Below are positions 1 to 64,000 of a stretch of 64,000 nt of DNA, in pieces. The stretch's first letter is position 1. Every line of letters begins with the position of its first letter. Position numbers and translations under genes: made by a program. Source of the stretch: Candidatus Rhodoluna planktonica (GTDB taxonomy: Bacteria > Actinomycetota > Actinomycetes > Actinomycetales > Microbacteriaceae); assembly GCF_001854225.1 (NCBI RefSeq), contig NZ_CP015208.1, positions 62,001-126,000 on the forward strand. The letters are read 5' to 3'. The notes beneath the pieces were generated by a model. It searched no databases. It was given only the letters and a program-made list of their open reading frames with translations, and was not told the origin of the DNA.

Positions 1-43
1 ACCGAGCTAGGTTTTGGCGCCGAGTTTTATCCGCTAATTAAAT

Positions 44-84
44 TTGACTTTCGCACTTTGGTGCGTAAAATTTGGAACGTTCCA
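44..84 (+). promoter_or_regulatory. Promoter with LacI-type operator
   Basis: A -35-like TTGACT (44-49), a 16-base spacer and a -10-like TAAAAT (66-71) are followed at once by the perfect 12-bp palindrome TGGAACGTTCCA (73-84). The operator would sit on the transcription start of the first gene, a repression geometry typical of LacI-family regulators. The same palindrome recurs at 3450-3461 and 7113-7124. The regulator itself is not in this window. Confidence 0.7.
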
Positions 85-104
85 GTAGGCGAGAAGGTAA
101 TTCA

Positions 105-1319
105 ATGGCGAATCAAAAACGCGAAATCGGTGTTGGTCTAATCAGTGTCGGTTGGATGGGTAAAGTGCATTCGCGCGCTTACCAGGCTTTGCCGGTGGTT
201 TATCCAGAACTGGGCATCAAACCGCGATTGGTCATGGCGGCAGATACCGCGCCCGATCGCGTTGAATACGCCAAGGATGTTTTGGGCTATGAGCAGGGCA
301 CCCTCGACTATCACGAAGTTTTAGCGAACCCTGAAGTGGATGTTGTTTCGATCTGCGCACCGAATTTTCTGCACGCTGAAATTGCGATTGCCGCGGCAAA
401 AGCGGGCAAGGCATTTTGGGTTGAGAAGCCGGTTGGTCGTTTGGCTGAAGAGACCGAGGCCGTGCAAGCCGCTGCTCAGGCTGCCGGTGTGGTGTCATCG
501 ATTGGTTTTAATTACCGGCACGCGCCAGCGGTCGAGCACATCAAGCAGTTGATAGCCGATGGTTCGCTGGGCCGCATCACCAACATCCGCGGTTCGTTTT
601 TTGCCGACTATTCTTCAGAGCCCAACGGTGCGCTGTCTTGGCGATTTGTTCGCTCACTTGCTGGGAGCGGAGTTTTAGGCGACCTCATGGGTCACCTGGT
701 TGATTTGGTGCAGTATTTGGTCGGCCCGATTGCCGAGGTTTCAGGTATGACCAAGACCGTTTACACCGAGCGACCAAAACTTGAAATGGGCAAAGCCACT
801 CATTTTGCTGTGATTGAAAACGGAGAGATGGCGCCGGTTGAAAACGAAGACTATGCGGCCATGATGGTGCGGTTCGCCGATGATGCGCTGGGCGCTGGCG
901 CGGTAGGCACGCTCGAAGCATCCCGTGTTTCGGTTGGTCCTCGTGCCAGTTATAACTTTGAGATTTATGGCACCGAGGGTTCGGTGAAGTGGGATTTCGA
1001 GCGCATGAATGAACTTCAGGTTGCTATCGGCCGACACGGTGCGCATCTGGGTTATCAGCGGGTTATGGCGTCGCCTGGTTTTGGTGATTTCTCGGCTTTC
1101 CAACCGGGTGCCGGAACGTCGATGGGTTATGACGACCTCAAAGTTGTCGAGGCGCGAAAGTTTCTAGAGGCGTTTGTCGGGGTCAGCGCGCGGAACTCGA
1201 ACATCAACGATGCGGTTTCGGCGAACCGAGTTTTGGGGGCAACCGAGCGCTCGGCAGAAAGCCGCACCTGGGAAAGTGTTGCCGCGGTCGATGGAACTAC
1301 TGCGGCGAAACGCCCATAG
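105..1319 (+). CDS. Gfo/Idh/MocA-family NAD(P)-dependent sugar/inositol dehydrogenase
   Basis: A 404-residue cytoplasmic oxidoreductase that probably oxidises an inositol or related cyclic polyol with NAD(P). The N-terminal Rossmann motif GVGLISVGWMGKVHS, the nucleotide-site EKP in WVEKPVGR and the substrate-side GDLMGHLVDL mark the family. I chose the ATG at 105. An upstream in-frame TTG at 72 would make the operator at 73-84 coding (LERS), which is unlikely. An IolE-like dehydratase follows 86 bases downstream on the same strand, so the two probably act together. The exact substrate (myo-, scyllo- or chiro-inositol, or another sugar) cannot be read from the sequence. Confidence 0.85.
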   Translation: MANQKREIGVGLISVGWMGKVHSRAYQALPVVYPELGIKPRLVMAADTAPDRVEYAKDVLGYEQGTLDYHEVLANPEVDVVSICAPNFLHAEIAIAAAKAGKAFWVEKPVGRLAEETEAVQAAAQAAGVVSSIGFNYRHAPAVEHIKQLIADGSLGRITNIRGSFFADYSSEPNGALSWRFVRSLAGSGVLGDLMGHLVDLVQYLVGPIAEVSGMTKTVYTERPKLEMGKATHFAVIENGEMAPVENEDYAAMMVRFADDALGAGAVGTLEASRVSVGPRASYNFEIYGTEGSVKWDFERMNELQVAIGRHGAHLGYQRVMASPGFGDFSAFQPGAGTSMGYDDLKVVEARKFLEAFVGVSARNSNINDAVSANRVLGATERSAESRTWESVAAVDGTTAAKRP

Positions 1320-1405
1320 TTTTGCTTAGGTAATCAGTAAATACCTAGGTAAAGAAACTCAAAACTAACCAACCAAAATCAATCCAAAAATAGTTAGGTA
1401 AATAC

Positions 1406-2287
1406 ATGGCAACTGTGAAAATCGCCGGAGCACCAATCTCCTGGGGCGTCTGCGAAGTGCCGAACTGGGGGCACCAAATGTCTCCCGAGCGAGTGCTGAA
1501 AGAGATGGCCGACCTTGGCCTGGGTGCTACCGAATTTGGCCCAGAAGGATTTTTGCCAATTGACCCAGCTGCTCGAGCTAAGGTTTTGCGCGACCACGGC
1601 ATGGAGGCCGTAGGTGGATTTTTCCCGGTAATCATGCACCGTGCCGATGTCGATCCGCTACCCAAAGTGCAGCAAGAACTTGAAGCGTATGTTGCCTCGG
1701 GGGCCAAAACCCTAGTGCTCTCAGCCGATACCGGGCTCGAGGGTTACGACACTAAACGCGAAGCGCTTGATGAAGCCGGTTGGCAGTTGTTCAATCAAAA
1801 CCTTGATCGCATCAAAGACTACGCCGCCAGCTTGGGCATCACCGCGGTGCTGCATCCGCACGTTGGCACCATGGTTGAAACCGAGGATGACATCAACCAT
1901 GTGCTGGCCGGTTCAAGCATTAAGTTCTGCCTCGACACTGGGCACATGCTGATCGGTGGAACCGATCCGGTTGCGTTTGCTCGTAACCATGCTGATCGCG
2001 TCGCCCACTCACACCTCAAAGATGTAAATCTTGAAGTTGCCAAGCGCGTGCAGTCCGGCGAAATTACCTATTACCAGGGCATTTTGCAGGGCATGTACGT
2101 ACCACTTGGTGAGGGTGATGTCGACGTGCGTTCGATAGTCACCGATTTGGTTAAGTCGGGCTATGACGGTTGGTTTGCTCTTGAGCAAGATAACGTAATC
2201 AATAGCGAACCAGGATTGGGCGAAGGCCCACTGGCCGATGCGAAGAAGAGCGTTGACTTCATTCGATCGGTCGTTTCAAGCCTCTAA
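1406..2287 (+). CDS. iolE: Inosose dehydratase (IolE/MocC-like)
   Basis: A 293-residue TIM-barrel protein of the xylose-isomerase-like superfamily. It resembles 2-keto-myo-inositol dehydratase, which removes water from scyllo-inosose in inositol breakdown. Family features include the N-terminal GAPISWGVCEVPNWG, the metal-site region FCLDTGHMLIGG, HSHLKDVN, and the C-terminal GWFALEQD. Length is normal for IolE (about 290-300). It lies between two dehydrogenase genes of the same pathway type and ends at a strong terminator. Assignment to IolE rather than another isomerase of the superfamily rests on the N-terminal motif and context. Confidence 0.8.
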   Translation: MATVKIAGAPISWGVCEVPNWGHQMSPERVLKEMADLGLGATEFGPEGFLPIDPAARAKVLRDHGMEAVGGFFPVIMHRADVDPLPKVQQELEAYVASGAKTLVLSADTGLEGYDTKREALDEAGWQLFNQNLDRIKDYAASLGITAVLHPHVGTMVETEDDINHVLAGSSIKFCLDTGHMLIGGTDPVAFARNHADRVAHSHLKDVNLEVAKRVQSGEITYYQGILQGMYVPLGEGDVDVRSIVTDLVKSGYDGWFALEQDNVINSEPGLGEGPLADAKKSVDFIRSVVSSL

Positions 2288-2306
2288 TTTTGTTAGATGG
2301 AGGAAA

Positions 2307-2336
2307 GAAAAAGCCCACCGCAAGGTGGGCTTTTTC
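2307..2336. terminator. Intrinsic terminator
   Basis: A perfect 13-bp stem (2307-2319 with 2324-2336) closed by a GCAA loop, containing GCCCACC/GGTGGGC flanked by A-run and T-run. Because both A and T tracts are present it can stop transcripts from either side. It follows the IolE-like gene and lies beyond the end of the convergent IolG-like gene. Confidence 0.9.
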
Positions 2337-2406
2337 TCTTTAACTACGTCTGGTCGAAACGCTTCGTCGGCGCCAACTAACAGCGCCTGCTGCTCAGCTT
2401 GAGTAA

Positions 2407-3417
2407 CTACTTAGCTAGGTTTACCGAGACTGGCTTTCCGGTGCGAGCAGATTCGGTTGCCGCATCGGCAAGAATTAATGCTGCGCGGCCATCCTCGAAG
2501 GTTGGGTTCATAACTTTGCCCTCGTGGATGCCTTGAATGAATGCAGCTAGCTCGGCACGGTAGGCCTGGGCATAGCGCTCAAGGAAGAAGTTTTGGTAAG
2601 GCCGACGCGACTCAACGAAGTGCTCGGTTTGGTGAATTACGGTGGTCGGTGCAACGTTGTTTGCGTATAGCGTGCCCAATGAACCAAAGGCCTCGAGGCG
2701 CTGGTCATAGCCATAGCTGGCGTGGCGAGAATTGGTGATGACAATCTGCTCACCCTTGCTGCCGGTTAGCACCACGATTGCCGAGTCATAGTCGTTTTCG
2801 GCTTTGATGTAGTCGCTGAACAGGTTTGAGCCGGTAGCAAATACCTGGGTAATTTCAGGCACGAAGAAGCGAGCCATGTCGAAATCGTGGATGGTCATGT
2901 CGCGGAAAATTCCACCCGAAACGGCGATGTAGGCCTGAGGCGCTGGCGCTGGGTCGCGGCTGATAATGGTTAGCTGCTCGAGTGCACCGATGTCGCCGGC
3001 GGCAACGCGCTGGTTAATTTCGGCAAACTGCGGATCGAATCTACGGTTGAATCCGAGTGCGATTTGGGTTTTGGCCGAGTTGGCTTTTGCTCGCAGTGCA
3101 TCAACTCGGTTGATGTCGAGGTCGATAGGTTTTTCGCAGAGCACGTGAACACCGGCATCAATCGCCGCGTCAATTAGATCGACATGGGTGGCAGTTGGCG
3201 ATGCGATGACCACCGCATCAACTTCGCCCGAGGCAAATAGTTTTGCCGGATCGTCGGTAGCTTTGCCTCCGTATTGCGCCGCAGTTTTCTCGGCCCCCTC
3301 GAGAAAAACATCGGCAACCCAAGTTAGTTCGGCATCTTTTGATTCAGAAATTGAAGCGGCGTGTACCTGACCGATGCGGCCCGTGCCGAGTAGTCCAATG
3401 CGAATTTTGTTACTCAC
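2407..3417 (-). CDS. iolG: Inositol 2-dehydrogenase (IolG-like)
   Basis: A 336-residue Gfo/Idh/MocA-family enzyme expected to oxidise myo-inositol to scyllo-inosose with NAD. Visible motifs are the Rossmann GLLGTGRIGQVHA, the LCEKPIDLD loop, and the central RDMTIHDFDMARF region holding the catalytic Asp-His pair. The GTG at 3417 is chosen because AAGGA lies just upstream. A longer reading to 3480 would translate through the operator at 3450-3461. It is convergent with the IolE-like gene and divergent from glpX. Closely related families oxidise other cyclic polyols, so the substrate is inferred. Confidence 0.85.
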   Translation of the reverse strand: MSNKIRIGLLGTGRIGQVHAASISESKDAELTWVADVFLEGAEKTAAQYGGKATDDPAKLFASGEVDAVVIASPTATHVDLIDAAIDAGVHVLCEKPIDLDINRVDALRAKANSAKTQIALGFNRRFDPQFAEINQRVAAGDIGALEQLTIISRDPAPAPQAYIAVSGGIFRDMTIHDFDMARFFVPEITQVFATGSNLFSDYIKAENDYDSAIVVLTGSKGEQIVITNSRHASYGYDQRLEAFGSLGTLYANNVAPTTVIHQTEHFVESRRPYQNFFLERYAQAYRAELAAFIQGIHEGKVMNPTFEDGRAALILADAATESARTGKPVSVNLAK

Positions 3418-3449
3418 GAAACATCCTTGTCTTGCGGGGGATAAAAATC

Positions 3450-3461
3450 TGGAACGTTCCA
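3450..3461. promoter_or_regulatory. LacI-type operator upstream of iolG-like gene
   Basis: A second exact copy of the palindrome TGGAACGTTCCA, 32 bases upstream of the GTG start of the IolG-like gene. On the minus strand a -10-like TACGAT touches its edge, the same geometry as at the first copy. Confidence 0.7.
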
Positions 3462-3600
3462 ATCGTAGTGACTTAAACAACCGAAAAAATCTAAATTTCG
3501 CAATACGTCGGTAACAAATTGGAGAAAATTCGACCGGGGTCTAGTGCCAGGCGGAATGAGTGCTAAGGTTTGTCTTAACAAAGTCGGCAAAGGAGCCACA

Positions 3601-4563
3601 ATGTCAGCAAGCCCAGATCGCAACCTCGGAATGGAACTCGTTCGCGCTACCGAAGCTGCAGCGATTCAGGCAAGCAAATACATTGGTCGTGGCGACAAGA
3701 ATGCCGCTGACAAAGCAGCTGTAGACGCCATGCGCGCTTATTTATCCACCGTTGACTTTGAAGGCACCGTAGTGATTGGCGAGGGCGAAAAAGATGAAGC
3801 GCCGATGCTTTACAACGGTGAAGTGGTGGGTAATGGCAACGGCCCGGCGTGCGATATTGCAGTTGATCCGGTAGACGGAACAAGCCTCACCGCTGCGGGC
3901 CGAGGCCATGCAATTTCTGTAATCGCGGTTTCTGATCGCGGCTCAATGTATAACCCCAAAGATGTCTTTTACATGGACAAACTGATTACCACTGCCGCAG
4001 GTCGAGGAGTGGTTAGCCTTGATCAGTCAGCCGGAGATAACGTTCGAGAGTTGGCCAAGGCGCTAAAAAAAGATGTGCGCGACATCACCGTGGCACTAAT
4101 CGACCGTCCGCGACACCAGCAAACCATGGATGAAATTCGTGCGGCCGGTGCCAGAACCAGATTGTTCCTTGACGGCGACGTGGCTGCTGGCATCCACGCA
4201 GTAACCGGAGAAGGTGGCATCGACATGCTGCTCGGCGTCGGTGGCGCACCAGAAGGCACCATCTCTGCCTGTGCCACCAAAGCGTTGGGCGGTTTCATGC
4301 AGGGCCGAATCAAACCTCAGTCGCCAGAAGAAATGCGTCGAGCACTAGAGGCGGGCCACGACCTAAATCGCATCTTCGAACAGGATGACCTGGTCACCAG
4401 TGACAACACCTATTTTGTGGCCACCGGAGTAACCGATGGAATGTTGGCAGCTGGCGTGACTAGGGTTGGTAATTACATTCGAACAGAGAGCGTGATTCTT
4501 AGATCGAAGTCGGGAACAATTCGCAAGGTGACCGCTGACTATCTTGCAGAACGGTGGGACTAA
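3601..4563 (+). CDS. glpX: Class II fructose-1,6-bisphosphatase
   Basis: A 320-residue metal-dependent phosphatase that converts fructose-1,6-bisphosphate to fructose-6-phosphate in gluconeogenesis. GEGEKDEAPML (60-70) and DPVDGT (89-94) carry the metal ligands of the GlpX/inositol-phosphatase fold, and LLGVGGAPEGTISA is typical of class II. The ATG at 3601 follows AAAGGAG; an upstream ATG at 3544 lacks such a site. GlpX is the usual FBPase of actinobacteria. It overlaps the next gene in a TAATG junction, so it is translationally coupled with gluconokinase. Confidence 0.93.
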   Translation: MSASPDRNLGMELVRATEAAAIQASKYIGRGDKNAADKAAVDAMRAYLSTVDFEGTVVIGEGEKDEAPMLYNGEVVGNGNGPACDIAVDPVDGTSLTAAGRGHAISVIAVSDRGSMYNPKDVFYMDKLITTAAGRGVVSLDQSAGDNVRELAKALKKDVRDITVALIDRPRHQQTMDEIRAAGARTRLFLDGDVAAGIHAVTGEGGIDMLLGVGGAPEGTISACATKALGGFMQGRIKPQSPEEMRRALEAGHDLNRIFEQDDLVTSDNTYFVATGVTDGMLAAGVTRVGNYIRTESVILRSKSGTIRKVTADYLAERWD

Positions 4564-5051
4564 TGGGTTGCCAACTCTTAGTAATTGGTCCGGCTGCAGT
4601 GGGTAAAACCACCGTCGGTGAAGCAGTAGCCGCTCGCTTGGGTGTTCGATATGTCGACGGTGACGATTTGCACCCAAAAGCAAACATCGAAAAAATGTCG
4701 GCCGGAACACCGCTTAGTGATGACGATCGCGATCCATGGATTGACAACATCATCGCCGAGTTAGAAAAAGGCGACGTTGTCATCGGTGCCTCGCTGCTCA
4801 AGCGCAGCTACCGAGAAAAGATCAACAAAAAAATTAATCGCGTGCGCTTCGCGCAACTAGATGCCCCGCGCTCGGTTCTTGAAGAACGCATGGATTCTCG
4901 CGAAGGCCACTTTTTCAGAAAGCCACTTGTCGATTCACAACTTCGAATTCTTGATCCGTTGCAGAAGCACGAACCCGGTTCCCGTTTCGACGGAACCAAG
5001 TCGGTAGAGCAATTGGTGACTGAAATCGTGCTCGACGTAAAGTCGCACTGA
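4563..5051 (+). CDS. gntK: Gluconokinase
   Basis: A 162-residue P-loop kinase that phosphorylates gluconate to 6-phosphogluconate. The Walker A motif GPAAVGKTT is near the N-terminus, followed by the family's DGDDLHPKANIEKMSAGTPL substrate region, then DRDPW and the lid segment REGHFF. Length is normal for GntK. The ATG overlaps the glpX stop codon by one base, giving a coupled pair that feeds sugar acids into central metabolism. Confidence 0.9.
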   Translation: MGCQLLVIGPAAVGKTTVGEAVAARLGVRYVDGDDLHPKANIEKMSAGTPLSDDDRDPWIDNIIAELEKGDVVIGASLLKRSYREKINKKINRVRFAQLDAPRSVLEERMDSREGHFFRKPLVDSQLRILDPLQKHEPGSRFDGTKSVEQLVTEIVLDVKSH

Positions 5052-5073
5052 TTACGGGTCCAGAATTGCTTGT

Positions 5074-6228
5074 ATGAGTGATTCAAGATTCGATTCAGTA
5101 GTTGGACTGTTCTACGAGGTCGCCGCTGAAAATTCTGGCGGCGGTGCGGCCATGGCAATTTACGCTGATGGCCAGCAAGCAGTTTCAGTTTTCACCGGCG
5201 AACAATCGCCGGGTGTTCCATGGAACGCGAACACGCACAGCGTGGTTTTTTCTTGCACCAAAGGCTTGGCAGCAATCGCGGCCAATCAACTTATCGAAAA
5301 GGGGTTGCTCGACCCGTATGCCAAAGTTGGCGAATACTGGCCCGAGTTTGCTTGCAACGGCAAAGAAGACACATTGGTTAAGTGGGTGCTCGAACACAAG
5401 GCGGGCCTTTCGGCAGTGCGGCGCGACCTAACTTTTGAGCAGCTTGTTGACGGCCATACCGTTGTCGAAGAGCTGGCTGCCCAGGCACCGCTTTGGCAAC
5501 CGGGCACCGCGAACGCGTATCACGCCCTAACGTTTGGCAACTTGGTGGGCGAGTTGGTGCGCCGGGTTACCGGCAAAACCATTGGCCAATACCTGCGCGA
5601 TGAAATTTCCGGTCCGCTAAATGCATCGGCATTTATTGGCTTGCCAGAAAACGAATTCAAAAACCTTGCCCCGCTGATCACCGATGGCTCTCGTTTACCA
5701 TTGCCGCCGAGCGAAGTTGGCAGCAATCAATACTGGATGGAGAAGGCGATGACATCCGGTGGCGCGATGTCGGCTGAGGTTGCCTTGCCTGGTATTGCCG
5801 AAGGTCACTATTTCAACGATCCACGCCTGATCAAAGCCGAGCTTGCCGGAGCCGGCGGTGTGATGACCGCCGATGCGCTAGCCAAGATCTACTCGGCTTG
5901 CGTGGCCGACACCGATGGGATGCGTTTGCTGCAAGATGACACAATTCGCGACGCTATGGTCTGCGAGGTTGACGAACGCGAAATCTGGCTGAGCGAAGGT
6001 CCCTGGATTCGGCGCGGACGCGGCTTTATGCTGCACACTCCGGGCTGGCGTGAATGGTCATCCGATGGCGGTTTTGGTCACGATGGTTTAGGTGGGCAGG
6101 CAGGCTTTGCCGACGTCAAGCACCGAATCGGTTTTGCCTACACCTCAAGCTTTTTGCGTGGTGGTTTGACCGAGCAAGACAATCAACAGCGGATAATTCG
6201 CGAGCTGGGTCGCGTGCTCGAAAACTAG
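5074..6228 (+). CDS. Serine hydrolase, beta-lactamase/EstB-like
   Basis: A 384-residue protein of the class C beta-lactamase-like serine hydrolase family, more probably an esterase or amidase than a drug-resistance enzyme. The nucleophile motif S-C-T-K is at residues 60-63 (SxxK) and the second motif Y149-H-A151 replaces the usual Y-x-N, as often in EstB-type esterases. No signal peptide is visible, which argues for a cytoplasmic enzyme. It follows gluconokinase by 22 bases and may share its transcript. The last codons and stop are the first copy of a 20-bp tandem repeat. Confidence 0.8.
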   Translation: MSDSRFDSVVGLFYEVAAENSGGGAAMAIYADGQQAVSVFTGEQSPGVPWNANTHSVVFSCTKGLAAIAANQLIEKGLLDPYAKVGEYWPEFACNGKEDTLVKWVLEHKAGLSAVRRDLTFEQLVDGHTVVEELAAQAPLWQPGTANAYHALTFGNLVGELVRRVTGKTIGQYLRDEISGPLNASAFIGLPENEFKNLAPLITDGSRLPLPPSEVGSNQYWMEKAMTSGGAMSAEVALPGIAEGHYFNDPRLIKAELAGAGGVMTADALAKIYSACVADTDGMRLLQDDTIRDAMVCEVDEREIWLSEGPWIRRGRGFMLHTPGWREWSSDGGFGHDGLGGQAGFADVKHRIGFAYTSSFLRGGLTEQDNQQRIIRELGRVLEN

Positions 6229-6268
6229 ACCCCGTGGTCGAAAACTAGGTCGCGTGCTCGAAAGCTAG
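6209..6268. repeat. Three 20-bp tandem repeats containing stop codons
   Basis: Three adjacent 20-base units (6209-6228, 6229-6248, 6249-6268), each ending in CGAAAACTAG or CGAAAGCTAG. The first unit encodes the end and stop of the serine hydrolase. Units two and three exactly fill the gap to the stop of the convergent isomerase gene. Units one and three differ at one base, and unit two is more diverged in its first half. Confidence 0.9.
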
Positions 6269-7045
6269 TTAGGCGAATGCTGCGGCAAAGGCATCAAGTG
6301 CCTGGTTTGAATCGCCTGACGCCCAGCCTTCAAGACCAACTACGCCGCTGTAACCGAGCAACTTTAGCTCATCGGCAATTCGCGAATAGTTGATCTCGCC
6401 TGTGCCGGGCTCGCAACGACCGGGTACATCGGCAACCTGAATTTCGCCGATGAAGCCATAGGCATTTCGAACCAACTCAACCAAATTACCCTCGCCAATT
6501 TGTGCGTGGTAAAGGTCGAGGTTTAGTCGCAAATGCGGGTTGTCAATCGATTCGACCAGCGCCAAGGTGTCAGCAGCCAAAGCGAACGGGGTGCCCGGGT
6601 GATCAACTGGCAGGTTTAGATTTTCCAGCATGAAAACTTTGTTGTGCTTGGCTCCCAGATCAGCCAGCCGAGCTAGGGTGTCGCGGGCTTTCAGCCAGTC
6701 GCGGCCGGTCACCACATCCTTTTTCTTGATAGCCTGGCCGTTGCTGTCTAGCCCGGTGCCGTGCAGATTTAGCCTTGGGCAATTGATGATTTTTGACGCC
6801 TCGATTGATTGCTCGGCGGTTTGCAGCAGCCGCTCGATGCCGTCTTCGTCGAGCAGGTCGCCCTCGATATAACCGGTCATCGAACCAATGCTGGCGCCAA
6901 CCGCAGCTAGCGAATTTAGGTCTTTGGTGTTCCAGCTCCAAATCTCAACTTCGAAACCGCGCTCGTGAATTGTGCGCACGCGCTCGTTGAACGGCAATTC
7001 TAAAAACAGCATTTCGGCCGAGGCGGCGAGGCGGTAGTTCTTCAT
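6269..7045 (-). CDS. Hydroxypyruvate isomerase-like TIM-barrel protein
   Basis: A 258-residue sugar-phosphate isomerase/epimerase-superfamily protein, closest in motifs to hydroxypyruvate isomerase and 2-oxo-tetronate isomerase (Hyi/OtnI). The C-terminal segment IQVADVPGRCEPGTGEINY and the N-terminal AEMLFLELPFNERV are characteristic of that family. MLENLN and LNLDLYHAQ hold probable metal ligands. A LacI-type operator lies 68-79 bases upstream, linking it to the inositol-type regulon. Whether it isomerises hydroxypyruvate, a tetronate or an inositol-derived keto acid is open. Confidence 0.75.
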   Translation of the reverse strand: MKNYRLAASAEMLFLELPFNERVRTIHERGFEVEIWSWNTKDLNSLAAVGASIGSMTGYIEGDLLDEDGIERLLQTAEQSIEASKIINCPRLNLHGTGLDSNGQAIKKKDVVTGRDWLKARDTLARLADLGAKHNKVFMLENLNLPVDHPGTPFALAADTLALVESIDNPHLRLNLDLYHAQIGEGNLVELVRNAYGFIGEIQVADVPGRCEPGTGEINYSRIADELKLLGYSGVVGLEGWASGDSNQALDAFAAAFA

Positions 7046-7112
7046 TGAAACCCTTTTAGCTAACGCGGATGACCCGCCCGGATAAGTCGTAACCCTAGGA
7101 TAGGGGTTTTAT

Positions 7113-7124
7113 TGGAACGTTCCA
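7113..7124. promoter_or_regulatory. LacI-type operator upstream of isomerase gene
   Basis: Third exact copy of TGGAACGTTCCA, between the divergent isomerase gene (start 7045) and the hypothetical gene at 7143. It is 68 bases from the isomerase start and 18 bases from the GTG of the hypothetical gene, so it could control either or both. Confidence 0.65.
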
Positions 7125-7142
7125 AACCTTTAACCTTAAGCG

Positions 7143-7733
7143 GTGAAAAACAATGACTGGGCTGGTGTCGGCGATGCCGACGAAGCTGTAACCAATTGGG
7201 GTGGCTCGGCCGAGCAAACCACAGTTTTGGTTGAAGACGGCCAAGTCAAAGTTGGGCACATCCCGTTTTATCGGTTTAGTTACTACCCCGACGTGCTCGA
7301 TTTGCGCAAGTGTGGTTACGAGCTAACGGCCTTTGAAACGATTTGGGATCAACTCGATCAAGCACACACCCGTCACGCGCAGGTTGCTCACATATTGCTG
7401 CATTTGCCAACTGACGAGTTTGGCCGAATGAGCGATGCCGCTGGCGGCAACCTAATCTGGAATCCGCGTCGCGCACGTGAACTCGAGTTTCAGGTCCGCA
7501 GCGCGCTGCACCGATTTGGCGTAAGCGATATCCCAACCCTGTTGCGTCGCATGCTGGGCAAAGCCTTTCCGGGTGATTCGATGACACACATAAGTGTTGA
7601 CTTGCTCAACATTTTCTTTTGGGCCTCATTGGCGAAGGTGGCCCGTGATTTTGCCTGGCGTGATGGCAGATTAGCCTTTGCTGCCGAGTATCTCGAATAC
7701 CCGGTCAAGCGAGCTTTTCAGGTGCTTGGCTAG
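7143..7733 (+). CDS. Hypothetical protein
   Basis: I do not recognise this 196-residue protein. It starts at a GTG, has no signal peptide and no clear membrane helix. It is rich in aromatic residues near the middle (FYRFSYYPDV, FFWASLAKVARDFAW). No catalytic motif stands out. It is divergent from the isomerase gene across a LacI-type operator and precedes a DMT transporter by 97 bases. A weak hairpin CCCAAC/GTTGGG (7779-7798) lies between them. Confidence 0.6.
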   Translation: MKNNDWAGVGDADEAVTNWGGSAEQTTVLVEDGQVKVGHIPFYRFSYYPDVLDLRKCGYELTAFETIWDQLDQAHTRHAQVAHILLHLPTDEFGRMSDAAGGNLIWNPRRARELEFQVRSALHRFGVSDIPTLLRRMLGKAFPGDSMTHISVDLLNIFFWASLAKVARDFAWRDGRLAFAAEYLEYPVKRAFQVLG

Positions 7734-7830
7734 TTTTGACATTTCGCCAAACTTTTTAAGTTTTCATCACGTTATGAACCCAACTTCAATAGGTTGGGCT
7801 TAGCAAAGTTGTGAATCGATTAGGCGTTTG

Positions 7831-8724
7831 ATGAAAAAGCAAAGTTGGCTACCGCAGTATGTTGGCCTAGGCATCATTTGGGGAGCCTCTTTTCTATTTA
7901 TCGAAATGGGTTTGATTGCGCTGCCCCCGGCCGGGGTAACATTTTGGCGCTGCCTTCTTGGCGCCATCACGTTGTGGACCCTGACCTTGATTCGATCGGG
8001 AACAAAAACGCTCACTCGTGCCCAATATTTGCACGTACTATTTGTCTCGCTGCTGATGAACGCTTTGCCGGGCACGCTTTTCGCTTTCGCCCAGGAGCTG
8101 GTTTCAACCGTGGTGGCCAGCATCATTAATACGGCCACTCCAATCGCAACCTTGCTGGTCATGCTTGCTGCCTTTCGAGAAGAGCGCCCCACAGTTCGTC
8201 AAGTTTCCGGAATTTTGATTGGTTTGGTAGGCGCACTTTGGGCTCTTGGCATCCAAAACGGCGACCTAGGCGCCAATGATCCGTTGGGGGTCGCTGCCGT
8301 GGTAGCCGCCATCCTCTGCTACGGAATTGCCATACCCTATTCACACCGGCACCTGGTCGGCAGCGGGGTTCGATCAGAATTGCTGGCGACCTGGCAGGTT
8401 ACCTTCGCGACATTCACGCTGCTTCCGGCATACCTGCTTTCGGGTGAGTTAATCAGGGCGAATTTCACTTTTGAAATCATTGCCGCAATGGTGATTATGG
8501 GTGTTGTCGGCAGTGGTTTGGCCTACATCTGGAACCTGCAGGTAATCGATCGAGCGGGCAGCGCAATCGCCAGCTCTGCAAGTTATCCGACTCTTTTGGT
8601 TTCCCTGATTATCGGCTGGCTGGTGCTTAATGAACCTTTTAGCTGGAACTTGCCAATCGGTGCTTTTTTGGTGGCCCTTGGCTCTGCGGTTACCCAAGTT
8701 AAGGGCAAAAGCATCAGGCTCTAA
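7831..8724 (+). CDS. EamA/DMT-family permease
   Basis: A 297-residue inner-membrane transporter with about ten hydrophobic helices in two EamA repeats. The first repeat opens with [17 protein letters not shown] and has the [14 protein letters not shown] motif. The second contains [21 protein letters not shown]. Such proteins export or import metabolites such as amino acids or purines, and the substrate cannot be deduced. I use the ATG at 7831 rather than the TTG just before it. Its end overlaps the convergent IclR gene by 11 bases. Confidence 0.85.
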
Positions 8725-9574
8725 TCTTGGATGAACCCAGATAAAGCGAAAACTCGAGAGCGATTCGAGCAACAATTTCGCCAACCTGATCTAGGTGCTG
8801 GCCGATTCTGGTTTTGGGCGCACTCACGTTTATTGCGCCAATTATTCGATTTGAATCATCGCGGATGGGCGCCGACGCACCTACTAGTCCCAGTTCAAAT
8901 TCTTCATCCACGGTTGCGTAGCCCTGATTTCGAATCACCTCTGCTTCACGATAAAGATCTTCCAGCGAGTTAATTTTTGATCTTGTTTGCGACTGCGATG
9001 CCGGAGGTAGGCCATTTGCCAGCGGGCTGCCAATAACCGGCTGAATGATCAAGCTGTCTTTCGAATGCTCTGCGTACCATTCGGCCAACTCTTCATTTGA
9101 CCAGTCGCTAATCAGTGCGCGACCCGAGGATGTCCGCAGCGCTGCCACGCTCACACCTTCCCAGCCCACACCCCGAAAGGCGTGGTTAGACATTTCGCTT
9201 TTCAGGGTGAGTGCGTTGCCGCCTCGCAAAACTACAAGGTGGGTGGTCTCGTGGGTTAGGTTCACCACTTTGCGCAAGAAACGCCCACTTTCTTGAACTA
9301 GGCGCGCCTCGGCTGTTCTTGAAGCTAAAGCATAAAGCTGAAAACCAAGTTGATATTTAGAGCCGTTTCGCTCGCGCTGCACAAATCCAGCTTCGGCCAG
9401 AGTGGCCAAGGTTCTTGAAATTTGCCCCTTATCGCGCCCAGTCATTTCTGATACGCGGGTCACCCCAAGGCCCTGATTGGCCAAGGCCTCAGGTGTTGAT
9501 AACGCCTCTAGTACCTCTAAATCGCGGCGCAAACCCGATGAATTCAATCGTTGTTTGTTCGTTGAAGTTACCAT
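8714..9574 (-). CDS. IclR-family transcriptional regulator
   Basis: A 286-residue DNA-binding regulator. Residues about 15-75 form the winged helix-turn-helix, with [20 protein letters not shown] as the HTH. The remainder is an IclR effector domain, with [20 protein letters not shown] and the C-terminal [20 protein letters not shown]. It is divergent from the ABC/Fae operon and probably senses the imported compound or a catabolite of it. A 6-5-6 inverted repeat in the shared promoter is a candidate binding site. Confidence 0.92.
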
Positions 9575-9610
9575 CGGCCGCGTCCTTTATCTGATTGTTA
9601 TTAGATTTTG

Positions 9611-9647
9611 TTGACATACTAGCAACTCTCGTTGCGACATACGCAAC
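9611..9647. promoter_or_regulatory. Divergent promoter with candidate IclR operator
   Basis: The 123-base gap between the IclR gene and the first permease gene holds a -35-like TTGACA (9611-9616) and the inverted repeat GTTGCG-ACATA-CGCAAC (9631-9647), which would cover the -10 region. No good -10 hexamer is seen apart from this repeat. The spacing suits repression or activation by the adjacent IclR protein. Confidence 0.55.
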
Positions 9648-9697
9648 AAAAATTTACTTTTGAGACCTATGCGAGTTGCTCACAGAGGAGGGCAGAA

Positions 9698-10360
9698 ATG
9701 GATTATGACCTCGGTTTAGTCATACCTTTCTGGATTAAGAAACTTGACGAAATTGTCGAGCTGTCAGTTGAGCACGTTGTGGTTGTTCTTATCTCGCTGG
9801 CAATTGCCTCGGCAATTGGTGTTGCTGTTGGCCTATTTGTTTGGAATAAACCAGTTGCCCGCTCAGCCTCTATCGCAACTGCGGGTGTCATTTTGACCAT
9901 TCCATCGATGGCCCTGCTCACCATCTTGATTCCTATCATGGGCTTGGGTTGGCTGCCAACAGTTTTTGCCCTCAGCATTTACTCGTTGCTGCCAATTGTT
10001 CGAAACACTGTGGTTGGTCTACGCGAGGTCGATCCTGCAGTTGTTGAATCTGCTCGCGGCATGGGCATGAGTGACTTCCGAATTTTGATGACCATTCAGT
10101 TCCCTATTGCTTGGCCAGTAATTCTTACCGGTCTGCGAGTTGCTGCTCAGCTCGCTGTCGGTATTGCAGCAATTGCGGCTTATGTTGCCGGTCCAGGTAT
10201 GGGGGCATACATCTTCAAGGGTCTTTCAATGCTTGGTGCCGCGAATGCGCTCAACTTCGCTCTAACCGGCACTTTGGTAATTATTTTGATCGCCCTGCTT
10301 TTTGACGCGCTTTTCATCATTGTCAATCGACTAACTACATCAAGGGGTATCCGTGCCTAA
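9698..10360 (+). CDS. Quaternary-amine-type ABC importer permease (OpuCB-like)
   Basis: A 220-residue membrane protein with about five to six helices, of the ProW/OpuCB family that moves glycine betaine, choline and related compounds. The cytoplasmic EAA-type loop reads ESARGMGMSDFRILMTIQFPIAWPVI. I start at the ATG at 9698, preceded by GAGGAGGG. A longer reading from 9632 would enter the inverted repeat in the promoter. It overlaps the ATPase gene by 8 bases. Confidence 0.88.
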   Translation: MDYDLGLVIPFWIKKLDEIVELSVEHVVVVLISLAIASAIGVAVGLFVWNKPVARSASIATAGVILTIPSMALLTILIPIMGLGWLPTVFALSIYSLLPIVRNTVVGLREVDPAVVESARGMGMSDFRILMTIQFPIAWPVILTGLRVAAQLAVGIAAIAAYVAGPGMGAYIFKGLSMLGAANALNFALTGTLVIILIALLFDALFIIVNRLTTSRGIRA

Positions 10361-11354
10361 TACAAACACCACCGGCGCCAGTATTGAACTCATCAATGTC
10401 ACCAAGACCTACCCAAATCAGCCGGTAGCAGCCGTTGAAAACTTCTCGATGAGCATCAACCCGGGTGAGTTAATTATGTTGGTTGGCCCTTCAGGCTGCG
10501 GTAAGACCACCACCATGAAGATGATCAACCGCATCATCGAACCAACCTCGGGTTCAATTTTGATTGATGGCGAAGATGTTTTGTCGCTCAACCAAAACAC
10601 GTTGCGTCGCCGCATCGGTTACGTAATTCAGCAAATTGGTTTGTTTCCCCACATGACTATTGAAGAAAACGTTGCGGTTGTGCCAAACCTGCTGGGCTGG
10701 GACAAGACAAAAATCAAGTCTCGAGTAGAAGAGCTGCTTGCTCTGGTTGAACTGGACCCGGCAAAATTTGCTAAACGCTACCCAAAGCAACTTTCGGGCG
10801 GACAACAGCAGCGTGTCGGGGTAGCTCGTGCGTTGGCCGCCGACCCTCCGGTAATGCTCATGGATGAGCCATTCGGTGCTACCGACCCAATCACCCGTGA
10901 AAAACTGCAAGACGAATTCTTAAAGCTGCAGGCAACAATCGGCAAAACTATCGTCTTCGTTACTCACGACTTTGATGAAGCAATAAAACTAGGCGATCGA
11001 ATTGCGGTTCTTAGCGAGCGTTCGCAAATTGCTCAATTCGACACCCCAGCTAACATTTTGGCCAGCCCCGCAAACGACTATGTCAGCTCATTTATCGGTG
11101 AAGCGGCAGCAATTAAGCGACTTGCACTGCTGCCGGTAAACCAGGCCAAGTTGGGTGCTGCAGTTTCAAATTCTCACCTCAGCGTAGGCATTGATGAAAA
11201 CTTGCGCGAGGCACTAGACCACATCGTGCTAAATGGTGGCTCGCCAGTTGCAGTTACCGATGCAAACGGCAAAACCGTGGGTTCGATTTCGGTTGCCGAA
11301 ATCGCCAACGCATTGGGTGCAGAGGTGCCAAACCTAAAGGCAGCTGGGAAGTAA
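10353..11354 (+). CDS. Quaternary-amine-type ABC importer ATPase (OpuCA/ProV-like)
   Basis: A 333-residue ABC ATPase that powers the importer. It shows Walker A GPSGCGKTT, the signature LSGGQQQR, Walker B VMLMDEPFGATDP and the switch His in VFVTHDFDEA. The C-terminal 90 residues form a CBS-like regulatory segment (VGIDENLREALDHIVLNGGSPVAVTDANG), as in OpuCA, where CBS modules respond to ionic strength. Only one such segment is apparent. Its GTG start lies inside the permease gene. Confidence 0.9.
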   Translation: MPNTNTTGASIELINVTKTYPNQPVAAVENFSMSINPGELIMLVGPSGCGKTTTMKMINRIIEPTSGSILIDGEDVLSLNQNTLRRRIGYVIQQIGLFPHMTIEENVAVVPNLLGWDKTKIKSRVEELLALVELDPAKFAKRYPKQLSGGQQQRVGVARALAADPPVMLMDEPFGATDPITREKLQDEFLKLQATIGKTIVFVTHDFDEAIKLGDRIAVLSERSQIAQFDTPANILASPANDYVSSFIGEAAAIKRLALLPVNQAKLGAAVSNSHLSVGIDENLREALDHIVLNGGSPVAVTDANGKTVGSISVAEIANALGAEVPNLKAAGK

Positions 11355-11356
11355 AG

Positions 11357-12145
11357 ATGAGCATTCAAGCTGCGTCAGACGTCTCGACGTCTTATAGCCA
11401 ACCCTCAAGCCGTGAAGGGAAGTACTTCACTGCTAAAAGATTCGGCACTCCACTTTTGGTAGTTGCGGCCTTAGGTGCGCTGTTGGTTTTCCTTTATCTT
11501 CGTGGCGAACCTGATGCGATTGAGGCTTTTGCTCTGAACTGGGAGTACATCTTGGCTCGAGTTGACGAGCATATTCGCCTGTCAATTTCGGCAGCGTTGC
11601 TGGTGGCGGCGATAGCAATTCCAGCCGGCATACTTGCCAGTCGTTCAGACAACAGAGTCATTCGAAACATTGTGATTGGTTTCGGAAACATCGGACAGGC
11701 CACCCCAGCAGTCGGCGTGATTATCTTGCTGGCGTTGGTAATTGGCATTGGGTGGGGAACCGCAATCATTGCTTTGGTTTTCTATGGACTCTTGCCTGTG
11801 ATTCGAAACACGATGGTGGGTATCTCGCAAATCAACCCATCAATCATCGAGTCGGCTCGAGGAATGGGCATGACCGGTGGTCAAATTTTGCGCAAGATCG
11901 AGTTGCCTTTGGCGGTGCCAGTTATTTTGGCCGGCTTTAGAACAACTCTTGTTTTCAGTGTTGGTGTGGCAACAATTGCCACATTCATCAATGCCGGTGG
12001 TTTGGGGGAGGTTTTGGTGGTGGGCCTAAAGCTCTCCCGCGAAGCCGTAACACTCACCGGTGCAGTTGTGGTTTCATGCATCGCCCTAATGATGGACTGG
12101 CTTGCCGGCCTGATTGAAGACCTGCTGAAACCTAAAGGGGTATGA
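11357..12145 (+). CDS. Quaternary-amine-type ABC importer permease (OpuCD-like)
   Basis: A 262-residue permease paralogous to the one at 9698. It has an N-terminal cytoplasmic extension, a first helix near residues 34-50 and about five more helices. The coupling loop ESARGMGMTGGQILRKIELPLAVPVI closely matches that of its partner. Two permeases, an ATPase with CBS and a binding protein is the OpuC/OsmU layout. The ATG is 2 bases after the ATPase stop. Confidence 0.88.
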   Translation: MSIQAASDVSTSYSQPSSREGKYFTAKRFGTPLLVVAALGALLVFLYLRGEPDAIEAFALNWEYILARVDEHIRLSISAALLVAAIAIPAGILASRSDNRVIRNIVIGFGNIGQATPAVGVIILLALVIGIGWGTAIIALVFYGLLPVIRNTMVGISQINPSIIESARGMGMTGGQILRKIELPLAVPVILAGFRTTLVFSVGVATIATFINAGGLGEVLVVGLKLSREAVTLTGAVVVSCIALMMDWLAGLIEDLLKPKGV

Positions 12146-12189
12146 GTTCAAACGAACTCAAACTAATCACCTAAATATAAGGAGCAGTA

Positions 12190-13122
12190 ATGAAGAGCAG
12201 TCTTAAGGCTGTAATGGTTTCGGCATCACTTGTCGCAAGCCTTGCATTGGCAGGATGTGCTCCTGCTGCAGAAGAGCCAACCGAAGAAGCAATGCCGCTT
12301 ACCGGACTAACTGGTGTTGTGGGTGCAAAGGACTTTTCTGAGCAGTACATCCTAGGTAACATGGTCAGCTTGTTGCTAAACGAGAACGGCGCTGACACCA
12401 CGTATCAGACCATCGTTGGTTCGGCTAACGTGCGCACCGCACTAGAGTCAGACGAATTCATGGGTTACTGGGAGTACACCGGAACTTCATGGTTGGCATA
12501 CAACGAGCAGGACGCACCAGTTAAGGGTGTTCAGGCTCAGTATGACGCTGTGAAAGAACTAGATGCTGCTAAGGGAATTGCTTGGCTAGACGGTGCTGCC
12601 GTAAACAACACCTACGCATTCGCAATCCGCTCAGAAAAGGCTGCCGAACTGGGCATTGACTCACTTTCAGACATCGCCGCACTTCCAGCTGCCGAGCAGA
12701 CTTTCTGTGTTGAGTCAGAGTTTGCATCTCGTCCAGATGGTTGGGAAGGCTTGAAGGCTGCTTATGGCCTAACCAACGCCAAGACCGTAACCCTAGACAC
12801 TGGTGCAATCTACTCGGTAACCGACAAAGGTGAAGAGTGTAACTTCGGTGAGGTTTTCGCAACCGACGGCCGCATCAAGGCTCTTGACCTAAAGGTTATG
12901 GCTGACGACAAAGAGTACTTCCCTGTTTACCAGGTCGGCTTCACTTTGAAGCAGTCAACTCTTGACGCTTACCCAGCGATTGCCGAGGTAATCAACAAGC
13001 TAACCGCTTTGCTAACCGATGAAATCATGCAGGAGCTAAACGCTAAGGCAGACGTAGACGGTGAAGATCCAGAGGACATCGCTCGCGAGTTCTTGGTCAG
13101 CAAGGGTCTAATCAAGGGTTAA
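12190..13122 (+). CDS. Substrate-binding lipoprotein of the quaternary-amine ABC importer (OpuCC/OsmX-like)
   Basis: A 310-residue lipoprotein with an N-terminal signal and lipobox LALAGC, so it is anchored outside the membrane. GAKDFSEQYILGNMVSLLLN and YWEYTGTSWL are typical of OsmX/OpuCC binding proteins, in which aromatic residues cage a quaternary ammonium group. The family identity suggests a betaine-like or other amine ligand. The catabolic genes that follow raise the alternative that the ligand is a growth substrate and not an osmolyte. Confidence 0.88.
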   Translation: MKSSLKAVMVSASLVASLALAGCAPAAEEPTEEAMPLTGLTGVVGAKDFSEQYILGNMVSLLLNENGADTTYQTIVGSANVRTALESDEFMGYWEYTGTSWLAYNEQDAPVKGVQAQYDAVKELDAAKGIAWLDGAAVNNTYAFAIRSEKAAELGIDSLSDIAALPAAEQTFCVESEFASRPDGWEGLKAAYGLTNAKTVTLDTGAIYSVTDKGEECNFGEVFATDGRIKALDLKVMADDKEYFPVYQVGFTLKQSTLDAYPAIAEVINKLTALLTDEIMQELNAKADVDGEDPEDIAREFLVSKGLIKG

Positions 13123-13167
13123 TTTCAAAACCTAAGCAATAAACGTGAAACTGAGAGGTACTTCAAG

Positions 13168-13665
13168 ATGCAAATAGGCGAATCATTCGTTGGCGAAGGC
13201 GTAAACGCCGCGCACATCAACACCGTCTTCGGACATCGTGAAGGACCAGCGGGAGTGGCTTGGGCCACAGCTCTAGCCACTCCCTCTCAGGGGCACGTTC
13301 CTTATGTGGTTGTTCTAAAACCGTCGCTACCGGTAAAGCCGCTCACTTTATTTGTGACCAAGGCTGCACCTGCAAGCGACTCGCACGGAACAATGATTTG
13401 GGGTCCGGCTCAGGCCGGCGTTGCCGGTGGTGTGGCCGACGCAGTTGCTGAAGGTCACATCAAAGCCGAAGATCTAGACAACTCAGTAATCATCACTGCG
13501 GTATGGGTTAACCCGGTTGCCGATGATGCCGATGCCGTTTATCGCAACAACCGCGAGGCAACGCGTAACGCGCTCGCTAACGGAGCTCTTAAGCTTCCTG
13601 CAATTAAAGATGTGCTCGATAACCGCGAGTTGCCACACAACCCTTACTACACAGCCAAGGACTAA
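13168..13665 (+). CDS. Formaldehyde-activating enzyme (Fae) homologue
   Basis: A 165-residue protein of the Fae family. True Fae condenses formaldehyde with tetrahydromethanopterin to methylene-H4MPT. It opens with QIGESFVGEGVNAAHINTVFG, containing the conserved His16 region, and continues with GHVPYVVVLKPSLPVKP, then GTMIWGPAQAGVAGGVADAV and VIITAVWVNP. These are aligned in order and at family length. No other methanopterin-pathway gene is in this window and Microbacteriaceae are not known for that cofactor, so a related reaction on another aldehyde or pterin is quite possible. It sits between the importer and the enolase-superfamily gene. Confidence 0.85.
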   Translation: MQIGESFVGEGVNAAHINTVFGHREGPAGVAWATALATPSQGHVPYVVVLKPSLPVKPLTLFVTKAAPASDSHGTMIWGPAQAGVAGGVADAVAEGHIKAEDLDNSVIITAVWVNPVADDADAVYRNNREATRNALANGALKLPAIKDVLDNRELPHNPYYTAKD

Positions 13666-13669
13666 AACG

Positions 13670-14773
13670 TTGAAAATCACCGACATCAAATTAACCCGGA
13701 TGCGTTTGCCGTTGGATCCGCCATTCAACGCTGCCTGGGATCCGAATCCTCGTCGCGAATTTACCGCCACTTTGGTGACTGTCGAGACAGATCAGGGTGT
13801 TACCGGCTATGGTTCGGGTGACACTATGGATGGCTTTGATGCCTACCAACACCTTTTTATTGGCACCAACCCGCTTGAAATTTTGAACCAGGTCAAGCGC
13901 ATTGAAACCATCAACTTCCACGGAGGGCGCTACTGGCCACTAGAAGTTGCCCTCTGGGACATCATCGGTAAAGTTGCCGGGCTTCCGGTGGCAACTCTCT
14001 TCGGTGGTGCCCAAAACAAGATTGATGCTTATGCATCTTCGGGTGAGTTAAAAGCTCCAGCAGCTCGCGCAGATGCCGCAGTAGCTGCCAAAGAACTTGG
14101 CTTCAAGGCCATGAAGATTCGTATTGCTAGAGACCGACTGGTTGAGGGTATTGCCAGCGTTCGTGCTGCCCGCGAAGCAGTTGGTGCAGATTTCGATCTT
14201 ATGGTCGACATGAACCAAATGTGGCGCATGTCCGGAGACATCGAGCCAGCTTTGCCTTTGGCCAAGGTGCACTCGGTGGCAAAAGAGCTTCACGAGCTTG
14301 GTGTGCTTTGGGTTGAAGAGCCACTTCCTCAAGCCGATATCCCTGGCATGAAGCGGGTACGTTCCGAGGTTGGAATCCAGGTTTCTGGAGGCGAGATGGT
14401 GCGTAGCATTGGCGAATTAGCCCACCTCATCGAAAACGACGCATTAGACATTTATCAGCCAGATGTAGTTTTGGCGGTGGGTATGTTGCGAGCTCGCCAG
14501 GTTGCAGAAGCAGCAGCCCTTAAGCACCGTCAGTTCACTCCGCACTCCTGGACAAACGGTCTTGGTGTGCTAGCTAACCTGCATGTTGTTTGCGGCGTCG
14601 GCGGCGGGCCATATTTCGAATTTCCTTTCGACCCTCCTGGCTGGACAGTTGAGCGACGCGACTTCTTCATCAAGCCGGTTAACGTCAACCGCGAGGGTCA
14701 GGTAATGGTGCCGGACGCTGCCGGTTTGGGAGTCGAGATCGACTTCGACGCGGTTAAACGTTTCACCATCTAA
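13670..14773 (+). CDS. Enolase-superfamily (mandelate racemase-like) dehydratase/epimerase
   Basis: A 367-residue enzyme with an N-terminal capping domain and a TIM barrel. Expected active-site residues are visible: K149-x-R151, metal ligands D180, E216 and E242, and a His-Asp type base with D265 and H292 in FTPHSW. This fits the mandelate-racemase subgroup, many of whose members dehydrate acid sugars. The Arg in K-x-R differs from the common K-x-K. The TTG at 13670 is chosen because it begins MKITDIKLTRM, the usual family start, and AAGGAC precedes it. It lies 4 bases after the Fae homologue. Confidence 0.85.
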   Translation: MKITDIKLTRMRLPLDPPFNAAWDPNPRREFTATLVTVETDQGVTGYGSGDTMDGFDAYQHLFIGTNPLEILNQVKRIETINFHGGRYWPLEVALWDIIGKVAGLPVATLFGGAQNKIDAYASSGELKAPAARADAAVAAKELGFKAMKIRIARDRLVEGIASVRAAREAVGADFDLMVDMNQMWRMSGDIEPALPLAKVHSVAKELHELGVLWVEEPLPQADIPGMKRVRSEVGIQVSGGEMVRSIGELAHLIENDALDIYQPDVVLAVGMLRARQVAEAAALKHRQFTPHSWTNGLGVLANLHVVCGVGGGPYFEFPFDPPGWTVERRDFFIKPVNVNREGQVMVPDAAGLGVEIDFDAVKRFTI

Positions 14774-14789
14774 TCGAATCGAGTTTTGA

Positions 14790-16304
14790 ATGCTAACCAC
14801 AGAACAGTGGATTGAGCGGGCTAAAAACCTGCGCCCGAAAGCCGACTTATTCATCGACGGCAAGTTTGTTTCAGCCGTTTCGGGTAAGCGTTTTGACACC
14901 CTTGCCCCGCGCGACGGTTCGGTAATCACCACGGTTGCCCGAGGTGATGGTGCCGATGTTGATGCCGCGGCGCGCTCGGCGGCAAAAGCTTTTGAATCAG
15001 GTGTTTGGTCAAAGACCGATCCAAGACACCGACAGGCGATCTTGACCAAATTTTCCGACTTAATTTTGGCTAATCGCGAAGAGTTGGCACTGCTCGAGTC
15101 AATCGAAACCGGCCACCCAATTGGCGATGCCATGAACGTGGATGTGCCTTCGGCCGCTAGAAGTTTCCGCTGGTATGCCGAAGCACTAGACAAAATATAC
15201 GACGAGGTTGCCCCGGCACCTCGAACTGCCCTGACCTTGATTACCCGAGAGCCGCTGGGTGTAATCGGTGCTGTTGTGCCGTGGAACTATCCGTTGATTA
15301 TTTCGGCTTGGAAACTTGCACCTGCGTTAGCCGCTGGAAACTCGGTGGTGCTCAAGCCTGCTGAAAACACCAACCTTGCTTCGCTGAGGTTGGCTGAACT
15401 AGCTTTTGAGGCTGGCTTGCCAGCGGGTGTGCTGAATGTGGTTACCGGTCTTGGTGCCGAAGCCGGTCAGGCTCTAGGTCGTCATCCGCTGGTTGACAAA
15501 ATAACCTTTACCGGCTCGCCCGCAGTTGGTCGCATGTTTCAAACCTATGCCGGTGAAACAAACGGCAAGCAGGTTGCTCTTGAACTTGGCGGAAAGTCGC
15601 CGCACATTGTTTTCGAGGATGTTGCCGATATTGATGCCTGTGCCGAAGCTGTTGCTTGGGGAATCTTCTACAACGCCGGTCAAACCTGCCACGGCGGTTC
15701 TCGACTTTTGGTGCATGAGAGTGTGCATGACCGTCTGATTGAAGCAACCATTAAAGTTGCCAAGCAACTAAAGATGGGTGACACCCTAGACCCAAGTACA
15801 CAAATAAGCGCAATTGTCAGCGAGCGCCAACTTGAACGTGTGCTCGGTTATCTAGACATAGCTAAAAATGAGAAGGTCGATTTTGCCTTGGGTGGCAATA
15901 GGGTTACTCCAGCTGAAGGCCTGGAAAAGGGCTATTTCGTTGAGCCAACAATTTTGACCAACGTTGATAACGCTGGTCGAATTGGCCAGGAAGAAATTTT
16001 TGGCCCGGTATTGGCAGTCACCAAATTTAAGAACACTGCTGAAGCCATCGAACTAGCAAACGCATCCGAATATGGTTTAGCCGCAAGCGTCTGGACTCAA
16101 GACCTTACTCGCGCTCACAAAGTGGTTCGCGAAGTTCGCGCCGGCACCGTTTGGGTAAACACTTTCGATGTTGCCGATATCATCGTGCCGTTTGGTGGCT
16201 TCAAAAACTCGGGATTTGGTCGCGACCGCTCACTGCACGCGCTTGATTCATACACTGCGCTAAAAACTACCTGGATCAACCTTGGTTCGGACGAACCTAA
16301 GTAA
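14790..16304 (+). CDS. NAD(P)-dependent aldehyde dehydrogenase
   Basis: A 504-residue ALDH-superfamily enzyme oxidising an aldehyde to the acid. Catalytic Cys300 lies in NAGQTCHGGSR and Glu265 in LELGG. PWNYPLIISAWKLAPALAAGN and FGGFKNSGFGRD are typical. The overall pattern is closest to betaine-aldehyde or gamma-aminobutyraldehyde dehydrogenases. It follows the enolase-superfamily gene by 16 bases in the same run of genes. Its aldehyde substrate is unknown. If the Fae homologue handles formaldehyde, this is not a dedicated formaldehyde dehydrogenase by sequence. Confidence 0.88.
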   Translation: MLTTEQWIERAKNLRPKADLFIDGKFVSAVSGKRFDTLAPRDGSVITTVARGDGADVDAAARSAAKAFESGVWSKTDPRHRQAILTKFSDLILANREELALLESIETGHPIGDAMNVDVPSAARSFRWYAEALDKIYDEVAPAPRTALTLITREPLGVIGAVVPWNYPLIISAWKLAPALAAGNSVVLKPAENTNLASLRLAELAFEAGLPAGVLNVVTGLGAEAGQALGRHPLVDKITFTGSPAVGRMFQTYAGETNGKQVALELGGKSPHIVFEDVADIDACAEAVAWGIFYNAGQTCHGGSRLLVHESVHDRLIEATIKVAKQLKMGDTLDPSTQISAIVSERQLERVLGYLDIAKNEKVDFALGGNRVTPAEGLEKGYFVEPTILTNVDNAGRIGQEEIFGPVLAVTKFKNTAEAIELANASEYGLAASVWTQDLTRAHKVVREVRAGTVWVNTFDVADIIVPFGGFKNSGFGRDRSLHALDSYTALKTTWINLGSDEPK

Positions 16305-16324
16305 TCACCCCAAGAAAGAAACCA

Positions 16325-17242
16325 ATGTTCACTAAAGACAACACCACCGTCGGATTTATCGGGCTCGGCAACATGGGTTCAGGTATGACCAAGAACCTAC
16401 AACTAAACGGTTTCAAACTGGTGGTGAACGATGTTCGCAAAGAGGCCGCCGAGACTCTGCTGGCCAACGGCGCCGAGTGGGCTAATTCACCAAAGGAAGT
16501 CGCCCAGCGCAGCGACATTGTGATCACAATGCTGCCAACACCGAAGCATGTTGATCTCGTAGCCATGGGTGAAAACGGAATTCTTGCAGGCATGACCGCC
16601 GGTGGTTACTGGGTGGACATGTCAACCTCGGTGCCTGAAGTTACAGAGCGTGCCCGCACCACTGAGGTTGGTAAAACCATTCACATTATGGATGCGCCAG
16701 TCAGCGGAATGTCCGTCGGCGCCGCAAACGGCAAGTTGCAAATTTTTGCCGGTGGAACAGCTGAAGAGTTTGCCAAAGTTTTGCCGGTGTTTGAGGCCAT
16801 GGGCGACTCGAAGAAGATTTTGCACGTTGGTAAAGCAGGTGCTGGCTATGCCGTGAAACTAGCCATCAATCAGCTTTGGTTTTCGCACCTCGTTGCCACC
16901 GCCGAGGTTATGGCTATTGGAGTGAAGGCCGGAGTAGATCTTGAGGTACTGCGCCAGTCGCTAATCGCCAGCCCGGCCAATTCTAATTTTGTTGAAAACG
17001 ATGTGCTTTCGGTTTTGAAGCACGGCGACTATGACGAAGGCTTTGCAATTGCTCTAGCCTGCAAAGACCTAGGGCTAGAAGTTGATCTGGCCCGTTCGGT
17101 TGGAGTACCGGTAGAGCTTTCTAGCTTGGTCGAGCAAATTTTCCGCCGCGCTAAAGCCCAGTACGGCGATCGCGCTGGTGAAATGACTCCGATGAAACTT
17201 TACGAAGACCTAATCGGTGAAAACCTAAGAATCCAGGCCTAA
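16325..17242 (+). CDS. Beta-hydroxyacid dehydrogenase (HIBADH/tartronate semialdehyde reductase family)
   Basis: A 305-residue NAD(P)-dependent oxidoreductase. The N-terminal Rossmann motif GFIGLGNMGSGM, the substrate motif DAPVSGMSVGAANGKL and the catalytic Lys178 in GYAVKLAINQ define the family, which interconverts 3-hydroxyacids and semialdehydes. Length is normal. Its place among two aldehyde dehydrogenases and an alcohol dehydrogenase suggests stepwise oxidation of a hydroxylated carbon chain, but the substrate is not assignable. Confidence 0.88.
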   Translation: MFTKDNTTVGFIGLGNMGSGMTKNLQLNGFKLVVNDVRKEAAETLLANGAEWANSPKEVAQRSDIVITMLPTPKHVDLVAMGENGILAGMTAGGYWVDMSTSVPEVTERARTTEVGKTIHIMDAPVSGMSVGAANGKLQIFAGGTAEEFAKVLPVFEAMGDSKKILHVGKAGAGYAVKLAINQLWFSHLVATAEVMAIGVKAGVDLEVLRQSLIASPANSNFVENDVLSVLKHGDYDEGFAIALACKDLGLEVDLARSVGVPVELSSLVEQIFRRAKAQYGDRAGEMTPMKLYEDLIGENLRIQA

Positions 17243-17244
17243 AA

Positions 17245-18420
17245 ATGACTGAAACTCGCAAGCTCTCTGAATACGAACTAACTCTTGATCAAAAGCCGGT
17301 TGCCTACTTTGGTGTCGGCACCGTGGCTAAGGTGGGCGAACTGGCAGCAGCCCAAGGTGCTAAATCGGCTCTGATTATCACCGACCCTTTCTTGGCTGCA
17401 TCTCCAATTCACGACCGGGTTAAGACCAGCCTTGAGGCCGCCGGCTTAACTGTTTCCACGTTCGGTGATGTTACGCCAAACCCAACTACCGCCTGTGTTG
17501 ATGCCGGTTCAGATGCCGGTGCCGCAGCAAAATGTGACATCCTCATTGCTCTCGGTGGGGGTTCATCAATGGATACCGCGAAGGGCGTATCGCTTGGTGC
17601 GGTAAACCCACAGCGCGGCATTGGCCTCGACTACACCACCGAATTTGCTAATCCTGGAATTCCGATTATTGCGATACCTACCACCGCAGGAACCGGGTCT
17701 GAGGTTAACGCCTTCGGTGTAATCACCGATGCGAACACTCACCGCCGCTTCTATGTCGGTCACTCGAGTGCGCTTGCCAAGGGTGCAATTCTTGACCCTG
17801 AGCTGACTGTGGGATTGCCGCCAAAACCAACCGCAGCAACCGGCATGGATGCGCTAACCCACGCGATTGAAAGCTACATCTCGATTCGCTCAAACCCTTA
17901 CAGTGACGGCATCGCACTTCAGGTTGTTGAAATGGTTTCGCAAAACGTGGTTACCGCAGTAACCAACGGCGGCGACATTGAAGCCCGTTCGCAAATGTTG
18001 CTGGCATCGCACATTGCCGGGGTCGGCTTCTCTCACACCGGCTTGGGTTTAGTGCACGGCATCGGTCACGCACTCGGTGGTCAATTCAATATCGCTCACG
18101 GTGTGGCCCTTTGCTTGGTGTTTGAAGAAGTGCTTCGCTTCAACCTGCCGCATCGTACCCAGCGCATCGCTCGCCTGGCTTTTGCTCTCGGTGTCGGTGA
18201 CACAACTAAAAATGACAGCGCAAATGCCGAGGCAGCAATCGCCAAGGTTGCTCAGCTGGTTGAACTTACCGGTCTAAAAGGCAAACTCAGCGACTATGGA
18301 ATCACCGAAGCTGATTTGCCGGCCCTCGCCGCAGCGGCCATCGAAGATGCCGTGACCCTAAACAACCCGGTTCAGCCCACTGCCGCCGAGGTGGTCGCAA
18401 TTTTGGAGAAGACACTATGA
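17245..18420 (+). CDS. Iron-type (group III) alcohol dehydrogenase
   Basis: A 391-residue enzyme of the iron-containing alcohol dehydrogenase family. The nucleotide motif ALGGGSSMDTAKG, the PTTAGTGSEVN signature, GMDALTHAIESY and the metal-binding HGIGHALGG...AHG are in canonical order. Members include 4-hydroxybutyrate dehydrogenase and short-chain alcohol dehydrogenases. It begins 2 bases after the previous gene, and its stop overlaps the ATG of the next gene, a semialdehyde dehydrogenase. That pairing suggests an omega-hydroxyacid or diol to semialdehyde to diacid route. Confidence 0.9.
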   Translation: MTETRKLSEYELTLDQKPVAYFGVGTVAKVGELAAAQGAKSALIITDPFLAASPIHDRVKTSLEAAGLTVSTFGDVTPNPTTACVDAGSDAGAAAKCDILIALGGGSSMDTAKGVSLGAVNPQRGIGLDYTTEFANPGIPIIAIPTTAGTGSEVNAFGVITDANTHRRFYVGHSSALAKGAILDPELTVGLPPKPTAATGMDALTHAIESYISIRSNPYSDGIALQVVEMVSQNVVTAVTNGGDIEARSQMLLASHIAGVGFSHTGLGLVHGIGHALGGQFNIAHGVALCLVFEEVLRFNLPHRTQRIARLAFALGVGDTTKNDSANAEAAIAKVAQLVELTGLKGKLSDYGITEADLPALAAAAIEDAVTLNNPVQPTAAEVVAILEKTL

Positions 18421-19898
18421 GTATCAGCAGACAAGATGAAGAACGAGTACTAAATCTAGTTCCCAAGCAGATTTATGTGGCGGGCGAATGGCGTGCCAGT
18501 GCCGATGGCTCTACTTTCCCGGTAATCGACCCGGCAACCGGTTTGGTTTTGGCAGAAGTTGCCAGTGCCGCCGTTGCTGACGGCGATGCTGCATTGACAT
18601 CTGCTCATCAGCACCAAGAAGCTTGGGGTCGCACCGCCCCTCGAGTTCGCGCCGAGATTCTTCGCCGGGCCTTTGAAAAAGTCACCGAGATGGCTGACGA
18701 CTTCGCGCTGCTAATGTCGCTTGAAATGGGTAAGCCTGTTGCCGAGGCCCGTGGCGAGGTAGCTTACGGCGCCGAGTTTTTGCGCTGGTTCAGTGAGCAA
18801 ACTGCGCACGTAACCGGTCGTTACTCACCTGCCCCAGACGGCAAGATGCGCATCATGGTTAACAAACGTCCGGTTGGGCCTTCTCTTTTCATTACTCCAT
18901 GGAATTTTCCACTGGCTATGGCGACTCGCAAAATTGGTGCCGCAATTGCCGCCGGTTGCACCATGATCATCAAGCCAGCAGCGCTCACTCCGCTTACTAC
19001 TTTGCTGCTTGCCAAGGTATTAGAAGAGGTTGGCCTCCCTAAAGGTGTGCTCAATGTTATTCAGACTGAACGATCTGGTGCAGTTACTGGGCCGATTATT
19101 AAAGATTCTCGTTTGCGCAAGCTTTCTTTCACCGGCTCAACCGGCGTTGGTCGCCGTTTGATTGCCGATTCAGCTGAGCAAGTTTTGCGGGTTTCGATGG
19201 AGCTTGGTGGAAACGCACCTTTCATCGTGTTTGCAGACGCCAATCTAGATAAGGCAGTTGATGGCGCGATTTTGGCGAAACTTAGGAACATGGGCGAAGC
19301 CTGCACTGCAGCTAACCGCATGATTGTGCACGAGTCTGTGGCGGACGAATTTTCTCGTAAGTTGGCCGACCGCATGGCTGCACTCAAGGTTGCCCGCGGC
19401 ACCGAAGATGGTGCAAACATTGGCCCAATCATCGACGCTAAGAGCCGTGATTCAATTCACGAACTTGTTGAAGATGCGGTTAGCAAGGGCGCCCGCCTTC
19501 TTACCGGTGGCTCGATACCGACTGGCGATGGCTTCTTCTATCCGCCCACCGTTTTGGCTTCGGTGCCAAAAGATGCTCGCATTTTGAGTGAGGAAATATT
19601 TGGTCCGGTCGCCCCAATTGTGACTTTCAAAACCGAGGATGAGGCAATCTCTTTGGCAAACAATACCGAATATGGTTTGGTTGCTTATGCTTTCACCAAA
19701 GACCTAAATAGAGGGTTGCGCTTAGGTGAGCGACTAGAGGTTGGCATGTTTGGCCTAAACACCGGAATCGTTTCTAACCCAGCTGCGCCATTTGGCGGAG
19801 TAAAGGCATCGGGGCTTGGTCGCGAAGGTGGCGTCGAGGGTATCGAAGAGTATCTCGAAACGGTTTATGTTGGCATCGCAGACCCATTTGAAGACTGA
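18417..19898 (+). CDS. NAD(P)-dependent semialdehyde dehydrogenase (GabD-like)
   Basis: A 493-residue aldehyde dehydrogenase with the features of succinate-semialdehyde dehydrogenases: catalytic Cys296 in GEACTAANR, Glu262 in MELGGNAPFIVF and the C-terminal GLNTGIVSNPAAPFGGVK. Coupled to the iron-type alcohol dehydrogenase by an ATGA overlap. Succinate or a related C3-C5 semialdehyde is the likely substrate class. A product such as succinate would enter the TCA cycle directly. Confidence 0.88.
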   Translation: MSISRQDEERVLNLVPKQIYVAGEWRASADGSTFPVIDPATGLVLAEVASAAVADGDAALTSAHQHQEAWGRTAPRVRAEILRRAFEKVTEMADDFALLMSLEMGKPVAEARGEVAYGAEFLRWFSEQTAHVTGRYSPAPDGKMRIMVNKRPVGPSLFITPWNFPLAMATRKIGAAIAAGCTMIIKPAALTPLTTLLLAKVLEEVGLPKGVLNVIQTERSGAVTGPIIKDSRLRKLSFTGSTGVGRRLIADSAEQVLRVSMELGGNAPFIVFADANLDKAVDGAILAKLRNMGEACTAANRMIVHESVADEFSRKLADRMAALKVARGTEDGANIGPIIDAKSRDSIHELVEDAVSKGARLLTGGSIPTGDGFFYPPTVLASVPKDARILSEEIFGPVAPIVTFKTEDEAISLANNTEYGLVAYAFTKDLNRGLRLGERLEVGMFGLNTGIVSNPAAPFGGVKASGLGREGGVEGIEEYLETVYVGIADPFED

Positions 19899-19947
19899 TA
19901 GACCGCTAGGCTAAAACCAAGTCAATGCTGATTTGTTTGGAGTTCTG

Positions 19948-20769
19948 ATGGCTGTTGCCGCCGATATTTCTAGGTCCTGGTTGCTGGTCAACGGCATGCA
20001 CGAAGAGCGCTTCGATGTTGCAAAACGTTCGCGAGCCGACCAAATAATTCTCGACATTGAAGATGCCGTTGACCCAAGTTTGAAGTCGACCGCTCGCGAA
20101 AAAGTCATCAACTGGCTGAACGACGGCGGCGAAGGTTGGGTGCGAATCAACGACTACACCACTGATTTTTGGCGCGATGATGTTGATGGCTTGCGCGGAG
20201 TGAAAGGTCTGCGCGGCGTGATGCTGGCTAAGACCGAGGCCGGCAATCAAGTTACCGAAACATTTGACATGCTGGGTCGCGAGGTGCCGGTAATTGCCTT
20301 GGTCGAATCGGCGCTCGGCATCGAAGATGCTCGCGAAATTGCAACGGCCCGCGGCGCATTCAGGCTTGCTTTTGGCAGCGGCGACTATCGTCGTGACACT
20401 GGCACCGCAGCCGATATTTACGCTATGAGTTATCCGCGTTCGCGCCTGGTTACCGCCAGCCGTATTGGCAATTTGCCCGGCCCAATCGATGGACCAACAG
20501 TTGGCTCATCACACGCCATTTTGCGTGAGCAAAGCGAGCACGTCGTTGCATTAGGCATGACCGGAAAACTTTGCCTTGATGTCGATCAGCTACCAGTTAT
20601 TAATGAAGCGATTTGCCCAACCACTGCAGACGTAACCTGGGCATACGACTTTTTACAAGATTTCGAAGCGCGCGGTCGCGTGGTTCGAGACGGCAGCGAC
20701 TTGCCCCGCTTGGGTCGCGCTGAAAAAATCATGAAGTTGGCAAACGCATTTGGAATCACTCCACGCTAG
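19948..20769 (+). CDS. CitE/HpcH-family lyase (malyl-CoA lyase-like)
   Basis: A 273-residue TIM-barrel protein of the HpcH/HpaI aldolase and citrate-lyase beta family. SRSWLLVNGMHEERFDVAK, the metal-site ILDIEDAVDP, VALVESALGIEDAREIA and FGSGDYRRDTG are recognisable. Homologues cleave or hydrolyse beta-hydroxyacyl-CoA compounds. The ATG at 19948 follows GGAG. No CoA transferase or ligase gene lies in the run, so how a CoA ester would form is unclear. It ends the probable operon and is followed by a hairpin. Confidence 0.8.
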   Translation: MAVAADISRSWLLVNGMHEERFDVAKRSRADQIILDIEDAVDPSLKSTAREKVINWLNDGGEGWVRINDYTTDFWRDDVDGLRGVKGLRGVMLAKTEAGNQVTETFDMLGREVPVIALVESALGIEDAREIATARGAFRLAFGSGDYRRDTGTAADIYAMSYPRSRLVTASRIGNLPGPIDGPTVGSSHAILREQSEHVVALGMTGKLCLDVDQLPVINEAICPTTADVTWAYDFLQDFEARGRVVRDGSDLPRLGRAEKIMKLANAFGITPR

Positions 20770-20770
20770 A

Positions 20771-20791
20771 CGTTTAGCCACCAGCTAAACG
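20771..20791 (+). terminator. Hairpin at the end of the Fae-containing operon
   Basis: A perfect 8-bp stem CGTTTAGC/GCTAAACG around a CACCA loop, two bases after the stop of the CitE-like gene. There is no following T-run, so it may be a weak or Rho-assisted terminator or a 3' processing barrier. Confidence 0.5.
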
Positions 20792-20881
20792 GTTAGTGTG
20801 ACGACGCAACGGGTCAAAGATGACCTGGCTCGCTGTCGATGTGCCTCCAGATTTGCCAATCTACATAACGATTTTGAGTCA

Positions 20882-20899
20882 GTTCGTATGGATACGAAC
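20882..20899. promoter_or_regulatory. 18-bp palindrome upstream of the PEPCK-GAPDH gene
   Basis: GTTCGTAT-GG-ATACGAAC, a near-perfect palindrome with 8-bp arms, 78 bases upstream of the fusion gene. It has the size and symmetry of a dimeric-repressor operator, and no second copy was noticed. A regulator cannot be named. Confidence 0.55.
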
Positions 20900-20900
20900 G

Positions 20901-20941
20901 ATTTTCAGGAAACAAGCCACCAGGTTTGTTAGCCTGAAAAT
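20901..20941 (+). promoter_or_regulatory. Extended leader hairpin of the PEPCK-GAPDH gene
   Basis: An outer 9-bp stem ATTTTCAGG/CCTGAAAAT (20901-20909, 20933-20941) encloses an inner 8-bp stem AACAAGCC/GGTTTGTT with one wobble pair and an ACCA loop (20911-20930). It is separated by a small A/AG internal loop. It ends 35 bases before the start codon, suggesting RNA-level control or message stabilisation. No known riboswitch class was recognised. Confidence 0.6.
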
Positions 20942-20976
20942 GTAAAGCGAATTCTTTCAATGACGAAAGGCCGGTA

Positions 20977-23900
20977 ATGAGCGCACACCCGCTCCAGCAA
21001 AATGTCCCGCAGCAATTAGGGCTGGATAAGTGGGTGATGCAGGTTGCCGAACTTACCAAGCCAGACCAAATTGTCTGGTGCGATGGTTCAACCGCTGAAT
21101 ATCAAGAGCTCACCAAAAAATTGGTTGAGCGCGGAACCTTCATTCCACTAAACCCAGAAAAGCGCCCCAATTCTTACCTGGCTCGCACCGACCCAGCAGA
21201 CGTAGCCCGCGTTGAAGAGCGAACCTTCATTTGCGCCAGCAAGCAAATAGATGCCGGCCCAACCAATAACTGGATGGCGCCAGACGATATGAAAGATCGC
21301 CTGATCCCACTCTTCGATGGATCGATGCGCGGTCGCACGATGTACGTCATCCCGTTTTCGATGGGTCCACTAGATTCACCGCTTGCCCGATACGGTGTGC
21401 AACTAACCGATAGCGAGTACGTCGTGGTGAACATGCACCTTATGACTCGGGTCGACCCCGCGCTATTCGACCGCATTCGCTCGGGCGCAAACTGGGTTGC
21501 CACCATGCACTCGGTTGGGGCACCAAACGATGACAGTGTTTGGCCAAGCAATAAAGAAAAATACATCTCCCACTTTCCAGAGACCCTCGAAGTTTGGTCA
21601 TTCGGTTCTGGTTACGGCGGCAATGCGTTGCTAGGCAAAAAATGTATGTCTCTGCGCATCGGTTCGGTGCTAGCCCGCAACGAGGGTTGGCTTGCCGAGC
21701 ACATGCTCATCATGCGCTTGATCAGCCCCGAGGGTAAAAAGTTTCACCTCAGTGCAGCCTTCCCCTCGGCCTGTGGCAAAACCAACTTGGCCATGTTGCA
21801 GCCGGGCATCAAAGACTGGAAAGTCGAAACCCTTGGTGACGACATCGCCTGGATTGCACCGGCACCGAATGGGCGTTTGCGCGCAATCAACCCAGAAAAC
21901 GGATTCTTCGGAGTTGCGCCCGGTACCAGCTTTAAGACCAATCCGGTTGCCATGGAGTTGGTCGCTAAAGAAACTATTTTCACCAACGTTGCTCTAACTG
22001 AAGACGGCGACGTTTGGTGGGAGGGTATGACCAAAGAGGTGCCAGACAACCTAATCAACTGGCGTGGTGAAAAGCACGACAAAAACTCGGGGCTACCTGC
22101 CGCACATCCAAACGGTCGCTTCACCTCGCCGGCGCGCAACTGCCCAACAATTGCCGCTGACTGGGATGACCCTGCGGGTGTCGAGCTTGACGCGATCATT
22201 TTTGGTGGTCGTCGTGCCAAAGATATTCCGTTGGTAACCGAGGCAAACAACTGGCAGCACGGTGTTTTCATGGGCGCCACCATGGCAAGCGAGCAAACCG
22301 CAGCTGCCGAAGGCCCGGTTGGTGAAGTTAGACGTGACCCATTTGCCATGCTTCCTTTCGCCGGATACAACATGGCCGACTACTGGAACCACTGGCTAAG
22401 TTTTGGTGACAACCCAGAGCTCAAGCTTCCCAAAATCTTCAGGGTCAACTGGTTCTTGAAGAACGATGAAGGCAAATTTGTTTGGCCAGGTTTCGGTGAA
22501 AATGCAAGAGTTTTGCGTTGGATGGCGCAGCGCATCGAAGGCAAAGTTTCGGCCAACGAGACAGCAATCGGTAACCTGCCCAACTTGGCCGACCTTGGTG
22601 TTTCAGAGCTAGACCTGCCTGAAGCAGACCAGCAGCAGTTGCTTGACTGGAACCACGATGCTGTGGTGAAAGACCTCGAGTCGATTCAGCGATTCTTGGA
22701 TGCCTTCGGCGATCGTGCCCCAAAGCGGCTCATTGAAGAAGCAGAAACTAGATTGGCTTCGCTAAGCCAAGTTTGGGAACAGTCGCTAAGCACCGCTGAA
22801 TCGCTGGTGCCACTGATTGGTCGCCTCTACCGCAGTAACGGAGTTTTGCTTTCGGTGCACGGTCGTTCGCTAATCAACCGCACTCCGGTGCAGCTATTGA
22901 AAGCGATGAAGTATGCCCGACACATCGACGGTGTACCGCTAGACATCTCTCGTGCAGCATCGCTGATTCGCCTACTTGATCGCCTCGGTTTGGGTCCAGC
23001 ATCAATCGATATAGCCCGCATGCTTTCAAAGCAGAAAGAATCAGGCAAGCAGCTGGATGAGTTCGTTCGCGAAGAATTGCGCGAAATATCTCAGATGGTT
23101 TCGGTGATCACCGAATCAGAACGCGATGTTGTGCTTTACGGCTTTGGTCGAATCGGTCGCTTGGTAGCACGCATCCTCGTAGCACACGATGGTGATCGCC
23201 GCGGACTCAAGCTGCGAGCAATCGTGGTTCGCCGCGGCAGCACCGCCGACTTGGTGAAGCGCGCTAGCTTGCTGCGCCGCGACTCGGTGCACGGCATGTT
23301 TGAGGGAACTATTTCGGTTGACGAAGAACGCAGCATGATCATCGTCAACGGCATCGAAATTAAGGTCATCTACTCAACTGATCCGGCCAGTGTCGATTAC
23401 GAGCAGTATGGAATCAAGAACGCTTTGGTGATTGATAACACCGGAAAGTGGCGCGACCAAGAAGGTCTCGAACAGCACCTAAAGGCTAAAGGTGTTGAGC
23501 GAGTGTTGCTAACTGCGCCGGGCAAAGGCAATTTGCCTAACGTGGTTTACGGCATCAACCACCAAAACTTGGCCGACCAGAAAATTGTTACCGCCGCGTC
23601 GTGCACCACAAACGCGATTGTTCCAGTGCTGAAAGTGCTTGAAGATAACTTTGGTGTTGTGCACGGTCACGTTGAAACAGTGCACTCGTTCACCAACGAT
23701 CAGAACCTCACCGACAACTTCCACAAGGGTGATCGACGCGGACGCTCTGCGGTGCTGAACATGGTGATCACCGAGACCGGTGCTGCCTCTGCGGTTGCAA
23801 AAGCATTGCCAAGTTTTGAAGGCAAGCTAACCGGAAATGCGATTCGCGTTCCGACCCCTGATGTTTCAATGGCGATTTTGAATCTGACATTCGAAAAGGA

Positions 23901-24174
23901 TGTCACCCGAGCTGAATTGAACTCGGTGTTGCGTGCCGCCTCGCAGAACCCAGCGACCCGAAATCAGATCGATTACATCGAGTCACCCGAGGTGGTTTCA
24001 ACTGACTTCATCGGTTCAAACCGTGCCGGTATTGTCGATGGTCTAGCAACCATAGCAAGCGGCCGTCACGGTGTGGTTTACATCTGGTACGACAACGAAA
24101 ACGGATACTCGCATCAGGTGGTGCGCGTCGCTGAAGACATGATGTTGCAGTCTCGCCCGGTTTTTCCAAGATAG
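20977..24174 (+). CDS. PEP carboxykinase (GTP) - GapB-type GAPDH fusion protein
   Basis: One 1065-residue reading frame with two complete enzymes. Residues 1 to about 592 are GTP-dependent PEPCK: SFGSGYGGNALLGKK (208-222), P-loop PSACGKTN (263-270), LGDDIAW (286-292) and guanine-site FAGYNMADYWNHW (461-473). Residues about 605-1065 are the long actinobacterial GapB-type GAPDH. It has helical extension PLIGRLYR and GRSLINR (629-635), Rossmann GFGRIGR (722-728), catalytic C876 in AASCTTN, H903 in VHSFTNDQN, and WYDNENGYSHQ near the end. Both work in gluconeogenesis, from oxaloacetate to PEP and from 1,3-bisphosphoglycerate to glyceraldehyde-3-phosphate. A linker of only about 10-20 residues joins them. 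A sequencing error removing a stop is possible but not suggested by the clean frame. Confidence 0.88.
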   Translation: MSAHPLQQNVPQQLGLDKWVMQVAELTKPDQIVWCDGSTAEYQELTKKLVERGTFIPLNPEKRPNSYLARTDPADVARVEERTFICASKQIDAGPTNNWMAPDDMKDRLIPLFDGSMRGRTMYVIPFSMGPLDSPLARYGVQLTDSEYVVVNMHLMTRVDPALFDRIRSGANWVATMHSVGAPNDDSVWPSNKEKYISHFPETLEVWSFGSGYGGNALLGKKCMSLRIGSVLARNEGWLAEHMLIMRLISPEGKKFHLSAAFPSACGKTNLAMLQPGIKDWKVETLGDDIAWIAPAPNGRLRAINPENGFFGVAPGTSFKTNPVAMELVAKETIFTNVALTEDGDVWWEGMTKEVPDNLINWRGEKHDKNSGLPAAHPNGRFTSPARNCPTIAADWDDPAGVELDAIIFGGRRAKDIPLVTEANNWQHGVFMGATMASEQTAAAEGPVGEVRRDPFAMLPFAGYNMADYWNHWLSFGDNPELKLPKIFRVNWFLKNDEGKFVWPGFGENARVLRWMAQRIEGKVSANETAIGNLPNLADLGVSELDLPEADQQQLLDWNHDAVVKDLESIQRFLDAFGDRAPKRLIEEAETRLASLSQVWEQSLSTAESLVPLIGRLYRSNGVLLSVHGRSLINRTPVQLLKAMKYARHIDGVPLDISRAASLIRLLDRLGLGPASIDIARMLSKQKESGKQLDEFVREELREISQMVSVITESERDVVLYGFGRIGRLVARILVAHDGDRRGLKLRAIVVRRGSTADLVKRASLLRRDSVHGMFEGTISVDEERSMIIVNGIEIKVIYSTDPASVDYEQYGIKNALVIDNTGKWRDQEGLEQHLKAKGVERVLLTAPGKGNLPNVVYGINHQNLADQKIVTAASCTTNAIVPVLKVLEDNFGVVHGHVETVHSFTNDQNLTDNFHKGDRRGRSAVLNMVITETGAASAVAKALPSFEGKLTGNAIRVPTPDVSMAILNLTFEKDVTRAELNSVLRAASQNPATRNQIDYIESPEVVSTDFIGSNRAGIVDGLATIASGRHGVVYIWYDNENGYSHQVVRVAEDMMLQSRPVFPR

Positions 24175-24183
24175 GTAATCGAA

Positions 24184-25593
24184 ATGAGTAGCCAAAAGCT
24201 AGAAACTCGCAGCGAACACGATTTACTGGGCAACTTGGATGTGCCAGTCAACGCCTACTGGGGTGTGCACACCGCTCGGGCGCTAGAGAACTTCGAAATC
24301 TCTGGTGTTCCGATCGGGCACTATCGTTCCCTGGTGCGCGCACTGGCTTTCATCAAAGAAGCCTCGGCGCTGGCCAACCACGAACTGGGTGAACTGGCGA
24401 CCGAACAATTTTTGCCGATTCAAAAGGCTTGCCAAGAAGTGCGCGATGGCAAATTTGATAGCGAGTTTGTGGTCGATGCAATTCAGGGTGGTGCCGGCAC
24501 CAGTACCAACATGAATGCCAACGAGGTGATCGCAAACCGCGCGCTCGAAATCGCCGGGTTCAAAAAAGGTGAGTACGAGCACATCCATCCGTTGAATCAC
24601 GTGAACATGTCGCAGTCGACCAACGATGTCTACCCGACCGCGGTTAAGGTCGCGTTGATCATCGAAATTATGGCGCTGCTAGATGAGTTGAAGCTGCTAC
24701 GTGAATCATTTGCCGCCAAGGGTGCCGAGTTCGCTTCGGTTATCAAGATGGGCCGAACTCAGTTGCAAGATGCGGTGCCAATGACACTTGGGCAAGAGTT
24801 TGTTGCCTATGGTGTGACCATTGCCGAGGATGAGTCGCGGTTGCGCGAAGCGATTCGCTTGCTCAGTGAAATCAACCTAGGCGGTACCGCAATTGGTACG
24901 CAGTTGAACACCCCCGAAGGTTATGCCGAGGCGGTTTGCCGCCACCTAAGCGTGATCACAGAGCACAATTTTGTGGTTGCCGACAACCTAATCGAGGCAA
25001 CCCAAGACACCGGTGTTTTTGTCACATCTTCGAGTGTGCTGAAGCGTGTGGCGATCAAGCTTTCAAAAATTGCTAACGATTTGCGCCTGCTCTCCAGCGG
25101 CCCTCGCGCCGGTTTTGGTGAAATCAATTTGCCACCTCGACAGGCCGGCTCGTCGATTATGCCGGGCAAGGTGAATCCGGTTATTCCAGAGGTTGTCAAC
25201 CAGATTGCCTTCACCGTAATCGGCAACGACACCACGGTTTCGATGGCCTCTGAGGCCGGGCAGTTGCAGCTGAACGCATTCGAGCCAATCATTGCTCGTT
25301 CGCTGATGATGAGCATCGTGTATCTGCGCCGAGGATGTAAAACACTACGCGAATTTTGCGTTAACGGAATAACCGCCAACGAGGAATTCTTACGTCGCAC
25401 TGTAGAAAACTCGATCGGTTTGGTAACCGCACTGTCACCGCGCATCGGTTACGAAAGTGCAACCGCGGTGGCCAAACGAGCGCAAGAAACCGGGCAGTCG
25501 GTGCGCGCTGTTGTGCTTGAGTTGGGCCTGCTAACTGAGGCTGAATTTGATGAGATTCTCGGTGATGTTGATCGGCTAACCGGAAGGGGTTAG
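24184..25593 (+). CDS. aspA: Aspartate ammonia-lyase
   Basis: A 469-residue lyase that converts aspartate to fumarate and ammonia. The superfamily signature SSIMPGKVNPVIPEVVNQ, the GGAGTSTNMNANEVIANRA loop and NMSQSTNDVYPTA are in place. The aspartase form of these motifs and the N-terminal RSEHDLLGNLDVP separate it from fumarase. It starts 9 bases after the PEPCK-GAPDH gene and probably shares its transcript. Together they route aspartate through fumarate and oxaloacetate to sugar phosphates. A terminator follows. Confidence 0.9.
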   Translation: MSSQKLETRSEHDLLGNLDVPVNAYWGVHTARALENFEISGVPIGHYRSLVRALAFIKEASALANHELGELATEQFLPIQKACQEVRDGKFDSEFVVDAIQGGAGTSTNMNANEVIANRALEIAGFKKGEYEHIHPLNHVNMSQSTNDVYPTAVKVALIIEIMALLDELKLLRESFAAKGAEFASVIKMGRTQLQDAVPMTLGQEFVAYGVTIAEDESRLREAIRLLSEINLGGTAIGTQLNTPEGYAEAVCRHLSVITEHNFVVADNLIEATQDTGVFVTSSSVLKRVAIKLSKIANDLRLLSSGPRAGFGEINLPPRQAGSSIMPGKVNPVIPEVVNQIAFTVIGNDTTVSMASEAGQLQLNAFEPIIARSLMMSIVYLRRGCKTLREFCVNGITANEEFLRRTVENSIGLVTALSPRIGYESATAVAKRAQETGQSVRAVVLELGLLTEAEFDEILGDVDRLTGRG

Positions 25594-25622
25594 TCGCATT
25601 CTCGCGACAAATTGACTCAAGA

Positions 25623-25656
25623 AGTAAAGGGCCCAGCTTGCGCTGAGCCCTTTACT
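25623..25656. terminator. Bidirectional intrinsic terminator
   Basis: A 15-position stem with one C/A mismatch (25623-25637 with 25642-25656) and a TTGC loop, made of AGTAAAGGGC and GCCCTTTACT arms. It lies between aspA and the convergent octapeptide-repeat gene and could end both transcripts. Confidence 0.85.
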
Positions 25657-25657
25657 A

Positions 25658-25726
25658 TTCAACCTAGGCCAGTATTGCGGCGCGCTCTTGACTTTTCAAC
25701 CTAGGCCAATATTGCGGCGCGCTCTT
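25658..25726. repeat. 32-bp direct repeat duplicating the end of a gene
   Basis: Two copies (25658-25689 and 25695-25726) with one mismatch, separated by 5 bases. The right copy holds the final codons and stop of the minus-strand repeat-protein gene. The left copy is a non-coding duplicate between that stop and the terminator. Confidence 0.9.
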
Positions 25727-26954
25727 CAACACTCAAGGTAGCTATGACCGGTTCTGGAATAGCAGCTACCTGATCGGTTGTAAGTGCGGTGAGTTCTTCG
25801 AGTGTCAAGGTGTTCAATTGCGGCCCATCAATTTTGGCCAAAGTGGTTGGAGTGATTGCAGCAAGTTGAATGGCATCTAATGCAGCAAACTGCTTGATGT
25901 TTAGCAAATCGAGTTGCTTGGGCGTGATGCCATCCATAGCCTCAGGCGCTAGGGCACCAAGTTGCACCGGGGTGAAAGCTTTGAAGGTGTTCACCGGAAT
26001 GGTCGCTAGTTGGGCATCTTGAAGTCCAGGCAAATTGGTTGGGGTTAGGCCCTTTAATTGCGCTGGCGTTAGTGACGCCATCACATTTGGCTTCATGGCG
26101 GCCAATTGCTGGTCGGTGAGAACCTTCAACTCGTTGGCAATCAAAGTTTTGAACTGTGCCGGAATCAAGCCCTCAAGTGCATCTGGGGTGAGCGCCTTCA
26201 ACTGGGTAACGCTTAGAGCGTTGAAGGTCGACGCAGGCAATGCGGCCAACTGAGTGTCGATAAGACCCTCGATGCTCGCTGGCAAAAGTGCTTTCACCTG
26301 TGCTGGAATCAAACTCTTGATTGTTGCCGGGGTGATGTTGGCCAACTGTTCAGCATCAAGCGCCTTCAGCTGAGTCACTGCCATTTGCTTCAGCTGAGTT
26401 GGGTTTAGGCCGGCAAAAGCTTCAGGCAACATGCCATCGATGAAACTTGGGGTTAGCCCCTTCAACGCGGTTGGCGAAAATGCAGCCAGTGCTGCTGGGT
26501 CAACGCCGGCAGCAGCTGATGGTGGCAGGGCAGCCAACTGCTTGAGGTCGAACGACTTAATTGCACTTGGGTCTAGTGCGGCAAACTGTTCGGGGGTAAA
26601 ACCTTTGATGGTGTTAGTTGAAAGCTTGTCGATATCTTTCACATCAAAGTTTGCAAAAGACTCGGGGTTTAGTTTGGCAAAGTCACCCGAACCTAGCGAG
26701 CCAAGGTTTGGTATCTGGCTTGGGTCAAAAGGTGTGGTGCCATTCAGCAGCGAACTAATGTCGGGGATGCCACCAGGCAGTGTTGGCAGCGGCCCAGTTG
26801 GTAGTGGTCCGGTCGGCAATGGCAAGTTTGGAAAAACTGGGTCGGTTGGGATGTTCGGCACTGGCGCAGGAAATGGCAAGTCAATTGCCTGTGCGGGAGA
26901 AGCACCAAAAGTTAGCAGGGCAGCTGCAGCGGCAGCGGCTAGATATTTTTTCAT
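25701..26954 (-). CDS. Secreted octapeptide-repeat protein
   Basis: A 417-residue exported protein with no family I recognise. Residues 1-23 are a signal peptide ending in ASPAQA, followed by a Pro/Gly-rich stretch to about residue 90 with LPTGP repeats. From residue 95 to 414 it is an unbroken series of 40 eight-residue units of the type L-T-P-x-Q-L-x-A. The last three residues ILA begin another unit. No LPXTG anchor or C-terminal membrane helix is seen. The ATG at 26954 begins MKKYLAAAA; an upstream in-frame start would only add residues before the signal peptide. A structural or adhesive surface role is a guess. Confidence 0.85.
   Translation of the reverse strand: MKKYLAAAAAAALLTFGASPAQAIDLPFPAPVPNIPTDPVFPNLPLPTGPLPTGPLPTLPGGIPDISSLLNGTTPFDPSQIPNLGSLGSGDFAKLNPESFANFDVKDIDKLSTNTIKGFTPEQFAALDPSAIKSFDLKQLAALPPSAAAGVDPAALAAFSPTALKGLTPSFIDGMLPEAFAGLNPTQLKQMAVTQLKALDAEQLANITPATIKSLIPAQVKALLPASIEGLIDTQLAALPASTFNALSVTQLKALTPDALEGLIPAQFKTLIANELKVLTDQQLAAMKPNVMASLTPAQLKGLTPTNLPGLQDAQLATIPVNTFKAFTPVQLGALAPEAMDGITPKQLDLLNIKQFAALDAIQLAAITPTTLAKIDGPQLNTLTLEELTALTTDQVAAIPEPVIATLSVEERAAILA
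25713..26672 (-). repeat. 40 tandem octapeptide-encoding units
   Basis: The coding DNA for residues 95-414 breaks into 40 gapless 24-base units. Odd-numbered units in the second half tend to carry Q-L/F at positions 5-6 and even ones P at position 3. This points to a 16-residue super-repeat. The units are diverged at DNA level, so the array is old or under selection rather than recently expanded. Confidence 0.8.
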
Positions 26955-27026
26955 TTCAACACCGTTCGTTGTTGGATAATCCAAATGTTAGTGCCAGCGA
27001 ACCAGGTGTCAATACTGAATTAGTGG

Positions 27027-27803
27027 CTACTGTCTGATTGAAAGTGGCCCTACCGCATCTGTCACCGTTGCTACCTGGCGCATTGGCACCCACTTCATTT
27101 CGCTGTTTGCATAGTTGTTGTTTGAAAATTCGCCGTCAAGTATGCAAGCCCCACCGACATCGGATCGATACATGGTTCCGCCCATAGTTAGGGCTGTTGC
27201 TGACGAATCTTTGACCATCAGTAAAACCGTTGATGCCCTTGCTCGGCTTGGTGTCAATGTGTTAATAAATAGCGGGTCGCTAGAACCAAAACGAGGTGCA
27301 TTAGGTGCAATCGGCCAGTAAACGGTGCCTGTGCAGTTGCTTGATGTGTAGTAACCGGCATTTGAGTTATCAATAATTAGGCCATCATTTGGGTTGAAAC
27401 TTACCGGATAGTTTCCAACCAGAGCTGTCCATGTGCCCTGGGGGTTAGCCTCCACCAATGCACCTAATTTTCTTCCGGTGGCATCGTAAATATTTAACGG
27501 GTTGTAGATGTTTTGCACCGGTGAAGCCGATGGTGATGGCGCGGGGCTGTTGGAAGCAGAAGGGCTGGGCGACGTTGATACGACTGGAGAGTTTTGTGCG
27601 GCAGTTGCTGCACCAATTCTCAGGGCTCGGTAACCACTCTTGCATTTGTTGTTTTTTGCTAGCTCAATCACTTGAGTTTTCGAGTTAACGCAAACTAAGG
27701 TGCCGACCGAAGATGCGTTTGCCGAAGAGCCCGCAACGACTGCTGCGCCGATAAGAATCGCAGCAGATAGCAGTGCAGTATTTTTAGTCCCCCATTTATT
27801 CAT
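27027..27803 (-). CDS. Secreted protein with Pro/Ser-rich linker
   Basis: A 258-residue exported protein of unknown function. An N-terminal signal peptide (hydrophobic LLSAAILIGAAVVAG, cut near SSANA) precedes a short domain with two Cys in VCVNSKTQVIELAKNNKCKSG. Then comes a low-complexity Ser/Pro linker at about residues 75-100 and a C-terminal domain with Cys residues in SSNCTGTVYW and GGACILDG that may pair. The gene follows the same orientation as its neighbours. It may be attached to or act at the cell surface. Confidence 0.7.
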   Translation of the reverse strand: MNKWGTKNTALLSAAILIGAAVVAGSSANASSVGTLVCVNSKTQVIELAKNNKCKSGYRALRIGAATAAQNSPVVSTSPSPSASNSPAPSPSASPVQNIYNPLNIYDATGRKLGALVEANPQGTWTALVGNYPVSFNPNDGLIIDNSNAGYYTSSNCTGTVYWPIAPNAPRFGSSDPLFINTLTPSRARASTVLLMVKDSSATALTMGGTMYRSDVGGACILDGEFSNNNYANSEMKWVPMRQVATVTDAVGPLSIRQ

Positions 27804-27851
27804 GCCGCAAGTCTAGGTTGATAACTCAACTAATGGTCGAGCCACAAACTA

Positions 27852-28271
27852 TTAGTCCGGCCAAAGATTACTGAGTTTGCGACCGCGCAGCCAAGCCCAA
27901 CCGCCGGTGGCCCACAGCGCCCAGATCACCAAGACCGGTTGAAAGAACAAGCGGATGAATCGTGCTTCATCGGTGTTCAGACCAAACGCTGATGTACCGG
28001 TAAGCCACTGTGAAATATTCCCCGGGAAAATTGCAATGAAAAACGCTGCTGCGACGATGCCGGCGATATGCGATTTGAAACCGGATGCCAACCAAATACC
28101 CAGAGCGATTTCGACCACACCACTTGCCAACACCACGAAGTCAGCATCGAGCGGCACCCAGCTTGGTACCTGGGCTTGAAATTCGGCTCGAGCCGGGCCA
28201 AGGTGGGCAAAGCCAGCGAAGGTCAAAGCAGTGCCAAGGATAAATCGGGCTATTTGCTTGAGAGTGTTCAT
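27852..28271 (-). CDS. DoxX-like small membrane protein
   Basis: A 139-residue protein with four predicted membrane helices, resembling DoxX/DoxD-like proteins. The first helix reads FILGTALTFAGFAHL, and later helices include VVLASGVVEIALGIWL and a Trp-rich final segment. The function of such proteins is poorly known. The ATG at 28271 lies 27 bases after the aldolase stop, so it may be transcribed with the amino-sugar operon, but nothing in it suggests a role in sugar use. Confidence 0.7.
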   Translation of the reverse strand: MNTLKQIARFILGTALTFAGFAHLGPARAEFQAQVPSWVPLDADFVVLASGVVEIALGIWLASGFKSHIAGIVAAAFFIAIFPGNISQWLTGTSAFGLNTDEARFIRLFFQPVLVIWALWATGGWAWLRGRKLSNLWPD

Positions 28272-28298
28272 GAGTGAAGTCAATCAAGAAAATTAGGT

Positions 28299-29129
28299 TC
28301 AATAACCAAAAATGTGCAGATAGTTTGAAACAGCAGATTTCACCGCAGTACGAGCTGCTCCCAAATATTTGCGTGGATCATGCGAATTTGGATTTGCCGA
28401 AAGGTACTCGAAGATTGCCTGAGTCATTTTCTGGTTCAGATCCGTCGAGACATTAATCTTGCGAATACCCGCTCTAATTGCCGCAGCAATATTCTCATCG
28501 CTGACGCCTGAAGAACCATGAAGCACCAGTGGAACATCGACCACCTTATGAATAGTTGAGATTAGATCGACGTCAAGTGCGGCCTCTTTTGTTGTCATGG
28601 CATGTGATGAACCGACAGCAACAGCCAAACCATCAACGGAGGTTTCGCTCACAAATGCCGCAGCCTCGCCTGGTTTGGTTCGCACGGTGGGCGAATGGAC
28701 GCCGTCCTTGCCACCAATTTCGCCAAGTTCGGCTTCTAACCAAATGCCAGCGTCACGACATTTTGAAGAAAGTGACTTCGTAGTTGAAACGTTGTCGGCA
28801 AAGGTTAGGTGAGAACCATCAAACATTATGGAATTGAAACCTAGGCTTATTGCCTCACTGATGAGAGTCAAATCATCGGCATGATCTAGATGCACTGCAA
28901 CCTGGGCACTACTGGCTTGGGCGATTGAAAGCATGGCCAACCCAATTGGTGCAAGCGCACCGTGGTACTTAATTGCATTCTGCGAAAGCTGCAGAAATAC
29001 CGGGGCATTCATTTCTTCGGCGGCTGAGACAATTGCCTGGGCATGTTCAATTTGAATCACGTTGAAGGCGCCAATGGCTTTTCCGGCAGATAACTGCGAA
29101 AACATTTCAAAAGGCGATACAAGACTCAT
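28299..29129 (-). CDS. Class II tagatose/fructose-bisphosphate aldolase
   Basis: A 276-residue zinc aldolase of the GatY/KbaY/Fba family. Metal and catalytic motifs are VHLDHADDL, the acidic EAELGEIGGKDG, VGSSHAM and LHGSSGVSD. NVSTDLN is the phosphate-binding segment. It would cleave tagatose-1,6-bisphosphate to dihydroxyacetone phosphate and glyceraldehyde-3-phosphate. Its place as the last catabolic gene after a PfkB kinase supports the tagatose route rather than glycolysis. It lies 6 bases after that kinase gene. Confidence 0.88.
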   Translation of the reverse strand: MSLVSPFEMFSQLSAGKAIGAFNVIQIEHAQAIVSAAEEMNAPVFLQLSQNAIKYHGALAPIGLAMLSIAQASSAQVAVHLDHADDLTLISEAISLGFNSIMFDGSHLTFADNVSTTKSLSSKCRDAGIWLEAELGEIGGKDGVHSPTVRTKPGEAAAFVSETSVDGLAVAVGSSHAMTTKEAALDVDLISTIHKVVDVPLVLHGSSGVSDENIAAAIRAGIRKINVSTDLNQKMTQAIFEYLSANPNSHDPRKYLGAARTAVKSAVSNYLHIFGY

Positions 29130-29135
29130 AATTTC

Positions 29136-30029
29136 CTAATTGGGTTTAATCAAATTTTTAAACATAGACAAATCAATCTCGCCGGCACTCACAGCTAACA
29201 CAGCAGCTGACCCAGCGGCAACTGAATGTCGAAGAGCAATTTCATCGCTTAGCCCGTCAAGTTTTGCACCAATGAATCCGGCGAGCGAGGCATCACCGGC
29301 ACCAGTTGGGTTTCCATTCAATCTTTCGATTTGCCTAAACTCTAAAGTTTCAAGCCCGTGACGGTACAGCGAAATCCCTTTTTCGCCTCGTGAGAGCAAG
29401 ACATTTAGGGCACCCAGTGATAACAGGTGCTTTGCCGCCTCATCCGCAGTTTTCGTGCCAGCGGCATCCATCGCTTCAATCTCGTTCGGCTTTAGCAACC
29501 ACGCATGAGCCTCGGCAGCGGCTAACAGATGATCTCCTGTGGTGTCTATGCAGACCCTAATCCGCGTTTGGTTAGCTAACGAAATCAACGAGGCGAGTTC
29601 GTTTGGGCCCACTCCGGCAGGCATTCTCCCAGAAATAACTAGGTAATCCTCACCGATTAGTCTTTGGCTTAGAGCCCGCTTAATTTCTTCGAGTTCAGCT
29701 GCCGATATTGCCGCTGGAGGTTCGTTCAGTACGGTCGCATCGCCATCAAAGACAGTGACACTAGTGCGGGTTTCAGTCGCAATTGGTATCACAGTCGAGT
29801 TGTGAAACGTTGAGCTTAGAGTAGTTGTGAACCAGTCGGTTACCGACCCACCCAAGGCGGTTAGAATTGCCGGTTCATGTCCCAGTTGTTTTAAAACGGA
29901 AGCAACATTGGTTGCCTTGCCGCCAATTTTCTTTGTTACGCGTTCAACGCGATTGCTCTCGCCAACCTTAAGGTCTTGCAATTCGTAGGTGACGTCAACC
30001 GCTGGGCTAAGACTCAGAACTAGTGTCAT
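29136..30029 (-). CDS. PfkB-family sugar-phosphate kinase (tagatose-6-P / fructose-1-P kinase type)
   Basis: A 297-residue kinase of the 1-phosphofructokinase/LacC type. The N-terminal SLSPAVDVTYEL, the GGKATNVASVLKQLG substrate site and the C-terminal catalytic GNPTGAGDASLAGFIG are canonical. The expected reaction is tagatose-6-phosphate to tagatose-1,6-bisphosphate, given the aldolase next to it. Fructose-1-phosphate cannot be excluded by sequence. ATGA overlap with the ROK kinase gene upstream shows coupled translation. Confidence 0.87.
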   Translation of the reverse strand: MTLVLSLSPAVDVTYELQDLKVGESNRVERVTKKIGGKATNVASVLKQLGHEPAILTALGGSVTDWFTTTLSSTFHNSTVIPIATETRTSVTVFDGDATVLNEPPAAISAAELEEIKRALSQRLIGEDYLVISGRMPAGVGPNELASLISLANQTRIRVCIDTTGDHLLAAAEAHAWLLKPNEIEAMDAAGTKTADEAAKHLLSLGALNVLLSRGEKGISLYRHGLETLEFRQIERLNGNPTGAGDASLAGFIGAKLDGLSDEIALRHSVAAGSAAVLAVSAGEIDLSMFKNLIKPN

Positions 30030-30922
30030 GAAGCCAAGTATCTGTCTTTAGCTGAGAATGCCGACCCAATTGCCGCTGCTTTATCGTCCAGCTCTGAAAT
30101 TACCAACTTAGGTTTTAGATGAATACTAAGGCGGTGTTGCAGACCTTTTTCGATAACCTCAATTAGTTCAGCGCCGGCCTTTGCGATGCCGCCTCCTAAA
30201 ATAACCGCTTCTGGGCCGGTGGTGCTTGCCAGCCAAGCGATTCCGAAAGCCATAGCTTCGCCAAATTCGTGCCACAAGTCACTGGCCTGTCTCTCGCCCG
30301 ATTTTGCTCGCTCGACAATTTCGAGGGGACTTATTTTTTCGCCAGTGAGCGCTGCGTAATTTCTTGATAGAGCGCCACCAGACGCTGTCATTTCTAGACA
30401 TCCGTTAAGTCCGCAGGGACATGGCCGGTCGTTAAAAATGGGAGCGTGACCAAATTCACCCATTTGGCTGTGGGGCTTGAATATTTTCTTGTTTAACACG
30501 TAGGCCGCTGCAATACCGGTGCCGATTTGAATCAAAATAGAGTCGTTGAATTCCCTGCTTGCACCAAGCCTTAGTTCGGCAATTCCAGCCGCCGTAACAT
30601 CGTGCTCAAGGTAGGTGCGAATGCCGGTTCGTTTCTCGACCTCGTCAACGATTGCAAAATTGCGCCATCCGAGAGTGCCACTAAAAACCGAGATTCCGCG
30701 TTCAGAATCAACCAATCCCGGTATGACTAAACCAACGGCATCGAGTTTGTGGGTTTCTTTGTAATCTAAAACAATCTCGGCCAGTGCCTCGGCCGCAGCA
30801 ATGCCAGATGGGTCGTTTTGCGGAGTGGGGTTGTTGCGAGTATCAATAAACTGACTCGAATCGCTAAGCACGCCCGACTTTATGGCGGTTCCGCCTAGAT
30901 CGAGTCCGAGAATTGAGCCCAT
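30026..30922 (-). CDS. ROK-family sugar kinase
   Basis: A 298-residue ROK kinase without the DNA-binding domain found in ROK repressors. It has GLDLGGTAIKSGV at the N-terminus (ATP site), the substrate loop LEHDVTAAG and the zinc motif CPCGLNGCLE. Because the transporter is an ABC type that delivers free sugar, a hexosamine kinase is needed. An N-acetylgalactosamine or N-acetylglucosamine kinase is the most likely role, with glucokinase as the alternative. Confidence 0.87.
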   Translation of the reverse strand: MGSILGLDLGGTAIKSGVLSDSSQFIDTRNNPTPQNDPSGIAAAEALAEIVLDYKETHKLDAVGLVIPGLVDSERGISVFSGTLGWRNFAIVDEVEKRTGIRTYLEHDVTAAGIAELRLGASREFNDSILIQIGTGIAAAYVLNKKIFKPHSQMGEFGHAPIFNDRPCPCGLNGCLEMTASGGALSRNYAALTGEKISPLEIVERAKSGERQASDLWHEFGEAMAFGIAWLASTTGPEAVILGGGIAKAGAELIEVIEKGLQHRLSIHLKPKLVISELDDKAAAIGSAFSAKDRYLAS

Positions 30923-30936
30923 TTAGTTCCTGCCGG

Positions 30937-31824
30937 TTATTTACCAGCCAGAATAATCGAACGCGCTAGGTGACGAGGGTTATCTGCATCGACACCTTTG
31001 CGGTCAGCAATTGCGACCGCAACTCGCTGAGCAACTACCAGATGTGCCATAGGGTCCCAGTCTGAAGACACAAACTTAGCTCCGGTGCGCTCAACGTCTT
31101 CTTCGAGCCCTTCAGGAACTTCACCGAAGGCCCAAACAACTCGACCCTTTTGCGCAATTGAAATTGGGCCGTGACGATAGTCCATGGCTGGATAGGCCTC
31201 AGCCCAAAACTGCGAAGACTCGCGGGTTTTTAGAGCCGCTTCTTGGGCCATGCCCACAGTCCAGCCCTGACCTAAAAAGCTAATCTGCTCGGCAGCAACC
31301 AGCTCTGGGTCTAATGGCATTGTCAACGCCTGGCGGCACTGGTCGATTGCCCCGTCGAGGTTTTCGCCTAGGTGAGTGCGAATCAGTGCAAGCACTGCAG
31401 TCGCAAAACGAGTCTGCAATACAGACTCTTCATCGGCGAACGGGATCAGAATCACTTCGTCAGCATGCTCGGTTACCGGTGAATCAGGAACCGCGGTAAT
31501 GACCACGGTTGGAGTGTGGCCCTTGATTTTCTCGAGAAAATGGACCACCTCGGTTGTGGTACCCGACCTGGTGATTGCCACAATTCGGTCGTAGTTGCGG
31601 CCATATGGAAACTCTGCAGCGGTGAACGCGTCGCTCTCGCCTTGACCAAGCGATTCGCGGCGGGCTGCCGAAATCATAGACATGAACCAGGATGTTCCGC
31701 AGCCAACAAATGCGACACGCTCGCCTTTCTTTGGAAGCAAGCCAGCAACTTGTGGATAAATAGCGATCGCCTCAGCCCAAATTTCAGGTTGACTGTTGAT
31801 CTCGGCAGTTGCGTGGATGGCCAT
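30937..31824 (-). CDS. SIS-domain aminosugar-phosphate isomerase/deaminase (AgaS/GlmS-isomerase-like)
   Basis: A 295-residue double SIS-domain protein. Phosphate-binding motifs are GCGTSWFMS and TRSGTTTEV. The catalytic region EAALKTRESSQFWAEAYPAMDYRHGP matches the isomerase half of GlmS and AgaS-type deaminases. It probably converts galactosamine-6-phosphate to tagatose-6-phosphate with release of ammonia. It is the first gene of the leftward operon, with GGAG before its ATG. Glucosamine-6-phosphate deaminase activity or fructosamine cleavage remain alternatives. Confidence 0.8.
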   Translation of the reverse strand: MAIHATAEINSQPEIWAEAIAIYPQVAGLLPKKGERVAFVGCGTSWFMSMISAARRESLGQGESDAFTAAEFPYGRNYDRIVAITRSGTTTEVVHFLEKIKGHTPTVVITAVPDSPVTEHADEVILIPFADEESVLQTRFATAVLALIRTHLGENLDGAIDQCRQALTMPLDPELVAAEQISFLGQGWTVGMAQEAALKTRESSQFWAEAYPAMDYRHGPISIAQKGRVVWAFGEVPEGLEEDVERTGAKFVSSDWDPMAHLVVAQRVAVAIADRKGVDADNPRHLARSIILAGK

Positions 31825-31890
31825 GAGGTCTCCTTAGGTCGGTTCTAAAACTGGTGCAAAACATACATTATGTGTATTTCTAGCATGTTT

Positions 31891-31908
31891 CAATCAAAAA
31901 ACATCAAA
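31891..31908. promoter_or_regulatory. Putative DeoR-family site 1
   Basis: CAATCAAAAAACATCAAA, an 18-mer built of two direct ATCAAA half sites spaced ten bases apart, 67 bases upstream of the SIS gene start. It matches the second copy at 32043-32060 at 16 of 18 positions. Confidence 0.6.
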
Positions 31909-32020
31909 AATAAACAAACCAAATCTAATTTTTAAAGATTTGCGATCCGAGATAATCTCGTTGATGTTCGTAATTCCCCGTAAATTCAACTGTTAAGCCC
32001 ATTTTAAGAAATAGATAACT

Positions 32021-32060
32021 TTTGATGAAATCAAATTGTTATCAATCAAATTACATCAAA
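32021..32060. promoter_or_regulatory. Putative DeoR-family sites 2 and 3
   Basis: TTTGAT-GAA-ATCAAA (32021-32035), an inverted pair of the same half site, is followed by CAATCAAATTACATCAAA (32043-32060), a direct pair. They lie 105-144 bases upstream of the ABC binding-protein gene. The DeoR/GlpR-type regulator at 35269 is the natural candidate to bind them. Confidence 0.6.
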
Positions 32061-32164
32061 TGGTTGTGATGGTTATAGAGTCACACTTGTAGCCGAGGGC
32101 AAACCCGGGGCAACCGCAGATCAAGATACCTCTCGCGATCTAGAAAATTTCTGAAAGGAAAGTT

Positions 32165-33409
32165 ATGAACATCAAGAAATGGGCGCGTGGCACCGCAGTT
32201 GCGCTTTCAGGCTTGTTGGCCGCCACTGGCCTAGCCGCGTGTTCAGCCGAACCGGCTAACACAACCATCCGCGTTGTTGCTGCTCAGTACACCGACGACA
32301 TGCAGCCATACTTCGACGATCTAGTTCAGCGCTTCGAAGCCGACAACCCAAACATCACCGTCGAGGTTGAGGTTGTCAGCTGGAACGACATCGATCAGAA
32401 GATTAAGACCATGGTTCAGACCAATGACCTTCCTGACATTGGAAACTTGAACTACTTCTCAAGCTTCGCCGCCGATGACCTGCTATACACCGCAGATGAA
32501 TTGCTTCCTGCAGATGTTCTTGCAGATATGATTCCTACCTTCATGGACAACTCGAAGTACAACGGCACCGCGTATGCAGTTCCAGACCTTGCTTCGGCTC
32601 GTCTTTTCTTCTACAACAAAGAAATCTTTGCTAAGGCTGGCGTAACCGCCGACGACATCAAGACCTGGGATGGTCTTCGTGCCGCAGCCGAGAAGATCAA
32701 AGCGGCCGTTCCTGGCGTAACCCCACTTGCATTGCCGCTAGGCCCTGAAGAGGCTCAGGCCGAATTCATGATCTGGTCAAACAGCAACGACGGTGGCGTT
32801 TACAAGGATGGCGCTTGGACCATCACCGACTCAAAGAACGTCGAGACTCTTGAGTTCCTGTCGGGTCTTGTAGCAGACGGTCTAACCAACCCAAACCCAG
32901 CAACCTTTAACCGCACCGACGGTGCTTTCGCACTCTTCGCTGAGGGTAAGGCTGCAATGCTCAACGGCGCTATCTTCCTACCTTCAGTTCTTGAAGAAAA
33001 GGGCAGCACTGTTGACTATGGAATTGCGCCATTCCCAACCAACCGCGCAGACGGTGAGTCAATCACCCTAGGAGTACAGGACTACTTCTTTGGTTTCAAG
33101 AAGGACGGAAACAAGGAAGCTGTTCAGAAGTTCATGGCGTTCCTGTACCAGCCTGACAACTACGCAGCATTCCTAAAGGCTGCTGGAGGATTCCTTCCTG
33201 CAACCAAGTCTGCTGGTGAAGCAATGTCAAGCGACCCTGCTTTGGCACCATACATCGCAGTTCTTCCTAACGCTGTGTTCTACCCAGGCGCTGAAGCCAC
33301 TTGGCCAGCAGTTCAGGGTGAAATGCAACAGACCATCGGTAAGGCAGTAGAAAAGGGAGCTGACATCATGTCAATCCTTGAGGCTATTGCTGCAAAGACC
33401 GAGGGCTAA
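32165..33409 (+). CDS. Sugar-binding lipoprotein of a CUT1 ABC importer
   Basis: A 414-residue extracellular solute-binding protein (family 1). A signal peptide with lipobox LAAC anchors it to the membrane. The mature part starts with TIRVVAAQYTDDMQPYFDDL, typical of sugar receptors, and contains GKAAMLNGA near the C-terminal lobe. It delivers a sugar to the two permeases downstream. Context suggests N-acetylgalactosamine, galactosamine or an oligosaccharide containing them. Confidence 0.9.
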   Translation: MNIKKWARGTAVALSGLLAATGLAACSAEPANTTIRVVAAQYTDDMQPYFDDLVQRFEADNPNITVEVEVVSWNDIDQKIKTMVQTNDLPDIGNLNYFSSFAADDLLYTADELLPADVLADMIPTFMDNSKYNGTAYAVPDLASARLFFYNKEIFAKAGVTADDIKTWDGLRAAAEKIKAAVPGVTPLALPLGPEEAQAEFMIWSNSNDGGVYKDGAWTITDSKNVETLEFLSGLVADGLTNPNPATFNRTDGAFALFAEGKAAMLNGAIFLPSVLEEKGSTVDYGIAPFPTNRADGESITLGVQDYFFGFKKDGNKEAVQKFMAFLYQPDNYAAFLKAAGGFLPATKSAGEAMSSDPALAPYIAVLPNAVFYPGAEATWPAVQGEMQQTIGKAVEKGADIMSILEAIAAKTEG

Positions 33410-33429
33410 ACCTCTCCTATAGATGGATG

Positions 33430-33463
33430 GGCGGGGTTCGGATACTTCCGGACCCCGCCTTTT
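33430..33463 (+). terminator. Intra-operon hairpin after the binding-protein gene
   Basis: A 12-bp GC-rich stem (33430-33441 with 33448-33459, one G-T pair) with an ATACTT loop, followed by TTTT. It has the form of an intrinsic terminator between the binding protein and permease genes. Partial readthrough would give more receptor than permease. Confidence 0.85.
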
Positions 33464-33499
33464 CAATAGGCTTATTCCATTCGTTCAGAGAGGATCGAA

Positions 33500-34399
33500 G
33501 TGAAACAGTTGGTTGGTAAGTTGTCGAAGTTTGGCAATAGCCCAGTTCTTTGGCTCGGGCCTATGTTGCTAATGATTTTTGCAATCGTGCTTTGGCCAGT
33601 TTTCGAAATGGTCAAAACTTCGATGATGAAGATTTCATCTTCTGGTCGCGAAAAAGGTTTCAACGGTTTTGACAATTACGCCGAACTGCTTGAAAACCCC
33701 AACCTGGTGGCCACTCTAATTCGAACAGTCTTCTGGGTAATTGTTGTTGTAACCATCACAGTTCTGATCTCTCTTGTTTTAGCGCAGCTCTTGAATGCAA
33801 AGTTTCCCGGTCGCAAAATTGTTCGATGGGCGCTAATCGTTCCATGGGCATCTTCGGTAATTATGACCGCCACATCATTCAGATGGATGCTCGACGGCTA
33901 TTACGGAATCATTAACCGCGTGCTGCTTGACCTTGGCTTGATTGACGAGAACGTCGACTGGTTAGGTTCGGCACAAACTTCTTTCCCATGGCTAATTGTG
34001 GTAGCCGTTTTCGTTTCAATTCCTTTTACAACTTTTGTGTTGCTTGCCGGTTTGCAAACGATTCCGCAAGATATCTATGAAGCCGCCCGCGTTGACGGTG
34101 CCGGTTGGGGCAAGACCTATTTTCAAATCACTTTGCCAAACTTGCTGACTGCACTTTTCGTCGGCACCGTAATCAACCTAATTAACGTTTTCAATTCATT
34201 CCCAATCATTTGGGTGATGACCGCAGGTGGCCCAGGCTATGACACCGACACCACAACCACGCTGATGTACAAACTGGCATTTAGGTCTCAAGAAGTAGGC
34301 CAATCGGCTGCACTTTCAGTTTTCAACTTCATCATTATTTTGGTTTTCGTAGCGCTTTACCTTCGAGCATCAGGCTTCACTAAGAAGCAGGAGGACTAG
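33500..34399 (+). CDS. CUT1 sugar ABC permease (MalF-like)
   Basis: A 299-residue membrane protein with six predicted helices and the coupling loop EAARVDGAGWGKTYFQITLPNL. It starts at a GTG after AGAGAGG. It pairs with the next permease to form the membrane channel. No ATPase gene is in the locus, so a shared MsmK/MalK-type ATPase encoded elsewhere is presumably used. Confidence 0.9.
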   Translation: MKQLVGKLSKFGNSPVLWLGPMLLMIFAIVLWPVFEMVKTSMMKISSSGREKGFNGFDNYAELLENPNLVATLIRTVFWVIVVVTITVLISLVLAQLLNAKFPGRKIVRWALIVPWASSVIMTATSFRWMLDGYYGIINRVLLDLGLIDENVDWLGSAQTSFPWLIVVAVFVSIPFTTFVLLAGLQTIPQDIYEAARVDGAGWGKTYFQITLPNLLTALFVGTVINLINVFNSFPIIWVMTAGGPGYDTDTTTTLMYKLAFRSQEVGQSAALSVFNFIIILVFVALYLRASGFTKKQED

Positions 34400-34401
34400 T
34401 C

Positions 34402-35223
34402 ATGATTGCAGTCAAAAAACTAAGCCTGAGCGTAATAGGTTTTGCCGTTGCGGCACTTTTCCTAATTCCCTACTTCCGCATGTTCATCACTGCGGTTAGC
34501 CCGAAATCTGAACTCAATCAGATTCCGGCAAACTACTTTCCCTCATCGTTTGAGTTTGGCAACTTCATTGAAGTTTTCAATGCGGCGCCGGTGGCAACCT
34601 ACATTCGCAACACACTGATTATTTCGGTCGCAGCAACTTTACTAGTGATGTTGGTTTCAATCCCGGCTGCCTACTATCTAGCTCGTTTCAAGTTCAAGGG
34701 TCGAGGCGCGATTCTGTTCTTGGTGCTTATCACCCAAATGTTTGCCCCGACTTCACTTGTGATCGGTCTCTATCGAGAGTTTGTGGCACTGGGCATGGTG
34801 AACAACTTCATGTCTTTGATCTTGGTGAATGCCGCCTTTAACTTGGCATTTTCGGTATGGATTCTTAGCGGGTTCTTCTCGGCTATTCCTGCCGAAATCG
34901 AAGAGGCCGCGATGCTTGACGGCTGCAGCCGATTTACGGTTCTAACCAGAGTGACGTTGCCTATGGCACTTCCTGGATTGGTGACCGCAGTCATCTTTAC
35001 CTTTATCGCTGCTTGGAACGAGTTTGTGATTGCATTGACGCTGACAAGTTCGCCAGAACTTCGACCGCTCACTGTTGGTATCACAAACTTCATCGGTCTT
35101 TATGAAGTGCAGTGGAACTACCTTTTCGCAGTTTCGCTGATTGCAATTGTGCCGGTGGTCATCCTGTTCATGTTCATCGAAAAGTGGCTCGTCAGTGGTC
35201 TAACCGCGGGTGGAATAAAGTAA
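34402..35223 (+). CDS. CUT1 sugar ABC permease (MalG-like)
   Basis: A 273-residue inner-membrane permease with six helices. The coupling loop is EEAAMLDGCSRFTVLTRVTLP, and the C-terminal IEKWLVSGLTAGGIK is typical of the MalG class. It begins 2 bases after its partner's stop codon, so the two are translated together. Confidence 0.9.
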   Translation: MIAVKKLSLSVIGFAVAALFLIPYFRMFITAVSPKSELNQIPANYFPSSFEFGNFIEVFNAAPVATYIRNTLIISVAATLLVMLVSIPAAYYLARFKFKGRGAILFLVLITQMFAPTSLVIGLYREFVALGMVNNFMSLILVNAAFNLAFSVWILSGFFSAIPAEIEEAAMLDGCSRFTVLTRVTLPMALPGLVTAVIFTFIAAWNEFVIALTLTSSPELRPLTVGITNFIGLYEVQWNYLFAVSLIAIVPVVILFMFIEKWLVSGLTAGGIK

Positions 35224-35268
35224 GACGGTCGATGTTTTATGGCAACAAAACAGGAGAGAGGTTCGGTT

Positions 35269-36057
35269 ATGTCTCGAAATGAGCGCATGAATCAGATTCT
35301 CGAAATGATTGCCAAAACTGGTTCGCTAGATGTTGAAACCGCAGCAGAAGCTCTAAAAGTCTCAGTCGCAACGGTGCGACGTGATTTTGACTACCTGTCT
35401 GAAAGTCAGTTAGTGGACCGCACCCACGGTGGCATTCAGGCAACTGGAAATGCCTATGATTTGCCGCTTCGCTACAAAACAGCGAAGGGTCAGTCTGGAA
35501 AGCTAAAAATTGCCAAGCACGTCGCTGACATGCTCAACAGCGGCGCGGTAATTGGTATCAACGGTGGCACAACCACGACGGAGATTGCACGCGCACTGAG
35601 CAACGCTAAAAAGTTTGTCAGCAAAGACGGCAACACGACTCTCACCGTGGTAACCAACGCAATCAATATCGCAACTGAAATGGTTATCCGCCCGAACGTA
35701 AAAATTGTGGTTACCGGCGGGGTTGCTCGCCCGCATTCTTACGAGTTAATTGGCGACTATGCAGCTGGCATGCTCGAAGGATTAGTTATCGATGTTGCCT
35801 TTTTGGGTGTCAACGGCGTTGACCCGGTAGTTGGTGCAACAGCCAACCACGAGGGTGAAGCCCGAATAGATCAACTGATCGCTGAGGCCGCTAAAGAGGT
35901 TTACGTGGTGACCACCAGTCAAAAGATTGGTACCACAGCTTTTGCTCGCATTTGCAAGCCAAGTCAGATAAAGGCCATAATCACCGATGCACCAATTGAT
36001 GCCGAAGTCGAGGCCAAATTTAACGAGCAGGGTGTTGAGATCATTGTCTGCTCCTAA
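35269..36057 (+). CDS. DeoR/GlpR-family transcriptional regulator
   Basis: A 262-residue regulator. Residues 1-60 form the DeoR winged helix (ERMNQILEMI, then TAAEALKVSVATVRRDF and the THGG hinge). The rest is the sugar-phosphate sensing DeoRC domain with GINGGTTTTEIARAL and DVAFLGVNGVD. The ATG at 35269 has GGAGAGAGG upstream; an earlier in-frame ATG at 35239 lacks a ribosome site. It is co-directional with the transporter and deacetylase, and likely controls both operons through the sites at 31.9-32.06 kb. Confidence 0.9.
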   Translation: MSRNERMNQILEMIAKTGSLDVETAAEALKVSVATVRRDFDYLSESQLVDRTHGGIQATGNAYDLPLRYKTAKGQSGKLKIAKHVADMLNSGAVIGINGGTTTTEIARALSNAKKFVSKDGNTTLTVVTNAINIATEMVIRPNVKIVVTGGVARPHSYELIGDYAAGMLEGLVIDVAFLGVNGVDPVVGATANHEGEARIDQLIAEAAKEVYVVTTSQKIGTTAFARICKPSQIKAIITDAPIDAEVEAKFNEQGVEIIVCS

Positions 36058-37147
36058 GACTCTCATCCACTCGGCCCTCCTATTTGATGGCGAAACAACT
36101 GTTGAAAATGGTTGGCTACTTTTTGACGAAACAGTTTTAGCCAGCGGCACCGGTGAAGACTGGCAACAGCATACGGCTATTCGAATAATTGACGCTAAAG
36201 GTGCCTTGATTAGCCCCGGCCTTATCGATAGCCACACACACGGTGCCAATGGTTTCGCTGTGGAAGATGGCGCTGAGGCAATGCGCCAGATTTTAGATTT
36301 TGAGGAACAGCACGGTTCGCGCTCGGTAATTTTGAGTCTGGTGAGCAACTCGATTGATGAGCTTTGTCACTCTTTGGTGCAGGCAAATGCTGTTGCTAAA
36401 TTCGACAACCGCCTGTTAGGCATTCATCTAGAGGGCCCGTTCTTATCCCACTCCCACAAGGGGGCTCATAACCCCGAGATTCTGCAGGTGCCAACAGTTG
36501 ATGCCGTTGCGCGATTGCTTTCTTCGGGTAATGGCCTCGTTCGCTCGATAACTTTAGCTCCAGAACTAACTTCAGAACACATAGTGAAGATGCTGCTCGA
36601 AGCTGGCGTCAAGATTTGTGTAGGCCACACCGATGCCGATTACCAGGTAGCTAGTCAGGCCTTTGCCGACGGAGCTACTGTGCTCACGCACGCGTTTAAC
36701 GGAATGCGCTCGATTCATCATCGCGAACCTGGTCCGGTTTTGGCGGCGATTGATTCACCAAATGTTTGGCTCGAACTGATCGCCGATGGAGTTCACGTGG
36801 CGCCAACGGTTGCTCGACTTTTACCTTCCGACAAACTTATTTTGGTCACCGATGCCATGGCCGCTGCCGGCAAGGGCGACGGCAATTACAGCCTGGGCGC
36901 TCTCGAAGTTGATGTTGTTGCCGGTGTAGCAAGGGTAAAAACTGGCAGCATCGCCGGTTCAACCTTGACCATTGACGCTGCGGTCAGAAACTATGCTGAG
37001 TGGTCTGGTTCGCTTGATTCGGCCCTTCGTGCTGCAACATCAAACGTGGCAAAAGCGTACGGGCTGGTTGGTTTTGGATCGCTTGCTTTAGGTGCCAAGG
37101 CAGACGTTTTAATCTGGGATTCGCAACTGTCCCCAAAATTTCTCTAG
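36044..37147 (+). CDS. nagA: N-acetylhexosamine-6-phosphate deacetylase (NagA/AgaA-like)
   Basis: A 367-residue amidohydrolase that removes acetate from N-acetylglucosamine- or N-acetylgalactosamine-6-phosphate. Metal and substrate motifs are DSHTHGANG, HLEGPFLSHSHKGAHN, VGHTDADY, LTHAFNGMRSIHHREPG and VTDAMAAAG, all in order. The TTG at 36044 is my best start; GTG at 36032 is also possible. Either overlaps the regulator gene by a few codons in another frame. With the AgaS-like isomerase it would supply the tagatose pathway. Confidence 0.88.
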   Translation: MSAPKTLIHSALLFDGETTVENGWLLFDETVLASGTGEDWQQHTAIRIIDAKGALISPGLIDSHTHGANGFAVEDGAEAMRQILDFEEQHGSRSVILSLVSNSIDELCHSLVQANAVAKFDNRLLGIHLEGPFLSHSHKGAHNPEILQVPTVDAVARLLSSGNGLVRSITLAPELTSEHIVKMLLEAGVKICVGHTDADYQVASQAFADGATVLTHAFNGMRSIHHREPGPVLAAIDSPNVWLELIADGVHVAPTVARLLPSDKLILVTDAMAAAGKGDGNYSLGALEVDVVAGVARVKTGSIAGSTLTIDAAVRNYAEWSGSLDSALRAATSNVAKAYGLVGFGSLALGAKADVLIWDSQLSPKFL

Positions 37148-37202
37148 ACTCACGACCGCTGTCGCACCATCCTGATACCTCTTTTATGTACGAGGGGGAT
37201 TT

Positions 37203-37865
37203 ATGGAATGGATTCTGCTGGTCGCGCTGATACTTTGGTTGTTTAGCCGCAGCATCAAAAAGCAAGCAAAGAAACTCGAGCAAGATCAAGAAATTTTGCG
37301 AAGTGCAAGACGCGACATGACACCGCGCAACGAGCAGGGTTATATGGCCAACGAAAATGATCTAGGTTTTGTTGAGGCAGGCAAAGCCCCCAACACCGAT
37401 CAGGATGGCCGCGTGATTGTCAAAGTGCTGAGCGGCAAAGTTCATGAGATTGGCTTCAACCTAAAACACCTCGACGAGGATTTGGCTAAGAAGATTGCAG
37501 GCAAGCGCGGTGCAGATGATGAGTTCACCAGGCGAATCAAAGTGCGAATTTTTCGTGATACCGAATCGCCTTATTTCAACAGTTTCAAGGTGCTAACCAA
37601 AAGTGGTGAATTCATCGGCTGGGTATTGAAAGACGATTCCGAGATGATGGCACTGCTGCTAAGCCAAATCGAGGGAGGTATAAAACCGCTGTCGCCACAG
37701 CTTAAAGGTGCCGAGTTTGTGATTGAAGCTTCGGCAACCTTCAACGGCAGTTGGTATGACGACATCGATGAAGACGATGCCGGCAACGAAATCGAAGTCG
37801 AATATGTAGAAATGGATGAAGCCTTTATTCGGATTGGTGATCCGGCGATGCTGGAGATTGATTAA
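37203..37865 (+). CDS. Hypothetical membrane-anchored protein
   Basis: A 220-residue protein of no family I recognise. Residues 3-17 form a single N-terminal membrane helix, followed by a basic charged segment that may be coiled coil. A soluble domain then follows, with the repeated theme of beta-type stretches (VIVKVLSGKVHEIGFNL, FKVLTKSGEFIGWVL). The C-terminus is very acidic (YDDIDEDDAGNEIEVE). It stands alone between nagA and a secreted protein. Confidence 0.6.
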   Translation: MEWILLVALILWLFSRSIKKQAKKLEQDQEILRSARRDMTPRNEQGYMANENDLGFVEAGKAPNTDQDGRVIVKVLSGKVHEIGFNLKHLDEDLAKKIAGKRGADDEFTRRIKVRIFRDTESPYFNSFKVLTKSGEFIGWVLKDDSEMMALLLSQIEGGIKPLSPQLKGAEFVIEASATFNGSWYDDIDEDDAGNEIEVEYVEMDEAFIRIGDPAMLEID

Positions 37866-37968
37866 TTGGCGTGGTGTTTGGATCGGACTACTATTTTGTG
37901 ATTGTTTACTATATCTAATTTCGTTAGTGTGGAAAACTAAATGCGTAATACAAAGGTTAACTCGCGAA

Positions 37969-37986
37969 CGGTGTAGTACTACACCG
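37969..37986. promoter_or_regulatory. Perfect 18-bp palindrome
   Basis: CGGTGTAGTACTACACCG, symmetric with no spacer, 22 bases upstream of the secreted FN3/OmpA-like gene. Its position just before the ribosome site suits a repressor operator or an RNA hairpin that blocks translation. No regulator gene is adjacent. Confidence 0.6.
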
Positions 37987-38008
37987 GCACAAAAATTTCT
38001 GGGGGGCT

Positions 38009-39808
38009 ATGAAAAAGTATTTATCAGTACTGCTTAGTGCAGTCATTTCAGTGACTTCGCTGGGCCAAGCTCTTCCCCTAGCATCTGCAGCGCAACTAAC
38101 GACTGTTGTAGTTGATGTTGATTTCACAACTGCAAACCCGTCGGGTTCGATAGTTACGAATAACGCTTCAGGAAAATTAGCAGACTTGACCGTCATTGGT
38201 ACACCCACTTTTAGCGCCACGACTGGAGTAAGTTTCCCTAATACATCCACTGGGTTAACCGGAAATTATCTCAAGGGCAACTTGGGCACCACGACAGACA
38301 TGTCCAAAATCACTGTGGAATTCAGTGCAAAATTCCCAGACACCGGATGTGCGGCGCAGAATTCTGGATCGATGGTTTTTGGTCTTGGCGGTAGTCAAGG
38401 CTTCGCTTACTACAACATTTATCGTCATTCAAACTTTATTGGCTTCAACACCTTTAACAGTGACGTATACGGGGTCGCGGTGCCCGACAGAACCAACTTT
38501 CATTCGTACAAATTTGTTATGGTGCCGTCGCCTTCTAAGGCAAGCAATCTTCAAGAAATCTGGATTGATGGGGTTAAACAAAACCCCAGCTACCAAAACA
38601 CAACTGTTGCGGTTGGCTCTGCCGGTGTTGATCAGTGTTCATTGATTTCTGGGACTGGTGAAACCTCGTCAGAACGAAAATTCACTAGAAATGCCTATAA
38701 CAATGGCGACTTTATGTTGATGACGCACCCTTTGAACCCAAACACTTGGGGTACAACAGGCGAAATTCAAAACCTCAAGGTGACTACTGAAGTCACTACA
38801 GCAACTGTTGTTGCGCCGGATGCTCCGACTATTGGGTCGATAGCGGCTGGCGATGGGCAGTTGAGTGTTCCGTTTACTGCACCTGCAAATAACGGTGGGG
38901 CGACAATTTCGAATTACAAGTATTCGGTAGATGGTGGTGGCACTTGGGTGAGTGCCGGAAGCACTTCCAGTCCAATTGTGATCACTGGTTTGACTAACGG
39001 TACTTCCTACAGTGTCAAACTTCTTGCTGTTAATACTGCTGGCGACGGAAGTGCATCAGGATCAGTTTCTGCGTCACCGGTTCAATCTCAGTCACAGAGC
39101 CCCAACTACGCTCCGCCACCTGCGCCTGCACCCAAACCGTTAGCACCACCAGTGCAGATTGAATCGGTTGCAATTACGAAAGCCAAGGGCTTAAAAGGTA
39201 GCTTAGTTAAGTTGAAGTTGGATGCGCAGCCTTCAGAAAATGTGGATTCAAGTGTTGAAGTGAAATTTATTGATCTCAAAGGAAAGCTAATCCGGACCTT
39301 GACCATTCCACTTACGCCCGACACGTCAGTGCTTGAAGTTCCAATCAATCTCTCTGTTGGAGACTTTACCGTCGAAGCAGTTTCACTTAATGAGGCAGGC
39401 GCGACTTCTAGCCCAGTGGTAACCCTGCCCACTTATTTACAAAGACCTTTTTTCACAGTAATTCCAGGTAAAAGCCAGCCAGTTCTATCGGGCAGAAAAT
39501 TCTCAGAACCTGTTTATTTTCTGCCTGATTCAGCCAAACTCACCGCAAGTGCAAAAGTTAGATTGCTTGGGGTAATTGCAAGAACTAATCAATCTGGAGT
39601 ACGAATTGCAGTTACTGGATTTACCGCGAGCTTCAACCAGGGAAGCAAAGTGGAACAAAAGCTTGCAGCGGATCGTGCTTTGGAGGTGGCAAAGTTTTTG
39701 AAGGCAAATGGTGCAAAGACTTGGATTTATCACGCAGGTTTTGGTGCGCTTAGCGGTACGCAATCGTTTAAAACCGCTCGAAAAGTAGAGTTGCGAATTC
39801 TAGACTAA
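38009..39808 (+). CDS. Secreted multidomain protein: lectin-like, FN3 and OmpA-like domains
   Basis: A 599-residue exported protein. Residues 1 to about 28 are a signal peptide (cut near LASAA). Residues about 30-260 look like a concanavalin/laminin-G-type beta sandwich. About 272-360 is a fibronectin type III domain ending NGTSYSVKLLAVNTAGDGS, followed by a Pro/Ala-rich linker. The last 110 residues resemble an OmpA C-terminal domain (FLPDSAKLTASAK, then AADRALEVAKFLKANG), which in other proteins binds peptidoglycan. It may be a wall-bound protein. No sortase motif is present. Confidence 0.75.
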   Translation: MKKYLSVLLSAVISVTSLGQALPLASAAQLTTVVVDVDFTTANPSGSIVTNNASGKLADLTVIGTPTFSATTGVSFPNTSTGLTGNYLKGNLGTTTDMSKITVEFSAKFPDTGCAAQNSGSMVFGLGGSQGFAYYNIYRHSNFIGFNTFNSDVYGVAVPDRTNFHSYKFVMVPSPSKASNLQEIWIDGVKQNPSYQNTTVAVGSAGVDQCSLISGTGETSSERKFTRNAYNNGDFMLMTHPLNPNTWGTTGEIQNLKVTTEVTTATVVAPDAPTIGSIAAGDGQLSVPFTAPANNGGATISNYKYSVDGGGTWVSAGSTSSPIVITGLTNGTSYSVKLLAVNTAGDGSASGSVSASPVQSQSQSPNYAPPPAPAPKPLAPPVQIESVAITKAKGLKGSLVKLKLDAQPSENVDSSVEVKFIDLKGKLIRTLTIPLTPDTSVLEVPINLSVGDFTVEAVSLNEAGATSSPVVTLPTYLQRPFFTVIPGKSQPVLSGRKFSEPVYFLPDSAKLTASAKVRLLGVIARTNQSGVRIAVTGFTASFNQGSKVEQKLAADRALEVAKFLKANGAKTWIYHAGFGALSGTQSFKTARKVELRILD

Positions 39809-39882
39809 AGGCTCTTCGTTTCAGCTTTGCTTTCTAGATGCTAGGACTGCTTATTCAAATAGCGGTGGCATAGATTTAAGCT

Positions 39883-40608
39883 ATGACCTCAACCACTGTT
39901 GAACTGCGCGACATTCAAATCACCCCAGAACTTAAAGGTGTCATTGCGACCCCGCCGGCAAGTGCTGGGTTGGGGCCGTATCCTGCCGTGGTTATGGTGC
40001 ACGAAGTGTTCGGCATCGATGAAGCGATGCGCGCTCAGATAACGCGCCTAGCCCAAGCCGGTTATGTGGTTTTGATGCCTGACCTGTTTAGCCGAGGTGG
40101 TGCACGCAAATGCCTAACCGCGACCTTCAAAGCGCTAACCGCGGGCAAGGGTCAAGCATTCGACGACGTTGCAGCTGCGAAAGCAAACTTGCTTGCCCGA
40201 CCTGACACCACCGACAAGATTGGTGTCATCGGTTTTTGTATGGGTGGTGGCTTTGCGCTGCTGTTAGCAAACCGGGGCTACGATGCATCCGCTATTAATT
40301 ATGGAATGATGCCGAAAGACATTGATTCGGTGCTCGAAGGTGCCTGCCCAATCATTGGCAGTTTTGGTGCCAAAGATAAACAGCTGGTCGGCGCGGCAAG
40401 CAAGCTCGAAGAGGCGCTAAGCGAAAGAAAGATTGCGCACGACATCAAGGAATACCCGGATGCAGGTCACGCGTTCATGAACCCGCACCAGGCAGGTGGC
40501 CCATTTTTCGGCACCCTGCTGCGCATTAGCGGTGCGAAGCCGAATCCCGAAGCTGCCGCCGACGCATGGGCGCGCATCGAAAAGTTCTTTGGTGAACACC
40601 TTCGGTAA
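39883..40608 (+). CDS. Dienelactone hydrolase-family protein
   Basis: A 241-residue alpha/beta hydrolase of the dienelactone hydrolase family. The Cys nucleophile is in GFCMGGGFAL, and the Asp/His of the triad are expected in the FGAKDKQL and YPDAGHAFMNP regions. MVHEVFGIDEAMR is a family motif. Length is normal. No aromatic-degradation genes are nearby, so its natural substrate is unknown; many such proteins act on other lactones or esters. Confidence 0.87.
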   Translation: MTSTTVELRDIQITPELKGVIATPPASAGLGPYPAVVMVHEVFGIDEAMRAQITRLAQAGYVVLMPDLFSRGGARKCLTATFKALTAGKGQAFDDVAAAKANLLARPDTTDKIGVIGFCMGGGFALLLANRGYDASAINYGMMPKDIDSVLEGACPIIGSFGAKDKQLVGAASKLEEALSERKIAHDIKEYPDAGHAFMNPHQAGGPFFGTLLRISGAKPNPEAAADAWARIEKFFGEHLR

Positions 40609-40812
40609 TTAGTTCTCGCCATTGCGATAATCGGCGACATAACCGTCTGAGTAGCTTCCGCCTTCATAACCGCCAGGGCCTGAGTGTATGTCGCCCTCAG
40701 ACATTTTTCCTTGAGGTGGGGAGGCTGCTGGTTTCTTTTCGTTTTTAGGGGTTGGTGCATCTGGCTTGGCGTCAAAGACCCAAGCTTTCATATAGTCGAA
40801 TAACCAACCCAT
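40609..40812 (-). CDS. Small hypothetical protein
   Basis: A 67-residue hydrophilic protein, rich in Gly, Ser, Pro and charged residues after a short aromatic N-terminus (GWLFDYMKAWVF). Its ATG overlaps the stop of the upstream gene in a TAATG junction, which supports it as real and translationally coupled. No function can be assigned. Confidence 0.5.
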   Translation of the reverse strand: MGWLFDYMKAWVFDAKPDAPTPKNEKKPAASPPQGKMSEGDIHSGPGGYEGGSYSDGYVADYRNGEN

Positions 40813-41360
40813 TAGATTTCGCCAGGTTCTTCTAGCACTGGCAAGTCACAACGAATTCCGTCGAAAGAAAAATTGGAAAACTGCTTTTCGCTGTTGGTGC
40901 CAATTTCGTGAATCCCGACAGCTTCATTCGGTGCAAGCACAAGCACATCATTTCCAATTTCGGGCCCGACCTCTGGCCACATCGAATAACTGACAATTAC
41001 GTTCATCGGGCAAAAGCCAATTTCGCGAATCTCAACAAAAAGACAGTCGTTAAAAATTTGGCAGGGTTTGTCTTGTTGAATTTTCGAATCAGCCCAACCG
41101 ACCACAAAATCATCAATCTGCCACATTCCCTCGGCAACCGTGATGACCCGCGGGCTGTAATCCCAGTTGATTGATTTATCGGGATCGATTTTGTTTGGGT
41201 CAGAGATTGCGGGGGAAGGTGTGGTGGCTAGAAAAAACTGAGGGTTGGAGCGAACCCAAAGAAAACAACCAACCACCACACCGCTGACAACACCCATGCT
41301 TAGTAAAGCTGCGACCGAAAGGATAAACTTTCGCAGCACCAGCCCCCACTGTCTAAGCAT
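40812..41360 (-). CDS. Hypothetical membrane-anchored protein
   Basis: A 182-residue protein with one N-terminal membrane helix (about residues 10-35, LSVAALLSMGVVSGVVVGCFLW region). An extracellular domain follows, with three or four Cys residues (KPCQIFNDC, GFCPMN, IRCDLP) that could form disulfides. No known family is recognised. It is coupled to the small gene that follows it. Confidence 0.6.
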   Translation of the reverse strand: MLRQWGLVLRKFILSVAALLSMGVVSGVVVGCFLWVRSNPQFFLATTPSPAISDPNKIDPDKSINWDYSPRVITVAEGMWQIDDFVVGWADSKIQQDKPCQIFNDCLFVEIREIGFCPMNVIVSYSMWPEVGPEIGNDVLVLAPNEAVGIHEIGTNSEKQFSNFSFDGIRCDLPVLEEPGEI

Positions 41361-41555
41361 GATTTGAGGTTAGTTATTGGGTGTGACATTACTCATAACT
41401 ACCCCAGTACAGGTCGTCTATCGTTCGGCAGGGTTCGATAGGCGTTGGGCTCATGCTGAATACCTGAAGTGAATTTGAGCCACTCTGCACGCGCAAAGTT
41501 TTGTAGTGTTCATGAAACTCGACGGGCCCACTATTTTTTTACAGAGAACTTACTT

Positions 41556-43142
41556 TTAGGCACTTAGTTCGAGATCACCCAGATGTGCTAGATCGCTATT
41601 TTCGTGAGTCAAGGAAAGCTTTTTTGCGAACTTGGGTACAACAAGTTGATTAATTTTGAACACGAGCTCCCGGTTATGCTTTACGTTTTCATGCAAAGCA
41701 CCAGCGTTCTTCTTGTATACGATGTTGGATATTTCTGACTTTTCCAATTCCTCAATGAGTTTGTAGTCTGGGGTGAAATCTGGTACTGGAAGGCTGACTA
41801 TAGTTTCAAGCGCCAATGTCATTCCGCCGTCGCGAACACGCCACCACCAATACATAAATGAACTATTCAGTAGAAGGTATGCGCGTTCCATATCCTGGGC
41901 GTTTTTGAAGTAAATGGTTTTCATCGACGATCGAGATACCGGCTTCTTCAGAGCCGAGATGAAGTATCGAGGTGCAGAAGGAACGTAGAGCACATGTGGT
42001 GTTGGTTTAGATGAAAGCAACGTACCAAGCGCGGGCCTATTTTGTACTTGCTTGAACAGAGCGGCAAAATTTGCGCTCACTTTAGGAAAATATGTAGCGC
42101 TAAACCCTGGCTCGGACAGAAACCGGTCCAAGTTTCTGAACATTACCTGCCGCTCACTAGATTTCCACCGGATTAGTGAGGTAATTTCATGTTTACCAGG
42201 ACTCAAGCTTGCGATGGTAATGGCTGCCCGCATACTGTTCGCTGAATTTGAGTTCGCACTTCCAAATTTAACCCCGTAAAAAATGTTTCCCGGAATATTG
42301 TCGAAAGTGTAAATCTTGAGCGTTGGGTACCGGGAGATTAGAAGACTCCGCAGGCTAGAAAATTTGTCAGCATTAGTAAACGACTGGGGAGTGACACTCA
42401 CGAAGCCCTTACTTGTCTTGATTATGTTTTCTAGGAAATATGCGTATAGGTCCTTAGCTTTAGCCGTTTCAAACCTAGAGTCCTCTTTCTTTAGGCCCAA
42501 ATATGGAGGGTTCACGATCACGTAATCGTGTGAGGGTATGACCTTTAATGCACCTCCACTGAAAAGTGTCGGCTGCCCAGAATCTGCCACCGATAGGAAG
42601 TCAAAAGGAACGAAACTGTTCTTAACTTCGTTGTAGAGGGCGGGGTGGTTTTTTTGAAAGGACAAGGTGAATAAGACCCGAGCAATCTCTAATGCAAGAC
42701 CGTCTTTGTCCGACAGAACCATATCTTGAATCAAGAACTTTTCTTTGTCCTTTTGTGCATTAACCAAATGCCAAGAAAGATTGCCGATTCCTGAACATGG
42801 GTCAAGCCATCTACCCTTGGGGAAAGTTCTCGTGTGGGCAACCATGAATTTTGAAACATCGTCTGGGGTAAAAAATTGCCCATTAGCTTTACGCGAAGAT
42901 GGGTCAAGGTGCGCGATGCAGTACTCATAGAGCACACCAACTTCACCAATGCTAAGACCCGCAAGCAAGTCAACTTCTAATGGCGCGGCAGCCTTAAACA
43001 GCGGGTCTTTTAGGATGTACTCAAACTTTGGCCCGGCGAATGCTATTCGAGTTGCGAGGATGTTTAACCAAGCCTGTCGAAGGCCAAATTTTTGAACAAG
43101 CCACTCGAAGTGTGTTGGGTCAAAGGCTACTATGTTGGCCAA
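41556..43142 (-). CDS. DNA adenine-N6 methyltransferase of a type II R-M system
   Basis: A 528-residue gamma-type adenine methyltransferase. The sequence GQFFTPDDVSKFMV (88-101), the S-adenosylmethionine site WLDPCSGIGN (112-121) and catalytic NPPY (211-214) are in the usual order. The C-terminal half probably holds the target-recognition domain. It starts with TTG directly after the stop of the endonuclease gene, with GGAG upstream. The gene is visibly AT-richer than its surroundings, consistent with horizontal acquisition. It protects host DNA from the neighbouring nuclease. Confidence 0.85.
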   Translation of the reverse strand: MANIVAFDPTHFEWLVQKFGLRQAWLNILATRIAFAGPKFEYILKDPLFKAAAPLEVDLLAGLSIGEVGVLYEYCIAHLDPSSRKANGQFFTPDDVSKFMVAHTRTFPKGRWLDPCSGIGNLSWHLVNAQKDKEKFLIQDMVLSDKDGLALEIARVLFTLSFQKNHPALYNEVKNSFVPFDFLSVADSGQPTLFSGGALKVIPSHDYVIVNPPYLGLKKEDSRFETAKAKDLYAYFLENIIKTSKGFVSVTPQSFTNADKFSSLRSLLISRYPTLKIYTFDNIPGNIFYGVKFGSANSNSANSMRAAITIASLSPGKHEITSLIRWKSSERQVMFRNLDRFLSEPGFSATYFPKVSANFAALFKQVQNRPALGTLLSSKPTPHVLYVPSAPRYFISALKKPVSRSSMKTIYFKNAQDMERAYLLLNSSFMYWWWRVRDGGMTLALETIVSLPVPDFTPDYKLIEELEKSEISNIVYKKNAGALHENVKHNRELVFKINQLVVPKFAKKLSLTHENSDLAHLGDLELSA

Positions 43143-44288
43143 TTAAATCTCCGGCTTGTAGTGTTCGTGTACCTGACGTATTTGCAATTCCTTGAATTTC
43201 ATGTGCGCTGAGATTGTTGGTTTAATTTGACGCACTTGATCCAGCCTAAAGTGCAAGTCCTCACCAACTTTGCTCGCATTTTCCACATAAATGAAATAAA
43301 CCTTGCCAAATTTGTAGCGGCTCAACTTATTCCCATTGCTACCGCGAGCGTACGCGCTAGTTACCGCCGACATTGAAATTCTAACTTCGCCATCAACAAT
43401 AGTTGCACCCATGTTAGCTAGGTCTTTTGCAAGAGACTTTGGTGTCCATACTGGAAGGCTGTTTCGACCCACAGGCCTGAGTTCGCCACGGGTGTCTGCC
43501 CAAAGTTGCACCTGGTTTGATGGGATCATAGTCAGGTAACCATTCCTGTCTTCCACACAAATTACATCTGCAAACTTCTTGGCTGAATAATTCTGTGAAA
43601 TGGCAAACTGAATTCCTTCGATACCAAAGTCATGAACGTTGGAACCGCGTACTTCCCAAAAATTTAGGAACTTATCAATCTGTTCTTTGAGCATCAGTTC
43701 AAATTGGGGGTACTTACTTATAAAGTCGATCGACGGGGAGAGGTAACCATCTTCGTTGTACGCATATGGAATGTCATGTTCGGAAATCTTGGCGATAGGT
43801 TCTTTGAACTCGATTGTAAAAATGTCATTGTCTTCAATAGTTATGAGTGCGCCGTCAGTTCCGGCGTTTCCGCCTGCCTGAACGAGTGCACGCCGCCCAT
43901 CCGGAGACTTGTAAACATATCGTGGGCTTAGATGGTACGACGCGATCAGTTTTACCACGTCCTCGGGTAGGCACCCAGGTTCAAATTGGTAGTTATAGAA
44001 ATTACTCAAACCGAACATATTTGCAAGCGTCTGCGCATAAACACATTCACTGAAGACGGCTTGTTGGAGGACGGCATTATTTTCAATTGCCTTTTGAAAC
44101 TCAGACAGCATTGCAGGGCAAATTGCCTTCAGATTCAGGTCCGGTATTTGCCTTGTGTCAGCAAATTTCTTCTCAATCGCCTTACGTTCAACCTTTGAAA
44201 ACAAGACTTTTGTGTAACGTATGGAGTAAAACTGACCCAGTAACTCGCGTTGCTTCTTGGCTAATGGGATGCGGTCTTTTGCGTTCAT
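43143..44288 (-). CDS. Probable type II restriction endonuclease
   Basis: A 381-residue protein with no family name I can assign. A PD-(D/E)xK-like core is visible as GTDGALI (D145) followed by FTIEFKEP (E160-x-K162). It lies directly upstream of the methyltransferase with no gap (TAATTG junction), the standard type II layout. The target sequence cannot be predicted. Confidence 0.7.
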   Translation of the reverse strand: MNAKDRIPLAKKQRELLGQFYSIRYTKVLFSKVERKAIEKKFADTRQIPDLNLKAICPAMLSEFQKAIENNAVLQQAVFSECVYAQTLANMFGLSNFYNYQFEPGCLPEDVVKLIASYHLSPRYVYKSPDGRRALVQAGGNAGTDGALITIEDNDIFTIEFKEPIAKISEHDIPYAYNEDGYLSPSIDFISKYPQFELMLKEQIDKFLNFWEVRGSNVHDFGIEGIQFAISQNYSAKKFADVICVEDRNGYLTMIPSNQVQLWADTRGELRPVGRNSLPVWTPKSLAKDLANMGATIVDGEVRISMSAVTSAYARGSNGNKLSRYKFGKVYFIYVENASKVGEDLHFRLDQVRQIKPTISAHMKFKELQIRQVHEHYKPEI

Positions 44289-44450
44289 TATTTCCCCCTC
44301 AGCCCTAAATTATCTGAACATTCTGACACGGTGAAGTCGCTCAGACATGTCAAATGAGCCCAACCGTTACAAGAAGGTACTTCTACGATGGGCTGTTTAG
44401 TCACATTGGTGTTTGGGCCGCTCAGGTTTTGGTCGCGAATGGCCCAGCAA

Positions 44451-44472
44451 GTGGCTGAAATTATTCAGCCAC
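44451..44472. other. Perfect hairpin upstream of DUF262 gene
   Basis: GTGGCTGAA-ATTA-TTCAGCCAC, a 9-bp stem with a 4-base loop, 84 bases before the preferred start of the DUF262 gene. It is in the 267-base gap between the divergent endonuclease and DUF262 genes and could be an operator. No T-run follows, so it is not a standard terminator. Confidence 0.5.
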
Positions 44473-44555
44473 CGGCGACTTGTCAGCGTTAAATGGCAAA
44501 GTTTCTATGGAGATTCATTTACACGTTGAAGATAGGCTGGAAGAAGGGGTACGAA

Positions 44556-46424
44556 ATGGATGGTCAAAATAAGTTAGTAGCTGCCATTCTGAATCAAGGC
44601 AGCCATTACATTATTCCAAGCTATCAACGTGACTATCAGTGGGGAGAAGAGCGTTGGCAGTCCTTAGTCTCAGATATCCTCCATGCTGTTACTAATGAAG
44701 ATGGTGACCCGCCGCATTGGCTTGGTATCTTCCTGACTAGCCAATCTACGAATGTGGTGCACCCAGGCTTCTCTGGCCAGATGCAATATTTGGTAATTGA
44801 TGGACAGCAACGTTTGATCACGATCGCAATCTGGGTTGCAGCGCTTGTTCATCACTCTCAAGACAAGGGTCTTCCTGTCGAATTTGATCTAAAGAACATG
44901 GCCAAAATAACCGTTCAGGAATCTGACCGAGTTTATTTTGAGGCGGTACTAAATAATCTATGGAGAAATACCGAATTGTTCGACCATAGGGGTCATCCAA
45001 TATTGCGGGCTTACTTCTATTTCAGATACTTGCTGTGGCATGGCCAAACTGCCCTCGCGGAGGATGATCCAATACCGCTTCCAAAAATCAGGAAACCAAA
45101 CGCAGAAGAAAAATTCGAGGCTCAGTGGCAAGTAGCGGCAGAAAGTAAAAGCGGGCTTAAGGTTCCACGGGGTGCCGAGGCAAACTCAATAGAGCTGCTC
45201 ACAAGTACATTATTTCGGCTATCGGTATTTTCACTCATTCACAATCCAGCGACAGATGAAACGCAAGCCGTTATTTTTGACACGCTTAATGGCAAACATC
45301 AGGAATTAGAACCACTAGACCACGTCCGTAATAGCCTTTTCGTGCGCATTAATAATCTAGAGGCCCAAGATATCTACAAGGAATTCTGGTATCCAGCTGA
45401 GACTGAACTTCGGTCGATCGCCCTAAAGAATATGAAGGCAGGCAAAGCGTTCATTTACGATTACGTCATCAGCAAGGGTGAGAAGAAGCATCAGAAGAAT
45501 ATAAACGCCACTAGGGGCGCATCGCATTTTGCAACAATGATCAAAGGCAAAAAAGACTCTGAGATTCCAAATTTCATCGAGCATGACCTAGTGCCGGCCA
45601 TGCTTACCTGGCAGGTAGTAGTTCGGGCTCAGGACCAAGTAAAAATTAATGGTCTTGCCGTAAAGTTTCCTGATGAAATTTTGCAGCTCATGAGTAACAT
45701 CCGTGACTTATCTCAAGGTCCAGCAAACCCCGTAGTCCTTCACTATGCATCAGGCTTTGTTACTGGAAAAGTAACCGCCCCTACGTTAGCCTCAATACTT
45801 TTTCTTCTAGAAAACTTTTTGGTTCGCCAAATTCTTGGTGGGCGACCAATGCAACCTTTGCGCTCACGCCTAATGGATGTTATGGGTGCGGTTGGCGGGG
45901 ATTACTCACTTGAACGACTGCAAGAGATTCTTTCAAAAGCGGACTGGGTGCAAAACCGGGAACTGATTGAGATTGCAACCACACAACGAATTTATGACAA
46001 GGCTACAGCCAAAGCTCTTGGCGCGATATTTAGGGGTATTGAGCGCCAGCTTAGCGGCAAGGGATCTATGAATTTCAAGATAGCCAAGGGAGAAGGGAAC
46101 TATTCAATTGAGCACATATATCCACGCATAAACTCCAAATGGCTTGGTGATTTAGAAACCTGGGGGTGTCTAGAAGAGGAAATGGACCGCCGCAGACATG
46201 TGATTGGAAACCTAACGGTCGTTACAAATTCACACAACTCTGCCGTTGGTAATAAGTCATTTGCCGATAAGCGAAATTACCCGACTGTATCGGGAAACGC
46301 AGCCCCACTTTCACTCAACGCGAGTTGGCAAGGACATGACATTACAAGTTGGACCCCAAAGTTAATCGACGATAGGTCACTGCTTCTTATTCAGGCCGCA
46401 ACGAATTACTGGAAAACCATCTAA
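44556..46424 (+). CDS. DUF262-DUF1524 defence-type protein (GmrSD-like)
   Basis: A 622-residue protein with a DUF262/ParB-like N-terminus (IPSYQRDYQWGEERW and LVIDGQQRLITI) and a C-terminal DUF1524 His-Me/HNH-type nuclease (SIEHIYPRINSKW, HVIGNLTVVTNSHNSAVGN). The same pair forms the single-chain GmrSD type IV restriction enzymes, which cut modified phage DNA. The ATG at 44556 has AAGAAGGGG before it; an upstream in-frame ATG at 44493 lacks a ribosome site. It sits head-to-head with the R-M pair. The middle 300 residues are unassigned. Confidence 0.82.
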   Translation: MDGQNKLVAAILNQGSHYIIPSYQRDYQWGEERWQSLVSDILHAVTNEDGDPPHWLGIFLTSQSTNVVHPGFSGQMQYLVIDGQQRLITIAIWVAALVHHSQDKGLPVEFDLKNMAKITVQESDRVYFEAVLNNLWRNTELFDHRGHPILRAYFYFRYLLWHGQTALAEDDPIPLPKIRKPNAEEKFEAQWQVAAESKSGLKVPRGAEANSIELLTSTLFRLSVFSLIHNPATDETQAVIFDTLNGKHQELEPLDHVRNSLFVRINNLEAQDIYKEFWYPAETELRSIALKNMKAGKAFIYDYVISKGEKKHQKNINATRGASHFATMIKGKKDSEIPNFIEHDLVPAMLTWQVVVRAQDQVKINGLAVKFPDEILQLMSNIRDLSQGPANPVVLHYASGFVTGKVTAPTLASILFLLENFLVRQILGGRPMQPLRSRLMDVMGAVGGDYSLERLQEILSKADWVQNRELIEIATTQRIYDKATAKALGAIFRGIERQLSGKGSMNFKIAKGEGNYSIEHIYPRINSKWLGDLETWGCLEEEMDRRRHVIGNLTVVTNSHNSAVGNKSFADKRNYPTVSGNAAPLSLNASWQGHDITSWTPKLIDDRSLLLIQAATNYWKTI

Positions 46425-46535
46425 GAGCTAAACAACGATTTAACATCGGTGTTGCCCATGCAACTTGGTCTGAATTAGCCTAATTCTCTCGGTGAGACCT
46501 GACTTGGGACGGCCACTTTTGAAACCGATGCTTAA

Positions 46536-48863
46536 CTAAAACAACTCCGCCAAGGTCGCACTCCAGGCACCACGCAGATCGCTTAGTTGCCAGGTGGCTA
46601 GGTCTTGAATTTCTAGCTGGCCGCTGTTGTCGGTGACGCCGATTCGCAGAACTGGGATTCCGCGAGCCTCACACAAACCAACAAACTTCACATCATCTTC
46701 GCGACCAACCGAAACCAGAATGCGTCCGGTTGATTCACTAAACAGAGCCGCGGTGCGGTCAATGTTGTCGCGTTCCATAATTTCGCCAAGCCACAAACGC
46801 GCACCCATGCCAAATCTGAAACAGCTTTCGGCAACAGCCTGAGCCAAACCGCCTTCGCTAAGGTCGTGAGCCGAAGCAATCAAACCCTGCAGACTGGCCC
46901 CGTGCATCAGGTCGGCTAGTTGGCGCTCGAAAGCCAAATCAACTTTTGGTGGGCGGCCGCCAAGGTGACCGTGGATAACCTCTGACCAAACCGAACCATC
47001 CAGTTCATCGGCGGTGGTGCCCAACAGGTAAATGTTGTTGCCCTCGTCTTGCCAACCTGAAGGAATTCGGCGAGCCACATCGTCGATCACGCCAAGCACA
47101 CCAACCACCGGGGTTGGGTGAATTGCCACATCGCCGGTTTGGTTGTAGAAACTTACGTTTCCACCGGTAACCGGAATACCCAATTCAAGACAGCCATCGG
47201 CCAAACCTGCAGTGGCCTGCTTAAACTGCCACATTACTTCTGGGTTTTCTGGGCTACCAAAGTTTAGGCAGTTGGTAACTGCGGTTGGCACGGCACCGCC
47301 GGCAGCAACGTTGCGGTAAGCCTCAGCCAAAGCCAACTTGGCACCCTCATATGGGTCTAGATAGCAGTAGCGACCATTGGCGTCGGTGGCAATCGAAATG
47401 CCTAATCCGCTTTCTTCGCTAACGCGCACCATGCCCGAATCGTCTGGCATAGCCAGCGCGGTGTTGCCACCAACATAGTGGTCATACTGGTCGGTAACCC
47501 AGCTCTTGTCTGCCTGGTTTGGCGACGAAATAATGCGCACAAACTGCTCGGCCAATTCGCTGCCGTTTTGGTTGTGACGGTGCAAACCGTTGCCGTTGCC
47601 TGCAGCGACGTGAACGGTGTTGGCATTTAGCGCATCTTGATAAACCGGATAAGCCACCGGACGCTCGTAAACAGGGCCATCGTGGGCGACGGTGCGTGGT
47701 GGTACGTTCACAATTTCTTCGCCGTGCCAGGTGATGTAAAGACGATCTTCGGCGATAACCTCACCGAGCACCGAATACTCAACTTCCCACTTGTCGACGA
47801 TCTTGGCGAAAGCTTTGAACGACTTTTTCGGCACGATGCCCATCATGCGCTCTTGCGACTCTGACATCAGAATTTCTTCGGGGGTTAGGTTCTCGTCGCG
47901 CTTTAGCACCTTGTCGAGTTCAACGCGCATACCCGCGCCACCGTTTGAAGCCAACTCGCTGGTGGCACAGCTGATGCCGGCACCACCCAAGTCTTGAATA
48001 CCGGCAACCACTCCGGCGGCATAAAGCTCGAGGCAGCATTCGATAAGCACCTTCTCGGCAAATGGGTCGCCAACCTGCACCGCTGGGCGCTTGGTTGGGC
48101 CGGTTGAGTCAAAGGTTTCTGAAGCCAAAACCGAAACGCCACCGATGCCGTCGGCGCCGGTGCGGGCACCAAACAAAATCACTAGATCGCCAGGGTTTGA
48201 AGCCTTAGCCAGCTTTAGATCTTCGTGACGCAGAGCACCAACGCTTAGTGCGTTGACCAGCGGGTTGCCCTGATAAACCTTGTCAAAAACAGTTTCGCCA
48301 CCGATGTTTGGCAAACCCAGGCAGTTGCCATAGAAGCTGATGCCGCTAACCACACCGTGCACCACTCGAGCGGTGTCTCGGTTTTCTGGGGCGCCAAAAC
48401 GCAACTGATCCATCACGGCAATTGGGCGAGCACCCATGGTCAAAATGTCGCGAACAATGCCGCCTACACCGGTTGCCGCACCCTGGAAAGGCTCAATGTA
48501 TGAGGGGTGGTTGTGCGATTCAACTTTGAAAGTAACCGCCCAGCCTTCACCGATGTCAACCACACCGGCGTTTTCGCCCATGCCCACCATCAGGTGTTTT
48601 TTCATCTCGTCGGTGACTTTTTCACCAAACTGACGAAGGTAAATCTTCGACGATTTATAGCTGCAGTGCTCAGACCACATCACCGAATACATCGCCAGCT
48701 CGGATGACGTTGGCCGGCGACCCAAAATGCCACGAATGCGCTCGAATTCGTCTTCTTTCAGACCCAGCTCTTTCCAAGGCTGTGCCTTGTCTGGGCTGGC
48801 TGCTGCTTTAGCAGTGGTGTCGGTGTTGGTTTCAACAACCTTCTTTTTGCCAAAAAGGGCCAT
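46536..48863 (-). CDS. purL: Phosphoribosylformylglycinamidine synthase II
   Basis: A 775-residue ATP-dependent synthase subunit of purine biosynthesis that converts FGAR to FGAM. Characteristic segments include [40 protein letters not shown] and [15 protein letters not shown]. It needs PurQ (glutaminase) and PurS (small subunit), both encoded just upstream. Its ATG overlaps the purQ stop by one base. The N-terminal 20 residues are a charged extension before the conserved [10 protein letters not shown]. Confidence 0.96.
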
Positions 48864-49558
48864 TATGCGTTCACCAAAGCTTTCATTACAGAGGTAAAGA
48901 ATTTCAAGCCGTCAACACCGCTGCGCATTGCGGCGCTGATGTCGGGGCCAAATCCTGGTTCAACCGCGTGCTCTGGGTGCGGCATTAGACCAACCACATT
49001 GCCGCGCTCGTTTCGCAAACCGGCGATGTCGTTCATCGAGCCGTTTGGGTTGAGGTCGAGGTATCTAAAAGCCACCAACCCTTCGCCTTCGAGGCGCTTT
49101 AGGGTTTCGTCGGTTGCGATGTAACCACCCTCGCCATTTTTCAACGGGATGGTGATCTCTTGGCCAAGTTCAAACTCGTTAGTCCACGGGGTGTCGATGT
49201 TTTCAACGCGCAGTTTTTGATCACGGCAAATGAAGTGCTGGTGCTCGTTGCGAATTAGGCCACCAGGCAAAAGGTGTGATTCAACTAAAACCTGAAAACC
49301 GTTGCAAATGCCCAAGACCGGCAAACCCTGATTGGCCTGCTTGATGATTTCTTGGGTGATCGGCGCCTGGGCTGCGATAGCACCGCAGCGCAGATAGTCG
49401 CCGTATGAAAAGCCGCCGGGCAAAACCACAGCGTCAACTTTTTTAAGGTCGCTGTCTGCGTGCCAAAGCGGCACCGGAGTACCGCCGGCCAAGCGCACTG
49501 CGCGCTGAGCATCGCGGTCGTCTAGGGTTCCAGGAAAAGTTACTACACCGATTTTCAT
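48863..49558 (-). CDS. purQ: Phosphoribosylformylglycinamidine synthase I (glutaminase)
   Basis: A 231-residue class I glutamine amidotransferase that supplies ammonia to PurL. The nucleophile Cys is in [11 protein letters not shown] and the His-Glu pair in [25 protein letters not shown] forms the oxyanion loop. It lies between purS and purL with a 12-base gap and a one-base overlap. Confidence 0.96.
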
Positions 49559-49570
49559 AGCCGACCTCGA

Positions 49571-49819
49571 TTAGTTTTCGACGGTTACGGCAACGACGTC
49601 TTCGATGACCTGGTTGCTCAAAAAGTTTTCGGCGATCTTGTGTGCCTCGGCGATGTCGGCGTCGGTGATGGTGCGCTCGAAGTGCAACTCAATTCGCTTG
49701 CCGATTCGAACGCCGGTGATGTCTTTGTGCCCGGTGCGGTGTAGGGCGTTGTTCACCGATTTTCCGGCTGGGTCAAGAAGGTCTACCTTCGGCATAACTT
49801 CGACGATAATTTTTGGCAC
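49571..49819 (-). CDS. purS: FGAM synthase small subunit PurS
   Basis: An 82-residue protein required to hold PurL and PurQ together in the three-part enzyme. It shows the family pattern MPKVDLLDPAGKSVNNAL and IGKRIELHF. It is the first gene of the leftward purS-purQ-purL operon. Confidence 0.94.
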   Translation of the reverse strand: MPKIIVEVMPKVDLLDPAGKSVNNALHRTGHKDITGVRIGKRIELHFERTITDADIAEAHKIAENFLSNQVIEDVVAVTVEN

Positions 49820-50096
49820 TTTAGCTCCAAGCTTTTATGGGGAGTTTGCAATTGTGGGCCGGTGATTTCCGGCCTAAAAGTTGCCGACGACGTTGCCGAA
49901 CCCTTTCATTTTAGTGGGTTAGGGTCGCCCGGCGCAGACAGCGCCGATGTCCATTCCGGGCAGCACATTTGATCGAATCGAGATCTGCTGACAACTTGTC
50001 AGGCTAATTTTTTGCACCTCGCCTAACTTGGATGCCGTGCCGCTACCCCCGCGGCATTTCGGCCGCCAACAGCGGCATCGGTATTCAAGGAGAGAA

Positions 50097-50771
50097 ATGC
50101 GAATTACACGTCTGGCCGCAATCGGCACAGCATCGGCTTTGATCATCAGCGGTTTGGCCACCACCCCAGCCTCGGCCGCTACATTTTCGGCATCACTAAG
50201 CAAGAGCATCGGTCTCACCGCTGCCGCAGACACCATCAACATCACGCTCAACAACCTCGATGGCGACAAAGGTGTTTACCTGCGCCTATGTGAGGTGCCG
50301 GCTAACAAGACTGAGCGCCCAAAAAAGTGTGATGGTCAAGGCAAGTGGGTCAGCAATCTTTTGGCATCGCAGGTAATGGGTGCCGGCAAAGCCGACCAGG
50401 CCACTGCGCTACCGGTTAAGGCAGTTTTCACCGCCGAGGGCTCAACTGTTGACTGCACCGCAGTGGCTTGTGCCGTGCATGTTCGCCGCGATCACTTCGG
50501 TGGCGCCGCCGACACCTCACTAGATCGCTACTACCCAGTTTCATTTGGTGCCGCTTCGGCCACCGCAACTGCTAAAGCCGGAAAACTGACGGTGGTAATT
50601 GCTGGTGCCTATGGGCAGCAGGCGGCTATCAAAGTAGGCAGCAAAACCTACACCCGCACCATCACCAACAACAAATACACCTTCACAATTGCCGTGCCAA
50701 AAAATAAAGAGGTAAAAGTTTCAGCGGTTGTTGCCCGAAAAGCGTTGGTCAGCAAAACCCTGAAAGGCTAA
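50097..50771 (+). CDS. Secreted hypothetical protein
   Basis: A 224-residue exported protein. The signal peptide LAAIGTASALIISGLATTPASA is cut before ATFSASL. The mature part has four Cys residues (VYLRLCEVPANKTERPKKC and VDCTAVACAVHV), likely two disulfides. It ends in a positively charged tail. I start at the ATG at 50097 behind AAGGAGAG. The fold resembles small extracellular beta domains such as neocarzinostatin-like modules, but this is weak. Function unknown. Confidence 0.7.
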   Translation: MRITRLAAIGTASALIISGLATTPASAATFSASLSKSIGLTAAADTINITLNNLDGDKGVYLRLCEVPANKTERPKKCDGQGKWVSNLLASQVMGAGKADQATALPVKAVFTAEGSTVDCTAVACAVHVRRDHFGGAADTSLDRYYPVSFGAASATATAKAGKLTVVIAGAYGQQAAIKVGSKTYTRTITNNKYTFTIAVPKNKEVKVSAVVARKALVSKTLKG

Positions 50772-50794
50772 TTTGTTACCCCTAGCAAATTAGC
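50767..50794. terminator. Hairpin between convergent genes
   Basis: A perfect 9-bp stem GCTAATTTG/CAAATTAGC with a 10-base loop, overlapping the stop codon of the secreted-protein gene. It lies between that gene and the convergent TetR gene. The absence of a T-run lowers confidence in terminator function. Confidence 0.5.
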
Positions 50795-50808
50795 GGTCGA
50801 GAAATCGG

Positions 50809-51381
50809 CTATTGAGGCTGCAGTGCTCCGGCAATTCCGGCGATGGTGAATTGCTCAAGTGCTGCGGCCTCTCGCACATATTCGCTGCCCGAATCAATTC
50901 GCTGGGCCGCCGCCGCAACACTTGCATAGATCAGGTGGCAGGTGGCTGTCACATCTTTTACGCCAAGTTCTTTCACCGGGCTAAGCAGCGCCATCATGAA
51001 GTGTCCGTGCATCGCGTTGATCATGCCGCGCGAATCTTCGGGCAAACTGGCAATCGAAATTTCGCGGATGACTCGGTGCTCGGCACTGGCAAGATGTGCC
51101 AGGGTGTAGTGAATCCAAACCCGGATGCGCTCCATGGCGTCATCAAATCTGGCGATGTGTTCGTCGATGGCGTTGCTCAAATCGGCCATCTCGTTAATAA
51201 CGAGCTCGGCCAGAACATGATCTTTCGAGGCAAAGTATTGATAAATTGCTGGCCGACTTAGACCGGTAGCAGCTGCCAGTTCGGCCATCGAAACGGCATC
51301 CACGCCTTTTTCAGCGATTATTTGCTGAGCCGCCGCCAAGATTAGGTCTTGGCGTTCGTCACGAATCGATGCTGGGGTCAC
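50809..51381 (-). CDS. TetR-family transcriptional regulator
   Basis: A 190-residue repressor-type protein. The N-terminal helix-turn-helix spans residues 10-56, with SMAELAAATGLSRPAIYQYFASKD. The C-terminal ligand domain has no recognisable specificity. It starts with GTG 8 bases after the purC stop, so it probably rides on the purD-purC transcript. Its target is unknown. Confidence 0.88.
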   Translation of the reverse strand: MTPASIRDERQDLILAAAQQIIAEKGVDAVSMAELAAATGLSRPAIYQYFASKDHVLAELVINEMADLSNAIDEHIARFDDAMERIRVWIHYTLAHLASAEHRVIREISIASLPEDSRGMINAMHGHFMMALLSPVKELGVKDVTATCHLIYASVAAAAQRIDSGSEYVREAAALEQFTIAGIAGALQPQ

Positions 51382-51389
51382 GGTAAGTG

Positions 51390-52328
51390 TTAAGCGATTT
51401 CCTGGGTTAAACGTTCCGCAAGTTCGGCATATTTATCGGCCGTTTGAGCAACAATCTCCGCTGGCAAAACCGGTGGTTCGCCAACCTGGTTCCAGTTGTC
51501 GGCCAACCAGTTGCGCACAATTTGCTTGTCAAAACTTTCTTTGCGCTCGCCGCGATCCCAGGCGGCCTTCGACCAGTAGCGCGAAGAGTCGGGGGTGAGC
51601 ACCTCATCTCCCAGGATGATGGTGCCGGTTTCATCAACACCAAATTCAAACTTGGTGTCAGCCAAAATCAGCCCAGCTTTTTCGGCCAGGGCGCTTGCTG
51701 CTTTGAAAACTTGCAAGCTCAAATCGCGAAGTGCGGCTGCATTTTCGGCACCGATAATTTGAACCACCTGATTGAAGCTGATGTTTTCATCGTGCTCACC
51801 CATCGGCGCTTTATAGGCCGGGGTAAAAATTGGCTCAGGCAATTTGCCGCCGAAGGTCAAACCTTCAGGTAACTTCACGCCGCAAATCTCACCGGTGGCT
51901 TGATACTCTTTCCAGCCCGACCCTGAGATGTAGCCGCGCACCACACACTCAATTGGAAACATCTCAAGTTTTTTGGCGATGGTTGCGCGATTGCGAACTT
52001 CTGCCGGAATTTCAACTTCGTGGCTTAGGTGATTTGGAACCGCTAATCGCTCAAACCACCAATTGGTTAAGCGAGTTAGGTTGGCGCCCTTACCTGGAAT
52101 GGTTGGCTTCAGCACGTGGTCGAAAGCACTCACCCGATCTGAAGCAACCACCAAAATCAGGTGGTTCAGTGCCGGGTCTTCACTTTCGTAAAGGTCGCGC
52201 ACCTTTCCGCTGTAAACGTGCTTCCAGCCGGCAATTGCAACCGCGCCCGAGTCGGCAGTTGAAACTGCGCCCGAGTCGGCAGACTCGCCATTCAGACCCA
52301 AGTTGTTTTGCTCGCCCTGCGCGCTCAC
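51390..52328 (-). CDS. purC: SAICAR synthase
   Basis: A 312-residue enzyme that ligates aspartate to CAIR in purine biosynthesis. The core begins GWKHVYSGKVRDLYE (about residue 34) and continues with VVASDRVSAFDHVLKPTIP and DTKFEFGVDE. The 30 or so residues before it are an unusual low-complexity extension with a duplicated ADSGAV. The GTG start overlaps the purD stop in a TAGTG junction, supporting coupled translation. An in-frame TTG ten codons in is a possible alternative start. Confidence 0.94.
   Translation of the reverse strand: MSAQGEQNNLGLNGESADSGAVSTADSGAVAIAGWKHVYSGKVRDLYESEDPALNHLILVVASDRVSAFDHVLKPTIPGKGANLTRLTNWWFERLAVPNHLSHEVEIPAEVRNRATIAKKLEMFPIECVVRGYISGSGWKEYQATGEICGVKLPEGLTFGGKLPEPIFTPAYKAPMGEHDENISFNQVVQIIGAENAAALRDLSLQVFKAASALAEKAGLILADTKFEFGVDETGTIILGDEVLTPDSSRYWSKAAWDRGERKESFDKQIVRNWLADNWNQVGEPPVLPAEIVAQTADKYAELAERLTQEIA
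52243..52282. repeat. 24-bp period duplication in the 5' end of purC
   Basis: The 16-mer GCGCCCGAGTCGGCAG occurs at 52243-52258 and again at 52267-52282, a spacing of 24 bases or 8 codons. It encodes the repeated ADSGAV in the N-terminal extension of PurC. Confidence 0.85.
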
Positions 52329-53596
52329 TAGTTGACAACCTTCAGCGCGATGTCGCTGCGATAGTGGCTACCCTGCAACTGAATCTTCTCAATCGCCGCA
52401 TAGGCAGCTTTTCGAGCTTCGGCAAAATCAGCTCCGTTGGCAACCACCGAAAGCACACGACCTCCGGTTGCTAGCAACACTTCGTCGCCGCCGCGAGACT
52501 CTTCAAATTTTGTGGCCGCGTGACAAATTTCGACACCTTCAACTTGCTCGGCTTCGGTCAAACCATAAATTGGTCGATTCGGCGCCGAAGTCTCTGGGTA
52601 GCCCTCACTGGCAAGCACCACCGTGATGGCGGCATCCTTGCTAAATTCTGGCTGGGCGGTGGTTTCAAGGTGACCGGTTGCCGCCTTGTAAAGCAGTGTG
52701 CTCAACGAGCTAATCAATCGACGCAGTACAACCTGAGTTTCTGGGTCGCCAAAGCGAGCGTTGAATTCAATCACGCGGATACCCCGCTCGGTAACAATCA
52801 GGCCGCAGTAAAGCAAGCCAATAAATGGCGCGCCCAAGCGATCAAGTTCTTGAACGGTTGGAATTGCAACCGTTCGCTCAACCTCTTCAACAAAGTTGTC
52901 AGGCAGCCAAGGCAGCGGCGAGTATGCCCCCATGCCACCGGTGTTTGGCCCCGCATCGCCATCGAAGGCGCGCTTGAAATCTTGAGCCGGAGTTAGCGGC
53001 ATCACATTTTTGCCATCCGATAAGAAGAAGAGGCTTACTTCTTGGCCGTCTAAAAATTCCTCGACCAAAATTCCCATGTCGATAAATTTGGCTGCGTGCT
53101 CAAGAGCAGCTGCCCGGTCGCTGGTGACAATCACACCTTTACCGGCGGCTAGGCCATCGGCTTTGATAACGTACGGGGCGCCAAAATCATCCATGGCATC
53201 TTCAACTTCTTGCAAAGTTTCGCACTCGCGAGCCATGCCCGTTGGCACACCAGCCGCAGCCATAACCTCTTTGGCGAAAGACTTCGATCCCTCAAGTTGC
53301 GCCGCCTGTTTGCTCGGACCAAAAACGGCAACGCCCTGCTCACGCAGTGCGTCAGAGACACCGGCAACCAGCGGTGCTTCGGGGCCGATGATTGCCAAAT
53401 CGATTTCGTGCTGTAGGGCAAACTTGGCAACCTCGAGCGGATCGTTTGGCTTCAGTTCGGTTTCGCAGCGCACATCAAAACTGATGCCGGCATTGCCCGG
53501 GGCAGCAATAATGTCTTGAGCTGGGGTGCCCGTGCGAATCAGAGCTTTGATAATTGCGTGCTCGCGGGCGCCTTGACCCAAAACCAAAATTTTCAC
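52328..53596 (-). CDS. purD: Phosphoribosylamine-glycine ligase
   Basis: A 422-residue ATP-grasp enzyme joining phosphoribosylamine and glycine. The N-terminal KILVLGQGAREHAI, IIGPEAPLVAGVSDALREQG, the ATP-grasp region DGLAAGKGVIV and TGGMGAYSPLPW are typical. It heads the leftward purD-purC-tetR operon, only 31 bases from the divergent lipoprotein gene, so the promoters must overlap. Confidence 0.96.
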   Translation of the reverse strand: MKILVLGQGAREHAIIKALIRTGTPAQDIIAAPGNAGISFDVRCETELKPNDPLEVAKFALQHEIDLAIIGPEAPLVAGVSDALREQGVAVFGPSKQAAQLEGSKSFAKEVMAAAGVPTGMARECETLQEVEDAMDDFGAPYVIKADGLAAGKGVIVTSDRAAALEHAAKFIDMGILVEEFLDGQEVSLFFLSDGKNVMPLTPAQDFKRAFDGDAGPNTGGMGAYSPLPWLPDNFVEEVERTVAIPTVQELDRLGAPFIGLLYCGLIVTERGIRVIEFNARFGDPETQVVLRRLISSLSTLLYKAATGHLETTAQPEFSKDAAITVVLASEGYPETSAPNRPIYGLTEAEQVEGVEICHAATKFEESRGGDEVLLATGGRVLSVVANGADFAEARKAAYAAIEKIQLQGSHYRSDIALKVVN

Positions 53597-53627
53597 ACCG
53601 CAAGTTTACCGACCAGAATAGAAGCCT

Positions 53628-54296
53628 ATGAAGCCTCAAAAATTTCTTGCCCTATCGGCCGCCGCTCTGCTCGCCGCACTAGGCCTGACCGCCTGCGCCA
53701 CCGATTCATCACCGATTGCATCGCCGACTGCCAGTTCGACACCAACCAGCGATGTCACGCCACCGCCTGCCGGTCAGCGCGGAGAAGATCCGTTGGCTGA
53801 ATTTGAGGCTGCCGCAACCGCCAGCTGCAACAAGGCCATGGCCGAGGGTGTGGTTGAGGCTATCGCCAAGGGTGAAACCCCAACCGAAACCGAGTGGTGG
53901 TTGATGATGGTTCCGAAAGACCAGGCCATCAACGATTTCTCGGCAGCGCGCTATGGCAAAGCTGAAGACTTGGCCGAGGTCATTTATGAAACCTATGAGT
54001 TCGACACCTGCTACATGTCAACCCAGTTTGCTTTGGCAAAAGAAGCTGGGGTCGACATCACCAAGGTGATGAGTGTCAGCTATGACCAAGCAGCCGATTT
54101 ATATGTGGTGCGCGAGGCACAAAATGCTGGCAACGTGCAAACCTCGCAGTTTTTTCTCGACGCGGCCGGCTTAATCACAAAGGTGCAATACCCCGATTTG
54201 GGCGCAATCGCCTTTGAGCGAACCGTTCGCTACGGTGCTTTGACCGAGCAAGAACAAGGATGGTTCAAGCGCGCAGTCGAATCAGCAAATGGCTAG
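53628..54296 (+). CDS. Hypothetical lipoprotein
   Basis: A 222-residue lipoprotein: a signal peptide ends in the lipobox LTAC, then a Thr/Ser/Pro-rich linker (about residues 26-50) joins a soluble domain with two Cys residues (SCNKAM, FDTCYM). No family is recognised. It overlaps the next gene by 8 bases, so it belongs to the rightward series leading to purF and purM. Confidence 0.7.
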   Translation: MKPQKFLALSAAALLAALGLTACATDSSPIASPTASSTPTSDVTPPPAGQRGEDPLAEFEAAATASCNKAMAEGVVEAIAKGETPTETEWWLMMVPKDQAINDFSAARYGKAEDLAEVIYETYEFDTCYMSTQFALAKEAGVDITKVMSVSYDQAADLYVVREAQNAGNVQTSQFFLDAAGLITKVQYPDLGAIAFERTVRYGALTEQEQGWFKRAVESANG

Positions 54297-54639
54297 ACGC
54301 AGAATCAAACCGGCCGATGGGCAAGCAGCCATTGCGTCGGTGCTGGCCGTTGGCGAACAACCGCAGTTAGCGACCGCCGTCAGATACCTTCTCGAAGAGT
54401 TGGCCGAGCGTGCACCGGGTAATTCGGTCGAGGTGCGGGTGCCACCATTTGGTGCAACCCAGTGCATCGAAGGGCCAAGACACACTCGTGGCACCCCACC
54501 AAACACAATCGAGTTGTCACCAGAAATTTGGTTCGGTCTCGCAACTGGGCAAATTACTTGGAATCAGGCGCTCGCCGAAGGCAAAATTCATGCCTCTGGT
54601 GTCCGCGCCGATATCTCGGATTACTTACCGTTGATTTGA
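54289..54639 (+). CDS. Sterol-carrier-like (SCP2-type) protein
   Basis: A 116-residue protein of the sterol-carrier-like family common in actinobacteria. VEVRVPPFGATQCIEGPRHTRG, then IELSPEIWFGLATG and the closing GKIHASGVRADISDYLPL match the domain. It is a small lipid-type binding fold whose role in bacteria is unclear. In actinobacteria it often sits beside purF, as here. Confidence 0.8.
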   Translation: MARRRIKPADGQAAIASVLAVGEQPQLATAVRYLLEELAERAPGNSVEVRVPPFGATQCIEGPRHTRGTPPNTIELSPEIWFGLATGQITWNQALAEGKIHASGVRADISDYLPLI

Positions 54640-54653
54640 GGTTGAATAGTCAC

Positions 54654-54917
54654 ATGGCCAAAAACACTCAAGAAGTTCGCATCCGCCGTTCGGCAAAATT
54701 TTTACCGTTCATGATTACCGGTGCCGTGCTGGGTGTGATTGCCGCCGTCGTCGTTGGTCTTAGCATCCCTGAAGAGCAGCGCACCGCGCAGCCCATCATC
54801 ACCTATTTGATTGCCTACTTTGCCGGCATCGGTTTCGTTATCGGAATTGTTGTAGCACTGATACTTGAGCGCATTTTTGTGTCTCGTGCCAAGCGCGCTG
54901 AAGCGACTAAACTTTAG
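54654..54917 (+). CDS. Small two-helix membrane protein
   Basis: An 87-residue protein with two membrane helices (FMITGAVLGVIAAVVVGL and AYFAGIGFVIGIVVALILE) and basic ends. It starts at the ATG at 54654, 14 bases after the sterol-carrier-like gene. A protein of this sort frequently lies next to purF in actinobacteria. Function is unknown. Confidence 0.75.
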   Translation: MAKNTQEVRIRRSAKFLPFMITGAVLGVIAAVVVGLSIPEEQRTAQPIITYLIAYFAGIGFVIGIVVALILERIFVSRAKRAEATKL

Positions 54918-54998
54918 GGGTAAAGCCCGCAATGCTGCTGCTTCGGTTTTGCCGAGGTTGCAAAATTCGGGGTCGAGCCCACACCAATAAGGAACACT

Positions 54999-56549
54999 TT
55001 GCTTCGTGGCGATGGACTTCTAAACACCGACATTGCGGTGACCAGTGACGAAAAAGCACCTCAAGATCAATGCGGTGTCTTCGGGGTCTGGGCCCCTGGC
55101 GAAGAGGTAGCCAAACTTTCCTTCTTTGCGCTTTATGCTTTGCAGCACCGAGGTCAAGAGTCAGCCGGTATCGCCACCTCAGACGGCAAAAAAATCCTGG
55201 TTTATAAAGACATGGGTTTGGTCTCGCAGGTGTTCTCTGAAAGTGCACTCGAATCTCTAGTTGGCCACATTGCTGTAGGGCACAATCGTTACTCGACAAC
55301 CGGTGCTTCGCATTGGCGAAATGCGCAACCAACTTTGGGCCGCACCGCATCGGGCACCGTCGCGCTGGCACACAACGGCAACCTCACAAACACCGCCGAC
55401 CTGATGCAGCTGCTGCAACAGCGTTATCCGAACCAAACGCAAAACGAAATCACCGGCGGTAACACCACCGACACCGCTGTGCTCACCGCGCTTATGGCTG
55501 GCGATTTAGACCACACTCTTGAAGCCACCGCCCTTGAACTTTTGCCTAAAGTCAAGGGCGCTTTCTGTTTGGTATTCATGGATGAAACCACCCTTTATGC
55601 AGCCCGTGATCCGCAGGGCGTTCGCCCGCTGGTGCTGGGTCGTTTAGAACGCGGATGGGTTGTCGCCTCAGAGACCGCAGCACTCGACATTGTTGGTGCC
55701 AGTTTGGTGCGCGAAGTTGAACCCGGTGAGCTTATTGCCATCGACGAAAACGGTTTGCGCTCTTCTCGGTTTGCCGAGACCAAAAGAGCCGGTTGCGTTT
55801 TTGAATATGTCTACTTGGCTCGTCCAGATACTGCGATTAATGGGCGAGTGGTTTACGACGCTCGCGTTGAAATGGGCCGCACGCTAGCTCGCGAATATCC
55901 GGTCGAGGCCGACCTGGTTATTCCAACACCCGAATCGGGCACCCCGGCTGCTATCGGTTACAGCCAAGAATCAGGCATCCCATTTGGTCACGGTCTGGTC
56001 AAAAATGCTTACGTTGGCCGCACCTTTATTCAGCCTTCACAAACCATTCGCCAACGCGGAATTCGTCTAAAGCTAAACCCGCTCAAAGAAGTAATTCGCG
56101 GCAAGCGAATCATCGTGATCGATGACTCAATCGTGCGTGGCAACACCCAACGCGCCTTGGTGCAGATGCTTCGCGAAGCCGGCGCCGCCGAAATCCATGT
56201 TCGAATTTCTAGCCCGCCAATCACCTGGCCATGTTTCTACGGCATCGACTTTGCTACTCGAGCTGAGCTAATTGCCACAGGGTTGGGTGTCGAAGATGTT
56301 CGCGCCTCAATCGGTGCCGACAGCCTCGGCTACCTAACCAAAGATGGCATGATTGCGGCCACGCAGCAGGAAGAGCGCACCCTTTGCACTGCCTGCTTTA
56401 CCGGCAATTATCCAATTGAACTGCCAACCGCAGACCGTCTGGGCAAAAACTTGCTCGAGCGGACCGACGACCCAGCCGCCTGTAACCCCGGGCCCGACAG
56501 CGAAACCGATGCGCTTGTTCGCGCACAACAGGAGACTTTGAATGACTAA
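54999..56549 (+). CDS. purF: Amidophosphoribosyltransferase
   Basis: A 516-residue enzyme that makes phosphoribosylamine from PRPP and glutamine, the first step of purine synthesis. The glutaminase nucleophile is C25 in PQDQCGVFGVW, so a propeptide must be removed. The PRPP site is VIDDSIVRGNT. Cys residues in CFYGIDF and CTACFTGNYP fit an iron-sulfur-type PurF. The start is TTG 54999 after AAGGA. GTG 55038 is an alternative with a shorter propeptide. It overlaps purM by 8 bases. Confidence 0.95.
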   Translation: MLRGDGLLNTDIAVTSDEKAPQDQCGVFGVWAPGEEVAKLSFFALYALQHRGQESAGIATSDGKKILVYKDMGLVSQVFSESALESLVGHIAVGHNRYSTTGASHWRNAQPTLGRTASGTVALAHNGNLTNTADLMQLLQQRYPNQTQNEITGGNTTDTAVLTALMAGDLDHTLEATALELLPKVKGAFCLVFMDETTLYAARDPQGVRPLVLGRLERGWVVASETAALDIVGASLVREVEPGELIAIDENGLRSSRFAETKRAGCVFEYVYLARPDTAINGRVVYDARVEMGRTLAREYPVEADLVIPTPESGTPAAIGYSQESGIPFGHGLVKNAYVGRTFIQPSQTIRQRGIRLKLNPLKEVIRGKRIIVIDDSIVRGNTQRALVQMLREAGAAEIHVRISSPPITWPCFYGIDFATRAELIATGLGVEDVRASIGADSLGYLTKDGMIAATQQEERTLCTACFTGNYPIELPTADRLGKNLLERTDDPAACNPGPDSETDALVRAQQETLND

Positions 56550-57657
56550 CCCTGGCGGCCACTCAAGTGCCTATGCCGAATCTGGTGTCGACACAGAGGC
56601 TGGCGACTTAGCTGTCGAGCTGATGAAACGCGCCGTTGGCGCAACCCACAACGATTTGGTTGTTGGTGGACTGGGCGGCTTCGCCGGCATGATGGACGTT
56701 TCGTTTTTGAAAAACTACGACCGCCCATTGCTGGCCACCTCAACCGATGGCGTCGGCACCAAGGTTGCTATCGCGCAGGCCATCGATAAACACGACACCA
56801 TCGGTCAAGACCTAGTAGGCATGGTAGTCGACGACATTGTGGTGGTTGGTGCAAAGAGTTTGTTCATGACCGACTACATCGCCTGCGGCAAGGTTGTACC
56901 CGAGCGCATCGCCGACATCGTTCGCGGTATCGCGCAAGCCTGCAGCGCCGTTGGCGTCGCACTGGTCGGTGGCGAGACTGCAGAACATCCTGGTTTGTTA
57001 GGCGCCGACGATTACGACGTGGCCGGCGCAGCTGTCGGCGTGGTCGATGCCGCTAAGTTGCTGGGTCCACAAAATGTCTCGGTCGGCAACGTGGTTCTCG
57101 GAATGCAGTCTTCAGGTCTGCACTCAAACGGCTACTCGCTGGTTCGCAAAATTGTTCGCGACAAAGGTTTCGATTACAACGATGTCGTTGCCGAATTTCC
57201 TGGCATTTCGCTTGGTGAAAAACTTCTCGAGCCAACCGCGCTTTACACCGGTGTTTTGAACAACCTGCTGGAAAGCGAACTTGGTGCCTCTGTGAAGGCG
57301 ATGAGCCACATTACCGGTGGCGGAATTGCCGCCAACATTGCGCGTGTTTTGCCGCAAGGTGTTGCCCTCGATGTGCACCGTTCATCCTGGACCCCAGCTG
57401 ATGTGTTCCAAGTTTTGGCTGGCTGGGGTGGCTTCAGCCTCGAAGCTGTTGAAGGCACCTGGAACTTAGGCCTAGGTCAGGCTGTTGTGGTTGATGCTCA
57501 GCACGCGGATGAAATCGCCGCTTTCCTAACTCGTCAGGGCGTGCACACCTGGAACCTTGGCGAAATTGAAACCGCACCGGATGACCTCAGCGATTATGTG
57601 CAGGGTGCCAAAGGTGTCGACGGTGGTGCAGTTCGCCTAGTTGGCGACTGGCGCTAA
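56542..57657 (+). CDS. purM: Phosphoribosylformylglycinamidine cyclo-ligase
   Basis: A 371-residue AIR synthase that closes the imidazole ring. GGLGGFAGMMDVSFLK, STDGVGTKVAIA, GGETAEHPGLL and HITGGGIAANIARVLP are characteristic. Its ATG lies inside the end of purF, so the two are translationally coupled. Confidence 0.95.
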   Translation: MTNPGGHSSAYAESGVDTEAGDLAVELMKRAVGATHNDLVVGGLGGFAGMMDVSFLKNYDRPLLATSTDGVGTKVAIAQAIDKHDTIGQDLVGMVVDDIVVVGAKSLFMTDYIACGKVVPERIADIVRGIAQACSAVGVALVGGETAEHPGLLGADDYDVAGAAVGVVDAAKLLGPQNVSVGNVVLGMQSSGLHSNGYSLVRKIVRDKGFDYNDVVAEFPGISLGEKLLEPTALYTGVLNNLLESELGASVKAMSHITGGGIAANIARVLPQGVALDVHRSSWTPADVFQVLAGWGGFSLEAVEGTWNLGLGQAVVVDAQHADEIAAFLTRQGVHTWNLGEIETAPDDLSDYVQGAKGVDGGAVRLVGDWR

Positions 57658-57675
57658 AGACTGCTGCTTGCCCAA

Positions 57676-58704
57676 CTAAGCGGCGTAGAAATTAACCGAA
57701 CCGCGCACCCAAACAGTTACCCGCATGCCAAGTTCGGGCGCGAATGGTCCGTTGGCGCGAGCGCGAATTAGTGCACCCGGTAACTGCACCTCAACCAAAG
57801 TGTCATGGCCAAAATACTGGCGACCAACAACCTCGCCGTCACCTTTCGGGTTTGGCTGCAGGTAAAAATTCTCCGGCCGAATTGCAACCCGGCCGCGCGA
57901 GCCATCCGCGACCTTATTCAGTGCGGTAAGCGAACCCAGTGCGGTGACCACTTTGCCGTTTTGAACAACACCATCGACAATCACAGAATCACCCAGGAAG
58001 GTGGCCATTTCGATGTCAGTTGGCGCTTGATAAATTTCTTGTGGATCACCGATTTGCGCAAACTCTCCCTCGCGCAAAACAGCGACCCGGTCGGCCATCG
58101 ACAGGGCCTCTTCTTGATCGTGGGTAACCAAAATTGCTGTTGTTCCGGTCGTGCGCAAAACCTGGCGCACGTCTTCGCGCAACCGAACTCGCAACTCGGC
58201 ATCGAGGGCCGAGAACGGCTCGTCCAGAAGAATCAAATCAGGATGCGGCGCTAGCGCTCGAGCCAAAGCTACGCGGTGACGCTGACCGCCGGAAAGCTCG
58301 TGAGGCATCCGAGTTTCAAACCCGACCAGGTCAACCAAGCTGAGCAATTCGCTAACCCGCGAGCTGCGTGCCGATTTAGACAATTCACGCAAGCCAAATT
58401 CGATGTTTTCGGCCACATTCAAGTGCGGAAAAAGTGCCGCATCCTGAGGCACAAAACCAACACGACGCGATTCGGCGGCAATAAACTTTTCGCCGCCGGC
58501 TACTTGACGCCCGCCAATAAAGATTGCGCCTGAGTCCGGTGCGTCAAAACCAGAAATTAGCCGCAGCAAAGTAGTTTTACCCGAACCGCTGCTGCCCAAA
58601 ACGGCAACAAATTCGTGCGCGGCAACCTCTAGATTTAGGTTTTTCAAAACAGTATTTGACCCGAATTTTTTGGTCACCGATTGCAGCGATAGGGCGTTAG
58701 ACAC
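57676..58704 (-). CDS. Ferric-iron-type ABC importer ATPase (FbpC-like)
   Basis: A 342-residue ABC ATPase with Walker A GSSGSGKTT, signature LSGGQRHR, Walker B LILLDEPFSALD and the switch VTHDQEEA. The C-terminal 100 residues form a TOBE-type domain (VAIRPENFYL). It matches the FbpC/AfuC class rather than the sugar class by its companions. The ATG overlaps the permease stop by one base. Confidence 0.88.
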   Translation of the reverse strand: MSNALSLQSVTKKFGSNTVLKNLNLEVAAHEFVAVLGSSGSGKTTLLRLISGFDAPDSGAIFIGGRQVAGGEKFIAAESRRVGFVPQDAALFPHLNVAENIEFGLRELSKSARSSRVSELLSLVDLVGFETRMPHELSGGQRHRVALARALAPHPDLILLDEPFSALDAELRVRLREDVRQVLRTTGTTAILVTHDQEEALSMADRVAVLREGEFAQIGDPQEIYQAPTDIEMATFLGDSVIVDGVVQNGKVVTALGSLTALNKVADGSRGRVAIRPENFYLQPNPKGDGEVVGRQYFGHDTLVEVQLPGALIRARANGPFAPELGMRVTVWVRGSVNFYAA

Positions 58705-60170
58705 TATTCACGCTCCAATCGACGATCTAGGTCAAGCTGAGAGTTCAGGTTTGCTCGAACCTGACGATTTAGCAGCCAAGCGGGTATGCCGGCCACCAGT
58801 ACCAAAAGTAACGCATAGGGTGCGGCTGCTGCGAATGCGCTAACCGAGGTCTCATTCCACAAGCGGGTGGCCAGAGTCTCAACGCCAGTTTCGCGAAGCA
58901 TCAGGGTGGCGGGCAACTCTTTCAACACAGATAGAGAAACAAGCGCTGCGCCGGCCAAAATTCCGGGTCCTGCGATTGGAATCACAACGCGACGCAGGGT
59001 TTCTAAACGGCTTGCACCTAGGCTGGCCGCGACCTCATCCAGCGCACGGGGCGCTTGACTAATTGGCGTTTGCATTGCCGCAACTGCGTTGGGTAAAAAC
59101 AAAATCAGATAGGCGATTAACACCAAGGTACTGGTTTGGTAAAGCTCGGGCACAAGTCGATTGCTCACAAAAACCAGGGCAAGTGCAACCACAATTCCGG
59201 GCATGGCGTGGGTCAGCCAAATGGTGCGATCAAACGCCACGGTTACTTTTGAGCGAAAGCGAATAACCAAAATTGATATAGCGACACCGAAAATCCCGGT
59301 TACAAATCCACCACCGAGTGCATAGCCAATCGAGTTCACCAGGGCGCGAAGCACCTCGCCGCTGTCAGCTTCCGAAAGGCCAATCAGGTTCCAGCGAATC
59401 AAACTGGAAATCGGCAGAGCCAGCGAGATGAACGCCCAAACGGTTGCAAGGCCGCCCGCAACTACCCCAAACCAACCCAGGTGAATCAGCGAAGTTTTGC
59501 GAACACGCGAATCAATCGGAACTATTTTGCCGCGCAGTGAGGGCTCGATGATTAGAAGCAGAGCGGTGATTAGAACCAGGATGGCTGCCAAGCTCGCCGC
59601 AGCCGAGCGATCAAAACTGGAACGATAGGCGTTGTAGATGGCACGCGTAAAAGTGTCGAAGCTGAGAATTGAAACAGCGCCAAAGTCGCTGAGGGTGTAG
59701 AGCGCCGAAAGCATCGCACCCGAAACCGCTGCCGGTCGAATAGCCGGCCAGGTTACTTTTTTGAAGACAGACCAGCGACCAAATCCAAGGGATCGGGCAA
59801 CCTCTTCGGTGGCTGCATCCGAGCGCACCAGGGCAGCGGACACCGACAAATATACGTACGGGGCTGTTCCGATGGTGAGCACCAGCCAGGCTGCCCAAAA
59901 GCCTTTGAAATCGCTGGCTAATGCTGCAAATGCATAGGCAGAAACGTAACTGGGCATGGCTAGTGGCAGTGCTGCCAAGACGGCAAAAATCGCCCGCCCA
60001 CGCAGCGACGTGCGCACGGTAAGCCAAGCTTGAAAACTGCCCACCAGCACCGCAGTAACGGAAACCGTAACAGTTAGCAGCACCGAGTTTGCCAAAAGTT
60101 CAAAACTTCGCGGACGCAGTACCTGCTCTAAAACTTTGTTGAGACCAAATTCACTGAGGCGGACCAGCAA
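58704..60170 (-). CDS. Ferric-iron-type ABC permease (FbpB/AfuB-like)
   Basis: A 488-residue two-module permease with about 11-12 helices. The two coupling loops read VARSLGFGRWSVFKKVTWPAI and AASLGASRLETLRRVVIPI. The TTG at 60170 is the only standard start, but in-frame codons upstream encode a further membrane segment PPVLVWGLAVVAVFAAL that belongs to the usual first helix. A non-standard start, such as CTG at 60260 or ATC at 60263, may therefore be used. It lies just downstream of the binding-protein gene. Confidence 0.82.
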   Translation of the reverse strand: MLVRLSEFGLNKVLEQVLRPRSFELLANSVLLTVTVSVTAVLVGSFQAWLTVRTSLRGRAIFAVLAALPLAMPSYVSAYAFAALASDFKGFWAAWLVLTIGTAPYVYLSVSAALVRSDAATEEVARSLGFGRWSVFKKVTWPAIRPAAVSGAMLSALYTLSDFGAVSILSFDTFTRAIYNAYRSSFDRSAAASLAAILVLITALLLIIEPSLRGKIVPIDSRVRKTSLIHLGWFGVVAGGLATVWAFISLALPISSLIRWNLIGLSEADSGEVLRALVNSIGYALGGGFVTGIFGVAISILVIRFRSKVTVAFDRTIWLTHAMPGIVVALALVFVSNRLVPELYQTSTLVLIAYLILFLPNAVAAMQTPISQAPRALDEVAASLGASRLETLRRVVIPIAGPGILAGAALVSLSVLKELPATLMLRETGVETLATRLWNETSVSAFAAAAPYALLLVLVAGIPAWLLNRQVRANLNSQLDLDRRLERE

Positions 60171-60271
60171 ATAACTGAGCGGCGCTAAAGCAGCGAAAAC
60201 GGCAACAACCGCCAGCCCCCAAACGAGGACCGGCGGTCGCTGCCGTAACGAATTTTTCAGGATGAAACTTT

Positions 60272-61303
60272 CTAGTCGGTTAGCCCGGCTTCTCGAATTA
60301 GATCCAGGGTTTGGGCTAGCGGAGCCAATGCACTCAAGTCAATCGCAGGTGAAGCGATTTCTTCAAGTTTTGGCAGCCAACCGGTAGCCGGTAATCCGGT
60401 AAGTGAATACTCTGCAGTTTTCTCGACGAAGAACTTTTGGGCCGAGTCGCCAAGTAACCATTTCGCAAAAGTTTGTGCCTCAGGCTTGTCGCTCAACACA
60501 CCCACTCCGGCAACATTCACCAGATTTCCAACATCGCCGGCTTCAAACCAAACCATTTTCGACTTCATGTTTGCTTCACCAATTTCGTTGGCGTGCTCAA
60601 ACCAGTAGTAGTGGTTGATAAGACCGGCAGCGATTTCGCCGGCCTCCACAGCTTCAAGAATCTGGCCGTTCTTTTCGAAAATTACGGCATTTTCTTTCAT
60701 CGCGGCAAGCCAAGTCTTGGTGGCTTCTTCACCCTTCAGCACTCGCATAGCGGTTACGAAGGCTTGGAAAGATGCGTTGCTTGGGGCAATGCCAACTTTG
60801 CCTTTCCAGCTTGCATCGGCCAAGTCGAAGACCGACTTAGGCAGATCGGCCTCGGCGATAAGTTCAGGGTTGTAAGACAACACTCGACTCCGCCCTGAGA
60901 CGCCAACCCAGGTGCTATCGGTGGCACGATATTTGGCCTCGACCAATTCGGTGATGTCTGAATTCAAAGTTTTGAAGGCGCCGGCTTCGCTAATTGCACC
61001 GAGTGCGCCTGCATCCTGTGAGAAAAATACGTCGGCTTGAACGTTGCTGCCTTCTTCAAGAATCTGAGCCGCAAGTTCGGCCGAGCCGGCATAGCGAACC
61101 TCAACGGCTATTCCGGTTTCTGCGGTGAATTGCTCGAGCAGCGGGGCGATTAGATCTTCAGATCGACCTGAATAAACAGTGATGCTTTGTTCGCCGGTGG
61201 TGGGGGTGGTTTCTTTTGCGCAGCCGGTAAGAGAGGCGGCTACGGTTGCGGCAGCAAGTGCCGCGGCGCCAATATTTAGGGCGCGCTTTAGTGCTTTATT
61301 CAA
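60272..61303 (-). CDS. Ferric-iron-binding lipoprotein (FbpA-like)
   Basis: A 343-residue substrate-binding lipoprotein with lipobox LTGC. ITVYSGRSEDLIAPLLEQF opens the mature protein as in FbpA/AfuA, and INHYYWFEH carries the adjacent tyrosines that bind ferric ion in this family. It starts the leftward operon binding protein-permease-ATPase. A possible IdeR/DtxR box lies 78 bases upstream of its start. Confidence 0.88.
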   Translation of the reverse strand: MNKALKRALNIGAAALAAATVAASLTGCAKETTPTTGEQSITVYSGRSEDLIAPLLEQFTAETGIAVEVRYAGSAELAAQILEEGSNVQADVFFSQDAGALGAISEAGAFKTLNSDITELVEAKYRATDSTWVGVSGRSRVLSYNPELIAEADLPKSVFDLADASWKGKVGIAPSNASFQAFVTAMRVLKGEEATKTWLAAMKENAVIFEKNGQILEAVEAGEIAAGLINHYYWFEHANEIGEANMKSKMVWFEAGDVGNLVNVAGVGVLSDKPEAQTFAKWLLGDSAQKFFVEKTAEYSLTGLPATGWLPKLEEIASPAIDLSALAPLAQTLDLIREAGLTD

Positions 61304-61357
61304 TTAGTTTCCTTCAGTTTCGAACTGGATGGTTATTCCAGTCGTCTGTATTGTTTT

Positions 61358-61399
61358 GAACCGAACGGTTCTCTCTAAACTTAGGCAAAGCCAATTGAA
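61358..61399. promoter_or_regulatory. Candidate iron-responsive promoter region
   Basis: TTAGGCAAAGCCAATTGAA (61381-61399) matches the 19-base IdeR/DtxR consensus TTAGGTTAGGCTAACCTAA at 13 positions by my count. A second symmetric element GAACCG-AA-CGGTTC lies at 61358-61371. Both are upstream of the ferric-iron importer operon. Iron repression is inferred. Confidence 0.45.
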
Positions 61400-61449
61400 A
61401 AGGCAACAGGAAAAACCTGATTTCCTAGAGAATTTTTGTTTAGTGCCGC

Positions 61450-61665
61450 CTAGGCGCGACGATCTTCATCGTCAACATCTTCAGCCGATTCTTCGTCTTC
61501 ATCGTCGGCGTAGAGGTCGGCCCATTTGTCGATGAGTTCTTCTTCGTGTTCGGCGTTTGATGCACCCAATTCGCGCTCAAGCGCGGTTAGGTCGGTACTC
61601 GGGCTGAAATACTTGAGCTCGCGTGCGACTTTAGTGTGCTTCGCTTTTTGACGGCCACGCCCCAT
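61450..61665 (-). CDS. DUF3073 family protein
   Basis: A 71-residue protein with the actinobacterial DUF3073 signature GRGRQKAKHTKVARELKYFS, followed by a very acidic C-terminus (DEDEESAEDVDDED). The ATG at 61665 begins MGRGRQKAK, the conserved start; a longer upstream reading is not needed. Its function is unknown. The basic head and acidic tail suggest nucleic-acid or ribosome contact, which is a guess. Confidence 0.88.
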   Translation of the reverse strand: MGRGRQKAKHTKVARELKYFSPSTDLTALERELGASNAEHEEELIDKWADLYADDEDEESAEDVDDEDRRA

Positions 61666-61744
61666 GGCGAGCCCCCTTACGTGCTCGGCCGCAGTTTCAA
61701 ACTGCGGGAAAGACAAGGTGTTGCTTTTGCAACCAAAACTTTGC

Positions 61745-62125
61745 CTATTTTAGCAGGGCAGAAGCCAGAAATATGCCGGCATACACCATGAAAAGCGGGA
61801 TCGTGAGGTTCAAAAATAAATTTGCGATGGCCTGCATCAGTTTTTTCTCGCGAATAAATTCGAAAGTTTGAGCGGCAAAGCTTGAAAACGTGGATAGACC
61901 ACCGGCGAAACCGATCACCAATGCGGTCTGCCAGATGGCGGCGTTAGGGTCGACAAATCCTGAGGCAACCAAGGCTGCCAGCAACGAGGCCAGCGAATTC
62001 GCCAGCAAAATACCCCAAGGTAGCCAGCCATTGATTTGGGCAAACGCTAAGCGAAGAACTGAACCAACCCCACCCAATAATCCGGTGACCAGCAGAAATG
62101 GCAAGAAGGCGGTTAAGTTAGGCAC
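61745..62125 (-). CDS. crcB: FluC/CrcB fluoride channel subunit B
   Basis: A 126-residue four-helix membrane protein of the Fluc family, which exports fluoride passively. GGVGSVLRLAF in helix 1, N43 in LLANSLASLL and the Phe-box GGLSTFSSF (F80, F83) are all present. The GTG at 62125 follows GGAGG. It overlaps the other subunit gene by 8 bases. In Gram-positives two such genes encode a heterodimer. Confidence 0.9.
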   Translation of the reverse strand: MPNLTAFLPFLLVTGLLGGVGSVLRLAFAQINGWLPWGILLANSLASLLAALVASGFVDPNAAIWQTALVIGFAGGLSTFSSFAAQTFEFIREKKLMQAIANLFLNLTIPLFMVYAGIFLASALLK

Positions 62126-62495
62126 CTTGCGCCTCCGAAGATTCTCGGCTGCGTTTAACCAGCTGGGTAACGATGCCGTAAACCACCAAGCCCTGCACCA
62201 CCATGCCAAAAATCCAGAGCAAATTTTCGAGGTCAATGATTGGTGCGGCCAACCAAAGCGCAATTCCGCTCATGGTTGTGAAGCCGCCGGCAAACCCAAC
62301 CGACCAAAACGCACGCTGCTGTTGATTGTCGAAAAACTTGGCGTGGTTTGAAAAAGCCAAGGCAGCGGTACCCAAGGTGTTCACAATAAAAAGCCCAATG
62401 AGTGGGTCGGTTAACCCGGTGAGCAGCACTCGCAGCATGGTGCCCAAAGCGCCACCAGCAAAGGTCAGGGCAATTACGGGCAACGATAGCGGCAT
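62118..62495 (-). CDS. crcB: FluC/CrcB fluoride channel subunit A
   Basis: A 125-residue partner of the following FluC protein. GGALGTMLRVLL, N39 in FIVNTLGT and GGFTTMSGI are recognisable. The last replaces the Phe-box (TTFSTF-like) of active pores, so this subunit seems to lack both pore phenylalanines. The ATG at 62495 is 23 bases from the divergent LysE-type gene. There is no room for a fluoride riboswitch. Confidence 0.88.
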   Translation of the reverse strand: MPLSLPVIALTFAGGALGTMLRVLLTGLTDPLIGLFIVNTLGTAALAFSNHAKFFDNQQQRAFWSVGFAGGFTTMSGIALWLAAPIIDLENLLWIFGMVVQGLVVYGIVTQLVKRSRESSEAQGA

Positions 62496-62518
62496 GCCAT
62501 TTAGTCTAGGCTGGCAAG

Positions 62519-63154
62519 GTGCCAAGCCTTGCTGACTTCATCACCTTCGTCATCGCGTCGCTGATCATCATTGTGATCCCGGGGCCGAGCGTAGTGTTTT
62601 CAGTCGGCCGAACTTTGGCTTTGGGTCGCCCAGCTGGTTTAGCGACGGTCATCGGAAACGCAGTGGGTACTAGTGTCTGGGTTTTGTTTGCCGCCTTTGG
62701 CCTTGCCGGGTTGCTGCAACTTTTTCCACCGCTGATTGACATCGTCAAAATCATCGGCGCCCTTTATCTTGCCTACCTCGGAGTTCAAACAATTCGCAGC
62801 AGCGGCAATAAACACGCGGAAATCGCAGAGCAAAACCAAACCGCCAAAAGTGTGAAACAGATTTTTCGCGAAGGTTTCACGGTGGGTTTGGCCAACCCGA
62901 AAGTTGCTGTTTTCTTTACCGCGGTTTTGCCGCAATTTATCAACCCCGAAGGCAATTTCATCATCCAATTTTTGTTGCTCGGCTTAATTTTCGAAGTGCT
63001 CGGTGTGATCGGTGACTCTACCTACGTAATCGCCGCAGCCTATGTGCGCAACTGGATTTTGACTGTGCCGGCCAGGTTGACCCGCATTGTTAGCGTCGGC
63101 GGAATGATGATTGTCGGCCTGGCACTTTGGCTACTTATTGAAGCGGCGCTCTAA
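62519..63154 (+). CDS. LysE/RhtB-family exporter
   Basis: A 211-residue membrane protein with about six helices. The N-terminal IVIPGPSVVFSVGRTLALGR and GFTVGLANPKVAVFFTAVLPQF are the family motifs. Members export amino acids such as lysine, homoserine or leucine. The specific substrate is unknown. It starts at GTG 62519. Confidence 0.88.
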   Translation: MPSLADFITFVIASLIIIVIPGPSVVFSVGRTLALGRPAGLATVIGNAVGTSVWVLFAAFGLAGLLQLFPPLIDIVKIIGALYLAYLGVQTIRSSGNKHAEIAEQNQTAKSVKQIFREGFTVGLANPKVAVFFTAVLPQFINPEGNFIIQFLLLGLIFEVLGVIGDSTYVIAAAYVRNWILTVPARLTRIVSVGGMMIVGLALWLLIEAAL

Positions 63155-63185
63155 CCGGCGAGCTAACTTCGCCCGCGGTTGGGCA

Positions 63186-64000
63186 CTAAGCCACAGCAAG
63201 CAGGGTACTGGCCACTAGAGTCAGCGCAATTCCAACCTGTTGAATACGAGCGACGTGCTCTTTGAGAATAATTCGGGCTAGCAAAATTGTGCCGAGCGGA
63301 TAGAGCGCGGTGAGCACCCCAACCACGGTCAGGCTGCCGGTGCGCGAGGCCAGGGTAAACAAAATGTTGGCTGCCGCATCTAGAAAACCAGCCATGGCCA
63401 CGGTTAGCCAAATCTTGACATCCAGTTTGGATGGGGTGGAGGCGCTCGCCGAATTAGAGCTTTGGTCAGAATAAAAAGCCTCAGCAACCAAGGATCGCTT
63501 TCTGAAGAACACCACGGTTGCAATTATTGTCAGCCCAATAGCCGCTGTCGCACGCATCAAAATGATTGGGCCGATACCCGAATCGTGCGGTGACTGCGCC
63601 AGCGAAGAAACCGCTAGGCCGATTGCCGAGCCAGCCAGAATCGCTAGCAGCAAAGCTTTCAACTTTGGTTTTTCGACGTGCTCGCCCGGGATGAAACCAA
63701 CCAGAACAACCGCCAGCAGAGCTATGGCGATCGCCAACCAACCGAGCGCGTTAAAGTTTTCGCCTAAAAAACCAACGCCAATCAGCGCTGGCACAATCGC
63801 CGAAACCAGTGCTCCAAGTGGCGAGACAATGGATATTGGGCCGATTGCCAAAGACGCATACAGGGCCAACAGTGCAACCACCGAAAAAAGGCCAGCGGTA
63901 AAACCCCAAAAGAAGGTGTCCGCACTGAAACTGGCGCCCATAAAAGGTGACAGCAACAGCAGCAACATCAATCCTGAAAACGATGCAGCTGCGGTGACGA
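63186..64000 (-). CDS. EamA/DMT-family permease (5' end beyond the window)
   Basis: A membrane transporter with two EamA repeats, distinct from the one at 7831. About 271 residues are visible and the frame stays open to the right edge, where in-frame hydrophobic codons continue upstream of the TTG/ATG at 63971 and 63968. So the true start probably lies outside. YASLAIGPISIVSPLGALVSAIVPALIG and the C-terminal GVLTALYPLGTILLARIILKE are typical. Substrate unknown. Confidence 0.82.
   Translation of the reverse strand, partial: VTAAASFSGLMLLLLLSPFMGASFSADTFFWGFTAGLFSVVALLALYASLAIGPISIVSPLGALVSAIVPALIGVGFLGENFNALGWLAIAIALLAVVLVGFIPGEHVEKPKLKALLLAILAGSAIGLAVSSLAQSPHDSGIGPIILMRATAAIGLTIIATVVFFRKRSLVAEAFYSDQSSNSASASTPSKLDVKIWLTVAMAGFLDAAANILFTLASRTGSLTVVGVLTALYPLGTILLARIILKEHVARIQQVGIALTLVASTLLAVA

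Follow-up and report, generated by a model that had tools for sequence, protein, structure and literature searches.

The gene and its two enzyme halves

The window analysed here, a stretch of 64,000 nucleotides from the genome of the small freshwater bacterium Candidatus Rhodoluna planktonica (G000, a single contig of 1,424,506 bp), carries an ATG-initiated open frame of 1065 codons with no internal stop, in which a GTP-dependent PEP carboxykinase (PEPCK) is followed by a glyceraldehyde-3-phosphate dehydrogenase (GAPDH; Table 1). Both halves scored above their curated family cut-offs: residues 12-598 matched NF003253, PEPCK (GTP), with 907.5 bits against 504, and residues 595-1064 matched the long GAPDH NF006139 with 719.1 bits against 431, over profile positions 8-478 of 480. 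The original prediction of a full GTP-PEPCK and then a full GapB-type GAPDH in a single 1065-codon frame is thereby borne out, and the P-loop at residues 263-270 and the GAPDH residues C876 and H903 stand in the alignment where it placed them.

Table 1. Features of the fusion locus, in window positions
Feature	Position	Strand	Evidence
TAGCCT, -10-like hexamer, putative promoter element	20930..20935	+	leader sequences
16-bp inverted repeat CTTTCAATGACGAAAG	20954..20969	+	pattern search, 67 genomes
PEPCK-GAPDH fusion gene, 1065 aa	20977..24174	+	open reading frame, Pfam and curated family matches; conserved in G006 (L138) and G010 (L139)
PEPCK N-terminal domain PEPCK_N, PF17297, residues 18-234	21028..21678	+	Pfam
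PEPCK GTP P-loop domain PEPCK_GTP, PF00821, residues 238-591	21688..22749	+	Pfam
P-loop PSACGKTN, residues 263-270, with cysteine C266	21763..21786	+	same in every PEPCK row shown of alignment A2
Joint, residues 592-600: PEPCK C-terminus into GapB N-terminal helix, no separate linker	22750..22776	+	alignments; predicted helices
Long-GAPDH N-terminal extension, residues 598-716	22768..23124	+	alignment with start of 8jb1
GAPDH NAD(P)-binding domain Gp_dh_N, PF00044, residues 717-827	23125..23457	+	Pfam
GAPDH catalytic Cys876 codon (ASCTTN)	23602..23604	+	motif in alignment
GAPDH catalytic domain Gp_dh_C, PF02800, residues 881-1037	23617..24087	+	Pfam
GAPDH catalytic His903 codon (TVHSFTND)	23683..23685	+	motif in alignment
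Aspartate ammonia-lyase gene, NF008909, 714.1 vs 510 bits	24184..25593	+	family match; starts 9 nt after fusion stop codon

The PEPCK half has the P-loop with its cysteine and the GDD, AEHM and RT motifs in the same letters as the free PEPCKs shown from alignment A2 (27 rows). We take GDD and AEHM to be metal-ligand motifs and RT to belong to the substrate site. Comparison with the solved GTP-PEPCKs of M. tuberculosis (4wie) and C. glutamicum (2zci) gave Z scores of about 42-43 over ~570-580 residues. Like these GTP-PEPCKs (NF003253), the half is a whole PEPCK with P-loop, metal and substrate motifs; unlike them, as they end after the PEPCK, the Rhodoluna protein runs on into a second enzyme.

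Among solved structures, the GAPDH half is closest to C. glutamicum 8jb1, which holds NADP (56% identity, Z 46.0, rmsd 2.2, 455 aligned). The GapB-type assignment first made is right. Fusion residues 599-1058 align to 8jb1 7-466, N-terminal extension included. The coenzyme region reads AIVVRR and lacks the NAD-selecting Asp; VVR occurs in 14 of the 14 long-form GAPDH rows shown from A2, where the separate GAPDH of G000 has the NAD-type NDL. Judged by these residues, the coenzyme region of the GAPDH half is NADP-compatible. The half thus has the N-terminal extension, VVR region, Cys and His of the long form (NF006139/PRK08289), from which it differs at its beginning: 8jb1 has its own native start, whereas in the fusion about the first 8 GapB residues are replaced by PEPCK. 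The 8jb1 enzyme is presumably the one called GapB or GapX, and we take the C. glutamicum GapB whose direction of catalysis has been reported to be this long form. According to a statement in PMC3536970, which cites Omumasaba 2004, that GapB is inactive in the glycolytic direction.

The short linker originally proposed near residues 593-605 is not there; the PEPCK passes directly into the ~120-residue N-terminal extension of the long GAPDH. In the predicted structure, helices 583-596 and 598-621 are near-continuous across the joint. The prediction has a pTM of 0.57, and the mean pLDDT of its five models lies between 59.8 and 78.8, so that it is uncertain how the two halves sit relative to each other. 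Searching the whole genome with the whole fusion returned the fusion itself and one ordinary GAPDH (a 336-aa frame) and no second PEPCK gene; of the two free counterparts considered beforehand, a second GAPDH is therefore present and a free pckG absent.

Leader and neighbouring genes

The hexamer TAGCCT is common to the leaders of the fusion in the window and in its relative G006 and of the pckG genes of G070 and G071, with TAACCT in G067; its resemblance to a -10 element suggests a promoter role. The inverted repeat ends 7 nt upstream of the start codon and overlaps a Shine-Dalgarno-like GAAAGG. It precedes the fusion, the free pckG of G070, that of G071, where the contig stops within the gene, and the free gapB of G067. 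The exact 16-bp pattern, itself derived from these five sites, has 5 matches in 67 genomes, each just 5' of a fusion, pckG or gapB; with one mismatch allowed there are 34 (29 of them one-mismatch rows), against 13 for a reversed control pattern. Rfam gave no RNA element at gathering threshold over 20600-24400. When folded, the five leaders form a local CUUUC/GAAAG hairpin, but their total folding energies are unremarkable (z 0.31, 0.78, -0.64, -1.72, -1.21), and the element may therefore equally be a DNA site.

The aspartase that had been placed directly downstream is indeed there, and its gene is probably co-transcribed with the fusion in this genome; it is not beside the fusion in G006 or G010. 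GlpX, placed downstream with it, lies instead 16 kb upstream (about 3472-4560, recognised by motif).

Relatives and origin of the fusion

The proposed architecture recurs in two related genomes, G006 (L138) and G010 (L139), at 82-83% identity. The frame runs uninterrupted over the joint, in L138 whole and in L139 from residue 224 on, where its contig begins; the stop codon and new start at about 22750-22800 that the original prediction had named as counter-evidence are absent from both. A sequencing or assembly artefact, such as an overlooked stop codon or an indel where the halves meet, can be rejected with near certainty, since two related species have retained this joined gene, with a joint of unchanged length in three genomes, two of which (G000, G006) are single-contig. 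Between G000 and G006, pN/pS is 0.148 for PEPCK, 0.158 for the N-extension and 0.209 for the GAPDH core, at an uncorrected pS of about 0.7 (near-saturated synonymous sites). By this measure both halves are under purifying selection, and as far as sequence can tell two complete enzymes have genuinely been fused in nature and have stayed so in relatives. The fusion is rare. Within the genus, 3 of 67 genomes carry it, and samples of the family (398 genomes), the order (396) and the phylum (396) yielded no further case. No paper on a PEPCK-GAPDH fusion was found in the open-licence PMC literature.

The PEPCK halves of the fusions group in a single clade (support 100/99). In a topA tree the fused genomes are not one clade, and G067 is nested among the fused lineages. 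Near relatives have a free PEPCK, a free GapB or neither, and the link is therefore dispensable. The gene order in both G006 and G067 is flavoprotein, small ORF, the gene in question, purC and purD, with the fusion in G006 and a free gapB in G067 at the same place. Synteny, trees and leaders suggest that a pckG of the G070/G071 type, bringing its leader along, was joined in frame to gapB at the purC site; in G000 the fusion gene would later have moved next to aspA. G067 may have lost its PEPCK half again, because its free gapB, at the same site, bears a pckG-type leader. It is also possible that this gapB is the pre-fusion state. The GapB tree places it, at low support (84/64), outside the fused sequences, a second, quick tree did not settle its placement, and grouping it with G006 and G010 was not rejected by the AU test (p 0.28). 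Horizontal transfer between G000 and G006 is possible too; against it, eight ORF pairs from the neighbourhood show 72-92% identity, a range that takes in the 82% of the fusions, in a comparison that left out a 102-aa ORF at 57% and antisense ORFs.

An origin from ancestral chromosomal pckG-gapB neighbours was rejected, as outside the fusions GapB never lies beside PEPCK in 149 records, which are pckG flanks of 1.5-8 kb, many of them no longer than 1.5 kb or truncated where a contig stops. In a tblastn search of these records with the GapB half, long GapB was confined to the loci of the fusion (window/L001, L003/L138, L004/L139), in G067 (L039/L142) and, apart from its pckG, in G031 (L040/L144); five other matches (37-39% identity) are ordinary GAPDH. 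With free pckG (G070), fusion (G006, G010, G000) and a possibly de-fused gapB (G067), the lineage forms a natural comparison set.

Proposed function and known systems

In the lower trunk, enolase, phosphoglycerate mutase and PGK are reversible, and the PEPCK and GAPDH steps set the direction. The N-terminal half would convert oxaloacetate and GTP to PEP, and the C-terminal half, as an NADP-type GAPDH of the long form, would reduce 1,3-bisphosphoglycerate to glyceraldehyde-3-phosphate. Phosphofructokinase of family PF00365, the PfkB type being outside this search, was over cut-off in none of the 67 genomes. PMC4156110 describes R. lacicola as having a complete gluconeogenesis gene set and no annotated phosphofructokinase-1; the species is cultured and naturally transformable, and gene replacement is reported in PMC11577799.

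We consider it rather probable that the protein is a bifunctional gluconeogenic enzyme, with both halves presumably active and the GAPDH presumably assembled as a tetramer that carries four PEPCK arms, and that it joins the two direction-setting steps and gives them a fixed ratio and common control. The gain would be that the gluconeogenic pair is made in equal amounts under a single control region, not channelling, which is unlikely because the two steps are not consecutive. The earlier suggestion that a joined enzyme would fix the ratio and commit the cell to sugar synthesis may hold, and the leader that the fusion shares with pckG and with the gapB of G067 fits it, as does the Curtobacterium gene pair described below. 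Against the bifunctional reading, it is hard to see what linkage would gain kinetically for two reactions that do not follow one another; the dispensability of the link, the 149 pckG flanks and the Curtobacterium plasmid L270 also count against it.

A serious rival, to which we give roughly one chance in four, is a neutral accident in which pckG landed in frame before gapB and the enzymes work independently of a functionless link. The rarity of the fusion speaks for it, as does G067, where the PEPCK half was perhaps deleted harmlessly. However, the fusion has been kept until synonymous sites were near-saturated and through relocation of the gene, and on Curtobacterium plasmids these two genes are repeatedly found as an unfused pair.

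That the PEPCK and GAPDH activities of such a tetramer are coupled, through dosage, assembly or GTP/NADPH cross-regulation, and drive the reversible trunk sugarward is a tentative extension that we think improbable as a whole. More doubtful still is a metabolon scaffold, in which the PEPCK arms gather enolase, mutase and PGK and hand PEP on: GAPDHs are usually tetramers and the predicted helix across the joint is near-continuous, but three unfused steps separate the two enzymes and the halves are placed uncertainly in the prediction. We hold it equally improbable that the chain is cut, or GapB also started near the joint, to give two products. Long GAPDHs elsewhere stand alone, and the joint of G006 and G010 contains an ATG codon (SPMW); the window, however, has no in-frame ATG over residues 571-640, only GTG and TTG codons with no clear ribosome-binding site by eye. 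It is very unlikely that either half has become inactive and is merely carried along, or took a regulatory role, as both keep their active-site motifs and a low pN/pS, and no sign of it was found.

If the activities of the tetramer are indeed coupled, joining non-consecutive steps would be a way to set pathway direction, not to channel substrate, and would serve a sugarward trunk in cells without a PF00365-type phosphofructokinase. Six Curtobacterium plasmid records carry unfused pckG and gapB adjacent and in the order of the fusion, and in the one examined in detail the two genes overlap as TGATG and follow a dicarboxylate symporter gene; on L270, another pckG-bearing Curtobacterium plasmid, gapB is not adjacent. 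The C. flaccumfaciens pair has the same two enzymes in the same order, but as two overlapping, unfused genes, both outside the clades holding the fused halves. The closest known trunk-enzyme fusion is the TPI-GAPDH of stramenopiles and other protists, likewise natural and with GAPDH C-terminal; as described in PMC3527533, it differs in that it occurs in eukaryotes, bears mitochondrial targeting signals, joins consecutive steps and lacks PEPCK. In the Rhodoluna protein, Pfam shows only PEPCK domains, and no TPI domain, before the GAPDH. For TPI-GAPDH, which joins consecutive steps, channelling is the obvious idea, whereas it does not readily account for a PEPCK-GAPDH, whose two reactions open and close the lower trunk of gluconeogenesis.

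Two enzymes in one reading frame

The fusion gene opens with ATG and continues as 1065 open codons. In Pfam its product carries PEPCK_N and PEPCK_GTP at 18-591, followed by Gp_dh_N and Gp_dh_C at 717-1037; in NCBIfam the first half scores as PEPCK (GTP) (907.5 bits, cut-off 504) and the second as the 480-position long GAPDH (719.1 bits, cut-off 431), bearing out the original prediction of both enzymes in a single frame. The active-site motifs of PEPCK (RT, AEHM, PSACGKTN, GDD) and of GAPDH (ASCTTN, TVHS(F/Y)TND, IRVP) are the same as in the free relatives compared. Judged by sequence, both halves are most likely active. Free copies of both genes had been proposed as a further check; a search of the whole genome (a single contig of 1,424,506 bp) with the fusion returned one further GAPDH, of the ordinary type (336-aa frame), but no second PEPCK. 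The coenzyme region reads VVRR in the fusion versus the NAD-type NDL in this free GAPDH.

The free PEPCK of genome G070, from the same genus, ends in ...KRLAFFDKN, the free GapB of genome G067 begins with MQNFALNGPEWAASLNTAESLVP, and the fusion reads ...TRLASLS-QVWEQSLSTAESLVP across the joint. PEPCK is therefore retained to about its end, and all that GapB lacks is roughly the first eight residues. AlphaFold2, with a 27-row alignment of the fusion and free relatives, gave a best model of pLDDT 78.8 and pTM 0.57 (pLDDT of the other four: 77.9, 77.4, 64.1 and 59.8), in which helices 583-596 and 598-621 are predicted to abut at the joint and the mutual placement of the halves is unreliable. By VIA-align, the GAPDH half (model 596-1064) matches the C. 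glutamicum GAPDH with NADP, 8jb1 (Z 46.0, rmsd 2.2, 455 aligned), and the first half matches many PEPCKs (Z about 42-43).

Between the window's genome (G000) and G006, which also has the fusion, 1066 codons align with one gap. For the pairs G000-G006, G006-G010 (a third fused genome) and G000-G010, pN/pS is 0.148, 0.052 and 0.137 in PEPCK, 0.158, 0.183 and 0.196 in the GapB extension, 0.209, 0.106 and 0.201 in the GAPDH core, and 0.303, 0.142 and 0.197 in the 28-codon joint. Corrected dS between the fusions is unreliable, because synonymous sites are near saturation. These comparisons indicate that purifying selection acts on both halves and that joint length is conserved.

Coordinates of the fusion gene and associated features
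Feature	Location	Strand	Remarks
Fusion gene	window 20977-24174	+	
Inverted repeat CTTTCAAYGRYGAAAG, 16 bp	window 20954-20969		just 5' of start codon
Same repeat	L138:9077 (G006)		just 5' of start codon
Same repeat	L141:7527 (G070 or G071)		just 5' of start codon
Same repeat	L142:9860 (G067)		just 5' of start codon
Same repeat	L140:11095-11110 (G070 or G071)	-	just 5' of start codon
LacI-type operator-like TGGAAACGCTTACA	L138:9018-9031 (G006)		upstream of fusion
LacI-type operator-like TGTCAGCGCTTACA	L142:9796-9809 (G067)		upstream of gapB
Free gapB	L142:9882-11303 (G067)		fusion site, pckG-type leader
GlpX-type fructose-1,6-bisphosphatase frame	window 3472-4560	+	by motif DPVDGT only
427-aa protein	window 25701-26984	-	LTPAQLKGL-like repeat units, signal-peptide-like start
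Class II ketose-bisphosphate aldolase gene and adjoining PfkB-looking ORF	window 28299-30029	-	ORF at 29136-30029
purC homologue	window 51390-52328		
Dicarboxylate symporter, pckG, gapB, in this order	L269:4511-9401		Curtobacterium flaccumfaciens plasmid NZ_CP080396.1

Distribution and origin of the fusion

Matches at E<=1e-80 were found in 17 of the 67 genomes of the genus, many of them incomplete. The architecture sought in relatives is indeed present there: besides the window's own genome, G006 (82%, whole; a single contig of 1,430,433 bp) and G010 (83%, contig starting at residue 224) have the fusion, making three of 67. Eleven genomes have a free, whole or near-whole PEPCK (G005, G007, G023, G028, G029, G062, G065, G070, G076, G081, G082) and no long GapB match at E<=1e-80. 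G031 has pckG and gapB apart, G067 has GapB alone at this threshold, and in G071 PEPCK, whether fused or free, is truncated by the contig end; G018 has, where one contig stops, a short piece of PEPCK that falls below the threshold. Among 398 family genomes (a drawn sample in which G010 is not listed) only G000 and G006 reached E = 0, and in drawn, overlapping samples of 396 genomes each from the order and the phylum only the own genome passed 1e-270. The best 80 of at least 589 confirmed relatives in the named genome collection, from which records of the own genome or close to it were possibly left out, contained no match past residue 656.

At the gapB site of G067, a CoA-disulfide-reductase-like gene and a small ORF are followed by free gapB and purC-purD (purD recognised from a conserved neighbour, not scanned). 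In G006 this same site holds the fusion; in G010 the reductase gene is instead directly downstream of the fusion, and in the window the fusion is flanked by a lyase gene of the HpcH/CitE type (scoring below cut-off for NCBIfam RipC) and aspA. In G070 and G071 free pckG lies within a common six-gene block including a topA-like gene, and the PEPCKs of these two genomes are sisters of the fused ones (joint clade 100/100; fused rows 100/99).

The 16-bp repeat precedes the fusion (G000, G006; the start is missing in G010), the free pckG of G070 and G071 and the free gapB of G067. The pattern was derived from these same five copies, and the informative part of the count is that the 67 genomes hold no further exact copy. 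With up to two mismatches it occurs in 12 pckG leader rows out of 145, the 12 being duplicates from G000, G006, G070 and G071. Among 41 GapB rows (duplicates and in-gene fusion positions included) three have it in exact form, all one G067 gene. The simplest reading is that the repeat belongs to the G070/G071 type of pckG leader and was inherited by the fusion; it may act as an operator or an SD-hiding hairpin of a gluconeogenic leader. Upstream of the G006 fusion and the G067 gapB lie elements presumably resembling LacI-type operators; none is evident upstream of the window's copy.

On its simplest reading, the G067 gapB may be the fusion minus its PEPCK half, a natural reversal. However, G067 branches outside the fused sequences in the GapB tree, if weakly (84/64); the alternative placement is not rejected by the AU test (p 0.28). 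Another reading has two separate genes under common regulation before fusion. In a topA tree, built by a quick method from 24 of 26 genomes (no match in G062 or G007), the fused genomes require at least two changes, and G067, G029 and G031 are closer to G006 than G000 is.

Metabolic setting and possible function

From a single control region, the fusion would most likely provide equal amounts of the two activities that set the direction of lower gluconeogenesis. Direct channelling between the halves is unlikely, because the enolase, mutase and PGK in between are reversible and separate. It could also be that pckG landed in frame before gapB by accident and the link itself has no function, a less probable reading but a serious rival. 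The aspartase gene (aspA), 9 nt downstream, could feed fumarate toward oxaloacetate; GlpX, also predicted directly downstream, lies instead 16 kb upstream.

PF00365 phosphofructokinase was over cut-off in none of the 67 genus genomes versus 8 of 14 control genomes (PfkB-type kinases lying outside this search). The aldolase and PfkB-looking kinase of the window may form a tagatose- or fructose-phosphate route without it. NF006139 was over cut-off in one of the control genomes, not identified as C. glutamicum, whose GapB we take to be a long-form GAPDH. This GapB is reported to be inactive in the direction of glycolysis (PMC3536970, citing Omumasaba 2004). For R. lacicola, the published accounts describe a complete gluconeogenesis set with phosphofructokinase-1 unannotated (PMC4156110), and gluconeogenesis-related genes, not named, in expression groups rising in light (PMC8591293).

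The pckG-gapB pair of Curtobacterium plasmids

Of 311 matching plasmid records, six span 80% or more of the query, with pckG and gapB as two neighbouring genes. On a C. flaccumfaciens DSM 20129 plasmid (L269) the two genes overlap as TGATG; symporter, pckG and gapB, probably one operon, adjoin genes whose annotations read response regulator and ATP-binding protein. L270, another Curtobacterium plasmid, has pckG with no gapB beside it. PEPCK and GapB of the DSM 20129 plasmid both fall outside the groups of the fused halves, and the pairing therefore seems, from these sequences, to have arisen separately. In the six records pckG and gapB are adjacent and unfused, and this recurrent pair is the best outside sign of the two enzymes working together.
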